IMG/VR virus record: IMGVR_UViG_3300003321_000638
Location: 1-37,293 of that record
Source of the DNA: a virus
Reading direction: 5' to 3' (one strand)
DNA: 37,293 nt
The position numbers were made by a program, and so were the translations under genes. Positions 1-37,293 of the stretch are shown here, piece by piece. The notes under the pieces are model-generated. The model made no database searches and was not told where the DNA came from. It was given only the letters and a program-made list of their open reading frames with translations. Numbering within the stretch: the first letter of the stretch is position 1; the number at the start of each line of letters is the position of its first letter.

Positions 1-61
1 CCGTAGCGCAGCCTGGAGCGCAGCCTGGAGCGCAGCCCGTAGCGCAGCCTGGAGCGCAGAC
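1..61 (+). repeat. Tandem 12-base repeat, left edge (coding)
   Basis: Units GCAGCCTGGAGC (Ala-Ala-Trp-Ser) and GCAGCCCGTAGC (Ala-Ala-Arg-Ser) are repeated head to tail, in frame with the DUF6745 reading frame that continues to base 676. The same units lie at 37264-37293. The contig was therefore probably broken or circularised inside this low-complexity array, and the true copy number may be higher than shown. Confidence 0.9.
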
Positions 62-676
62 GTCGATCACATGATCGCAATCTGGTTGCCGTTCGTGGAT
101 GCCTATGACGCGGGGCTATGGCTTTTCTGGATATGCGGAACGGAGGTCGTAGCTGTGCCGCGTCCTGCAATGCAGATCGTCGCCAATCGGCTGCACTGCG
201 ATTCCGGCCCTGCTGTTCAGTGGCCGGATGGTCATAAGTTTTGGTTTTGGCGAGGCGTCAACGTCGACGAGCGCCTCATTATCAATCCGGACAGCTATAC
301 CCAGGAGGATATTCGTTCGGAGAAAAACAGCGAAGTATCGCGAGCGATCGCGGAGCGCCTTGGGTGGGATCGGTACCTCGCGGCATTAGGAACCAACACG
401 CTCGACAAATGGACGGATCCCAAAACGGGGCTTAGGTACGAACTACTCGATACGAAAGAGCGACGTGGTGAGCAGCAACCACGCTGGCTGCGCATGCAAT
501 CCCCAACGCTGCATGATGGGACGCAGCCACATTATCTCGAGCCCGTGGATCCGCGATTAGTATCTGCGCGTGCTGCTCGCGCCTGGCAATTGTTCGATTG
601 GGATCCAAACGACCCGGACGGTTTAGTCGGCCATTGTAATCGCAAACCGAATCTCGAATTTATTCAGGAGACATAG
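2..676 (+). CDS. DUF6745-type repeat protein, C-terminal part (gene begins at 37066)
   Basis: The frame is open from base 2 with no stop upstream. An ATG exists at 71, but the Ala-Ala-Trp-Ser repeats before it are in frame and match the repeats ending the gene at 37066, so 71 is unlikely to be the real start. The domain after the repeats has the family's hallmarks: a LHCDSGPAVQWPDG stretch followed by a Trp-rich strand (FWFWRGV), then NSEVSRAIAERLGWDRYL and a C-terminal ARAARAWQLF segment. DUF6745 proteins commonly carry long AAR/AAW repeats before this domain; their biochemical role is unknown. The next gene starts 3 bases after the stop, so this is the first half of a co-transcribed pair. 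Family assignment is from recalled sequence pattern, not a search. Confidence 0.8.
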   Translation, partial: RSAAWSAAWSAARSAAWSADVDHMIAIWLPFVDAYDAGLWLFWICGTEVVAVPRPAMQIVANRLHCDSGPAVQWPDGHKFWFWRGVNVDERLIINPDSYTQEDIRSEKNSEVSRAIAERLGWDRYLAALGTNTLDKWTDPKTGLRYELLDTKERRGEQQPRWLRMQSPTLHDGTQPHYLEPVDPRLVSARAARAWQLFDWDPNDPDGLVGHCNRKPNLEFIQET

Positions 677-679
677 ATC

Positions 680-1009
680 ATGGCAAAGAAGAAAGAGCTT
701 TGGAGACACGGGGACGTCGTGCTCGAGCGAGTCGAGGATGGTTGCGAGCTGGGTAGTCCGATCGAATCCAAACGTAGTGTTGTGCTCGCGGAGGGCGAGG
801 CGACCGGACATTCGCATCGTATTGATTCGTCGTTCGACGCGAGACTCTATTCGGATCCATCAAACGACAATGCAAAAATACTCGTGCTGGTGCGACCGTC
901 CGATCTGATGCACGAGGAACACCAAACCATCCAACTGCCTCCTGGAAAATACCGCGTGCGCATCAAAAGACAATATAGCCCGGAGGGTTGGGAGAATGTT
1001 GCGGATTGA
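680..1009 (+). CDS. Small DUF6745-companion protein
   Basis: 109 residues, starting 3 bases after the DUF6745 stop; GGAGAC lies upstream of the ATG. The sequence runs from an RHGDVVLERV strand through LAEGEATGHSHRI and LMHEEHQTIQLPPGKYRV to a final YSPEGWENVAD. This pattern belongs to a small family I recall as a frequent neighbour of DUF6745 genes in Actinobacteria and Myxococcota. The conserved histidines (HSHRI, HEEH) could bind metal, but no activity is known. Close spacing suggests the two proteins act together. It overlaps the next gene by 14 bases. Confidence 0.8.
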   Translation: MAKKKELWRHGDVVLERVEDGCELGSPIESKRSVVLAEGEATGHSHRIDSSFDARLYSDPSNDNAKILVLVRPSDLMHEEHQTIQLPPGKYRVRIKRQYSPEGWENVAD

Positions 1010-1364
1010 GGTGGGTGGAGAGAGCGTGTGGCTGTTGAAGAAAGGTCGCGGTTATCTCATGAGCATCGATGATTTGGTGTTGGATGTGGACCGATGGTCG
1101 AGTCGTCAACGTCATGCCATTCGATGGACGGATCGCGGTTCGTGTGAACTGGCAAGGCTGGACTTTGGAGGCCGCGTGGTGAAGCTCGTTCCAAAGAGGG
1201 CTAAATGGTGGGTGGTGAAATATCACTCTGCATATATGTGGCCAGGGCATTACAGCTTTAGTCAGAAGGCGTCATATAAATGGACAAATAGGACGGCCGC
1301 TCAGACTTATGCTAAGCATTGCCGTGGCCGCGTGGTGAAGCTCGTGCCGAAAAGGAAGGGATGA
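996..1364 (+). CDS. Unknown protein with a duplicated GRVVKLVPKR peptide
   Basis: 122 residues, not recognised. ATG 996 overlaps the previous gene by 14 bases and follows a GGAGGG/GGGAGA purine stretch, so it is probably translated. The peptide GRVVKLVPKR occurs twice (about residues 58-67 and 111-120), encoded by a perfect 20-base direct repeat at 1170-1189 and 1326-1345. The stretch between is rich in Trp, Tyr, Lys and His (WWVVKYHSAYMWPGHYSF), suggesting a compact basic domain. The stop overlaps the Thg1-like start (ATGA), so the genes are probably translationally coupled. Confidence 0.65.
   Translation: MLRIEVGGESVWLLKKGRGYLMSIDDLVLDVDRWSSRQRHAIRWTDRGSCELARLDFGGRVVKLVPKRAKWWVVKYHSAYMWPGHYSFSQKASYKWTNRTAAQTYAKHCRGRVVKLVPKRKG
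1170..1345 (+). repeat. 20-base direct repeat within one gene
   Basis: GGCCGCGTGGTGAAGCTCGT occurs at 1170-1189 and 1326-1345, 156 bases apart (an exact multiple of 3). It encodes the duplicated GRVVKLVPKR peptide, so recombination between the copies would delete 52 codons in frame. Confidence 0.85.
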
Positions 1365-2086
1365 AACCTGAGAACGCAATGCGTGGAGATCCATTGGGGG
1401 ATCGAATGAAGCGATACGAGGATGCATATAGGATGCATTTGCCTCGCAGGCTCCCCGTCATTATTCGAATAGATGGGAAGTCATTTCATACATTTACCGC
1501 TAAAATGGATCGTCCATTCGATACGAGGCTCATGAGCATGCTGGATTCTGCAGCCACGAGTCTATGTGTCGAAATTCAAGGAGCGCAGATCGCCTACATA
1601 CAGTCGGATGAAATCTCGATCCTAGTTCATAACTATAAGCACCTGAACACGGATGCATATTTCGACAACAATCTGCAAAAAATATGCAGTATTTCGGCGT
1701 CCATCGCGAGTTCATTCATGAGTCGAGTCTTTGGTCGGACTGTCCTATTTGATGCAAGGGCGTTTGTGTTGCCGGAGGCCGAGGTGTGCAACTATTTTAT
1801 TTGGCGCCAGCAGGATTGGACGAGAAACAGCCTGCAGATGATGGCGCGGTCTCTCTATTCTCATCACGAACTAGAGGGTAAAAATTCCTCGGATCTTCAT
1901 GAACTGATTTATGCGGCCGGCCAGAACTGGAACAACATTGAAACCAGGTTCAAGCGAGGACGCTGCATACATCGGAGCGCCATAGACGAAATCTGGGTAG
2001 TCGATCATGAGATCCCCATTTTTAGGGACGACCGCAGCTATATCGAAAAATGGTTGGCCGTCGAATCGGAGGAGTCCGCAGCATGA
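1361..2086 (+). CDS. Thg1-like protein (3'-5' RNA nucleotidyltransferase, TLP)
   Basis: Thg1-family enzymes add nucleotides to RNA in the 3'-to-5' direction. Thg1-like proteins (TLPs) of bacteria and archaea repair 5'-truncated tRNAs by templated addition; eukaryotic Thg1 adds G-1 to tRNA-His. The 241 residues show IIRIDGKSFHTFT (metal Asp38), QSDEIS (metal Asp83, Glu84), LFDARAF (131-134) and the bacterial-type block NYFIWRQQDWTRNS (144-157), then HHELEGKNSSDLHELI and KRGRCI. All catalytic carboxylates are present and the length is normal. The start at 1361 is chosen because it overlaps the upstream stop as ATGA and follows AAGGAAGG; ATG 1379 is an alternative. It lies between the DUF6745 operon and xis/int, in the predicted PR transcript. 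Substrate in this phage is unknown. Confidence 0.93.
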   Translation: MKPENAMRGDPLGDRMKRYEDAYRMHLPRRLPVIIRIDGKSFHTFTAKMDRPFDTRLMSMLDSAATSLCVEIQGAQIAYIQSDEISILVHNYKHLNTDAYFDNNLQKICSISASIASSFMSRVFGRTVLFDARAFVLPEAEVCNYFIWRQQDWTRNSLQMMARSLYSHHELEGKNSSDLHELIYAAGQNWNNIETRFKRGRCIHRSAIDEIWVVDHEIPIFRDDRSYIEKWLAVESEESAA

Positions 2087-2448
2087 GCGCGGCGGAGAAG
2101 ATCGAGGATCAATACCTCATCACCGCTCCTGAGGCGGCGAAGCTCCTACGCGTGTGCCGCAACACGTTTGAGAAAAATGTAAGGCCCCATATCCGGGTCA
2201 TGAAAATAGGGAAGTGCGTTCGGTTCTATCGGGAAGAGGTGCTGGCATGGGCGGAGCGTCAGGGGGATGGTCCCTCCGTTGGCGAGGCGTACTCGCCACG
2301 GTTCGAATCTCGCACAAGGGCAAGCGCTCCGAGTATGGGCTCGGTCGTCACGCTCTCCCCACGGGCGAAAGAGATACTGAAGGAGCTCGAAAAGCCGCCG
2401 CGCATAAGTACGCGGAGATTATTTCCGGTAGGTACAGGCGGCATATAG
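2083..2448 (+). CDS. HTH protein, candidate excisionase/integrase-linked regulator
   Basis: ATG 2083 overlaps the Thg1-like stop (ATGA) and follows GGAGGAG. Residues about 9-55 form a MerR/excisionase-type helix-turn-helix (LITAPEAAKLLRVCRNTFEKNV, then a RFYREEVLAWAE wing end), the fold of helix-turn-helix domain 17 proteins that often precede phage integrases. The C-terminal half (after about residue 60) looks unconserved and overlaps the integrase frame by about 200 bases, which is unusually long. Role as Xis is inferred from fold and position only. Confidence 0.7.
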   Translation: MSAAEKIEDQYLITAPEAAKLLRVCRNTFEKNVRPHIRVMKIGKCVRFYREEVLAWAERQGDGPSVGEAYSPRFESRTRASAPSMGSVVTLSPRAKEILKELEKPPRISTRRLFPVGTGGI

Positions 2449-3356
2449 GAATATCCGCTCCTGTCCCTCTCAAAAGCGCTATAGCTTTATGGGTGGAAGC
2501 CATGGCGGGCTCCTATGCTCCCCGTAATCTTTCCAACATGAAAATGTATGGGAGGAGATGGGCGGAGTTTTTCGAGGGGTCGTTTGCGAGAATCCACGAG
2601 CCTGGGATCGGGGACTACTCAAGAGCCCGGCTGCTGCAGGTACTCAAGAAAACGCTCCGCAAGGAATTGTCTGCGTTGCGTGGGTTTCTGGGGTGGTGCG
2701 TGGAACGTGGGTGGCTGGACAAGGTCCCCGAGTTCCCGAAGCTTCCGAAAAAAGCAACGGGGGTCAGATCGGGCCCGCACCGCGCGGAGCCCGTTGAGGT
2801 CACCGAAGGGCAGGTGAGGCGCTTCCTCGCAAAGCTGCCTGCATGGAGTGAGCGAAGTCCGAGAGGGGAAAATCAGAAACGATTCCCAGTTCGTCTTTAT
2901 TTTGAGTTTCTCTGGGAAACGGGATTGCGCCCCGTGACGGTGGCGACGCTGTCGGTACCCGAACATTATCTGCGAGGGGCGAAGGTTTTGCGGATCACGG
3001 ACGCGTCGGACAAGGCCCGTTTCGGCAGAGAGCTACCGCTGAGCAATCGGGCTGCGGCGATCTTGGAAGAGTTGTGCCCGCCATCAGGGCCCATCTTCGG
3101 ACGCCATAGCTATCGAACGTACCTCTGGAAGGCCCGTGAAGCCGCCAAGATGCCCCAGGGCTTTTCGACCTACGACCTACGCCACGGAAGGGCGACTGAC
3201 CTGCTCGAGAAGAGTGGGGGTAACCTTCTCGGCGTCGCGTATCTCCTTGGACATAAACATACGACAACCACCGACAAATATTTGAAAGCGAGTGTGCGAC
3301 ATGCCGAGTCCGTACTTCGATCCAGTGGGGGCAAAACCGGGGGCAAGCGTGGTTGA
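2247..3356 (+). CDS. int: Tyrosine-family site-specific integrase
   Basis: Phage integrase that recombines attP with the host attB. Numbered from ATG 2247 (369 aa): arm-binding-like N-terminus (RWRGVLATVRISHKGKRSEYGL), SAM-like core-binding domain (about 70-160), catalytic domain (about 185-350) with Arg228 (ETGLRPV), box II YDLRHGRAT (Arg312; the usual first His is Tyr309), LLGHKHT (His336) and nucleophile Tyr345 (DKYLKA). The start is uncertain: the frame is open back to ATG 2214, and both lie inside the preceding HTH gene. The stop is 6 bases from a tRNA-Leu-like att core, as expected for an integrase gene abutting its own att site. No recognisable ribosome site precedes either start, so coupling to the upstream gene is likely. 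Confidence 0.93.
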   Translation: MGGASGGWSLRWRGVLATVRISHKGKRSEYGLGRHALPTGERDTEGARKAAAHKYAEIISGRYRRHIGISAPVPLKSAIALWVEAMAGSYAPRNLSNMKMYGRRWAEFFEGSFARIHEPGIGDYSRARLLQVLKKTLRKELSALRGFLGWCVERGWLDKVPEFPKLPKKATGVRSGPHRAEPVEVTEGQVRRFLAKLPAWSERSPRGENQKRFPVRLYFEFLWETGLRPVTVATLSVPEHYLRGAKVLRITDASDKARFGRELPLSNRAAAILEELCPPSGPIFGRHSYRTYLWKAREAAKMPQGFSTYDLRHGRATDLLEKSGGNLLGVAYLLGHKHTTTTDKYLKASVRHAESVLRSSGGKTGGKRG

Positions 3357-3362
3357 ACTACG

Positions 3363-3420
3363 TGCGAAGGAGGGGAATCGAACCCCTACACCCTTTCGGG
3401 CACCAGAACCTGAATCTGGC
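3363..3420 (-). other. attP: Predicted attP core: 3' part of tRNA-Leu(CAG)
   Basis: On the minus strand this 58-base stretch contains a complete anticodon arm (stem CCAGA/TCTGG, loop TTCAGGT, anticodon CAG), a long variable arm with CCC/GGG pairing typical of class II tRNAs, a T-arm (AGGGG TTCGATT CCCCT) and the 3' acceptor strand CCTTCGC plus discriminator A. No D-arm or 5' acceptor strand follows, so it is not a whole tRNA gene. A tRNA 3' fragment beside int is the classic attP core: on integration it would restore the host tRNA gene. Phage-type genes on both sides suggest unintegrated attP rather than attL or attR. Confidence 0.85.
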
Positions 3421-3439
3421 ATAAATCTATCTAACCATC

Positions 3440-3457
3440 CGAAATCATTGGATTTCG
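3440..3457. promoter_or_regulatory. Inverted repeat beside the att core
   Basis: CGAAATC, a 4-base spacer, then GATTTCG form a perfect 7-bp inverted repeat 20 bases beyond the tRNA-Leu fragment. It could be a recombinase or Xis/IHF arm site or a small transcript hairpin. Position beside attP favours the first; there is no T-run. The rest of 3421-3605 is non-coding as far as I can see, apart from a second hairpin at 3513-3528. Confidence 0.4.
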
Positions 3458-3512
3458 ATCGGTTGGGTGCTCTCACAGAATCTCGAGAATTTTCATCATT
3501 TTTCGGGATGAC

Positions 3513-3528
3513 TGGGGGCAATCCCCCA
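3513..3528. other. GC-rich hairpin upstream of the replication block
   Basis: TGGGGG, loop CAAT, CCCCCA: a strong 6-bp stem. No T-run follows directly, so it is not a typical intrinsic terminator. It sits between att and the first gene of the replication block and could cap or delimit a transcript. Confidence 0.4.
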
Positions 3529-3605
3529 ACGGGTCCGGCTCCCCTTTTCTCTCGCTCCCTCTGCCGCCTCTTGCCTCCGGACACCATGCCGGACTGGAGG
3601 GCGTT

Positions 3606-4064
3606 GTGAGCTCTCTCTGCCGGTCTTGCAGGGAGTCACCATTGGTGACATCCCCCGAGTGCCCCGAGTGTCTCCATTTCCGGGGGGGTGAACAGTCCGG
3701 ATCGCAATTTTCCGGGATGACGGCGTGGCTTCCGAGTGGCGACGAAAATGCCTACCGAATGCGGTTATTCGGCGTGGATAGGACGCTGGTCCCACTCGGG
3801 CAGCTTCGGGCATTTGAGGAAAAGGCGCCCCTGCCCGACGTCGGAGAGCTGGCGAGGGCGCTCTTCGATAGAGAGCATTGGGACGAAGCCGAGAAGATTG
3901 CGGAGCGTCCATCCGATTCTCCGGAGTCTATCGGCCAGATTTTTCATATCCTCGACGTCATGTGGGACCGCATTTCTCCTTCCGAGGAGATAACAGCGGC
4001 CTTCGTTCGAGCCGGCGATCTGCGTGCCGTTATCGCCACGCGTCGCAATCAGCAGAGAAAATAA
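3606..4064 (+). CDS. Unknown protein, possible N-terminal zinc ribbon
   Basis: 152 residues from GTG 3606, which has GGAGG 5 bases upstream. The N-terminus contains CRSC and, eleven residues on, CPEC, a four-Cys set that could bind zinc. The remainder is an acidic helical domain (DVGELARALFDREHWDEAEKI and SIGQIFHILDVMWDRI) not recognised. An alternative ATG at 3717 gives 115 residues without the Cys motif; the good ribosome site and paired Cys motifs favour the GTG. It is the first gene after att and so probably the first of the replication transcript. Confidence 0.6.
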   Translation: MSSLCRSCRESPLVTSPECPECLHFRGGEQSGSQFSGMTAWLPSGDENAYRMRLFGVDRTLVPLGQLRAFEEKAPLPDVGELARALFDREHWDEAEKIAERPSDSPESIGQIFHILDVMWDRISPSEEITAAFVRAGDLRAVIATRRNQQRK

Positions 4065-4069
4065 GGGCC

Positions 4070-4201
4070 ATGCGAGACGGCATGGACCACGGGACAGCTC
4101 CATCCAAGCGATGGGCGGATGAGGTTTTGGAAAGAAATCGATCGAAAATAGATCTCTGTTCACCCGTTTTGAGATCGAAATCGAGAACTTTTAAGGCCTA
4201 G
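4070..4201 (+). CDS. Small unknown protein (43 aa), doubtful
   Basis: A short Arg/Lys-rich reading frame in the 146-base gap between two better supported genes. AAGGG lies just 2 bases before the ATG, closer than ideal. No family recognised. It could be non-coding. Confidence 0.3.
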   Translation: MRDGMDHGTAPSKRWADEVLERNRSKIDLCSPVLRSKSRTFKA

Positions 4202-4210
4202 GAGGTCCAA

Positions 4211-5098
4211 ATGGCATACGCACCGGTGCAAGATTCCTTCTACGACAACCCAAAATATCTAGGACTCGAGCTCGAAGAGCTGGGTCTTTTGGCCTGCATC
4301 ATCACCTATTGCAACCGTCACAGGACCGATGGGAGGTTGCCGGACCTCGCAGTGAGGAGGTTCGGACATAGTGGAAAGGGTCCCAAGGTTGCCAAAAAGT
4401 TAGTCGAGATGGGGATACTTCGGAGGGTTTCTGAGTCCGAATTAGAGCTTGTGGGATTTCTCGATCATAACCTATCTAAGGCTGAAATAGAGGCAAAAAT
4501 CGCAGCAAAATCAGAGGCTGGGAAGGTTGGGGGTAGGCGCTCTTGGGAACGGAGATCTACTTTTCCACCCGAAGCACCTGCTGAAGCACCTGCTGAAGCA
4601 AGTGCTTATCCGTCTGCTGAAGCACGTGCTCGAACGGGTGCTGAACCACCTGCTGAACCCACTCCAATACACTCCAATACACTCCACTCCAATACAATAT
4701 TTAATCCCCCCAAACCCCCCACACCACCAACGGAGAGTTCGGGAGTGTTTGAGCCGCCACTGGGACCTGACCCCGATTTGCCACCGTCGCAGGTCCACTA
4801 CCAGCAGGCCTACGAGTCCGGCATCGCCCGCGGCAAGGGAGCCCCGTTCGCCATGCCTGGAAACCAACGGGAATGTTTGCACCAGGCCATCCTGACCCAC
4901 GCCCGGAGCAACAAGACCGGCAAGGAGTTTCGCGGAGAAACCCTGTTGGAATGGATCGGTGACCACGCTGAGGGGTTTGCCGAATGGCTCACGAAAAAGC
5001 CCGACGAAGTGGCGTTTTACAGCTCGTTTGGCCCTCGTGGATTTTTGAAATGGTTGAACGAACGGCAACGGACCGAGGAAGCCAGGAGGATCGGGTAA
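4211..5098 (+). CDS. Phage replisome organizer (lambda O-like role)
   Basis: 295 residues; AGGAGG lies 5-6 bases before ATG 4211. Residues 1-80 resemble the winged-helix N-terminal domain of phage replisome organizers (DSFYDNPKYLGLELEELGLLACIITYC; SGKGPKVAKKLVEMGILRRV), followed by the FLDHNLSKAEIEAKIAAKSEAG segment common after that domain. Residues about 118-180 are a Pro/Ala/Glu-rich linker encoded by tandem DNA repeats. The C-terminal domain (about 190-290) is helical (ETLLEWIGDHAEGFAEWL) and may recruit host helicase or loader. As in lambda O, the iterons lie within the gene. No helicase gene is seen nearby, so host DnaB is probably used. Confidence 0.75.
   Translation: MAYAPVQDSFYDNPKYLGLELEELGLLACIITYCNRHRTDGRLPDLAVRRFGHSGKGPKVAKKLVEMGILRRVSESELELVGFLDHNLSKAEIEAKIAAKSEAGKVGGRRSWERRSTFPPEAPAEAPAEASAYPSAEARARTGAEPPAEPTPIHSNTLHSNTIFNPPKPPTPPTESSGVFEPPLGPDPDLPPSQVHYQQAYESGIARGKGAPFAMPGNQRECLHQAILTHARSNKTGKEFRGETLLEWIGDHAEGFAEWLTKKPDEVAFYSSFGPRGFLKWLNERQRTEEARRIG
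4571..4654 (+). repeat. Tandem 12-bp iteron-like repeats (candidate origin)
   Basis: Seven consecutive 12-base units of consensus GAAGCACCTGCT: two perfect copies at 4571-4594, then GAAGCAAGTGCT, a diverged unit, GAAGCACGTGCT, a diverged unit and GAACCACCTGCT. All are in frame inside the replisome-organizer gene (Glu-Ala-Pro-Ala type). They are immediately followed by a second repeat family and an AT-rich patch, the layout of lambda-type origins. Confidence 0.7.
4661..4705 (+). repeat. ACTCCAATAC repeats plus AT-rich patch (candidate unwinding element)
   Basis: ACTCCAATAC occurs at 4661-4670, 4671-4680 and 4686-4695, with an extra ACTCC between the last two. It runs straight into AATATTTAAT, one of the most AT-rich stretches nearby, then C-runs. 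This combination after the 12-bp array suggests initiator-bound iterons next to a melting region. Confidence 0.6.
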
Positions 5099-5448
5099 TG
5101 GCAGACGACCCCCATAGCGGGCCGGGAAGGCTGTCCTGGCGGCCTAATGGTCCTCCAAGCAGGGTACGTGTCATCCCGGAGGAAAGACGCGTCCAAAGGG
5201 CGTATGAGTACCATTACGAGGGCCGTCCGACTTGGTGCTTAGGAGCAATTCTTATAGAGGTCGATGAGAAGACCGGAGTTCGCAGCAGGATGAGAGTGGA
5301 TTGCAATGGCGAACGAGAGGGCAGAACGGGCTTATGCTGGTCATGCGGCATGAGGGAAGCCGATAATAGGCAAATGCTGAAGTCCAAAACGAAGTTCGCG
5401 GAATCTCATAAAAATGGCAAGAAGCTCACAGCATGGGAGGGTAGATGA
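5098..5448 (+). CDS. Unknown protein with C-terminal CWSC motif
   Basis: 116 residues. The ATG overlaps the previous stop (TAATG). An N-terminal Pro/Arg-rich segment leads to a middle part with WCLGAILIEVDEKTGVRSRMRVDCNG and then GLCWSCGM, suggesting a small zinc-type fold. Not recognised. It is part of the replication operon. Confidence 0.65.
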   Translation: MADDPHSGPGRLSWRPNGPPSRVRVIPEERRVQRAYEYHYEGRPTWCLGAILIEVDEKTGVRSRMRVDCNGEREGRTGLCWSCGMREADNRQMLKSKTKFAESHKNGKKLTAWEGR

Positions 5449-5618
5449 GATCCAAGCGCACAAAATCAAAATATGGACCCTGCGTGATATGTGGCAAAAA
5501 TGCTACAGCCATCAGGACCACCTATCGGGATAAATCGGGTGAGAAGCACATAGAGTACCTGTTTATCTGCGATCCCAATGCGAGGATTGCCGCGTTTGAT
5601 GGAGAGGCTGCATCGTGA
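5445..5618 (+). CDS. Small zinc-finger-like protein (57 aa)
   Basis: ATGA overlap with the upstream stop. It has a GPCVICGKNATAIRTTYRD start and a later FICDP, a partial CxxC...C set. Probably a small zinc-binding protein. The next gene's GTG overlaps its stop, supporting coupled translation. Confidence 0.65.
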   Translation: MRSKRTKSKYGPCVICGKNATAIRTTYRDKSGEKHIEYLFICDPNARIAAFDGEAAS

Positions 5619-6001
5619 TCTCCTTCATTATCCCCGTCCGCACAGTTTCGGAAAATAAGCTCCGTGCATGCGGGTGGAAGAGCAGGCATTTCGGGTCCAA
5701 GAAGAAAGGGATACCGAGCGCCGCCAAGCAAAAGGAAATGGCGTGGTGGCATACATCGATCGCTGCCGATTGGAGAGGTGTGAGTCCCACCGGATCGAAA
5801 CAAGCGATCAAGTTCAATACAATACGGATTGTGCGCCTATCTCCCCGCGAGATGGATGATGACAATCTCCGTGGAGCACTCAAGGCGAGCAGGGACGGGA
5901 TAGCAAAGGCACTCTGGATTGATGACGGAGACCCACGAATCCAATGGGAATATGCCCAGGAGAAGAGTAAAACATATGGGGTCCGAGTGGAGATACGATG
6001 A
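5615..6001 (+). CDS. RusA-like Holliday junction resolvase
   Basis: RusA enzymes cut four-way DNA junctions and are common in temperate phage replication blocks. The 128 residues contain the family's acidic signature: REMDDDNLRGALKASRDGIAKALWIDDGDPRI, with Asp83-Asn84-Leu85, Asp94 and Asp103-Asp104 matching the D-x-DN ... D ... DD pattern, and a basic segment after it. The start is GTG 5615, overlapping the upstream stop (GTGA). Context beside the replication initiator and upstream of the terminase agrees. Assignment rests on motif only. Confidence 0.7.
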   Translation: MISFIIPVRTVSENKLRACGWKSRHFGSKKKGIPSAAKQKEMAWWHTSIAADWRGVSPTGSKQAIKFNTIRIVRLSPREMDDDNLRGALKASRDGIAKALWIDDGDPRIQWEYAQEKSKTYGVRVEIR

Positions 6002-6195
6002 TCGCACGACAGCCAGGCACGATAACGATGCAAGCCTGCATCGAATGTCCGAGTTGCGGCCTGAAATGGATGACATCGGGGCATGGATCACTCAAGGGCG
6101 AGTGGAGATATGTAAAAATTGATATCGAGTCTATGGTGTCTCAATTCGACAAGCATGAATGCTCTGAAAGCATATGTGACCAAGGAGAACAATGA
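5998..6195 (+). CDS. Small CxxC protein (65 aa)
   Basis: ATGA overlap with the RusA-like gene. It has [17 protein letters not shown] near the start and HECSESIC near the end, so up to five Cys plus His could form a zinc site. Not recognised; probably a small nucleic-acid- or protein-binding phage protein. Confidence 0.6.
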
Positions 6196-6335
6196 TGCCG
6201 CTCGAAACAGGTAAATCCAAGAAGGCCTTCCAGCACAATGTCAAAGAGGAGATCAAGGCCGGTAAGCCACCTAAGCAAGCCGTCGCCATCGCCTACAGCG
6301 AACAGCGCCGAGGCAAAAAGAAGAAGGTGAAATGA
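6192..6335 (+). CDS. Small basic phage protein (47 aa)
   Basis: ATGATG start overlaps the upstream stop; AAGGAG lies 6 bases upstream. The pattern [34 protein letters not shown] with a Lys-rich tail is common among tiny phage proteins of unknown role. Its own stop overlaps the next ATG (ATGA). Confidence 0.75.
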
Positions 6336-6529
6336 GACTTAAAGAAGCGCAGGCCATCTTTCAGAACGATCCACGGGATGTGGGCGATTGCATTAACCCT
6401 CGAACTATCCAGAGCATCCAGCAAAGCCTTGCCGTTGAAGGGTATGTTTTCTCGGAAGAGAGAATTAAATACTGGTTAGAAATATTTAATTACCGTCACA
6501 AATGCCAGGAAAAATTATGGCGAAAGTAG
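6332..6529 (+). CDS. Small unknown protein (65 aa)
   Basis: ATGA overlap upstream. It appears helical, with [30 protein letters not shown] resembling a short HTH-like or helical-hairpin domain. It ends inside the start of the terminase small subunit gene (13-base overlap). Similar in style to the 61-aa protein at 8243-8428, which also has an IQxxLAxxxxxxxEExIxxW pattern. Confidence 0.6.
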
Positions 6530-6972
6530 GACGACCCACCGTCATGACCCCGCAGGTGAGAGAACAAATTATAGAGGCTCTCAAGGGGGGCAATTTTCGT
6601 CAGACCGCCTGCGATTATGCCGGCATCAGCAACCAAGTTTTCTACAGATATCTCAATGAAGATGAGGATTTTAGGAGACAGGTCATTAAGGCGGAGAAAG
6701 CCTCGGAAATCCACCTAGTAGGGATTGTAGCCCGAGCTGCCCTCCAAGATGCTCGCCATGCCGAATGGCTCCTGACCCACAGATTCCGCGAGCGATGGGA
6801 CCTCGACAAGACCCTTACCCTCGATGTCCGTGCCTATAAGAACCAGTGGCAGACCATGACAGACGAGGAGCGCAAGGTGCAACTGCGCAACCTGGTGAAG
6901 CAAGCCACCGAGCAGCTGGAGGTTCTGGAATCCGGGGAAGCACCCCTTCTGACCGAAGGGACCGAAGAATAA
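6517..6972 (+). CDS. terS: Terminase small subunit
   Basis: Recognises the packaging start site and regulates TerL. The N-terminus [44 protein letters not shown] is the typical TerS helix-turn-helix; a central helical oligomerisation region (EIHLVGIVARAALQDARHAEWLLTHRF) and an acidic tail follow. ATG 6517 is preferred over 6502 because CAGGA sits 6 bases before it. 151 residues is normal. The large subunit lies 1.4 kb downstream with several small genes between, an unusual separation. Confidence 0.85.
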   Translation: MAKVGRPTVMTPQVREQIIEALKGGNFRQTACDYAGISNQVFYRYLNEDEDFRRQVIKAEKASEIHLVGIVARAALQDARHAEWLLTHRFRERWDLDKTLTLDVRAYKNQWQTMTDEERKVQLRNLVKQATEQLEVLESGEAPLLTEGTEE

Positions 6973-7115
6973 TGGCATCAGGGAAAGGAGAGGAGCGAAG
7001 CGGAGCGACCCGAACCACGAGCGAGGTGGGGATACCGAGCGGGTTCGGTTTTCTGTCTTACTCTTTTACTCATCCTAGCTGTCAATGGGTATCTCGCATG
7101 TCCGGGAATAAATGA
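6972..7115 (+). CDS. Small unknown protein (47 aa)
   Basis: Its ATG overlaps the TerS stop (TAATG). The Ser/Gly/Arg-rich N-terminus gives way to GFGFLSYSFTHPSCQWVSRM. No family recognised. Its stop overlaps the next micro-ORF as ATGA, which is the main support for translation. Confidence 0.4.
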   Translation: MASGKGEERSGATRTTSEVGIPSGFGFLSYSFTHPSCQWVSRMSGNK

Positions 7116-7150
7116 TGGCATGGGTGGAGAGATGCAGTGAGGATGAATGA
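7112..7150 (+). CDS. 12-codon micro-ORF (coupling or leader peptide)
   Basis: ATGATGGCA... encodes 12 residues (MMAWVERCSEDE). Its start overlaps the upstream stop and its stop overlaps the downstream start, both as ATGA. It may serve only to carry terminating ribosomes to the gene at 7147. The peptide itself need not be functional. Confidence 0.35.
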   Translation: MMAWVERCSEDE

Positions 7151-7455
7151 AGTGGAAATGGAATGAATTCGCCGATGTGCACAGGTATAATGGGCCCCTC
7201 CAGCATCTCATCGAGGAGCGGAACTACCTGCATAGGCTCGCCAATGGGTGCACCCAGATTGATGACCTCTTGAAGCATTTCAAGGACATTGACCCGGAAG
7301 GTCATATTTGCCTTCGATGGAGGCCCATTCCCGGTGAGGAATGCTCCGCCATGTTCGAACGGGAAACTAAGCGTACAATTGGATGCGCGGCGCATACCTT
7401 CCGCGAGGCACTGATTATGCTACTCGATCGAACCCATGAGGCGGATGGAACATGA
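7147..7455 (+). CDS. Unknown protein (102 aa)
   Basis: Starts with a Lys/Trp-rich segment (MKWKWNEFADVHRYNG), then a helical stretch with LLKHFKDIDPEGHICLRWRPI and a C-terminal TFREALIMLLDRTHE helix. Not recognised. It lies between the terminase subunit genes and overlaps the next start by 4 bases (ATGA). Confidence 0.6.
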   Translation: MKWKWNEFADVHRYNGPLQHLIEERNYLHRLANGCTQIDDLLKHFKDIDPEGHICLRWRPIPGEECSAMFERETKRTIGCAAHTFREALIMLLDRTHEADGT

Positions 7456-7988
7456 GCCAGGGCGACCTTTTACAGATCCTCGCCATCCGGCCTATGGAAC
7501 AGGAGGATCTAGAGTTCGTCGTGGATTCCTGGCTCAAATCGAACATCCATAGTGATTGGGCCAAGCGGCTAGGGGCCAAGAGCGATTGGAATGAGCCCAT
7601 TCAGGATAAGAGAAGCTTTGAATCCATGATCGCCGAGAGCCGGTATTATATGACCACTCACCGGCTGCTCATCATCGACATTATCAATCGCTTCCCCGTA
7701 TTGATAGCGAGCATGAAAAAGGACAAGGCCGATCTCTGCGGATTTGCCTGCTACGGCGATGGGGTTGTGCATTACGCCTATATCAAGAAGCCATTCCGAG
7801 GATTTGGCCTCTTCAAGATGATGCTGCATAGCCTCGAAGACGGAGGCCTTCCCGTCCTATATTCCCATGAGACATATCGCATCAAACGGTATAGATTGCC
7901 CAAGCATTGGATCCATGTTGAACAGTCGGCATACCTCTCGAAGGATGCCATTCAGGAGCTACGAGAACGCTATGGTAAAGCTGCGTGA
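7452..7988 (+). CDS. GNAT-like acetyltransferase-fold protein
   Basis: 178 residues. Opening with ILAIRPMEQEDLEFVVDSWLKS is typical of GNAT beta1-alpha1, and HYAYIKKPFRGFGLFKMML resembles the beta4-alpha3 acetyl-CoA region, where the usual QxxGxG/A is replaced by RGFGLF. Such proteins are frequently encoded near phage terminase genes; their substrates are unknown. The glycine loop is imperfect, so catalytic competence is uncertain. It overlaps the following gene by 17 bases. Confidence 0.6.
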   Translation: MSQGDLLQILAIRPMEQEDLEFVVDSWLKSNIHSDWAKRLGAKSDWNEPIQDKRSFESMIAESRYYMTTHRLLIIDIINRFPVLIASMKKDKADLCGFACYGDGVVHYAYIKKPFRGFGLFKMMLHSLEDGGLPVLYSHETYRIKRYRLPKHWIHVEQSAYLSKDAIQELRERYGKAA

Positions 7989-8262
7989 AGTGACGTTTAC
8001 GGTGGCGGTCGCCGAGCCGCATGACAGCACCCAGAATTCGAGCAGGTTCACGGCCGATAAGGGCTATGACATCTATCTGCTCGACGATGGCACCATCGCC
8101 GTCTGGAAAAATGGGAAATGCCGGGAATATAGCTGGCATTCCTGCGGCAAGGACCGCATCCGAGAAGTCCCCCTATCTCGTCCGGGTCTTGAGGAGCCGG
8201 AAAAGAAGCGAGGTCCAGGAAGGCCCAAGGCAATAAGCCTCGATGGGCATGATGCGGCGTAA
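7972..8262 (+). CDS. Unknown protein with C-terminal AT-hook
   Basis: 96 residues. The N-terminal strand-rich segment (KLREVTFTVAVAEP; GYDIYLLDDGTIAVWKNG) is followed by a C-terminal KKRGPGRPKAI, a good AT-hook core (RGPGRPK) that would bind the minor groove of AT-rich DNA. It sits between terS and terL and overlaps the next gene by 20 bases. A role in packaging or DNA binding is plausible but unproven. Confidence 0.6.
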   Translation: MVKLREVTFTVAVAEPHDSTQNSSRFTADKGYDIYLLDDGTIAVWKNGKCREYSWHSCGKDRIREVPLSRPGLEEPEKKRGPGRPKAISLDGHDAA

Positions 8263-8428
8263 ATATCTCCACGAGCTTCAGCGCCTGGCCTATCAGGGCT
8301 CTATCCCTCCCATGAGCAAGCAGCAGATTCGGGATATTCAAGAAAAGCTCGCCGAGGATGATATTCACCTGACCGAGGAGGAGATCCTCGAATGGACAGC
8401 AAAGGCCATGGATGAGGGATCCGTTTGA
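8243..8428 (+). CDS. Small helical protein before TerL (61 aa)
   Basis: Alternative starts at 8249 and 8252. The core QQIRDIQEKLAEDDIHLTEEEILEW resembles the small protein at 6332-6529, suggesting two related helical proteins flanking this block. It overlaps terL by 17 bases. Function unknown. Confidence 0.55.
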   Translation: MGMMRRKYLHELQRLAYQGSIPPMSKQQIRDIQEKLAEDDIHLTEEEILEWTAKAMDEGSV

Positions 8429-9794
8429 CCTCTTTGTCCGGGGGCAGATCCTCGCCTCCCAGCCTACCCGTAAAGGCCCTGCCCGGTTCATTCCTCATAA
8501 GCCTCACGCCAAGCAGAAGGAATTCCTCAAGCTCGATTGCCTGGAGGCCCTCTATGGCGGGGCGGCAGGAGGCGGCAAGAGCGACGCATTGCTCATGGCC
8601 GCCCTTCAATACGTCGATATCCCCAGCTATTCGGCCTTGCTCCTCAGGCGAAGCTATACGGACCTGTCGCTACCCGGGGCTATTATGGACCGGTCGCATG
8701 ACTGGCTCGAGGGCTCAGGAGCCCTTTGGAATGATCGGGATAAGCGCTGGACGTTTCCCAGCGGCGCCACCCTCACCTTCGGGTATCTAGATAATGAGCG
8801 AGACAAATACCGTTACCAAAGTGCGGAGTTCCAGTTCATCGGATTCGATGAACTTACTCAGTTCCCTGAGGGCTGGTACGCATATCTCTTGTCGAGGCTG
8901 CGACGTCTGCAAGATTCTCGAATCCCGCTTCGGGCCCGTAGCGCATCCAACCCGGGAGGAGTTGGACATGATTGGGTACTACGTAGGTTCATATCTCAGG
9001 AGAATGAGGGCCATCGATTTGTGCCTGCAACACTTGCCGACAATCCTTTTATCGATCAGGTCTCATATGCGCAGACACTCCAAAATCTCGATCCGACCAC
9101 GCGGAAACAACTCTTGGAAGGTCTATGGATCCGGGATAGCGGAGGCTTGGTTTACCCAACGCCGGAAATCTCTATCATCGAAAAAGCCCCGGAATGTTCG
9201 GACCATATCCTTGGCATCGACTACGGATTCACCGACTCCACGGCGTTCTGCATCCTCGGATGGCGAGAACACGACAAAACGGTCTACATCCTCGAAAGCT
9301 TCAAGCAAGCGGGGCTCACGCCGAGCGCGGCGGCGGAAATAGCCCTCGACCTCGAGAAAAGGTATCGCTTTGCCCAGATCGTGGGGGATATTGGCGGCCT
9401 AGGTAAAGGCTATGCCGAGGAAGCTCGCTCCCGATTCGGCCTGCCCATCATTCCTGCCGATAAGAACAACAAGAGAGGTTACATCGACCTACTCAATGGG
9501 GACCTCGCCAATGGCCATCTCAAGATAGTCAGAGGGTCCAATGCTGATCTTATCCAGGAGATGAGGGAACTTCCCTGGGATAAGGAGCGAAAGCATCCGG
9601 AGCCAGGGTTCGAGGACCATCTATGCGATGCCATGCTCTATGGCTGGAGGGCATGCCGAGCCTTTTTGGCTGAGCCCAAAGCCGAGCAGCCTGCCTATGG
9701 GACATCCGAATATTTCGCCATGGAGAGGAAACGGATCGAGGATCAGATCGAGGCGGACTACCTCAAATCGCAAAAAGAGTGGTGGGACGAATAA
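8412..9794 (+). CDS. terL: Terminase large subunit
   Basis: The motor and nuclease that cuts and pumps DNA into the prohead. 460 residues. ATPase: Walker A GGAAGGGKS (49-57), Walker B FQFIGFDEL with catalytic Asp146/Glu147, coupling motif RARSASNPGG (174-183). RNase H-like nuclease: ILGIDYGFTD (Asp270), VGDIGG (Asp326), DHLCDAMLYG (Asp402, Asp406). All key residues are present. It starts at ATG 8412 inside the preceding gene. The headful (pac) versus cos type cannot be decided from the sequence alone. Confidence 0.95.
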   Translation: MRDPFDLFVRGQILASQPTRKGPARFIPHKPHAKQKEFLKLDCLEALYGGAAGGGKSDALLMAALQYVDIPSYSALLLRRSYTDLSLPGAIMDRSHDWLEGSGALWNDRDKRWTFPSGATLTFGYLDNERDKYRYQSAEFQFIGFDELTQFPEGWYAYLLSRLRRLQDSRIPLRARSASNPGGVGHDWVLRRFISQENEGHRFVPATLADNPFIDQVSYAQTLQNLDPTTRKQLLEGLWIRDSGGLVYPTPEISIIEKAPECSDHILGIDYGFTDSTAFCILGWREHDKTVYILESFKQAGLTPSAAAEIALDLEKRYRFAQIVGDIGGLGKGYAEEARSRFGLPIIPADKNNKRGYIDLLNGDLANGHLKIVRGSNADLIQEMRELPWDKERKHPEPGFEDHLCDAMLYGWRACRAFLAEPKAEQPAYGTSEYFAMERKRIEDQIEADYLKSQKEWWDE

Positions 9795-9816
9795 TACTGA
9801 TGTACATTCACCATTG

Positions 9817-10035
9817 ATGGTGTCCAACGAGGAGGCGCGATCTTGCATCCAGGAGATCGCCTCCGTCATGAGGGAATACGGAGTCGCACGCTTCAAACAG
9901 GGTGACCTGGAAGTGACTCTCTTTCCCTTTGCCGGCAACCCCCTATCCGAGCACGAACCCACGCAAGAGCCCCTAACACCAGAGAAGGAGAAGGAAGCTT
10001 TCGACGAGCTTCTTTTTGCATCCTCTGGGGGATAA
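9817..10035 (+). CDS. Small protein between terL and portal (72 aa)
   Basis: N-terminal helix (SNEEARSCIQEIASVMREYG), then VARFKQGDLEVTLFPF and an acidic Pro/Glu tail. Small proteins of this kind between terminase and portal are common in podovirus-like phages. Not otherwise recognised. The stop touches the portal start (TAATTG). Confidence 0.65.
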   Translation: MVSNEEARSCIQEIASVMREYGVARFKQGDLEVTLFPFAGNPLSEHEPTQEPLTPEKEKEAFDELLFASSGG

Positions 10036-11886
10036 TTGCAAAACCTCAACACCGACGGTCGTTGGTGGGTCAAATCTGCGGGTGAAGAGCCTCACGATAG
10101 GCTGATTCGAGTCGTTCAAAGAATCGATTCCAATCAGAGCTATCGCAAGGAGGAAGATCTCCGGCACGCCAAGCTCTATAGCAATTCTCCCATTCTAGGC
10201 CTGACTCCTAGGACATTTACCCCGTCCTCCAGGCGAGGAGGGACGGACAGGCTCTCTCTCAATGTCGTCAAGAACATGGTGGGGGCCGTTGTCGCCAAGA
10301 TCTCCAAGAATAAGCCGAAAGCGACCTTCCTCACCCAGGGTGGGGACCAGGAACTACAGCTCAAAGCCAAGCGCCTTGAAAAGTTCGTCGAGGGGCAATT
10401 CTATGAGTCGGATCTATATGACCTAGCCCCGAAGATATTCCGGGACGGGTGCATCTTCGGTACAGGATGCCTCAAGATCTTCGCCTCGGAAGGGAAGATC
10501 GTCTGCGAACGCGTCTTTCCTTGGGAACTCCGCATCGATGACCAGGAGTCAATGTATGGAGAGCCGTGCTCTCTCTACCAGCGACGATATGTTGACCGTC
10601 TCCGGATGCAGGAGCTTTTCCCAGAGCATGCGGACGAATTAGAACGCACTCGGCAAGATCGGGAAGATATCCAATTCGGATATGATTCCACCGCTGACCA
10701 AGTCCTCGTTACCGAGGGTTGGCATCGGCCGAGCGGTAAGAACGCCACGGACGGCCGGCATGTCATTGCCGTGGAGAATTGCACGCTGCTCGATGAGGAG
10801 TGGAACAAAGGGTTCCCGTTCATCTTTATCCGGTGGAATGAGGATACTGCTGGCTTCTGGGGCGTGGGGCTTGCCCAGGAGCTCATGGGCATCCAGCTCG
10901 AAATCAATAAGCTCCTAAGAGAGATTCAGAGAGCCCATCACCTTCTTGGCAAAGCCCATTGGATGGTAGATGCCGCCAGCAAGGTCATCTCCGCCCATCT
11001 CGATAACGATACGGGCACGATCATTCGGTATTCGGGAGGGCTAAGGCCCGAGGTTTATACGCCCCAGGTCGTTCCATCCGAGGTCTACCAACACCTCTGG
11101 GCACTCTATCAGAAAGCCTATGAGGTCACGGGTATCTCGCAACTCTCGGCCCAAAGCCAGATACCCGCGGGCCTTCAGCAGGCAAGCGGAAAGGCGCTTC
11201 AAACCTATGACGACATTGAGACCGAGCGCTTCATCGTCGTAGGGCGAACCTATGAAAAGCTCTTTCTGGATGCCGCGAAACTGATGATCTCGCTCGCCAA
11301 GGAGCTCGCGGAAGAAGGAGAATATAAGGTCAAAGCACCCTCTCAGAAGTTCATTCAAATGATCGACTGGAAGGATGTGAACCTCGAGGAAGATGAATAT
11401 GTGATGCGCATCTTCCCGACGTCCGCTCTGGCCGATGAGCCGGCGATGCGAATGGCTCAGGTTCAGAATCTTGCAAATGCCGGCTGGATTGCTCCCGAAG
11501 ACGCAAAGAGGCTGCTCGACTTCCCCGACCTTGAGGGAGTCTCGAATCTCGAGACGGCGTCCTATGACCTCATCATGGACATCATCGAGCAGATTCGGGA
11601 CCATGGGCGATATATCTCTCCCGAGCCCTTCATGGATCTGCCGAAGTCGATAGCCATGATGCAGATGGCCTATCTAAGAGCCAAGATCGACAACGTCCCA
11701 GAACAGAGGCTCGCCATGATGCGTCAGTTCATGGTCGACGCCAAGGATCTCCTAAATCAGCCGGATAGCACTCAGCCTCCGGCTCCTCCGCAACCCATAG
11801 CACCAACCATTACGCCTGGGCCTATCCCCGGAGGGGCTCCTCCCTCCCCATCTCCTCCTCCTCCGGGGATGCCCATGGCGGCCTAA
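10036..11886 (+). CDS. Portal protein
   Basis: Dodecameric ring at the capsid vertex through which DNA passes. 616 residues, in the size range of podovirus portals. Recognisable stretches are NVVKNMVGAVVAKISKNKPK near residue 75, a DLAPKIFRDGCIFGTGCLKIF segment, VFPWELRIDD, QELMGIQLEINKLLREIQRAHH (stem helix) and SGKALQTYDDIETERF. The C-terminus is a Pro-rich tail. The start is TTG 10036, abutting the upstream TAA, with GGGGGA before it; no in-frame ATG is near, so TTG initiation is the best choice. Confidence 0.9.
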   Translation: MQNLNTDGRWWVKSAGEEPHDRLIRVVQRIDSNQSYRKEEDLRHAKLYSNSPILGLTPRTFTPSSRRGGTDRLSLNVVKNMVGAVVAKISKNKPKATFLTQGGDQELQLKAKRLEKFVEGQFYESDLYDLAPKIFRDGCIFGTGCLKIFASEGKIVCERVFPWELRIDDQESMYGEPCSLYQRRYVDRLRMQELFPEHADELERTRQDREDIQFGYDSTADQVLVTEGWHRPSGKNATDGRHVIAVENCTLLDEEWNKGFPFIFIRWNEDTAGFWGVGLAQELMGIQLEINKLLREIQRAHHLLGKAHWMVDAASKVISAHLDNDTGTIIRYSGGLRPEVYTPQVVPSEVYQHLWALYQKAYEVTGISQLSAQSQIPAGLQQASGKALQTYDDIETERFIVVGRTYEKLFLDAAKLMISLAKELAEEGEYKVKAPSQKFIQMIDWKDVNLEEDEYVMRIFPTSALADEPAMRMAQVQNLANAGWIAPEDAKRLLDFPDLEGVSNLETASYDLIMDIIEQIRDHGRYISPEPFMDLPKSIAMMQMAYLRAKIDNVPEQRLAMMRQFMVDAKDLLNQPDSTQPPAPPQPIAPTITPGPIPGGAPPSPSPPPPGMPMAA

Positions 11887-11898
11887 TGAGGATTCTGC

Positions 11899-12744
11899 AT
11901 GTCTGAGCAAGCACAAGCTGTTACACCGAGCCCCGCAGAGGAAGCCAAGCTTCCCATCTCCATTCCCGACAATGATGCCGCTGTCCCTGAAGAGGCATCT
12001 GCCAACGATACGACCCCCGAAGCCCCCGCCCCGAAGCCTGACCGCGTCGCCTCGAAGTTCGCTGCCCTCGCTCGTGAGGAAAAGCGGATTCGCATGGAAA
12101 AAGCCGCCATGCAGAAGGAACGCGAGGAGCTCAACGCCCAGAAAATCAAATGGCAAAGGGTTTCTGAGAACCCTGCCGAGGCTCTCCCAGAATTTGGAAT
12201 TGATGCCGAGGAGCATATTCGCCGATTCATCAACGGGAAGCCCACACCGGAGTTCATGGTTCAGAAGCTCGAGGAAAAGGTCAATTCACTCGAGCGCTCG
12301 CTAGCCCAGGAAAAACAGCGGGTCATCGAAGAGCAAGCGCGTGCGCAGGAACTCCAGACCATAGAATCTGCCAAAGCTGAGTTTGTGGCATTCGTAGAGG
12401 GATCTCCTGATAAGTACCCCCTGCTATGTGAATACTCTCCCGGCATCATTGGTGCATCCGCCCTTAGGGCCGTTGAGCACCTGACAAATGAATTAGGTCG
12501 GTATCCGACGCAGCAGGAGGTTGCATCTAGGCTTGAAGAAGAAGCCCAAGCATCCTATAAGATTAGAGAGGAACGACGTAAGAAGTTCCAAAAGCCTGAG
12601 AAGGCGGAGGGAAAGACCATCAGCACCAAGACGATCTCATCAAAAGATACCTCTCAGAAATCCACCATACCTAGGGCTAAGACCCAGGAGGAGATCGACG
12701 AGGAATCTAAGAAGATCATCGAGGCGATGTGGGCTAAGCCCTAA
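11899..12744 (+). CDS. Capsid scaffolding protein
   Basis: 281 residues, highly charged: acidic/Ala/Pro-rich N-terminus, long coiled coil (about 50-90 and 115-160, e.g. KLEEKVNSLERSLAQEKQRVIEEQARAQE), then a Lys-rich C-terminus. Position between portal and major capsid protein and this composition are typical of assembly scaffolds. It would be lost from the mature virion. No protease motif seen. Confidence 0.8.
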   Translation: MSEQAQAVTPSPAEEAKLPISIPDNDAAVPEEASANDTTPEAPAPKPDRVASKFAALAREEKRIRMEKAAMQKEREELNAQKIKWQRVSENPAEALPEFGIDAEEHIRRFINGKPTPEFMVQKLEEKVNSLERSLAQEKQRVIEEQARAQELQTIESAKAEFVAFVEGSPDKYPLLCEYSPGIIGASALRAVEHLTNELGRYPTQQEVASRLEEEAQASYKIREERRKKFQKPEKAEGKTISTKTISSKDTSQKSTIPRAKTQEEIDEESKKIIEAMWAKP

Positions 12745-12860
12745 CTGAGCACGAACGACATATAAGAGCCACTCCCCGGATGGGGACCCCTGAGCGGACA
12801 ACGTAGGCATCGAGGCCAAGCAGCTTCCTCGAGGTTTCGTCATGTCTCTCGGGGTCTACA
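12745..12860 (+). promoter_or_regulatory. Structured leader before the major capsid gene
   Basis: The only sizeable gap in the head operon. It can form TCCCC/GGGGA (12773-12777 with 12782-12786) and a longer bulged stem (CGAGG 12811-12815 and AAG with CTT and CCTCG 12827-12831) whose 3' side overlaps GAGG 12831-12834, a ribosome site 7 bases before an out-of-frame ATG at 12842. It may control or boost capsid translation, or hold a promoter I cannot identify. Confidence 0.4.
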
Positions 12861-14111
12861 GTGGCTATTTTAGATACAACCGCACTCACAGCGGTACTCA
12901 AACAACAGTACACACAGTCAAAGGTCTATCTCCTCGCCTATAAAAATAACCCGTTCTATAGCCAGGTTCGTAAAAAGACGAACTTCGTCGGTCAGAACAA
13001 GGTTGTTGCGATTCGCAACGGGACCCCTCAGGGTCGAAGCGTTGCCTTCGCAACTGGGCAGAGCAACAAGACCGCCTCCAAATACAACCGATTCACCGTC
13101 ACTCGAGTCAGCGACTATGCGTTTGCTGAAATCTCGGGTGAGGCGATCTTAGCCTCCAAAGGGGATGCGGGAGCACTCCTCGAAGGTCTCAAAACCGAGA
13201 TCGATGGAGCCATCTATACTTGCATGCGATCGATCGCGATCGCCCTCTTCCGTAATGGCGGTGGGTCTCGTGGTCAGATTAGCGCCACATCCAACGTAGC
13301 AACGCCCACCATCACGCTCGCAACCCTCACCGACATCACCAATTTCGAGATTGGGATGAAGGTGGTGGCGTGCTCGGCCGATGGGAGCGGGGCTGCCACG
13401 GCGCTCAGGAGCGCGGGTGCAACGGCCACCATCACGGGTCTCGACCGTGACCTAGGCACGCTGACGATTTCAGGTAACTGGAGCGCCAGCATCGCCGCAG
13501 TCGCAGCCTCGGACTTCCTCTTTCAGCAGGGCGATTACGACGGCACGACAGCCGGCGGCCTCATGCTGAAGGGGCTCGGCGCATGGCTGCCCACCACAGC
13601 TCCTGTTGGTGGCGATTCGTTCTTCGGTCTCGACCGGTCGAGCGATGTCACTCGCCTTGCCGGGATTCGATACGTCGGAGGCGGAGGGCCCATTGAGGAA
13701 ACGCTCATCGAGGCAGCGGCTCGTGCTGCTCGAGAAGGCGCCCAATCCGATATGTGCTTTCTCAACCCGCTTGACTATTCGAACCTGGTCAAAGCGCTCG
13801 GAGCAAAGGTTGTCTACGACCGAGTCCAGGCCGTGGATATGCCCGATATCGGGTTCAAGGCGGTCATGCTCGACGGGCCTATGGGAGCCATCAAGGTCCT
13901 TCCGGATCTCAATTGCCCCAAAGGTACCGCATACCTCCTGCAGATGGACACATGGTCCTTTGAGAGCTTGGGAGATGCCCCACGCATCCTCGATCTCGAT
14001 GACCAGCCCATTCTTCGTATGCCCACCTCGGATAGCTATGAGGTCCGTATTGGGTATTACGGGAATCTTGTCTGCGAGGCCCCGAACTACAACGTAAACA
14101 TCCAGCTCTGA
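12861..14111 (+). CDS. Major capsid protein
   Basis: Forms the HK97-fold shell. 416 residues. The N-terminus AILDTTALTAVLKQQYTQSKVYLLAYKNNPFYSQV is typical of P22-type/podovirus capsid proteins; a Ser/Ala/Thr-rich beta insertion (about 140-220) resembles an added surface domain; the C-terminus has SYEVRIGYYGNLVCEAPNYNV. The start is GTG 12861 by homology-like pattern; only a weak CGGGG precedes it, odd for a highly expressed protein. A better ribosome site serves ATG 12842 in another frame. Confidence 0.88.
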   Translation: MAILDTTALTAVLKQQYTQSKVYLLAYKNNPFYSQVRKKTNFVGQNKVVAIRNGTPQGRSVAFATGQSNKTASKYNRFTVTRVSDYAFAEISGEAILASKGDAGALLEGLKTEIDGAIYTCMRSIAIALFRNGGGSRGQISATSNVATPTITLATLTDITNFEIGMKVVACSADGSGAATALRSAGATATITGLDRDLGTLTISGNWSASIAAVAASDFLFQQGDYDGTTAGGLMLKGLGAWLPTTAPVGGDSFFGLDRSSDVTRLAGIRYVGGGGPIEETLIEAAARAAREGAQSDMCFLNPLDYSNLVKALGAKVVYDRVQAVDMPDIGFKAVMLDGPMGAIKVLPDLNCPKGTAYLLQMDTWSFESLGDAPRILDLDDQPILRMPTSDSYEVRIGYYGNLVCEAPNYNVNIQL

Positions 14112-14124
14112 TCGGAGGAAGGCC

Positions 14125-14520
14125 ATGGCTAACAGAACCTTCTATCCGAGCCAGAACTATGGGCACAACAGGGTCTATTGCGAATTCCTGTTTCAAACGA
14201 ACGGTGCATCCAATCCTCTACTCACTACAGTAGATGGGGCGGACGTTGTTGCATCGCTCGTTCGGTCAGGCGTGGGTGTCATCGTGGTTACGCTCAAAGA
14301 TGCCTATAATAAGGCCATTTTTGCCAGCGCGGATCTCGACGACACCCCTAACGATGGGGCTTATGCCACCATCAAATCGGTGAGCAATGAGGGCACCAAT
14401 ACCCCCATTGCCTTCACCATCACGACGAGAGCGGGAGCTACCACGACCGCGACGGACTATACAGGACGAGTCTGCCGCATATCGCTGGCCTTCCGCAACT
14501 CGGCATCGGGGCTGAAGTAA
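14125..14520 (+). CDS. Virion protein, probable head decoration/completion (131 aa)
   Basis: GGAGG lies 8 bases before the ATG. Beta- and Thr/Ala-rich (ADVVASLVRSGVGVIVVTLKDAY; ITTRAGATTTATDYTGRV), directly after the capsid gene, so probably a capsid-associated protein. The stop overlaps the next start (TAATG). Confidence 0.65.
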   Translation: MANRTFYPSQNYGHNRVYCEFLFQTNGASNPLLTTVDGADVVASLVRSGVGVIVVTLKDAYNKAIFASADLDDTPNDGAYATIKSVSNEGTNTPIAFTITTRAGATTTATDYTGRVCRISLAFRNSASGLK

Positions 14521-14768
14521 TGGCTTCCGATGATGAGAAAAAACACATGGGCCTCATCATTGCCCTTGGCGGACCCAAGGTGAAAAAGGGATCCGACGAT
14601 GGTGATGGTGACGAGTCGGATGGGGATGCAAATCCCCATTCGGCTGCGGCCGATGAAGTTTTTGATGCTCTTCAGGACGGCGATCGCAAGGATTTTGCCG
14701 ATGCTCTACATGCCTATGTGGAGCTTTGCATGAATAGCGGCGGGGATGACGAGAAGGAAAGCTATTAG
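14520..14768 (+). CDS. Small acidic virion-region protein (82 aa)
   Basis: A GLIIALGGPKVKKGSDDGDGDE start, an Asp-rich linker and a helix with AADEVFDALQDGDRKDFADALHAYVELC. Such acidic small proteins lie after capsid genes in related podovirus-like phages. The helical C-terminal module may bind capsid. Its function is unknown. Confidence 0.65.
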   Translation: MASDDEKKHMGLIIALGGPKVKKGSDDGDGDESDGDANPHSAAADEVFDALQDGDRKDFADALHAYVELCMNSGGDDEKESY

Positions 14769-14770
14769 GC

Positions 14771-15463
14771 ATGCGAAGCGTTACGCTTGCACAGCTCATG
14801 ACTCGTGTGCGTCAGCGCGCGAACATGGAGAATTCTCAGTTCATCTCGGACTCGGAGCTGATAGACAATATCAATGAGTCCCTCGCCGAACTCTATGACC
14901 TGCTCGTAGGCTCCTACGGGCAGGAGTATTTCCGAAAAACCTCTCCATCCACATCCACGACAGCAAGCGTTTCGGACTATGCGCTGCCGAATGACTTCTA
15001 TAAGGTCATCTCGGTCGACATCATTCTGAGCGGAAACCAAACCTATAGCGCTATCCCCTTCTCAGAATATGAGAGAAACCAGTTCAAATGGTATCCTGGA
15101 TGGGGATACAATACCCCGGTTCTCTACCGGCTTCATGGGTCGAATAGCACGTTCCCATCTGGCAGCATCTCGTTCATTCCTGGCCCGACGGGCAACTTTC
15201 AGATCAACTATGTACCATCATGCCCGAAACTGTCGGATCCGATAAATGATTCTTTCGATGGGATCAATGGATGGGAGGAATATGCTGTCCTTGATGCCGC
15301 TATCAATTGCCTTCAAAAAGAGGAGTCGGACGCAAGCGCATTAGAGGCCCGCAAGGGCGCCATAAGAATGCGCATCGAGGGCATGAGCCCGCGAGATGCG
15401 AATGCACCGGAAAAGGTGCATGACACGTCCCTCGAGGATTTCGGGGGATGGAGGCTCATGTGA
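14771..15463 (+). CDS. Head-tail adaptor/connector (P22 gp4-like position)
   Basis: 230 residues. The N-terminal helical part (LAQLMTRVRQRANMENSQFISDSELIDNINESLAELYDLLV) with Tyr-rich beta segments (TYSAIPFSEYERNQFKWYPGWGYNTPVLYRL) matches the pattern of podovirus adaptor proteins that dock beneath the portal. The final helix EYAVLDAAINCLQKEESD is also typical. Starts 2 bases after the upstream stop. Assigned by pattern and order. Confidence 0.75.
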   Translation: MRSVTLAQLMTRVRQRANMENSQFISDSELIDNINESLAELYDLLVGSYGQEYFRKTSPSTSTTASVSDYALPNDFYKVISVDIILSGNQTYSAIPFSEYERNQFKWYPGWGYNTPVLYRLHGSNSTFPSGSISFIPGPTGNFQINYVPSCPKLSDPINDSFDGINGWEEYAVLDAAINCLQKEESDASALEARKGAIRMRIEGMSPRDANAPEKVHDTSLEDFGGWRLM

Positions 15464-15789
15464 GCACCATTCAAAAGCCCTCGTTTCGCTATGAGCAGAC
15501 TCAGGACCGGCAGGTCAATGATCTCCAGCGAGGGCTTGCGAGACAGATTCTTCCGTTCTCGAGACATCCATGGGCCTATGGGGCGCAGGTCGGTCCGTTC
15601 ACGTTCACTGCCGGGCAAATAATCACGGCGAATCATCCGCTTGGTAAAATACCAACAGGGTTTTTCCCCGTGGATGTAACAGGAGGATATGGGTCCTTTC
15701 AGAGAGTTCCACAAAGCGCAACGCTTGATGCGACAACCATCAAGATCCAAGCGCAAAACGCGTGCGCGGCGACATTCTGGGTGTACTGA
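15460..15789 (+). CDS. Small virion protein (109 aa)
   Basis: GTG 15460 overlaps the adaptor stop (GTGA) and has GGAGG 5 bases upstream; ATG 15448 is an in-frame alternative. The protein goes from QDRQVNDLQRGLARQIL through a beta-rich half (GAQVGPFTFTAGQIITANHPLGKIPTGFF) to FWVY. Probably a tail-associated or adsorption-apparatus component. The next gene overlaps as TGATG. Confidence 0.6.
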   Translation: MSTIQKPSFRYEQTQDRQVNDLQRGLARQILPFSRHPWAYGAQVGPFTFTAGQIITANHPLGKIPTGFFPVDVTGGYGSFQRVPQSATLDATTIKIQAQNACAATFWVY

Positions 15790-18700
15790 TGCCGCTCGAT
15801 AAGTCGCTCGTTCAGGTGCCCTTCGCAGGAGGTCTCGATCAGAGGACCGATGCGAAAAATGTTGTTCCCGGCAAGCTGCTCAACCTCATCAATGGCGTGT
15901 TCGATAAAAATGGTGCCATCCGAAAGCGGAAGGGCACGAATGCCTATACGAACATTATTTTGAACCCCCTTGCGGGGGAGCCGACAAGCTTGCAGACGGC
16001 TCGGTCAATGTTCTCCCTTCAGGACGAGCTTTGCTATATCGATGGGGACCGACTCTATTCCTACAGCCCCGAATCGGGCCAATGGGTTCGAAAAGACCAA
16101 GTTCCCGAGCCAGTCGTTTCGAGATCTCCCATCGGCATCGTGCAGCCGGGACCTGGATTCGGTAGCAATGTCCTCGACATCCTATCCTGCGATTCTGTAG
16201 TCAACACAAATAATGGCGTGTCCTATGCCGCATTTGCATGGGTGGATAATGCCACAGCGTCAGGGGCTCCCCCAAGTACAGGGGATCTGAAATTCAGTAT
16301 GGTTGACCTTGTAAGCGGGGTGAATGTTTACAATTCGTTCAAGGTCGTTTCTGGCGTCACCTCCGCCCGCATGGTCGTCGTTGGGAATTTCATCTTCGTT
16401 GTTTATAAGTCCGGCGCCAATATTGCGGCAATGAGGTTTGATACGCTCACAATGAACCGACTCGGGCCCACGAATATTTTTACGGATGCCAATATTCCAC
16501 CGGGCAATGCGTTTAATGACGTTTTCGATATAGCGCCTCTTTCTGCGACCCAGTGGTATTTGGTCTATGAGAAAAATGCCGGCGTTAACCGTATCTCGGT
16601 CAACATTATCAGCACGGCGATGGGGATCGTTTCGTCGAATGTCCTGACTGAGACAGCCACGAACAACAATCCAATTGGCATTAAGGCGACGCAGGGGGAG
16701 ACGTTATGGGTCGCCTATGCGCAAGGGGGCGGTAGCACAATGGCTGCGGCCGGGGTCAATCCAGCGACGCTCGCTCAAACCATTGCGCCCACTGCAGTCT
16801 TTACGGTTAGCTCCGTCGCCATAAGGCGTATTGCAGTCGAGCGAATTAGTTCGACGACATGCGTCATCGTGGCGACAAGCGCCAATGGGAATGCGTCAGG
16901 CACGGGTACCTTTCATCGGCAATTCAATACCTCGGCATCAGCTATTGGCCCCACTAGGAACACGTATTGGTTTATCGCAGATTCTAGACCCTTCGCATAT
17001 AATGGTCGAATCTACCTTGTGGGTCTCGCATCTAGCCTAACAAATACTGCTAGCACATTATTCACTCAGCCATCGACCACGAGGATGCTCGTAGACCTAT
17101 CGGTAAACGATACGACGAGTGCGAATAGGCCGGCCAGGGTGGTGGCGAGATTCGGATGCAGAATCTCAGGTGGACGGTCGTCATTCGATACCGATTGCTC
17201 GGTTCTAAGCTCAGTGCATCCGACTTCGAATCCAGGAATATTTATTCATGGAGGGTCTTATATATCGAGCATAGGAAGGTATCGGATCGACAAGGCTGTC
17301 ATAGATTTCACGCAATCTAACTTTATGTCTGCGCAGGCGAATAAGGACGTCATTTTGTCGGGTGGAGTCCCTAGCTATTATGATGGGAGCACGTATTTTG
17401 AGAGCGGATTCCATGCCCCAGTCCCGTTTTTGTCGAACTCCTTTACCGCGGCTGCAGGAGGATCTCTTGGGGCTGGTATCTATGGGTATGCTCTGATTCC
17501 GTCTTATATCGATCGACAGGGGCAAGTGCATCGCGGACAGCCTGTGCTTGGAACAATTGTTACGGGCGCGAGCAATAAGGTCACCATTAGTCTACCGACT
17601 ATTGGACTGACGGAGAGAATGGATGCAGAGAATTTATTTCTTCCGCCCCTCTATCTGGACGTTTATCGAACCGCCGTGGGAGGAAGCACATATCAATCGA
17701 TCGCGAATGTGACAATCAATGATCCCACGATTCCCACGATTACGATCGTGGATACTGCGTCGGATGCATCCATTTCGAGCTATCCAATTGCCTATACGAC
17801 GGGCGCGGCTGGACAGGCTATGCCCAATGTGGCGCCACCGTCGAGCAATTGCGTCATCTATCACAATCAGAGAATCTGGCTCATCGGTGACGATCGACGA
17901 ACGCTCTGGTTCTCAAAGCAAATGGTTTCTGGTGAGCCCGCGAATTTTGCGGATGCCAATACGATGACCGTGGAGGAAGGCGGAGACTTTACGGCGCTCG
18001 GGTCGATGGATTCGAAGCTCTTTGCCTTCAAGAAGAATCTCATCTTCGTGATAACAGGTGATGGCCCTGATGATACGGGAGCCAATTCGGATTTCTCCGT
18101 CCCTCAGAAAATTGCCACGGATGTGGGATGCATCGAGCCTCGTAGCGTGGTTCTAACACCGTTGGGTCTCATGTTCCAATCGGCAAAGGGGATGTATCTC
18201 ATCGATCGGGCGCTCAATGTCTCCTATATCGGAAAAGACGTAGAAGATCTTGTCATTCAATACAATACGATCACATCCGCGATCCTGCTCCAGGATGAGC
18301 AACAGGTTCGTTTCACATGCAGCAATGGAACGAATGGCATCGTGCTCATGTATGATTACCTACAGAACGCATGGGGTCAGTTTCAGTATTACGACATCGT
18401 CTCCGCCAAGGCCTCTGCCATCCCTCAGGCCGCATGCATTAATCAGGGCATCTATGCATGGACCACGGACAATGGGAACCCGTATAAGGAGGTCAGTTCG
18501 ACCTATCTCGATGGTCCTGGGCAATGGGTGACTCTAGAAATTGATACGGCATGGATCAAAATGGCTGGCGTTACTGGGTTCCAGAGGGTCTATCGAGGTC
18601 TCGTAGTAGGTGATCGATATACCAGCCATGACATAACGGTGGACTATTATTCGAACTATGACGAATCCGGTCCAACGAGTACTGCCACATTCAAATCGGC

Positions 18701-18908
18701 AGTCACGGATCTACCCTCAGTCTACGAATGGGAGATTGCTCCGAGTGTCCAGAAAACGGAGGCAGTACGGCTCCGCATCCGTGATGCTACACCATCCAGC
18801 GCAGGCGCAATTGTTGGGACAGGGCGAGGATTCTCCCTTGCGGGGCTATCGTTTGAGGTTGGTGTGAAACGAGGCGCATTCAAATTGCCTCAGTTGCAGC
18901 GAGGTTAG
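15789..18908 (+). CDS. Tail nozzle/DNA-stabilisation protein (P22 gp10 / T7 gp12 role)
   Basis: 1039 residues from ATG 15789 (TGATG overlap). The opening SLVQVPFAGGLDQRTDAKNVVPGKLLNLINGVFDKNGAIRKRKG is the signature of podovirus tail tube/nozzle proteins, which then form a beta-propeller that plugs the portal channel. The rest is beta-rich throughout, ending in a jelly-roll-like domain. It is the largest gene in the window and lies just where the nozzle gene sits in podoviruses. Exact subfamily is not determined. Confidence 0.8.
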   Translation: MPLDKSLVQVPFAGGLDQRTDAKNVVPGKLLNLINGVFDKNGAIRKRKGTNAYTNIILNPLAGEPTSLQTARSMFSLQDELCYIDGDRLYSYSPESGQWVRKDQVPEPVVSRSPIGIVQPGPGFGSNVLDILSCDSVVNTNNGVSYAAFAWVDNATASGAPPSTGDLKFSMVDLVSGVNVYNSFKVVSGVTSARMVVVGNFIFVVYKSGANIAAMRFDTLTMNRLGPTNIFTDANIPPGNAFNDVFDIAPLSATQWYLVYEKNAGVNRISVNIISTAMGIVSSNVLTETATNNNPIGIKATQGETLWVAYAQGGGSTMAAAGVNPATLAQTIAPTAVFTVSSVAIRRIAVERISSTTCVIVATSANGNASGTGTFHRQFNTSASAIGPTRNTYWFIADSRPFAYNGRIYLVGLASSLTNTASTLFTQPSTTRMLVDLSVNDTTSANRPARVVARFGCRISGGRSSFDTDCSVLSSVHPTSNPGIFIHGGSYISSIGRYRIDKAVIDFTQSNFMSAQANKDVILSGGVPSYYDGSTYFESGFHAPVPFLSNSFTAAAGGSLGAGIYGYALIPSYIDRQGQVHRGQPVLGTIVTGASNKVTISLPTIGLTERMDAENLFLPPLYLDVYRTAVGGSTYQSIANVTINDPTIPTITIVDTASDASISSYPIAYTTGAAGQAMPNVAPPSSNCVIYHNQRIWLIGDDRRTLWFSKQMVSGEPANFADANTMTVEEGGDFTALGSMDSKLFAFKKNLIFVITGDGPDDTGANSDFSVPQKIATDVGCIEPRSVVLTPLGLMFQSAKGMYLIDRALNVSYIGKDVEDLVIQYNTITSAILLQDEQQVRFTCSNGTNGIVLMYDYLQNAWGQFQYYDIVSAKASAIPQAACINQGIYAWTTDNGNPYKEVSSTYLDGPGQWVTLEIDTAWIKMAGVTGFQRVYRGLVVGDRYTSHDITVDYYSNYDESGPTSTATFKSAVTDLPSVYEWEIAPSVQKTEAVRLRIRDATPSSAGAIVGTGRGFSLAGLSFEVGVKRGAFKLPQLQRG

Positions 18909-18910
18909 TC

Positions 18911-20191
18911 ATGTCAGGATTTGGACCGGGCGGATTTTTTGGACCCGATTATCAGGATTTCATAAACCAACAAATTCTAAAAAACCATCCGGAGGCGAAC
19001 AACCCGAATGGGCCTATGAACCCGAATACGGGCGATCCGTCGGTTCGTCTCAATTATCCCGGTCAGTCGATGGATTATTCGACATATGCCAATGATTATG
19101 AGCCCGGCGATCAAAATGTCCCCCAGAATCCGAGTGTATGGCACCCGAAGGTGGAACCTGGGACGTTGCCCTATTCGCCGGATCAATTGGGAAACCCTAA
19201 TGGTCCTGGAGGATATTCGCATTTTCAGGAAACCAATGCGTTCAAGCAGGCGGCTCCTGTGGTCGATTATTATCGATCCCTGGCTGGGGAAGCTCGTGGC
19301 CAAGAGCGCACATCCTATTTGAATGCCCAGACCGGCAACCAATACCAAACCGCGGGACTAGATAATCTCTACAATGCCTCAATGGGCCGAGGACCATCCG
19401 CGGCACAGGCGCAATTGCAGCAGGGACGCGACGCCGCATTGCAGAACGCTATGGCCATTGCGAATTCTGCTCGCGGTAATCCGCAGGCCTTGGCAGCCGC
19501 CCAAAGTGCGGGCGCAGCGCAGGGCTTTGCCGCCACGCAGCAGGCGGCCAATCAGTCCGCCATCCTGCGAGCGCAAGAACAACAGGCCGCTATGGCCGCC
19601 TTTCAAGCGGGAGCGCAGGGCTATACCAATTCTAATATCAATGCCATGGGACAAGCCTATGGTGCTGAACAAGGCTTTGAAAATATGGGCTTTCAGGCCG
19701 GCACGCAGCAATTGCAGTCCAATTCCGCCCGCGATCAGCTCAATTCGCAAAACTATATTTCTGCGGGGAATACAGCCGCCGGAATTTCAGAGGGAAGCGC
19801 GAATCGTCAGCAGCAAGCAATAGGATCCGCCATTGCAGGGGCTGCGACGGTAGGGGCGGCCATTTCCGATCGCCGGATGAAAGAGGACATCCATGTCGAC
19901 AGAAACCCGACGCAATTCCTCGATGATCTGACGCCCTATCTCTATCGGTATCGGCCCGAATCCGGGGAGGACCATAGCCAAAGGCTAGGCATCATGGCCC
20001 AAGACCTTGAGAAAACACCTCAGGGCAGGAACATGATTGTCGATACGCCTGCGGGTAAGGCCGTGGACACGCAGAAGGCCTTTACTGCCATGATGGCTGC
20101 GCAGGCGGATATCAATAAGAGGCTCAAGAAAATAGAGAGCCAGTCTCTCATAGACCCATTTGCGAGGTTGTATAGCCATGCCTCTAAATGA
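18911..20191 (+). CDS. Virion protein with C-terminal Peptidase S74 chaperone domain
   Basis: 426 residues. The N-terminus is Gly/Pro/Asn-rich, the middle (about 150-305) is Ala/Gln-rich helix resembling internal virion (ejection) proteins, and residues about 317-415 form an intramolecular chaperone: ISDRRMKEDI (Ser319, Lys324), LDDLTPYLYRY, GIMAQDLEKTP and KAVDTQKAFTAMMAA, ending in a coiled coil. S74 domains trimerise and then cut themselves off at the Ser. The domain usually ends fibres or spikes, so its position on an ejection-like protein is notable. It overlaps the next gene by 14 bases. Confidence 0.85.
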   Translation: MSGFGPGGFFGPDYQDFINQQILKNHPEANNPNGPMNPNTGDPSVRLNYPGQSMDYSTYANDYEPGDQNVPQNPSVWHPKVEPGTLPYSPDQLGNPNGPGGYSHFQETNAFKQAAPVVDYYRSLAGEARGQERTSYLNAQTGNQYQTAGLDNLYNASMGRGPSAAQAQLQQGRDAALQNAMAIANSARGNPQALAAAQSAGAAQGFAATQQAANQSAILRAQEQQAAMAAFQAGAQGYTNSNINAMGQAYGAEQGFENMGFQAGTQQLQSNSARDQLNSQNYISAGNTAAGISEGSANRQQQAIGSAIAGAATVGAAISDRRMKEDIHVDRNPTQFLDDLTPYLYRYRPESGEDHSQRLGIMAQDLEKTPQGRNMIVDTPAGKAVDTQKAFTAMMAAQADINKRLKKIESQSLIDPFARLYSHASK

Positions 20192-21839
20192 AGAAGACAA
20201 GGAACGAGCGATTGATGCTGCGAGGGCGATTACAAACCCTCAGGTTAGAGCCATGGCCTATCGCAAATTGCAGGACCAGGGGATTTCGCCATCGCAGATG
20301 GGTCCTGGCCCGGCCATGCCTCCGCCGGATTCCGGGGGCATCTCGTATCAGCCTCCCGCGCCCATTGGAGCATCTCCGCAAGCGCCCGCGGTCATGCCCC
20401 CTCCTTCGGCCATGCCTCCGGATAATCCTGAGAATCCACTCGTTCAACAGGCGCTGGCGAAGTTGCATGCGCCTCCTGCTCCCGTTCAACATGTCCCTGC
20501 TCAATATGTCCCTGTTCATCGACAAATTCAGCATGGACTAGATCTATCCGAAGCCCAAACCGCACTCGATGCTGGACAGGGGTTACATCTGGAATCCGCG
20601 CAGCGTGCCGAGGAGGCAGGCCGGGCGAGAGCGGCCTTTGAAATGGGGCATGCGCAGCAGGTTGCGGATATCCAGAGGGACAATGCTGCGAAACAACAGG
20701 CCATCCAAAAAGAAAAGGATGATTATGTAACAAGGCATCTCCAAGAGCTTGAGAACTCGCAGCGTGAGATTGAATCGCAAAAGATCGATCCCGATCAGAT
20801 CTGGCATGAGAAAGGGGGAGGGGCAAAAATGCTTGCCGCCCTCTCGATGGGGCTTGGTGCCATTGGAGCGGGACTCACGAGGGGCCCCAATTATGCGATG
20901 CAGATTGTGGACAATCAGATCCAAAACAGCATCCGAGCTCAGGAACAAAACATCGAGAATAGCCGTAGGGGATTGGCGGATAAGACAAATCTCTTCGCTC
21001 GCAATCTAGAGAAATTCAAAGACCGGGGATTAGCGCAGACCGCCACGACGGCGGATCTACTACAAGCCGCAACCTCTCAGCTAGATTCCCAGCTCGCAGG
21101 AGTCAAAGACCAAGACATGCTTGCTAGGGGGGCCGAGATGAAGGCGTCTCTCATGGATAAGTATGCCCAGGAAAAGGCAAAGTTCACTGAACTTTCGCAG
21201 GACAGGTTCACCGAATCGCAGGCTTTTCAGCAAGCGCATACGACGGGTGGACAGCCCGCGCTGACTCCTGCTGAGCGTCAGACCGTCAACGAATATTATA
21301 AGGGCCGTGAGGAAGACCGTCGCACGCTCATGAAAGAGCAGCATGAGGATGCTCGTGCATCCGTAAAGGAGGGAGCCGGAGGAGCCGCAACGGTCGTCAA
21401 TCTCCCGAATGGCGGGATCGCCAATGTGACCAGTAAAGAGGAGGCGACAAAGCTTCGGGATCGATCGGCCGCCATTCAATCCTTTCAGGAATCATCCAAC
21501 AGAGTGGAGCAGCTAGCCGCAAGCGCGAAGGCTCATATCCCAGGGACTCAAGAAAATAGAGAGCTTCAATCGGAGGTGGCGAACCTTCGTACACTCTATA
21601 TGCATGCCAAGGGATATCAGAGACCATCCGAGGAGGCAGTCAGGCTAGCGGACGATGCCATCGGGAATCCTGGGGCGTTATTTTCCCCAAACAGGGCGTT
21701 TCGTCTCAAAGCGACGGCGAAGGCGCTAAAAATGGATTTCGATAATAGCATCCGGGCATCGGCAGCATCGGGGCCGGTGGGACGAGTGCCAGAGAGAGAC
21801 CAGATCGATTTCAAGCCCGCAGGGGGTGACGAGGAGTAA
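20178..21839 (+). CDS. Ejection/internal virion protein, coiled-coil rich
   Basis: 553 residues from ATG 20178. A Pro-rich N-terminal segment (about 35-105) leads into long Gln/Glu/Ala coiled coil (about 115-215) and a Gly-rich hydrophobic patch (AKMLAALSMGLGAIGAGLT, about 222-240) that could enter a membrane, then more helix. Podovirus ejection proteins have this composition and form a channel across the cell envelope. Placement between nozzle and fibre genes agrees. No lytic domain seen. Confidence 0.75.
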   Translation: MPLNEEDKERAIDAARAITNPQVRAMAYRKLQDQGISPSQMGPGPAMPPPDSGGISYQPPAPIGASPQAPAVMPPPSAMPPDNPENPLVQQALAKLHAPPAPVQHVPAQYVPVHRQIQHGLDLSEAQTALDAGQGLHLESAQRAEEAGRARAAFEMGHAQQVADIQRDNAAKQQAIQKEKDDYVTRHLQELENSQREIESQKIDPDQIWHEKGGGAKMLAALSMGLGAIGAGLTRGPNYAMQIVDNQIQNSIRAQEQNIENSRRGLADKTNLFARNLEKFKDRGLAQTATTADLLQAATSQLDSQLAGVKDQDMLARGAEMKASLMDKYAQEKAKFTELSQDRFTESQAFQQAHTTGGQPALTPAERQTVNEYYKGREEDRRTLMKEQHEDARASVKEGAGGAATVVNLPNGGIANVTSKEEATKLRDRSAAIQSFQESSNRVEQLAASAKAHIPGTQENRELQSEVANLRTLYMHAKGYQRPSEEAVRLADDAIGNPGALFSPNRAFRLKATAKALKMDFDNSIRASAASGPVGRVPERDQIDFKPAGGDEE

Positions 21840-24344
21840 ATGGACCTCGTCAACAAACAGACTGGCAAAGTTGAGAATGTGCCGGATGAGAAGGCCGAGG
21901 AGGCATTCAAGTCCGGGGCCTATTCCTTCTCAAAGGGGCAACAGGTCCCCGTCACCAACCCGGATGGGAAGCTAGGGACGATTCCCGCTGAGCAAATCAA
22001 TAAGGCTCTTTCGCAGGGCTATTCCTTCTCCTCCCATAAGGCTATCGAGGAGGCTGAGAATGAAGCGAAATATGGTGGGATGGGCGGCGCGCTCAAGGCG
22101 GCGGGGGCAGGCGCTCTTCGAGGTCTTACTTTCGGTCTTAGCGATCGTTTCATTGGCGAGGGTCGAGCGGCGCTCAAGTCGAATCTTGGGGAGGCCGAGC
22201 AGACCGAGCAAGAGACACGAGAGGCTCTCAAGGGCCTAAAAGAGACGAATCCGGGTTCGACAGTCGCGGGAGAGGTTGGGGGCGCATTAGGGGGAACCTT
22301 TCTAGGAGGAGGCCTAGGAGAAGCCATAGGAGCCGTTCCCAAGGCTATCTCAGGTGCAGGTGGCCTCATTGAGCATGGCGTTGAGCATCTGGTCGGCGAA
22401 GGGGCGAAAGGCCTTGCGGGCAAGATGGCGCAGCATGCCCTTGCTCTAGGGGCGGGTTCTGCTGCAGAAGGCGCCCTTTATGGGGCCAGTAATGAGATTT
22501 CCGAGTCCTACCTCAATAACCAACAGCTCACTGGCGAGAAATTGCTCGCATCAATGGGCCATGGGGCTCTTATCGCTGGAGGCGTGGGGGGAATCCTCGG
22601 GGCTGCAAGCCCGCTTATCGAGAAAGCAGCGGCCAAAGCCTCGGAGACCATCAGGCCGGTCGCTAAGGAAATCCTAGGCGCGGACAATCTCGAGGAGCTT
22701 GCAGGGCAGAATGCATTCAAAGCCCTGCGGCCCACCGCCAAATTCGTCAGTAAGGCAGAACGAACAGAAGGTGGCGTTTCGGGCGTCGGACGACGGGCAA
22801 TGGAGGCCGTCGAAGAAGAAACGGGGACGCCGTTTGCCAAAGTGACTCCGACCGAGCGAGTGGAAGCCCTTAGCAATGCCACCCAAAAGGCAGGAAGCCG
22901 GGTTGAAGAGCTCTATGGCGCTCTCGATGAGGCCGTCGCAAAGGAAGGCGGAGAGGTTGCCAGGCCCACGGTCGACTCACTCGTCAGTCGCATTGAAAAC
23001 GATATCATTGCGCCTCTAAAAAAGACGCCAGGACGCAGAGACATCGTCAATAAGCTCGATTCCTATTTGGAGGATATTCGGGCAGCTGTCCCCGAAGGGG
23101 AGGATCTCACTTTCAAAAAGCTTTGGGATTTTCGCCGCGCCGTCGATGACAACATCAACTATGAGCGAAACCCTCTCGGCACCCATGCAACGCCAGGGGA
23201 AAAGGCCTTCAAACAGGTTCGCTCGGTCATTGCCGATGAGCTCATGTCGTCTGCTGAGAGGGCTGGGAAGTTTGCGGGAGAGGATTTTGTCTCTCAACTC
23301 AAGGCAGCCAATAAGGATTATGCGCAACTATCGGTAGCCAATCAGACGGTGCAGAAAACCGCGCAGCTCGATGTCTCCCGGAGGGTCATGAGCCCATCGG
23401 ATTATGGCGTGGGCATTGGTACCGGCATGGCCGCCATTGCCGCCGGTCATCCTCTAGGCGCTTTGGCCGGTATAGGAACAGCCCTCGTCAATCGAGCAGG
23501 CAGGCTCTATGGCCGCGCAGCCATCGCCGATGCGCTCGATGCCATGGCGCATTCCAATCTGATTCAGCAGATTGCGGGCACCGTCGATGGGAAGATCCAT
23601 AAAACCCTCACGCACTTCTTTTCCACTGGACTTGAGGAGGCCACCAAAGCCGAGGGCGCAGGGCTTATCGGAGGTCTGAAAGCCGTCTCCAATGAGGGGA
23701 GCCTCAGGGAACAATATGAAAAGAGAGCCGGCGATCTTCGGACCGCTCTCGCCAATCCCTCCGCCGTCCTCGAGCATATGAGCAAGGTCGTGGAACCTAT
23801 CGCCAAAACGCAGCCGCAGGTTGCATCCTCGATGCTATCGACGGCCACAAGAGGGACTCAATATCTCGAATCCAAGCTGCCGAATGACATGGAAGCGGGA
23901 GGTCTTATCCCGGTCAAAAAGCAGCCGAGCGATCTCGACATGTCTAAGTTCGTGACCGCCTCCAGGGTCATCGATGACCCATCCATCATGCTGGAGCATA
24001 TGAAGGAAGGGAAAATCAGCCGAGATGAGGTGGATGCGGTCAAAGCAGTGTATCCAGAAATATACAAGGACATACAGTCGAAGGTCATGCAGGAGCTGTC
24101 CAATATGGCGGCTAAGGACAAAACACTTCCCTATGACAAAGTCATCCAGCTTGGTATACTCCTAGACATTCCGGCGGATAAAACGCTCAGGCCTGATTTC
24201 ATTCAGTCTATGCAGCGTAACTTCGCAGGATCCGCGAGCCCCCAACGTGGTCCGTCCGCATCCCGCGGCGCTCCAAAGCGAATGGTGAACATCGCTTCGG
24301 GCACAAGCACGGAGATCGAATCCGTGGCCGGAGGTGCCCATTAG
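21840..24344 (+). CDS. Large ejection/internal virion protein with glycine-zipper segments
   Basis: 834 residues, starting on the base after the previous stop. The N-terminus has two related repeats (VPDEKAEEAFKSGAYSF and IPAEQINKALSQGYSF). Next come Gly/Ala-rich hydrophobic stretches (about 80-170 and 225-265, e.g. GALGGTFLGGGLGEAIGAV) suited to membrane insertion, a helical mid-region, another hydrophobic patch (GIGTGMAAIAAGHPLGALAGIGTAL, about 522-550) and a helical C-terminus. This fits the largest ejection protein of a podovirus; no transglycosylase motif is apparent. Confidence 0.75.
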   Translation: MDLVNKQTGKVENVPDEKAEEAFKSGAYSFSKGQQVPVTNPDGKLGTIPAEQINKALSQGYSFSSHKAIEEAENEAKYGGMGGALKAAGAGALRGLTFGLSDRFIGEGRAALKSNLGEAEQTEQETREALKGLKETNPGSTVAGEVGGALGGTFLGGGLGEAIGAVPKAISGAGGLIEHGVEHLVGEGAKGLAGKMAQHALALGAGSAAEGALYGASNEISESYLNNQQLTGEKLLASMGHGALIAGGVGGILGAASPLIEKAAAKASETIRPVAKEILGADNLEELAGQNAFKALRPTAKFVSKAERTEGGVSGVGRRAMEAVEEETGTPFAKVTPTERVEALSNATQKAGSRVEELYGALDEAVAKEGGEVARPTVDSLVSRIENDIIAPLKKTPGRRDIVNKLDSYLEDIRAAVPEGEDLTFKKLWDFRRAVDDNINYERNPLGTHATPGEKAFKQVRSVIADELMSSAERAGKFAGEDFVSQLKAANKDYAQLSVANQTVQKTAQLDVSRRVMSPSDYGVGIGTGMAAIAAGHPLGALAGIGTALVNRAGRLYGRAAIADALDAMAHSNLIQQIAGTVDGKIHKTLTHFFSTGLEEATKAEGAGLIGGLKAVSNEGSLREQYEKRAGDLRTALANPSAVLEHMSKVVEPIAKTQPQVASSMLSTATRGTQYLESKLPNDMEAGGLIPVKKQPSDLDMSKFVTASRVIDDPSIMLEHMKEGKISRDEVDAVKAVYPEIYKDIQSKVMQELSNMAAKDKTLPYDKVIQLGILLDIPADKTLRPDFIQSMQRNFAGSASPQRGPSASRGAPKRMVNIASGTSTEIESVAGGAH

Positions 24345-24353
24345 GAGCCCGCT

Positions 24354-24752
24354 ATGGGGCAGACGCTCGCAACACGTCAGGTTGATACGAAGACGCCCCC
24401 CAGGCAGGGTCAGATTACCGTCCTTGCCACGGGCATTACGGTCGCCACGCAGGATCTGAGGCTCATAGGTCCCCAGACGGTCAGCAACAATGCGCAGACG
24501 CCGGGTCTTCCCGGGCATTATGCGAGATTCGAAGCTGTGGGGGCTGACTGCTATGTGGCCTTCGCGCCAACAGCGGGTGCGCTCGCTGGCATTACCGCAG
24601 CCTCCACGGGAGCAAATGGGGCGAACTGCGCCTTCGATATTCCGCAGAACACGTTCGTAGATTTCTGGCTCGAGCCGGGCGTAGACCTCTTTGTAGGGTT
24701 CATCACATCAGCGGGTACCGGGACCATCCGGATCTTTCAAGTGAGCCCATAG
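24354..24752 (+). CDS. Virion protein, tail-appendage region (132 aa)
   Basis: TAGGAG precedes ATG 24354. Beta-rich, with long Ala/Gly/Thr stretches (AFAPTAGALAGITAASTGANGANCAFDI) and a TIRIFQVSP end, like small phage decoration or appendage proteins. Not recognised more closely. Followed after 3 bases by the next appendage gene. Confidence 0.6.
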   Translation: MGQTLATRQVDTKTPPRQGQITVLATGITVATQDLRLIGPQTVSNNAQTPGLPGHYARFEAVGADCYVAFAPTAGALAGITAASTGANGANCAFDIPQNTFVDFWLEPGVDLFVGFITSAGTGTIRIFQVSP

Positions 24753-24755
24753 CTC

Positions 24756-25109
24756 ATGGCGAAGGTCGCCATCCCTCTCGGAATCGATCAGAATGGGGAT
24801 ACGACCCTAGGCCCCTTCACGTTCCAGGATCAGACTGGGGCGAATATCGACTTTACGGGGTACACGGCGAGGTTCCGTGTCAATCAAAGCTCCGCATCCA
24901 CATCCACCAATTATCTCTCTCTTGCATCCGGGTCTGGGATCACGCTGGGAGGAACAGCGGGCACCATCACGATCGTCATCACGCATGCGCAGAGCCTGAA
25001 TCTACCGGTGGGGACGCTCTATTACGACCTAATGCTGACGGATGGCCTCGGGAGTCAGGCTTATTGGATGGCAGGCCCCTTCATCGTGGAAAGCACCATA
25101 ACGAGGTAA
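24756..25109 (+). CDS. Baseplate/appendage-type beta protein (117 aa)
   Basis: The pattern NGDTTLGPFTFQDQTGANIDFTGYTARFRVN ... ITIVITHAQSLNLPVGTLYYDLMLTD ... FIVESTITR matches a small beta-sandwich family often encoded just upstream of tail fibres, where it links fibre to tail. The role is inferred from pattern and position. Confidence 0.65.
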   Translation: MAKVAIPLGIDQNGDTTLGPFTFQDQTGANIDFTGYTARFRVNQSSASTSTNYLSLASGSGITLGGTAGTITIVITHAQSLNLPVGTLYYDLMLTDGLGSQAYWMAGPFIVESTITR

Positions 25110-25113
25110 TGCC

Positions 25114-26583
25114 ATGGCGGTCTCGTTTGTCATTCAGGGAATTCAAGGGCCGGCCGGATCATTTGCCATTGGCTCTGGCGACATTATAGGTTCGGCATCA
25201 GTCCCATTAGTTGGCAGTATTACTGGCAACGCAGGAATATGCTCACTCATTGCGTCTAGCCTGTTATGGGCAGCAGGGACCTCGAGCCCAACGATTGGCG
25301 TTTCACAAAAGGCGAGTGCGGGCGCCGGAACCTCGCTCTTCATTCGATCTCAGGCGTCGCAGGCGGCGTCTGCGGCAGCGGGAGGAGACGTATTTCTCGT
25401 TACGGGAAAATCCGACGGAGCTGCGGCGCAGGGCATTTTCCATTTTGCGGTCGAGACGGTAGCGGGCTCTACCACAGCCGATTTTTTGACCCTCCAGAAA
25501 CTGTCTGGATCGACATCGCTCACATGCACGGCACCTCCGCTTCAGATAACATGCACAACTGGCATCCAAATCATATCGAACAACATCCAGTTCTCTGGAA
25601 CAGGTGGCATTCAGGTATGTGATGCCTCTGTCACTCCCGTATGGACATTCACGTCAGTTAATAACGGGGCCAATTCGCTTACCGCTCAAGCGGGGGCAAC
25701 GTCGGTCACCTATGGGCAAACGCAGAAGGCGAGCGCAGGCACTGGCGCGACTACCACGATTCGTACGCAGGCCGCGCAAGGCGGTTCTGGCGCAGCGTCG
25801 GGAGACCTTAATCTAGTTCTCGGAAAACCCGACGCGGTGGTGTCCTCCACCGTACATTTCGCTGTAGAGACTGTCGCAGGTGGGGCGTTCAGCGACTATT
25901 TGACCATAGCCAAGTTGACGGGATCGACATCGATTACATGCAATTTCCCGCCACTGCAGTTCACGTCCGTGGGATCATCGATTCAATTTATTTGTGGAGC
26001 ATCGGCAGGAAATGAATTTTGGTCCGGAACCGCAGGCAACTTATTCCGCGATACATCTGGTAATGCGGTATGGACCCTCACGTCCGTAAATGCTGGTGCA
26101 AACTCGCTAACCGTTCAGGCCGCCGCTACCTCCGCGACGATCTCCCAATCGGACAACACAACAAACAGCGCTACGGCAGCGACATTCGCCATTCATGCCG
26201 CAAACGCCACGGGTACCACCGCGACCGGTGGAAACCTAACCCTATCCGGCGGTACTGGGACCAGCACCTATGGACTGACTCGTGTACTCTCCCCATTTGA
26301 TGGAGGGTGGCTGACGTTCCTGCCAGCATCTGGGAGCCAAACTCTCACGCCCGCGCAAAGTGCAAATAATTTTATGAACTTTAATCCGGGTACCGGACTG
26401 GCATTCACAATTGTCATCAGCAGACCTGCTGCGAATCCTGGTCAGGTATGGGTGAGGAATAGTTGCGCATCTACTGCTACGATCCAATGGCTTACCGGAG
26501 CATCGGTATCAGTACCTACATTAACATCTGCCCTTATAGGGAGTGATGGTACCAATGCAGTAATTCTAATGAAAGGCACCTGA
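25114..26583 (+). CDS. Tail fibre/spike-like protein with tandem beta modules
   Basis: 489 residues. A short collagen-like start (QGIQGPAG) and two homologous modules of roughly 130 residues: each has TIGVSQKASAGAG-type or TYGQTQKASAGTG-type, a GGDVFLVTGK or SGDLNLVLGK strand, FHFAVETVAG and KLSGSTSLTC or KLTGSTSITC. A partial third copy (NAGANSLTVQAAATSATISQ) and a distinct C-terminal domain follow. Probably receptor-binding or structural shaft. No S74 or enzymatic domain seen here. Overlaps the next gene as TGATG. Confidence 0.75.
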   Translation: MAVSFVIQGIQGPAGSFAIGSGDIIGSASVPLVGSITGNAGICSLIASSLLWAAGTSSPTIGVSQKASAGAGTSLFIRSQASQAASAAAGGDVFLVTGKSDGAAAQGIFHFAVETVAGSTTADFLTLQKLSGSTSLTCTAPPLQITCTTGIQIISNNIQFSGTGGIQVCDASVTPVWTFTSVNNGANSLTAQAGATSVTYGQTQKASAGTGATTTIRTQAAQGGSGAASGDLNLVLGKPDAVVSSTVHFAVETVAGGAFSDYLTIAKLTGSTSITCNFPPLQFTSVGSSIQFICGASAGNEFWSGTAGNLFRDTSGNAVWTLTSVNAGANSLTVQAAATSATISQSDNTTNSATAATFAIHAANATGTTATGGNLTLSGGTGTSTYGLTRVLSPFDGGWLTFLPASGSQTLTPAQSANNFMNFNPGTGLAFTIVISRPAANPGQVWVRNSCASTATIQWLTGASVSVPTLTSALIGSDGTNAVILMKGT

Positions 26584-26915
26584 TGGCTCGATATATCAAA
26601 ATCATCGATGATATTACCGCGGTAGACCCTACTACGGATGAACCTTTACCCGATCGCATTCCATTTTCTGCGGCATGTCGGACGCTGTTTAGCGACCCCC
26701 GTCTTACTCAGGCACTGGATGTATTTTCGCTCATTGACCTGAGGAAAAAGCTCCTTGCTGCAAGGCCTGGCGATCCGCCGGTACAAATAACGGATGAGGA
26801 ATGGTCCGCTCTATTGCCATGCATTCAACGTCCCACTGCATTTAGCCCCGCATTTATTCATTGCGGGGAAGCGTTCTTCCGAGCGTTCATTGATGCCAAA
26901 ACCTCACCGGAGTGA
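26583..26915 (+). CDS. Unknown protein after the fibre gene (110 aa)
   Basis: A helical protein with ARYIKIIDDITAVDPTTDEPLPDRIPFSAACRTLF and ALDVFSLIDLRKKL. Not recognised, but fibre-adjacent small proteins often act as fibre chaperones or attachment factors. Starts within the fibre stop codon, which supports coupled translation. Confidence 0.6.
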   Translation: MARYIKIIDDITAVDPTTDEPLPDRIPFSAACRTLFSDPRLTQALDVFSLIDLRKKLLAARPGDPPVQITDEEWSALLPCIQRPTAFSPAFIHCGEAFFRAFIDAKTSPE

Positions 26916-26917
26916 TC

Positions 26918-27205
26918 ATGCAATTCACGCCTGCAGCTCCCATTATTGAAGCGGTCACGTCAACCAGCATCCAGGTGACGGATCTGCATTTGGATCCCGT
27001 ATCGAAGACGGTCACCCTCACGATCAATCGACTCGATGCGGGTAACAATCGAATGAGCTCGCAGAAGGTCACATTATCCGGCCCTCAGGCCGTGGCATTC
27101 ATGAATGTGCAGATCGCAGGTGTCACTCTCGCTCAGGTAGCAACAGGCTACGAACCTGTCGGTCGCTCAAATCTTCTCCATTCCCACACCCCCCGTCACC
27201 GTTAG
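26918..27205 (+). CDS. Unknown beta-rich protein (95 aa)
   Basis: ATG 26918; an in-frame GTG at 26912 overlaps the upstream stop. Strand-rich (SIQVTDLHLDPVSKTVTLTINRLDAG; QKVTLSGPQAVAFMNVQIAGVTL) and soluble. Probably another small virion or fibre-associated protein. A 24-base gap follows. Confidence 0.55.
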   Translation: MQFTPAAPIIEAVTSTSIQVTDLHLDPVSKTVTLTINRLDAGNNRMSSQKVTLSGPQAVAFMNVQIAGVTLAQVATGYEPVGRSNLLHSHTPRHR

Positions 27206-27229
27206 TGCCGATCAAGATCTTGCCGCCCC

Positions 27230-27748
27230 ATGACCCAATCGGACGTCACCAACAGTTATATCCTCGACCTTCTCAAGGGCATGAAAGAGGAGTTGGGCGG
27301 CCTATCCAAGGGCGTGGAGCACCTTACGACGGAGGTTCTCAGTCAGGGCGCACGTCTATCTAGGGCTGAGGAACGCATACGGGAGCATACGGAAACCATG
27401 AGCACTCTAGCCTACGAGCGAGATTCATTTCAGAAGTCCGTGATGATCCATATGGATAAATTCTCTCGGGGAATTGCGGGAGAAATTGCGCAGCTCAAAC
27501 AGAATGATGAAGTGCAGAATGTAGAGCTCGCAAAACAAACCAAGGCTCTTGGAGCTCTCCTGAGGGCAGACGAGGAAAAACGGAATCGCGAATCGATCCT
27601 CGCCGATCTCATCAAACAGCGAAACGAAGAACAGAAGAGGGATCAGGAGGAGACCAGCAAAAAGCAGGCGAGATACCTTGCGTGGGGAGGTCTAGGCATT
27701 GCCGCTGTGGAGCTCCTGTCTAAATTCATACATCTAGGAGGTCACTGA
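27230..27748 (+). CDS. Coiled-coil protein with C-terminal membrane anchor
   Basis: 172 residues: long heptad-rich coiled coil (about 10-150), then a C-terminal hydrophobic segment (YLAWGGLGIAAVELLSKFI, about 150-168). Proteins of this plan are common at the start of phage lysis cassettes. A spanin-like or holin-accessory role is possible but not shown. Its stop overlaps the holin start (TGATG). Confidence 0.6.
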   Translation: MTQSDVTNSYILDLLKGMKEELGGLSKGVEHLTTEVLSQGARLSRAEERIREHTETMSTLAYERDSFQKSVMIHMDKFSRGIAGEIAQLKQNDEVQNVELAKQTKALGALLRADEEKRNRESILADLIKQRNEEQKRDQEETSKKQARYLAWGGLGIAAVELLSKFIHLGGH

Positions 27749-27918
27749 TGAAATTCTCATATTCCACAAAAAAGCTCATGGTTACGGCTGGTGTGGCTGC
27801 CGCTACAGCACTCCTAGCCACATTGGGCAAGATGAGCCCTCAGCAGGCCGCGTCGATCGCCCTTTCCATCGCAGTGGCTCTCGGGTTAGAGGATACGAAG
27901 AAAGAGGTGCAGCCGTGA
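27748..27918 (+). CDS. Probable holin (56 aa)
   Basis: A small membrane protein: two hydrophobic segments (LMVTAGVAAATALLATLG and AASIALSIAVALGL) separated by a short turn, with a basic N-terminus and charged C-terminus (EDTKKEVQP). Size and position just before the endolysin fit a holin that permeabilises the inner membrane. AGGAGG lies upstream. No sequence family recognised. Confidence 0.65.
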   Translation: MKFSYSTKKLMVTAGVAAATALLATLGKMSPQQAASIALSIAVALGLEDTKKEVQP

Positions 27919-28133
27919 ACCTAAGACCAGAACTTCTCATTGCGTGCCTCGGGCTCTCCATCATGGTGGCCATTGCGGCAGTATCCTCTGGAGGTTGTCA
28001 GTATAATAACCCCGCCGACCGTTCGGCTTTAGTAGAATACGGAGCCAAGCTCGAGAAGTGCCAGGAGGTGGGTAGGGAAGCGGGCAGCTATCAGGCCTAT
28101 GAGGATTGTACCGTGGAAGCTGGATTGAGGTGA
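27915..28133 (+). CDS. Small putative lipoprotein, possible outer-membrane spanin
   Basis: 72 residues from GTG 27915 (GTGA overlap). A hydrophobic N-terminal signal (LLIACLGLSIMVAIAAV) ends in SSGGC, an acceptable lipobox, then a short Cys-containing charged domain. In a lysis cassette a small lipoprotein suggests an o-spanin (Rz1-like), though it is not Pro-rich as Rz1 is. An inner-membrane partner could be the 27230 product. Confidence 0.55.
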   Translation: MNLRPELLIACLGLSIMVAIAAVSSGGCQYNNPADRSALVEYGAKLEKCQEVGREAGSYQAYEDCTVEAGLR

Positions 28134-28136
28134 CCG

Positions 28137-28340
28137 ATGTATCTTCTCGATAAATTGCAGCATGCGGGCGAAATACTCGCACAAGTTATGCCGGTACTTT
28201 CTAAATGGTACCCCGCGATTGATGCTCTCGTAGAGGCACTAGAGGGAGGTAAATTCACGCAAGATGAGTTCTTGCAAATGATGCAGACCACGATGCTCAA
28301 TGCGAGCGACGCGGAGATGCATAGAGAACTCGATCCGTGA
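28137..28340 (+). CDS. Small helical protein in lysis cassette (67 aa)
   Basis: Amphipathic helices (LLDKLQHAGEILAQVMPVLSKWYPAIDALVEALEGG), then an acidic C-terminus. Not recognised. Its stop overlaps the next GTG (GTGA). Confidence 0.55.
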   Translation: MYLLDKLQHAGEILAQVMPVLSKWYPAIDALVEALEGGKFTQDEFLQMMQTTMLNASDAEMHRELDP

Positions 28341-28420
28341 CTCTCCTTCGAGATCACATCATCTGGTTTTGCATAGGAGCCTCTGCAGCCTGCCTCGTGT
28401 CGGCTGCTGCATGGTGCTGA
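28337..28420 (+). CDS. 27-residue membrane peptide
   Basis: GTG start overlapping the upstream stop. It encodes TLLRDHIIWFCIGASAACLVSAAAWC, a single membrane-spanning segment. The stop is followed immediately by the GTG of the lysin gene. It could be a mini-holin or antiholin, or a detached signal-anchor for the lysin. Supported only by coupling and hydrophobicity. Confidence 0.4.
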   Translation: MTLLRDHIIWFCIGASAACLVSAAAWC

Positions 28421-29170
28421 GTGCTATGGGCGAGCCTTGGGCCTCCCGCCTATATCGAGTGGAGGCCCGACATCGAATGGATCATGGAGCAAGAGGAGAT
28501 GGCGGCGTTTATTGATGACAACGGATTCTCTAGCGATTTCTATGAGAATCTTCTGGATGCCTCGATCGTAGGCAAGTTCGAGCCCGAATGGCTTCTGGCC
28601 ATGATGTGCAGCGAGTCGGGCCTCAATCCCAAGGCCTATAATGGCAACGGGGGAGCCTCGGGCCTATCCCAGCTCATGCCGGCCACGCTGAAGGATTTAG
28701 GATGGTTCCCTGGCAATGAGGATTATGATTCCGTGAAAGGGATATTCCGGGAGCTAGCCCCTGAGAAGCAGATTCATTGGACGGCCTCCTATTTCGAGGA
28801 CTGGCGAAGGCGGTACCGTATTGATCATTGGCAGAGCCGATCGCAGATGTACCTAGTGAATTTCCTCCCCGCCGATCTCCCCGGAGGCACGGATCCGAAT
28901 AGGGTGCTCGTAACGAGGGACGGCCTACCTAGCATCTATAATCCGAATAGGGGCCTAGACCATGGCAATAAAGGACATATCACCGTGGGGGATCTGGAGC
29001 TCGCTATCGCCCATGCCACGAGGTGCAATGCCCGGGTTTATGAGACGGCCCTGGATTCTCTGGATCGAGTGAAACGCATGCGAGAGGATACCGACCCTCA
29101 GGGGATCGGCCACGAGGATGACGAGATGCAGGCAAGCGTGGAAGAAGACCCGGTTTGTAGGAATAGTTAG
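28421..29170 (+). CDS. Lytic transglycosylase (SLT domain), endolysin
   Basis: Cleaves peptidoglycan glycan strands. 249 residues from GTG 28421. The SLT/goose-lysozyme-like domain has WLLAMMCSESGLNPKAYNGNGGASGLSQLMPATL, with catalytic Glu65 and the GLSQLMP motif, then a helical region to about 180 and a charged C-terminal tail. No signal peptide, so holin-dependent release is expected. ATG 28484 is an alternative start. Its stop overlaps the convergent RHH gene's stop by 4 bases. Confidence 0.85.
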   Translation: MLWASLGPPAYIEWRPDIEWIMEQEEMAAFIDDNGFSSDFYENLLDASIVGKFEPEWLLAMMCSESGLNPKAYNGNGGASGLSQLMPATLKDLGWFPGNEDYDSVKGIFRELAPEKQIHWTASYFEDWRRRYRIDHWQSRSQMYLVNFLPADLPGGTDPNRVLVTRDGLPSIYNPNRGLDHGNKGHITVGDLELAIAHATRCNARVYETALDSLDRVKRMREDTDPQGIGHEDDEMQASVEEDPVCRNS

Positions 29171-29349
29171 CCCCGCATTCTCGACCGCAAAATGTCCTCA
29201 ATCAATCTGCTACGACTGATGCCTAATCGTTTGCATTCGGCGTCTAGCCATTCCCGCACGTCATCGGCTAGCGTGATCTCGGATTTGCGACGCCGCCGGA
29301 GATTCCGGGGCGTCGCGTACCATTTCGATGTTTTCGGGTTACCGCTCAT
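29167..29349 (-). CDS. Ribbon-helix-helix DNA-binding protein
   Basis: 60 residues with a basic N-terminus and the MetJ/Arc-type pattern SEITLADDVREWLDAECKRLGISRSRLIEDILRSRM: a beta strand (ITLA) followed by two helices. It probably dimerises and binds a palindromic operator; the 16-bp palindrome at 29607-29622 upstream of the two-gene unit is a good candidate. The start overlaps the upstream gene by 4 bases. It may be an autoregulator or an antitoxin-like partner. Confidence 0.75.
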   Translation of the reverse strand: MSGNPKTSKWYATPRNLRRRRKSEITLADDVREWLDAECKRLGISRSRLIEDILRSRMRG

Positions 29350-29576
29350 GCGATAACATCAATGCGAACTCGACCGGTCACGCAGTTATTGCTGTTGTTG
29401 CCGGCAGGCACGCAGATTTGCCCGTATCCAGGGAGCCCGGAATCTGCCCAGAAAAATGCGGTTTCGCCGAAATGATGTTTAACCGCGCTATTTATAGCGA
29501 GATATTTCTCTATCTCGGCAGATTCATAGCCCCAAACGCGACCGCCCGTTTTGCACTCCACGATTTCGATTTGCAT
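29346..29576 (-). CDS. Unknown protein paired with the RHH gene
   Basis: 76 residues. ATG 29576 follows GAGGTGGG by 4 bases, a better start than the in-frame GTG at 29585. The sequence begins with a strand (MQIEIVECKTGGRVWGYESAEI) and ends with CVPAGNNSNNCVTGRVRIDVI. Not recognised. Being first in a two-gene unit with an RHH protein and palindromic operator, it could be a toxin or an effector, but no catalytic motif is visible. Confidence 0.6.
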   Translation of the reverse strand: MQIEIVECKTGGRVWGYESAEIEKYLAINSAVKHHFGETAFFWADSGLPGYGQICVPAGNNSNNCVTGRVRIDVIA

Positions 29577-29598
29577 TGTTCCCACCTCTCACTAATCA

Positions 29599-29625
29599 AT
29601 CTAACACACTGTCCGGACAGTGCAA
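29599..29625 (-). promoter_or_regulatory. Promoter with 16-bp palindromic operator
   Basis: CACTGTCCGGACAGTG (29607-29622) is a perfect palindrome. On the minus strand it lies between a TTGCAC -35-like box (29620-29625) and a TTAGAT -10-like box (29599-29604; spacer 15, short), about 25 bases before the ribosome site of the gene starting at 29576. A repressor there, perhaps the RHH protein, would block transcription. Confidence 0.6.
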
Positions 29626-29692
29626 GGCTATTTGATAGAAAAAAATGAAAATAGGTGGGATATGTATGATGCGGTCTTCAGATCGTCCGTGT

Positions 29693-29878
29693 TCATGGCT
29701 TATCCAGCTCCTCATCTGCGCATCTAAACGGATACATGCTACGTTCATCGTTCCAAAATTCCTCGGCATTCCGGAAATAGAACCCCCAACCGCTCCGGAT
29801 CATGCCGCAACGTGTGCAATACCGAAGAGTCGAGGTGGGCCCGCACCAGTAATCCCAAGAATGTGGTTCACCGGTCAT
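29693..29878 (-). CDS. Small Cys-containing protein (61 aa)
   Basis: Contains YCTRCGMIRSGWGFYFRN and two other Cys, a plausible zinc knuckle. Last gene of the PL transcript before the operator region. ATGA overlap with the upstream gene. Function unknown. Confidence 0.6.
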   Translation of the reverse strand: MTGEPHSWDYWCGPTSTLRYCTRCGMIRSGWGFYFRNAEEFWNDERSMYPFRCADEELDKP

Positions 29879-30117
29879 GGCTTCTCCAGCTCCTCGAGCG
29901 CCCGAAACAACGGCGCTACCTCATCTCCCATAAACGGGCCGTCGTATCCGGATCGTTTCAATTCACCGGCCGCAGCCGCCACCGCCTCGAGTTTTTCCAA
30001 CCTGTCTAGCAGCGCTGGCAATGCTTCGTACATGGCGAGACAGCCTTCCACGTGAAGCTTGCCCTTAGACTTCATGCCGTCTCTTAGGTGGGATATCGTT
30101 TTGTGGATGTCTGTCAT
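29875..30117 (-). CDS. Small helical unknown protein (80 aa)
   Basis: ATG 30117 (MTDIHKTISHL) is preferred to an upstream in-frame start because of the purine-rich GGGTGATGGG before it. Mostly helix, with LAMYEALPALLDRLEKLEAVAAAAGEL. Resembles many short phage accessory proteins. Function unknown. Confidence 0.6.
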   Translation of the reverse strand: MTDIHKTISHLRDGMKSKGKLHVEGCLAMYEALPALLDRLEKLEAVAAAAGELKRSGYDGPFMGDEVAPLFRALEELEKP

Positions 30118-30121
30118 CCCA

Positions 30122-30466
30122 TCACCCGTAATACGCCAGCAGCAACCACTTACCCTTTTGCCGACCAATGCCTAACGCTTTGGCGAACTCGTCGAGTCGA
30201 GATTGCGCGTCCTCTGGCACATATAGATGCTCGTTGATTGCCTTCGGATATCCACGGTGAGCTACCACCAGCGTGCTCGCGATCCCTAAAATATACGACG
30301 TGTACCTGTTCGAACAGTGGCGAACTAACTCGCAACCAAACTTCTCTTCCAACTGCTCCAACTCGTCATATTTTTCTTCGCCGTACGGCTCCAGCACCTC
30401 GGATTCCCTGGACTCGTAATCCACGTCAAACCCCCATATTAGTTTCGCATCGGTTACTGTACCCAT
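30122..30466 (-). CDS. Phage protein of unknown function (114 aa)
   Basis: The pattern TDAKLIWGFDVDYE ... VRHCSNRYTSYILGIAST...AHRGYPKAI ... RLDEFAKALGI ... KGKWLLLAYYG recalls a widespread but uncharacterised phage family. ATG 30466 follows GAGG by 6-7 bases. It is preceded by a 100-base leader with competing hairpins. Confidence 0.65.
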   Translation of the reverse strand: MGTVTDAKLIWGFDVDYESRESEVLEPYGEEKYDELEQLEEKFGCELVRHCSNRYTSYILGIASTLVVAHRGYPKAINEHLYVPEDAQSRLDEFAKALGIGRQKGKWLLLAYYG

Positions 30467-30483
30467 CACATCACCTCAAAAGT

Positions 30484-30567
30484 GCCGGCCTCTTCGGCCA
30501 CACGGGCCGGCTCGTGGTGTGCGCCACCTAAAGGTCTAATATCCGGAAAGCGCACTGTTGGCCGAAG
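30484..30567 (-). promoter_or_regulatory. Leader with mutually exclusive inverted repeats
   Basis: The 100-base gap holds GCCGGCC (30484-30490) with GGCCGGC (30505-30511), and CTTCGGCCA (30492-30500) with TGGCCGAAG (30559-30567). On the minus strand the short GGCC hairpin lies just before CTTTT and the ribosome site of the gene at 30466. These pairings compete, as in an attenuator. There is no leader peptide that I can see. Confidence 0.4.
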
Positions 30568-30569
30568 TC

Positions 30570-30788
30570 TCATAGTTTTGACAGATCGCATTGGTCTAAG
30601 TCCCATCCCCGCTTTCGAGCAACCTCCTTCAGACGATTCACACAGTCACGTAACTCGCAGCCGTCTTCGTGTTCCCCAGATATAGTATCCCATTTAGGAA
30701 TACAGTCCGGGCAATAACGACCATTGAGCCATCCGAGCAGCCGCCGAATCGCATAGATCATGTCGATGTCGTCTTTGGGTAGGCTCAT
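30570..30788 (-). CDS. Small CxxC protein (72 aa)
   Basis: It has DMIYAIRRLLGWLNGRYCPDCIPKWDTISGEHEDGCELRDC, four Cys that could bind zinc, then a basic helix. ATGA overlap with the upstream gene. Function unknown; part of the leftward accessory set. Confidence 0.65.
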   Translation of the reverse strand: MSLPKDDIDMIYAIRRLLGWLNGRYCPDCIPKWDTISGEHEDGCELRDCVNRLKEVARKRGWDLDQCDLSKL

Positions 30789-31039
30789 TGCCGGTTCCTA
30801 TATTCCCCGCGCTCGATTCTCCTAGCCAACGCTTGAAAACTCCCAGCCACCGGCGGTACCCATTGATTATCCGGTTCGGCAGAGGCGACGAGGAGCTCGG
30901 CTTCTTCGAGAATGTAATCCACGATCTCCCTCTCCGTGACGTACTGCTGGCAATTGTCGCAATCTTCCCAGCCCCATCGGTCATGCTCGCATTTCTCGCA
31001 CTTCTCGATGTATCCCGTAGTTCCGTGTCGACCCGGCAT
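30785..31039 (-). CDS. Small zinc-type protein (84 aa), paralogue of next gene's tail
   Basis: ATGA overlap with the upstream stop. It has KCEKCEHDRWGWEDCDNC (CxxC...CxxC) followed by a helix (REIVDYILEEAELLV), ending LARRIERGEYRNR. The last residues resemble those of the 31239-31039 protein (LADDIERGKYRKGR), so the two genes may have arisen by duplication. Confidence 0.65.
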   Translation of the reverse strand: MPGRHGTTGYIEKCEKCEHDRWGWEDCDNCQQYVTEREIVDYILEEAELLVASAEPDNQWVPPVAGSFQALARRIERGEYRNRQ

Positions 31040-31239
31040 CACCGACCCTTCCTATACTTTCCGCGCTCGATATCATCTGCCAGATCCAGTATCCGCAGGT
31101 CCCAATCAAATTGATCCCTAACCCACTGCGCGATCTCTCTCTCCACCTTGGCGCGCTCTTCTATCCGGCATTCGTAAAAAGCGAGACACATAACATCTCT
31201 GCATTCCCCTAGGCGTTTATCGTGAATGCAAAACAGCAT
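31039..31239 (-). CDS. Small Cys-rich unknown protein (66 aa)
   Basis: The N-terminus FCIHDKRLGECRDVMCLAFYEC has four spaced Cys plus His; a helical C-terminus ends LADDIERGKYRKGR. Related at its tail to the next downstream gene. Starts 5 bases after the upstream stop. Function unknown. Confidence 0.65.
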   Translation of the reverse strand: MLFCIHDKRLGECRDVMCLAFYECRIEERAKVEREIAQWVRDQFDWDLRILDLADDIERGKYRKGR

Positions 31240-31244
31240 CGCAG

Positions 31245-31577
31245 CTACCCTTTCTTCAGCGTGCGTATATCCTCGGCGATGAAAGCGTTATCCGTGTAGT
31301 TCCATTTAGAGCTTAAAACACTCCTCGCCGCTTCCTCGAGCGCTGCGTTGCGGACGTTGTCTTGGAATGTCTGAAAAACCTCGGGGGTAGCAAACGTCGC
31401 ATAAGGCCCCGTCATTTCCAATCGACGCCATGCCCTACCCGGACCCCGAGGTGACCCAAGTCGAAATCCGGGGTGTTCTTGTACGACTTGTTTAGCCAAT
31501 TCCCATTCGCTCTCGTGCACTTCGATTCCGTCGTACTTAATGACGTTGTCGACCATATTTTTTATTTCCGGATTCAT
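31245..31577 (-). CDS. Unknown protein (110 aa)
   Basis: ATG 31577 (MNPEIKNMVDNVI) overlaps the upstream stop (ATGA), so it is chosen over longer starts. Contains a Gly/Pro/Arg loop (GFRLGSPRGPGRAWRRLEMTG) and a helical C-terminus (NAALEEAARSVLSSKW). Not recognised. Confidence 0.6.
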   Translation of the reverse strand: MNPEIKNMVDNVIKYDGIEVHESEWELAKQVVQEHPGFRLGSPRGPGRAWRRLEMTGPYATFATPEVFQTFQDNVRNAALEEAARSVLSSKWNYTDNAFIAEDIRTLKKG

Positions 31578-31882
31578 CGCGCACCTATTTTCTTCATCAG
31601 CAGGAGCCAGGGGCAATCGTTGGCATGAGACCCGTCCGCGCCGTTCTCTTTGAGGCAATATTTGCAACGATCCCAACCAAACTCGATATCCAGCAGCATC
31701 CGGGCCATTTCGGGGGCCGCAGCAGCGAGCAACGATCTGTCCCTCTGCTCTTCGTAACCAGGCTCCCCGATAGATTTCGACCCATAGAAGATATAGTCTC
31801 GAGGATCTGTATCTTTGTAGATATCATCAGTGCATGCCGGAGAATTCCTAGAACGCCACGTCTCCTCAATCGCCTTCTTCAT
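31574..31882 (-). CDS. Phage protein with C-terminal CxxC...C motif (102 aa)
   Basis: The LLAAAAPEMARMLLDIEFGW helix followed by CKYCLKENGADGSHANDCPW is a common layout in short phage proteins: an alanine-rich helix then a small Cys/His zinc-like site. ATGA overlaps at both ends. Function unknown. Confidence 0.65.
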   Translation of the reverse strand: MKKAIEETWRSRNSPACTDDIYKDTDPRDYIFYGSKSIGEPGYEEQRDRSLLAAAAPEMARMLLDIEFGWDRCKYCLKENGADGSHANDCPWLLLMKKIGAR

Positions 31883-32682
31883 CGCGCCTCCAGCATGGCC
31901 TGAACCTCAGCATCCACGTTGCTCATAAAATCGTATCCGCTCTCTCGCTCAATCTCGTCCACGCTGGCTGCATAGTCCTTCCAGGCATGGCCTTTCACCG
32001 TCTCCGCATTGGGCATGATGACCGCGATGACGGTCGTGAGGGATGTCACATCCTTCGCTGTCTGCCCATGGTTCAGTGAGACGATGATCTTATATGTTGC
32101 ACGTGGAACATCCGTCCCATGTCCTATATAATCCGGGTCGGCATCGAATAGAGGACCGGCCATGATGTAAAGGTCATGGCCTTGCCTGGCCAGCTGCCTC
32201 TCATAGGCCTCAAGCTTCTCCCATGGGCCCGCATTGAGGGCATGCAGCTGGGGGACAACGTTGCTCATTAGGAACGTGAGCGCATTGGCCTCGGTCGTCC
32301 TCGTCCTATCAGCCGAAGGGCATAGGTGACCGCGATCGTAGCCGCTATCCAAATAGTCGCCTGGTCCCACATGATATAACTCCAGGGGCAGGTCAGGGTC
32401 CGCCCGGAATCGTCCTGAACGATGCACAGAGCCCAGGTCCTCCGCTATGAGCTGCCAGCTAACCCAGTTCGGCTCTTCATGCACCGGGTTGTAATCGACG
32501 ACGTATTCCTGATGGTCGATGAGGTAATCATCCGATGGGTCTGCATCCGTGGGGATGCCCATGGCGACATGTCGCAATGATAATTTGCCGACCGAATCTA
32601 TATTAGCGGCCGATGCTATTATAGTTATCGAAGTTACGAAAAAAACCGTAACTGACGTAACTTTAGTAACTCCGATCTTCAT
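31879..32682 (-). CDS. Secreted non-specific DNA/RNA endonuclease (NUC1/Serratia type)
   Basis: Beta-beta-alpha metal nuclease that degrades DNA and RNA. Starting at ATG 32682 (ATGA overlap) gives 267 residues with a signal-peptide-like N-terminus (hydrophobic about 9-26, SAA cleavage region). Motifs are complete: GYDRGHLCPSADR with general base His119, then FLMSNVVPQLHALNAGPWEKLE with metal Asn150. Export to the periplasm or outside would spare phage DNA in the cytoplasm. It lies directly after the recombination genes in the PL transcript, an uncommon setting for this family. Confidence 0.9.
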   Translation of the reverse strand: MKIGVTKVTSVTVFFVTSITIIASAANIDSVGKLSLRHVAMGIPTDADPSDDYLIDHQEYVVDYNPVHEEPNWVSWQLIAEDLGSVHRSGRFRADPDLPLELYHVGPGDYLDSGYDRGHLCPSADRTRTTEANALTFLMSNVVPQLHALNAGPWEKLEAYERQLARQGHDLYIMAGPLFDADPDYIGHGTDVPRATYKIIVSLNHGQTAKDVTSLTTVIAVIMPNAETVKGHAWKDYAASVDEIERESGYDFMSNVDAEVQAMLEAR

Positions 32683-33395
32683 GCGACAGCCGGCTTCCAT
32701 TCGGGGCAATTCGATTTTGCCGGGCAGAATTTGTAGCGGCACCACCAGCCTTTATTGGGGCTCGATTCATCGGGCCTAAGATGTCTCAATTGATAGGCCG
32801 CTGCGGCCAGAACCATCTCGTCCACCTCGTCCTCCACGGCGTCAACCTTGTCCGGCATGATATGGCACAGGGTTAGCCTGGCGCGAGAGACCCCATGAAT
32901 TTTGGCGGCGCACATGGCCAAAAAGAGCAGTTGGGCGTTCTGGGAGGGCCTCGCTAGGCCAATCTGGCGCCCTGTTTTCCAATCGATGATGTGCACGATC
33001 CCATCCTCATAGGAAACGATGTCGGACGTGCCAGGGATCTCGGTCTCCGTCTTTTTCGAATAATCCCGATTCCTGCCGATTTCTCGGGCTTTTAGCGTCG
33101 TCACATCGCAGGCTAGGGATACCTCTGGAGTCCAGGTATTGGGGAATAGAGGGAACTTCCTCGCCCAGGCCTCGCACATATAGCGGAGGTTTGGGACCAG
33201 CGCCTCGTGCAGGAAAAACTTGTGCGCCAATTGGTCCATGGTGACCCGATTGCCTAGGATTGCCTGCTCGATGAAATAATGGACCGCCGAGCCCAGGAGA
33301 GAACTCTCGCTGGGTCTCTGGTCCCATTCTACATCGGGTCTCGCCCACCACTGGCAATGTTCGACCAGGGGGAGCTTGCTAGCGGTGATCCTCAT
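32679..33395 (-). CDS. RecB/Cas4-like PD-(D/E)XK exonuclease with four-Cys cluster
   Basis: 238 residues. The nuclease core has Glu91, GTSDIV (Asp125) and VHIIDWKTG (Asp138, Lys140), then Gln153/155 as motif IV-like. Cys14 near the N-terminus together with Cys219, Cys224 and Cys230 (CRYKFCPAKSNC) matches the 4Fe-4S staple of AddB and Cas4 proteins. Overlapping the Bet gene by 4 bases, it is probably the exonuclease half of a Red-like annealing system, making single strands for Bet to coat. Confidence 0.85.
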   Translation of the reverse strand: MRITASKLPLVEHCQWWARPDVEWDQRPSESSLLGSAVHYFIEQAILGNRVTMDQLAHKFFLHEALVPNLRYMCEAWARKFPLFPNTWTPEVSLACDVTTLKAREIGRNRDYSKKTETEIPGTSDIVSYEDGIVHIIDWKTGRQIGLARPSQNAQLLFLAMCAAKIHGVSRARLTLCHIMPDKVDAVEDEVDEMVLAAAAYQLRHLRPDESSPNKGWWCRYKFCPAKSNCPEWKPAVA

Positions 33396-34180
33396 GCCGC
33401 TTCTCCGTCCTCGGCGTCAAGCTGGTCCTTTCGCTGCTTCCATAGTTTCCGCAATCCATCCCGCTGATCAGGCGTGATTTTCTTATCCTTCGCCAGCCTC
33501 GCTACATCCGTTGCCAACTGATATAGGCGATCGAGATCAGAATTCAGAATATCTGACGACAGTTGCATGATCTGGTCTTTCGAGAGAGCATTTTCAATGA
33601 CCTCTCCGTCCTCAGTGACGGTTACTCGTTGCTCATTGCTAGCCTGCGCCATCTCCTCCGGGCTATAGAGCCCCGATAGGTCCTCAGGAAACGCTTTTCG
33701 CAGAGCCTGACTCTCGGCGCATTTCGCCAGCATTGTGTGCCCCATAGTTTTCCACATGCGGGTAGTCTCACCCTCTTTGGTTCTCTGGACATATTCATCC
33801 CAGAACGCCACGCCCACGGCAGGCCGATTCCCCCAATCCTTGCGATACACGCGGACCTTGGCGCATCGGATCCCGCCATCCTCGCCATAGATAAACTCTG
33901 GCTCGTCCTGTCCGGCATATTTGCCTGTACGTTCGGCCACTGCGCGCATCCCATCGATCGAGATCTGAGGTTGCCAAATGTTGGTTTTCTTCGTGCTATC
34001 CCAGCGAGACACGAAATAGACCTGTCGCATGAGGGGGTTGAGGCGACGAGCGCGGCATATCTCCATGAACACGGAGAACTCGTGCTCGCTCGCCCCATTG
34101 GCATACGTGTTCCTGATGAGCCGAGTTTGCTCGTCGGTGAACTGGATCGGCTTGTCGTCTACCCTCGCTAAATCGCTCAT
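33392..34180 (-). CDS. bet: Phage recombination protein Bet (Red-beta family annealase)
   Basis: Single-strand annealing protein. 262 residues from ATG 34180, chosen over upstream starts because of its ATGA overlap. The opening FTDEQTRLIRNTYANGASEHEFSVFMEICRARRLNPLMRQVYFV is a strong Bet signature, with the SIDGMRAVAERTGKYAG and TMLAKCAESQALRKAFPEDLSGLY blocks and an acidic linker plus helical C-terminus. With the adjacent exonuclease it would promote concatemer formation and recombination. Confidence 0.93.
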   Translation of the reverse strand: MSDLARVDDKPIQFTDEQTRLIRNTYANGASEHEFSVFMEICRARRLNPLMRQVYFVSRWDSTKKTNIWQPQISIDGMRAVAERTGKYAGQDEPEFIYGEDGGIRCAKVRVYRKDWGNRPAVGVAFWDEYVQRTKEGETTRMWKTMGHTMLAKCAESQALRKAFPEDLSGLYSPEEMAQASNEQRVTVTEDGEVIENALSKDQIMQLSSDILNSDLDRLYQLATDVARLAKDKKITPDQRDGLRKLWKQRKDQLDAEDGEAA

Positions 34181-34404
34181 CGCTTCATTTCCTCCAGCAC
34201 TTCGATCGCCATGGCGAGCCCCTCCGCACGGGGCCCGCAGTCGTTTTTCATGAGAAACTCGAGCTCTCGGATCCCATCCCGGATGCATGCATTCCAATGC
34301 TCGGTGCGGATCTCCTCGAGCATGTCGTCAATTTTCTCTACGATGCGCTTTGAGCGGAACTCGAGATCCTGGCAATCCGCCTCGAGCAATGTTGCGGCAT
34401 TCAT
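34177..34404 (-). CDS. Small helical protein upstream of Bet (75 aa)
   Basis: ATG 34404 overlaps the upstream stop (ATGA); ATG 34410 is an alternative. Helical and acidic (SKRIVEKIDDMLEEIRTEHWNACIRDGI), with a Gly-Pro-Arg turn. Function unknown; linked to the recombination genes. Confidence 0.6.
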   Translation of the reverse strand: MNAATLLEADCQDLEFRSKRIVEKIDDMLEEIRTEHWNACIRDGIRELEFLMKNDCGPRAEGLAMAIEVLEEMKR

Positions 34405-34547
34405 GCCCATCTCTCACGGAGAGCCTTGCAGTAATCCGCAAGCGTCATCTCCCAGATCTGATCCGCATCGATCCCGCAGAGCGCTAGCCTCCAGGCCACA
34501 TCATTCCAAAACTGTGTCTTGCTCACAAACCGTCCAATTAGTCTCAT
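34401..34547 (-). CDS. Small unknown protein (48 aa)
   Basis: GGAGGG precedes the ATG, and both ends overlap neighbours as ATGA. MRLIGRFVSKTQFWNDVAWRLAL then a helix. No family recognised. Confidence 0.6.
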   Translation of the reverse strand: MRLIGRFVSKTQFWNDVAWRLALCGIDADQIWEMTLADYCKALRERWA

Positions 34548-34708
34548 CTCGCTACCCTCCGTTTCTCGCTGATACGTTTCATCCGCTCTTCGACTTCTTG
34601 AAGCTCCTCACTGAGCTCCGGCTTTCGTTTTTTGATCTCCTCGATGGATCGGTGCATCTCCCTGAGGAGAATCACCATCCCCGGATCACTCGGCTGCCTG
34701 TCCCGCAT
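34544..34708 (-). CDS. Small coiled-coil protein (54 aa)
   Basis: Strongly helical and charged (SIEEIKKRKPELSEELQEVEER), ending in a basic tail. It overlaps the upstream gene by 23 bases and the downstream one by 4. Function unknown. Confidence 0.6.
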   Translation of the reverse strand: MRDRQPSDPGMVILLREMHRSIEEIKKRKPELSEELQEVEERMKRISEKRRVAR

Positions 34709-35048
34709 GATTCCCCTCCGCACCTAAAACCGCGTCCATGAGCCCAAGCATCGGGTGGCTGGCGTCGTATTCCGCGAGCTGCCCACGAGCCTCCCTGAGG
34801 GCGTCGATCCCGTAGTCATCTACGAGCGCTGCGATCGCGGGGATCTGGTCTCTCGGGTCGAGCCAGGTCCACGATTCGCCCGTCTCGAGATCGGACAGGG
34901 TGACGTAGGTATCCACCATCCCGTCGTCCGAACAATCCGGGCAAACCCCGTAATACAGCGGCCTCAGGTTCTCCCGATGGCATCCCTCGCAGTTTTCGCA
35001 AATCATCGCCGCTCGGAAATGCGCATGCTGTCCGTTCTCGATTCCCAT
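34686..35048 (-). CDS. Zinc-ribbon protein, first gene of the PL transcript
   Basis: 120 residues from ATG 35048 (GGGCAGG upstream), rather than the longer frame to 35114, which would run into the promoter. It has ICENCEGCHRENLRPLYYGVCPDC, five Cys plus His: a probable zinc ribbon. The C-terminal half is helical and acidic. First in the leftward early operon, where phages often keep regulators or host-takeover proteins. Confidence 0.65.
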   Translation of the reverse strand: MGIENGQHAHFRAAMICENCEGCHRENLRPLYYGVCPDCSDDGMVDTYVTLSDLETGESWTWLDPRDQIPAIAALVDDYGIDALREARGQLAEYDASHPMLGLMDAVLGAEGNHAGQAAE

Positions 35049-35085
35049 CCTGCCCTCTCCCTTTGTTACGACCGTTCTATTGCTA

Positions 35086-35114
35086 ACATTAGCTAGAGCT
35101 AACATATTTGTCAA
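35086..35114 (-). promoter_or_regulatory. Predicted PL promoter with operator
   Basis: On the minus strand: TTGACA (35109-35114), 17-base spacer, TAATGT (35086-35091). The operator TTAGCT-AG-AGCTAA (35089-35102, 6-bp arms) fills the spacer and part of the -10; a second palindrome GCTAACATTAGC (35082-35093, 5-bp arms) overlaps it. Related palindromes flank the cro promoter. Repressor binding here would silence the recombination operon. Confidence 0.75.
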
Positions 35115-35207
35115 TAGAAAATATTTGCGTCAGCTAATTTTCATGACAACTTGAACAAAATGAGGGGATCTGCGATCTATCGGTCGGTCAGTCGAAGGGA
35201 GGGCGTA

Positions 35208-35735
35208 ATGAAGAAGCTATTAATTGCTGGCGCAATCTCCATGATTTTCGGTTGTTCCGGCTCGACAACTCAGCCGTCTACAACGGGGGATGCGGGCCAA
35301 GACGGCTCCTTGGCGGATGCTGCTCAGGATTCAGCCTCTGCATGTGTGCCTGCGAATGGGGATTGCCGGGCGAACGCGAATGAATGCTGCAACGGCGCCG
35401 TTTGCGTCTTTGATGCCAACAATCCGTCCAGGGCTATTTGTGCGGACACATGTCTAAATGATTCTCAATGCGCGAGCGGATGCTGCACGATTTTGGTCCA
35501 GGGCACATCTGCAGTATGCGCACCATCGAGATATTGTGCCGGGTCATGTGCACCTCCGGGTGCAGATTGCACCTCTCAGACCTGCTGCCCCAATTCTTTA
35601 TGTGTTGTTTCTACTGTTACCGGGACCACATGCGCAGCGAGATGTGCGATCAATTCGCAATGCATCAGCAATTGCTGTGCGCCCCTACAAAACACGGGCG
35701 ATTTAGTTTGCTCTCCGCCACAATTCTGCCCGTGA
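35208..35735 (+). CDS. Cysteine-rich secreted lipoprotein, probable lysogenic-conversion gene
   Basis: 175 residues from ATG 35208, 5 bases after AAGGGAGGG. Signal peptide MKKLLIAGAISMIFGC with lipobox IFGC, an Asp/Ala/Gly/Ser linker (about 18-45), then about 20 Cys in repeats of the pattern DCR...NECCNGAVC and QCASGCC. This is the style of host surface lipoproteins in Myxococcota, not of virion proteins. Lying between PL and the repressor but transcribed in the opposite direction to both, it is probably a moron expressed by lysogens. Role unknown: adhesion, receptor masking or protease inhibition are possibilities. Confidence 0.8.
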   Translation: MKKLLIAGAISMIFGCSGSTTQPSTTGDAGQDGSLADAAQDSASACVPANGDCRANANECCNGAVCVFDANNPSRAICADTCLNDSQCASGCCTILVQGTSAVCAPSRYCAGSCAPPGADCTSQTCCPNSLCVVSTVTGTTCAARCAINSQCISNCCAPLQNTGDLVCSPPQFCP

Positions 35736-35824
35736 TCCATTGCTATTGATTAAGTTCGCCTTTCCCTACCATTCTAGGCACTTTTCGTATCCCCGTATCC
35801 TCGTATTCCGAAGCATAGTCTCGA
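35736..35824. other. Intergenic gap between convergent genes
   Basis: 89 bases separate the ends of the lipoprotein gene and the repressor gene. I see no convincing hairpin plus T-run and no reading frame, so how the two converging transcripts end is not evident. Confidence 0.5.
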
Positions 35825-36376
35825 TCATCCTCCTCCTCCCGCGCGCGTTTTCCGTAAATACTTATTAATTTTAGGCAGAGGGGGGGGCGCTGAATCTCGA
35901 TTTGAGACGAGCTGGGACGCCTGAATCATCGCTACATCGAGCAATTTTGCGAAAATGTCCAGCTTCATAATTAGCTCCTGTTCGTTCGGCAATTCGTCCA
36001 AATTAGACAGATGCACTCTAATCGCCGCAATTGCCTCGGGGGACCATCTGCCAGGATATTTTTTCGCGAGGCGGTCTATCGCGTGTTTTGTAGCAGGATC
36101 TAATCTATGGGATCGTAGGCTTCCGGTAGCAATGTCCTCGAGTTCCGAGGGACTAAGCCCCCAATGCTTTGACAGTTTGCGCACGACCTCTTGGCCAGGA
36201 AGTTTATTGGGGTCGTTTTTTAGATTCGAAAGATGCGCAGTTGAGATCCCTGTCTTCTCCGAGAGTAGGGAATTATTCCCGCGAGACGCGTTGATTTCCG
36301 CGATCAATCTCTGCTTCACATACGTAACAATCTGGTGCCATACATTATCCGACTCCATGGCAGGTAGGATAGACAT
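35825..36376 (-). CDS. CI-like phage repressor (XRE HTH)
   Basis: 183 residues from ATG 36376; ATG 36358 (MESDNVW) is also possible. The HTH NSLLSEKTGISTAHLSNLKNDPNKL (about 35-60) is a clear XRE type, with the GLSPSELEDIATG tail common to repressors. The C-terminal half is helical and does not show a LexA/S24 Ser-Lys protease, so RecA-stimulated self-cleavage is not expected. It is divergent from the Cro-like gene with an operator 8 bases upstream of the start. Confidence 0.8.
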   Translation of the reverse strand: MSILPAMESDNVWHQIVTYVKQRLIAEINASRGNNSLLSEKTGISTAHLSNLKNDPNKLPGQEVVRKLSKHWGLSPSELEDIATGSLRSHRLDPATKHAIDRLAKKYPGRWSPEAIAAIRVHLSNLDELPNEQELIMKLDIFAKLLDVAMIQASQLVSNRDSAPPPLPKINKYLRKTRAGGGG

Positions 36377-36383
36377 ATAAAAA

Positions 36384-36397
36384 CTAGCTCGAGCTAG
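36384..36397. promoter_or_regulatory. Operator palindrome CTAGCTCGAGCTAG
   Basis: A perfect 14-bp palindrome between the repressor start (36376) and the -35 box of the Cro-like gene. It shares the AGCT-centred arms of the PL operator. Binding here would regulate the repressor's own promoter and PR. Confidence 0.75.
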
Positions 36398-36405
36398 AAA
36401 CGGGC

Positions 36406-36434
36406 TTGACAGCATTATTTACTCTAGCTAGAGA
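36406..36434 (+). promoter_or_regulatory. Predicted PR promoter with operator CTCTAGCTAGAG
   Basis: TTGACA (36406-36411), 17-base spacer, TAGAGA (36429-36434, a weak -10). The perfect 12-bp palindrome 36422-36433 overlaps the -10, so repressor or Cro binding would block it. The -10 ends only 6 bases before ATG 36441, so the message may be leaderless. Confidence 0.7.
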
Positions 36435-36440
36435 TAGCTC

Positions 36441-36716
36441 ATGGCTAGGAGGATTTGTGCCGGCTCCGAGAAGCTGGAGGAATTTATTTCCGACAACGGT
36501 CTTACGAAGTTGGCTGCGGCGAAATACCTCGGGGTCAGTGACCCAACGATTTATGATTGGGTAACGGGGATCAAACGGCCAAAATCCCACCATCGTCGAG
36601 CGATAGAGATTTGGACGAATGGAAAAGTGCCCGCAGAATCGTGGCTGTTTGACGATGAGAAAAGGTCGATCTCGATCGTAAAACCGTTCCGCAAACGCAC
36701 CGGTACCGACGGTTAG
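36441..36716 (+). CDS. Cro-like HTH regulator
   Basis: 91 residues. The HTH LTKLAAAKYLGVSDPTIYDWVTGIKRP (about 20-46) is of the Cro/YdaS type; the rest is a short helical tail with WLFDDEKRS. First gene of the rightward early transcript, divergent from the repressor. ATG 36441 lacks a good ribosome site; AGGAGG lies just inside the gene. Assignment as Cro is by position and fold. Confidence 0.75.
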   Translation: MARRICAGSEKLEEFISDNGLTKLAAAKYLGVSDPTIYDWVTGIKRPKSHHRRAIEIWTNGKVPAESWLFDDEKRSISIVKPFRKRTGTDG

Positions 36717-36731
36717 ATAATATCCTCCCAT

Positions 36732-36809
36732 ATGGATCAGTCTGATACGGATGGCGCAATGCGCAAGGTGATGATCAACCCGAGAATTGCGAAAGACCAT
36801 TGCACATGA
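36732..36809 (+). CDS. 25-codon ORF between cro and the NTP-PPase-like gene
   Basis: ATG 36732 encodes a polar peptide (MDQSDTDGAMRKVM start). Its stop overlaps the next ATG (ATGA), consistent with coupling, but it has no clear ribosome site. It may be chance. Confidence 0.35.
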   Translation: MDQSDTDGAMRKVMINPRIAKDHCT

Positions 36810-37069
36810 ACATCTGGAATTTGCCGGGATGTGAGAATGATCCGTGCACTCCTATCCTGAAGGAGCTCGTGGAATATTGCGGAGATCTCAATGCCGACGA
36901 GCTGAGGGTAGTGACTGCGGTGGCTGAGAGGATGTCACGAGGCCGAAAAGAATATGGCCCGTTGGATCTATCCATCGATATTCGCAATTTTAAACACGAG
37001 GGAGCACAGGAGCTCCTAGATTTTGTGGCCTACGAGATCATGCAACGACTGAAGGAAAATAGATCATGA
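36806..37069 (+). CDS. All-alpha NTP pyrophosphatase-like (MazG-fold) small protein
   Basis: 87 residues from ATG 36806. The pattern VAERMSRGRKEYGPLDLSIDIRNFKHEGAQELLDFVAYEIMQRL resembles short phage proteins of the all-alpha NTP-PPase type, with the KEYG...D and E..ELLD..xY elements that would hold metal. These enzymes hydrolyse (d)NTPs to monophosphates or related nucleotides. The motif is partial, so activity is uncertain. ATGA overlaps at its end with the DUF6745 gene. Confidence 0.55.
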   Translation: MNIWNLPGCENDPCTPILKELVEYCGDLNADELRVVTAVAERMSRGRKEYGPLDLSIDIRNFKHEGAQELLDFVAYEIMQRLKENRS

Positions 37070-37293
37070 CAGATATCGACATAATAGGCCCCGAGGCTCG
37101 CGCGGTTATCGAGCGACTGGGGAACATCGATCGTGCGAATCCACGTATCGATAAGCCCGCTGTCGAGGATGCAATTCGACGGCACCTCTCTGCGTTGAAT
37201 TTGGAGCCCATGCCGATTCGATGGGTAGTCGATGCCACTGATGGATATTTATCCGTTGCGCGCGCAGCCCGTAACGCAGCCTGGAGCGCAGCC
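37066..37293 (+). CDS. DUF6745-type repeat protein, N-terminal part (continues at base 2)
   Basis: ATG 37066 overlaps the upstream stop (ATGA). 76 codons run open to the edge: a helical and acidic start (MTDIDIIGPEARAVIERLG), then PIRWVVDATDGYLSVARAAR and the repeats AARNAAWSAA. Direct joining of base 37293 to base 1 gives a stop (gcc ccg tag); dropping a single C restores the repeat phase and a frame open to 676. So the two pieces are almost certainly one gene of about 300 or more residues. Confidence 0.8.
   Translation, partial: MTDIDIIGPEARAVIERLGNIDRANPRIDKPAVEDAIRRHLSALNLEPMPIRWVVDATDGYLSVARAARNAAWSAA
37264..37293 (+). repeat. Tandem 12-base repeat, right edge
   Basis: GCAGCCCGTAAC, GCAGCCTGGAGC and a partial GCAGCC. 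They match the left-edge array, so this is one coding repeat tract interrupted by the end of the sequence. Confidence 0.9.

What the first reader, a model, noticed from the sequence alone, without database searches (positions are those of the whole stretch)
1361..2086. Intact Thg1-like 3'-5' RNA polymerase on a temperate phage
All three catalytic carboxylates and the bacterial TLP block are present. TLPs repair tRNAs truncated at the 5' end. A phage copy in the early rightward operon suggests repair of tRNA damaged by host defence RNases or by the phage itself, or maintenance of a special tRNA.
Basis: partly seen in the sequence, partly recalled or inferred. Interest (0 to 1): 0.75.

Follow-up and report, generated by a model that had tools for sequence, protein, structure and literature searches.

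The report
tRNA 5'-end repair enzyme on phage
A small temperate phage carries an intact gene for an enzyme that builds RNA backwards (3'-to-5') to mend the front ends of tRNAs; such phage genes are already known, almost always in much larger phages, so the novelty is this small carrier without tRNA genes, not the enzyme.

Summary
Window 1361-2086 (+) encodes a 241-aa Thg1-like protein (TLP), closest among solved structures to Bacillus thuringiensis TLP (E 9e-62). All active-site residues checked are kept, and the predicted model (pLDDT 90.5) matches 4KGM (E 1e-28). The contig is probably a complete circular genome of about 37.3 kb: both ends fall in one tandem repeat inside one ORF. CI, Cro, xis, int and an attP made of the 3' part of tRNA-Leu(CAG) mark it as temperate. 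TLP lies just before xis and int in a tightly coupled Cro-to-int operon. Relatives with the same head genes lack it, so it looks like cargo.

Phage TLPs are a known kind (PHROG 4717; 127 phage records; 583 or more IMG/VR stretches; papers since 2013). Listed named-phage hosts were all at least 88 kb. A temperate example exists already (Omegavirus Klein). New here is a small, tRNA-less carrier.

Templated 5'-end repair of host tRNA is the best-supported activity. "Damaged by defence RNases" is untested, and the phage lacks the 5' kinase found within 6 kb at 47 of 76 sampled bacterial TLP loci. tRNA-His G-1 addition and editing of phage tRNAs are disfavoured.

The parts
1361..2086 (+). TLP gene, 241 aa Thg1-like 3'-5' RNA polymerase; starts in an ATGA overlap with the upstream ORF and ends in an ATGA overlap with xis
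2083..2448 (+). xis-like helix-turn-helix protein (HTH_17, excisionase PHROGs)
2214..3356 (+). tyrosine integrase (PF00589; PHROG 1); true start probably inside this ORF
3363..3419 (-). attP core: 3' part of a tRNA-Leu(CAG) gene, anticodon stem to discriminator base, no 5' half; sits just past int, as does a tRNA-His-like 3' fragment in relative G007
   Evidence: sequence; no full tRNA by ARAGORN or Rfam; G007 comparison
996..1364 (+). small unknown ORF directly upstream of TLP, 4-nt overlap
680..1009 (+). unknown protein, PHROG 27831
71..676 (+). DUF6745 gene, 3' part; its 5' part is 37066-37293, so the contig ends meet inside this gene
37066..37293 (+). 5' part of the DUF6745 gene, ending in the same tandem repeat that opens the contig
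36441..36716 (+). Cro-like small helix-turn-helix ORF, first gene of the rightward operon
   Evidence: sequence reading and position opposite CI
35825..36415 (-). CI-like repressor (transcriptional regulator PHROG 8), divergent from Cro
8412..9794 (+). terminase large subunit, used to find relatives that lack TLP

Best explanation
The gene makes an active Thg1-like protein carried as cargo between the Cro-like gene and the xis-int pair of a small temperate phage. It would activate the 5' phosphate of a tRNA that has lost nucleotides from its acceptor stem and add the missing ones 3'-to-5', using the 3' acceptor strand as template, so keeping host tRNAs usable during early infection or prophage induction. 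Shown by computation: the intact gene and active site, the fold, the operon, and absence from relatives. Inferred: biochemical activity, a tRNA substrate, host origin of the tRNA, and benefit to the phage.
For: Family membership and complete active site. Bacterial TLPs tested in vitro prefer 5'-truncated tRNAs of many kinds (PMC3701042, PMC6471195). No phage tRNA gene, so a tRNA substrate must be the host's. Successive ORF gaps of about -4, +3, -14, -4, -4 nt indicate one coupled transcript. Head-module relatives G004, G005, G007 lack TLP; G007 has one unrelated ORF of about 0.7 kb at that place. RNA end-healing genes lie near TLP elsewhere: a PNKP-like kinase within 6 kb at 47 of 76 bacterial loci, usually directly downstream; a full Pnkp in phage Klein; an RNA ligase annotation in Weasels2.
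Against: No assay. No close homologue (best 57% identity), so selection on this copy cannot be measured directly. The window has no P-loop kinase; its only Walker A ORF is the terminase, so ends left as 5'-OH would need a host kinase. The relatives without TLP are fragments or of unproven completeness. I know of no defence nuclease that trims the 5' acceptor end, so the source of damage is unnamed.
Confidence: 0.55

Rival explanations
1. Counter-defence: the enzyme specifically reverses 5'-end damage made by a host anti-phage or toxin RNase.
For: Accessory position, absent from relatives; link of TLP with end-healing kinases. Iyer et al. place Thg1 among jumbo-phage RNA repair systems (PMC7824862).
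Against: Well-known tRNA-targeting defences cut the anticodon loop (own knowledge), which TLP alone cannot mend; no kinase in this phage and no recognised ligase; host not identified.
Confidence: 0.2
2. Non-tRNA substrate: the enzyme extends or caps 5' ends of another RNA (mRNA, small RNA).
For: The review leaves non-tRNA substrates open for TLPs (PMC6471195).
Against: The close relative BtTLP acts on tRNA; all active-site residues checked are kept.
Confidence: 0.12
3. tRNA-His maturation: adds or restores G-1, as eukaryotic Thg1 does.
For: Database name 'tRNA-His guanylyltransferase'.
Against: Closest to TLPs, not eukaryotic Thg1 (9e-62 against 5.7e-11 for human). Bacterial tRNA-His genes encode G-1 (PMC6471195); 5 of 6 tRNA-His genes beside TLPs do too. 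No tRNA-His gene in the window.
Confidence: 0.06
4. Maturation or 5' editing of phage-encoded tRNAs.
For: Some other TLP phages carry tRNA arrays near the gene.
Against: No tRNA gene here; in TLP virus loci 90 tRNAs show mismatches at acceptor position 1 only in 2 initiator-Met-like tRNAs and none at 2-3.
Confidence: 0.03
5. Passenger or artefact: decaying gene, or host DNA joined to a phage contig.
For: TLP has the lowest GC of the genes measured, 0.48 against 0.54 for the genome, fitting fairly recent arrival.
Against: Full-length, catalytic columns intact, coupled on both sides, inside a contig whose ends close on themselves.
Confidence: 0.04

Closest known systems
Bacterial Thg1-like protein BtTLP of Bacillus thuringiensis (PDB 4KGK, 4KGM)
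   Same: About 45% identity over full length, same fold, same active-site residues
   Different: Phage-borne, outside the Bacillota chromosomal clade, no kinase partner in the phage
Phage TLP family PHROG 4717 (for example Bacillus phages Bc431v3, BM10, Goe8; Bacillus phage G; Caulobacter and Erwinia jumbo phages)
   Same: Same family, E 6.3e-83; 127 phage records; reported in papers
   Different: Listed named phages are 88-550 kb; this one is 37 kb, temperate, with no tRNA genes
Omegavirus mycobacteriophages (Klein, 112 kb)
   Same: TLP on a phage with a tyrosine integrase, hence probably temperate
   Different: Three times larger, TLP three genes from a full polynucleotide kinase-phosphatase and about 13 kb from int
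Archaeal TLP with tRNA (5AXM, 5AXN)
   Same: Same fold, 25% identity
   Different: More distant

Membership tests
Thg1/TLP superfamily | Thg1 catalytic domain (PF04446) above curated cut-off | tested here: met
   95.8 bits against cut-off 29.2
Thg1/TLP superfamily | Three metal/active-site carboxylates (BtTLP D30, D75, E76) | tested here: met
   D38, D83, E84; invariant in 154 sequences
Thg1/TLP superfamily | Activation and transfer residues (S74, N154, R28, K99, R131 in BtTLP numbering) | tested here: met
   S82, N156, R36, K107, R133
Thg1/TLP superfamily | Palm-like Thg1 fold | tested here: met
   Model pLDDT 90.5; 4KGM E 1.2e-28; all 32 matches with E <= 0.001 are Thg1 or TLP
Bacterial-type TLP rather than eukaryotic Thg1 | Closer to TLPs than to Thg1 in sequence and structure | tested here: met
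   BtTLP 9e-62 against human Thg1 5.7e-11
Bacterial-type TLP rather than eukaryotic Thg1 | Templated 3'-5' addition, preference for 5'-truncated tRNA | not testable with these tools
   Needs purified protein
Thg1/TLP superfamily | Oligomeric state of the family | not tested
   Only a monomer was modelled
Temperate phage | Integrase, excisionase-like gene, repressor and tRNA-type attP | tested here: met
Temperate phage | Integrated copy in a host with attL and attR | tested here: inconclusive
   No host or provirus found with the attP sequence
TLP plus PNKP-like kinase operon of bacteria | Adjacent P-loop polynucleotide kinase | tested here: not met
   Only Walker A ORF in the window is the terminase

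The most novel reading that the evidence does not exclude
A small temperate phage uses a lone TLP, with the host supplying a 5' kinase, to mend host tRNAs whose acceptor 5' ends are trimmed by an as yet undescribed defence or stress RNase.
Probability: 0.15. Interest if true: 0.7.

Novelty: new member of a known kind. Interest (0 to 1): 0.38.

Why it matters
The in vivo job of bacterial and phage TLPs is an open question. A small temperate phage with no tRNA genes and no other recognised RNA-repair gene is a cleaner test case than a jumbo phage with dozens of translation genes: any effect of deleting TLP should concern host RNAs. The gene's place as swappable cargo also predicts a host-dependent benefit. 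If activity is confirmed it would narrow the substrate to host tRNA; it would not add a new enzyme class.

Tried and rejected
Host search by the attP tRNA-Leu fragment: none of 7 TLP genomes, none of 395 genomes of the phylum of G053, none in viral contigs; host unknown. A myxobacterial host was guessed from a Cys-rich lipoprotein but not shown. Link between TLP and the tRNA attachment site: rejected, because the core starts at the anticodon stem, so integration leaves the host's own 5' half in place, and relative G007 has the same int and tRNA-fragment arrangement without TLP. Phage-tRNA editing and tRNA-His roles: tested on tRNAs beside other TLPs and disfavoured; a first count with a fixed stem register was wrong and was replaced. 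Shared neighbours between the window and other TLP loci: no significant match, only weak chance-level ones. DNA-level relatives among phage records: none. In the first tree the window fell in a virus-only group (SH-aLRT 82); a careful tree kept it outside the starred chromosomal clades, but its own branch has weak support (55/86).

Full report
Observation. ORF 1361-2086 on the + strand gives a 241-residue protein without stops. It is a Thg1-family protein by Pfam (2.5e-27), PHROG 4717 (6.3e-83) and PDB sequence search, where the best match by far is B. thuringiensis TLP, 4KGK, 9e-62; human Thg1 is at 5.7e-11. On an alignment of 154 TLPs the catalytic positions described for BtTLP (PMC3701042) that I could map are all kept: E20, R36, D38, T46, S82, D83, E84, K107, R133, R149, N156, M160. 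Only 3 of 55 highly conserved columns differ, none of them catalytic. AlphaFold2 gives pLDDT 90.5 and Foldseek places 4KGM first with E 1.2e-28. This is not chance.

The carrier. The record is a 37,293-base IMG/VR virus contig. Its right end (37066-37293) and left end (1-676) are the two parts of one DUF6745 gene, both ending in the same tandem repeat; the frames agree if one base of the repeat overlaps. The simplest reading is a complete circular or circularly permuted genome broken at the repeat; the record shows no terminal repeat as held, so this stays an inference. The genome has terminase, portal, major head protein, RecT-like and exonuclease genes, a CI-like repressor, a Cro-like ORF, xis and a tyrosine integrase. 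Just past int, on the - strand at 3363-3419, lies the 3' part of a tRNA-Leu(CAG) gene from anticodon stem to discriminator, without a 5' half; neither ARAGORN nor Rfam sees a whole tRNA. The relative G007 has the same arrangement with a tRNA-His-like 3' fragment. I read both as attP.

Operon and cargo status. From Cro to int the ORFs follow each other on one strand; after the second ORF the successive gaps are about -4, +3, -14, -4 and -4 nt, so TLP is very probably co-transcribed and translationally coupled. Relatives found through terminase (53-64% identity) and head protein (62%) lack TLP anywhere in their records. In G007, which shares head genes, xis and int with the window, one unrelated ORF of about 0.7 kb stands between the Cro-like gene and xis, where the window has about 2.7 kb with five genes including TLP. 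TLP is therefore accessory cargo. It has the lowest GC of the measured genes, 0.48 against 0.54 overall. These relatives are not proven complete.

Distribution and tree. 127 phage records hold a TLP by tblastn; every listed one from a named phage is at least 88 kb (not all 127 were listed). A 4.2-kb metagenomic fragment is the only small record seen. In IMG/VR 583 stretches encode relatives. Of 50 TLP records searched, 3 had a tyrosine recombinase over the Pfam cut-off, among them phage Klein, so a temperate TLP phage is not new. In trees the window lies with viral sequences and outside the well-supported Bacillota, Bacteroidota-rich and Kiritimatiellota chromosomal clades. The position inside the viral part is weakly supported (55/86), and myxobacterial TLPs were not sampled well (2 of 118 genomes of the phylum of G053 had a TLP).

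Mechanism. Characterised TLPs add nucleotides 3'-to-5' to 5'-truncated tRNAs of many kinds, using the 3' acceptor strand as template (PMC3701042, PMC6471195). Two alternatives could be tested indirectly. If phage TLPs matured phage tRNAs by 5' editing, tRNAs near them should have mismatches at acceptor positions 1-3: among 90 such tRNAs there are two at position 1, both tRNA-Met of initiator type, where that mismatch is normal, and none at 2-3. If they supplied G-1 of tRNA-His, those genes should lack it: 5 of 6 encode it. The window phage has no tRNA gene at all, so a tRNA substrate would be the host's.

A recurrent partner. At 47 of 76 bacterial TLP loci a P-loop protein falls in one cluster within 6 kb. 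At most of these it is a protein of about 145 aa starting a few bases downstream of TLP, mainly in Paenibacillus and relatives, with cases in Bacteroidota and Kiritimatiellota. A few cluster members are longer metallophosphatase or ATPase proteins drawn in by single linkage, so the strict count is somewhat lower. The small protein matches AAA_33, and its only PDB matches are mammalian-type polynucleotide kinase-phosphatases, 1.3e-9. Phage Klein has a full kinase plus HAD phosphatase three genes from TLP. This supports a general role in RNA end healing: the kinase would supply the 5' phosphate that TLP activates. I found no paper naming this pairing, but only open-access text was searched. The window phage has no such kinase, so it would act on 5'-phosphate ends or rely on the host.

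Verdict. Phage TLPs were described in 2013, in 2018 and in the 2021 jumbo-phage survey. I file this as a new member of a known kind with an unusual carrier.

Noticed in passing
L047:10756-11190, L046:9558-9998, L071:9558-10004 and other genome loci: Bacterial chromosomal TLP genes sit beside a small polynucleotide-kinase-like gene in several phyla (47 of 76 loci by loose clustering), suggesting a two-gene RNA 5'-end healing module.
   Followed up: partly
L168:9128-9904, L018, L019, L020: Some Clostridia and viral TLPs have a calcineurin-like metallophosphoesterase as the nearest gene.
   Followed up: no
L022, L026, L029, L032: TLP contigs filed under Bacteroidetes or Cytophagales genomes carry dense unusual tRNA arrays and may be phage contigs binned with, or lying in, those genomes.
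   Followed up: no
window 1-60 and 37266-37293: Tandem repeat around cgcagcctggagcgcagcc inside the DUF6745 gene where the contig was cut; repeat number probably collapsed by assembly.
   Followed up: partly
window 996-1364: Small ORF upstream of TLP contains two copies of a GRVVKLVPKR motif, an internal duplication of unknown meaning; a weak relative occurs in G005 (L190:6868-7068) without TLP.
   Followed up: no
window 35151-35735: Cys-rich lipoprotein-like ORF between the exonuclease and repressor regions, resembling lysogenic-conversion cargo; it looks myxobacterial to the eye but this was not tested.
   Followed up: no
L188 downstream of int (about 10640-10800): Relative G007 appears to integrate at a tRNA-His-type site, the window phage at tRNA-Leu, with related integrases (about 40% identity).
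   Followed up: partly
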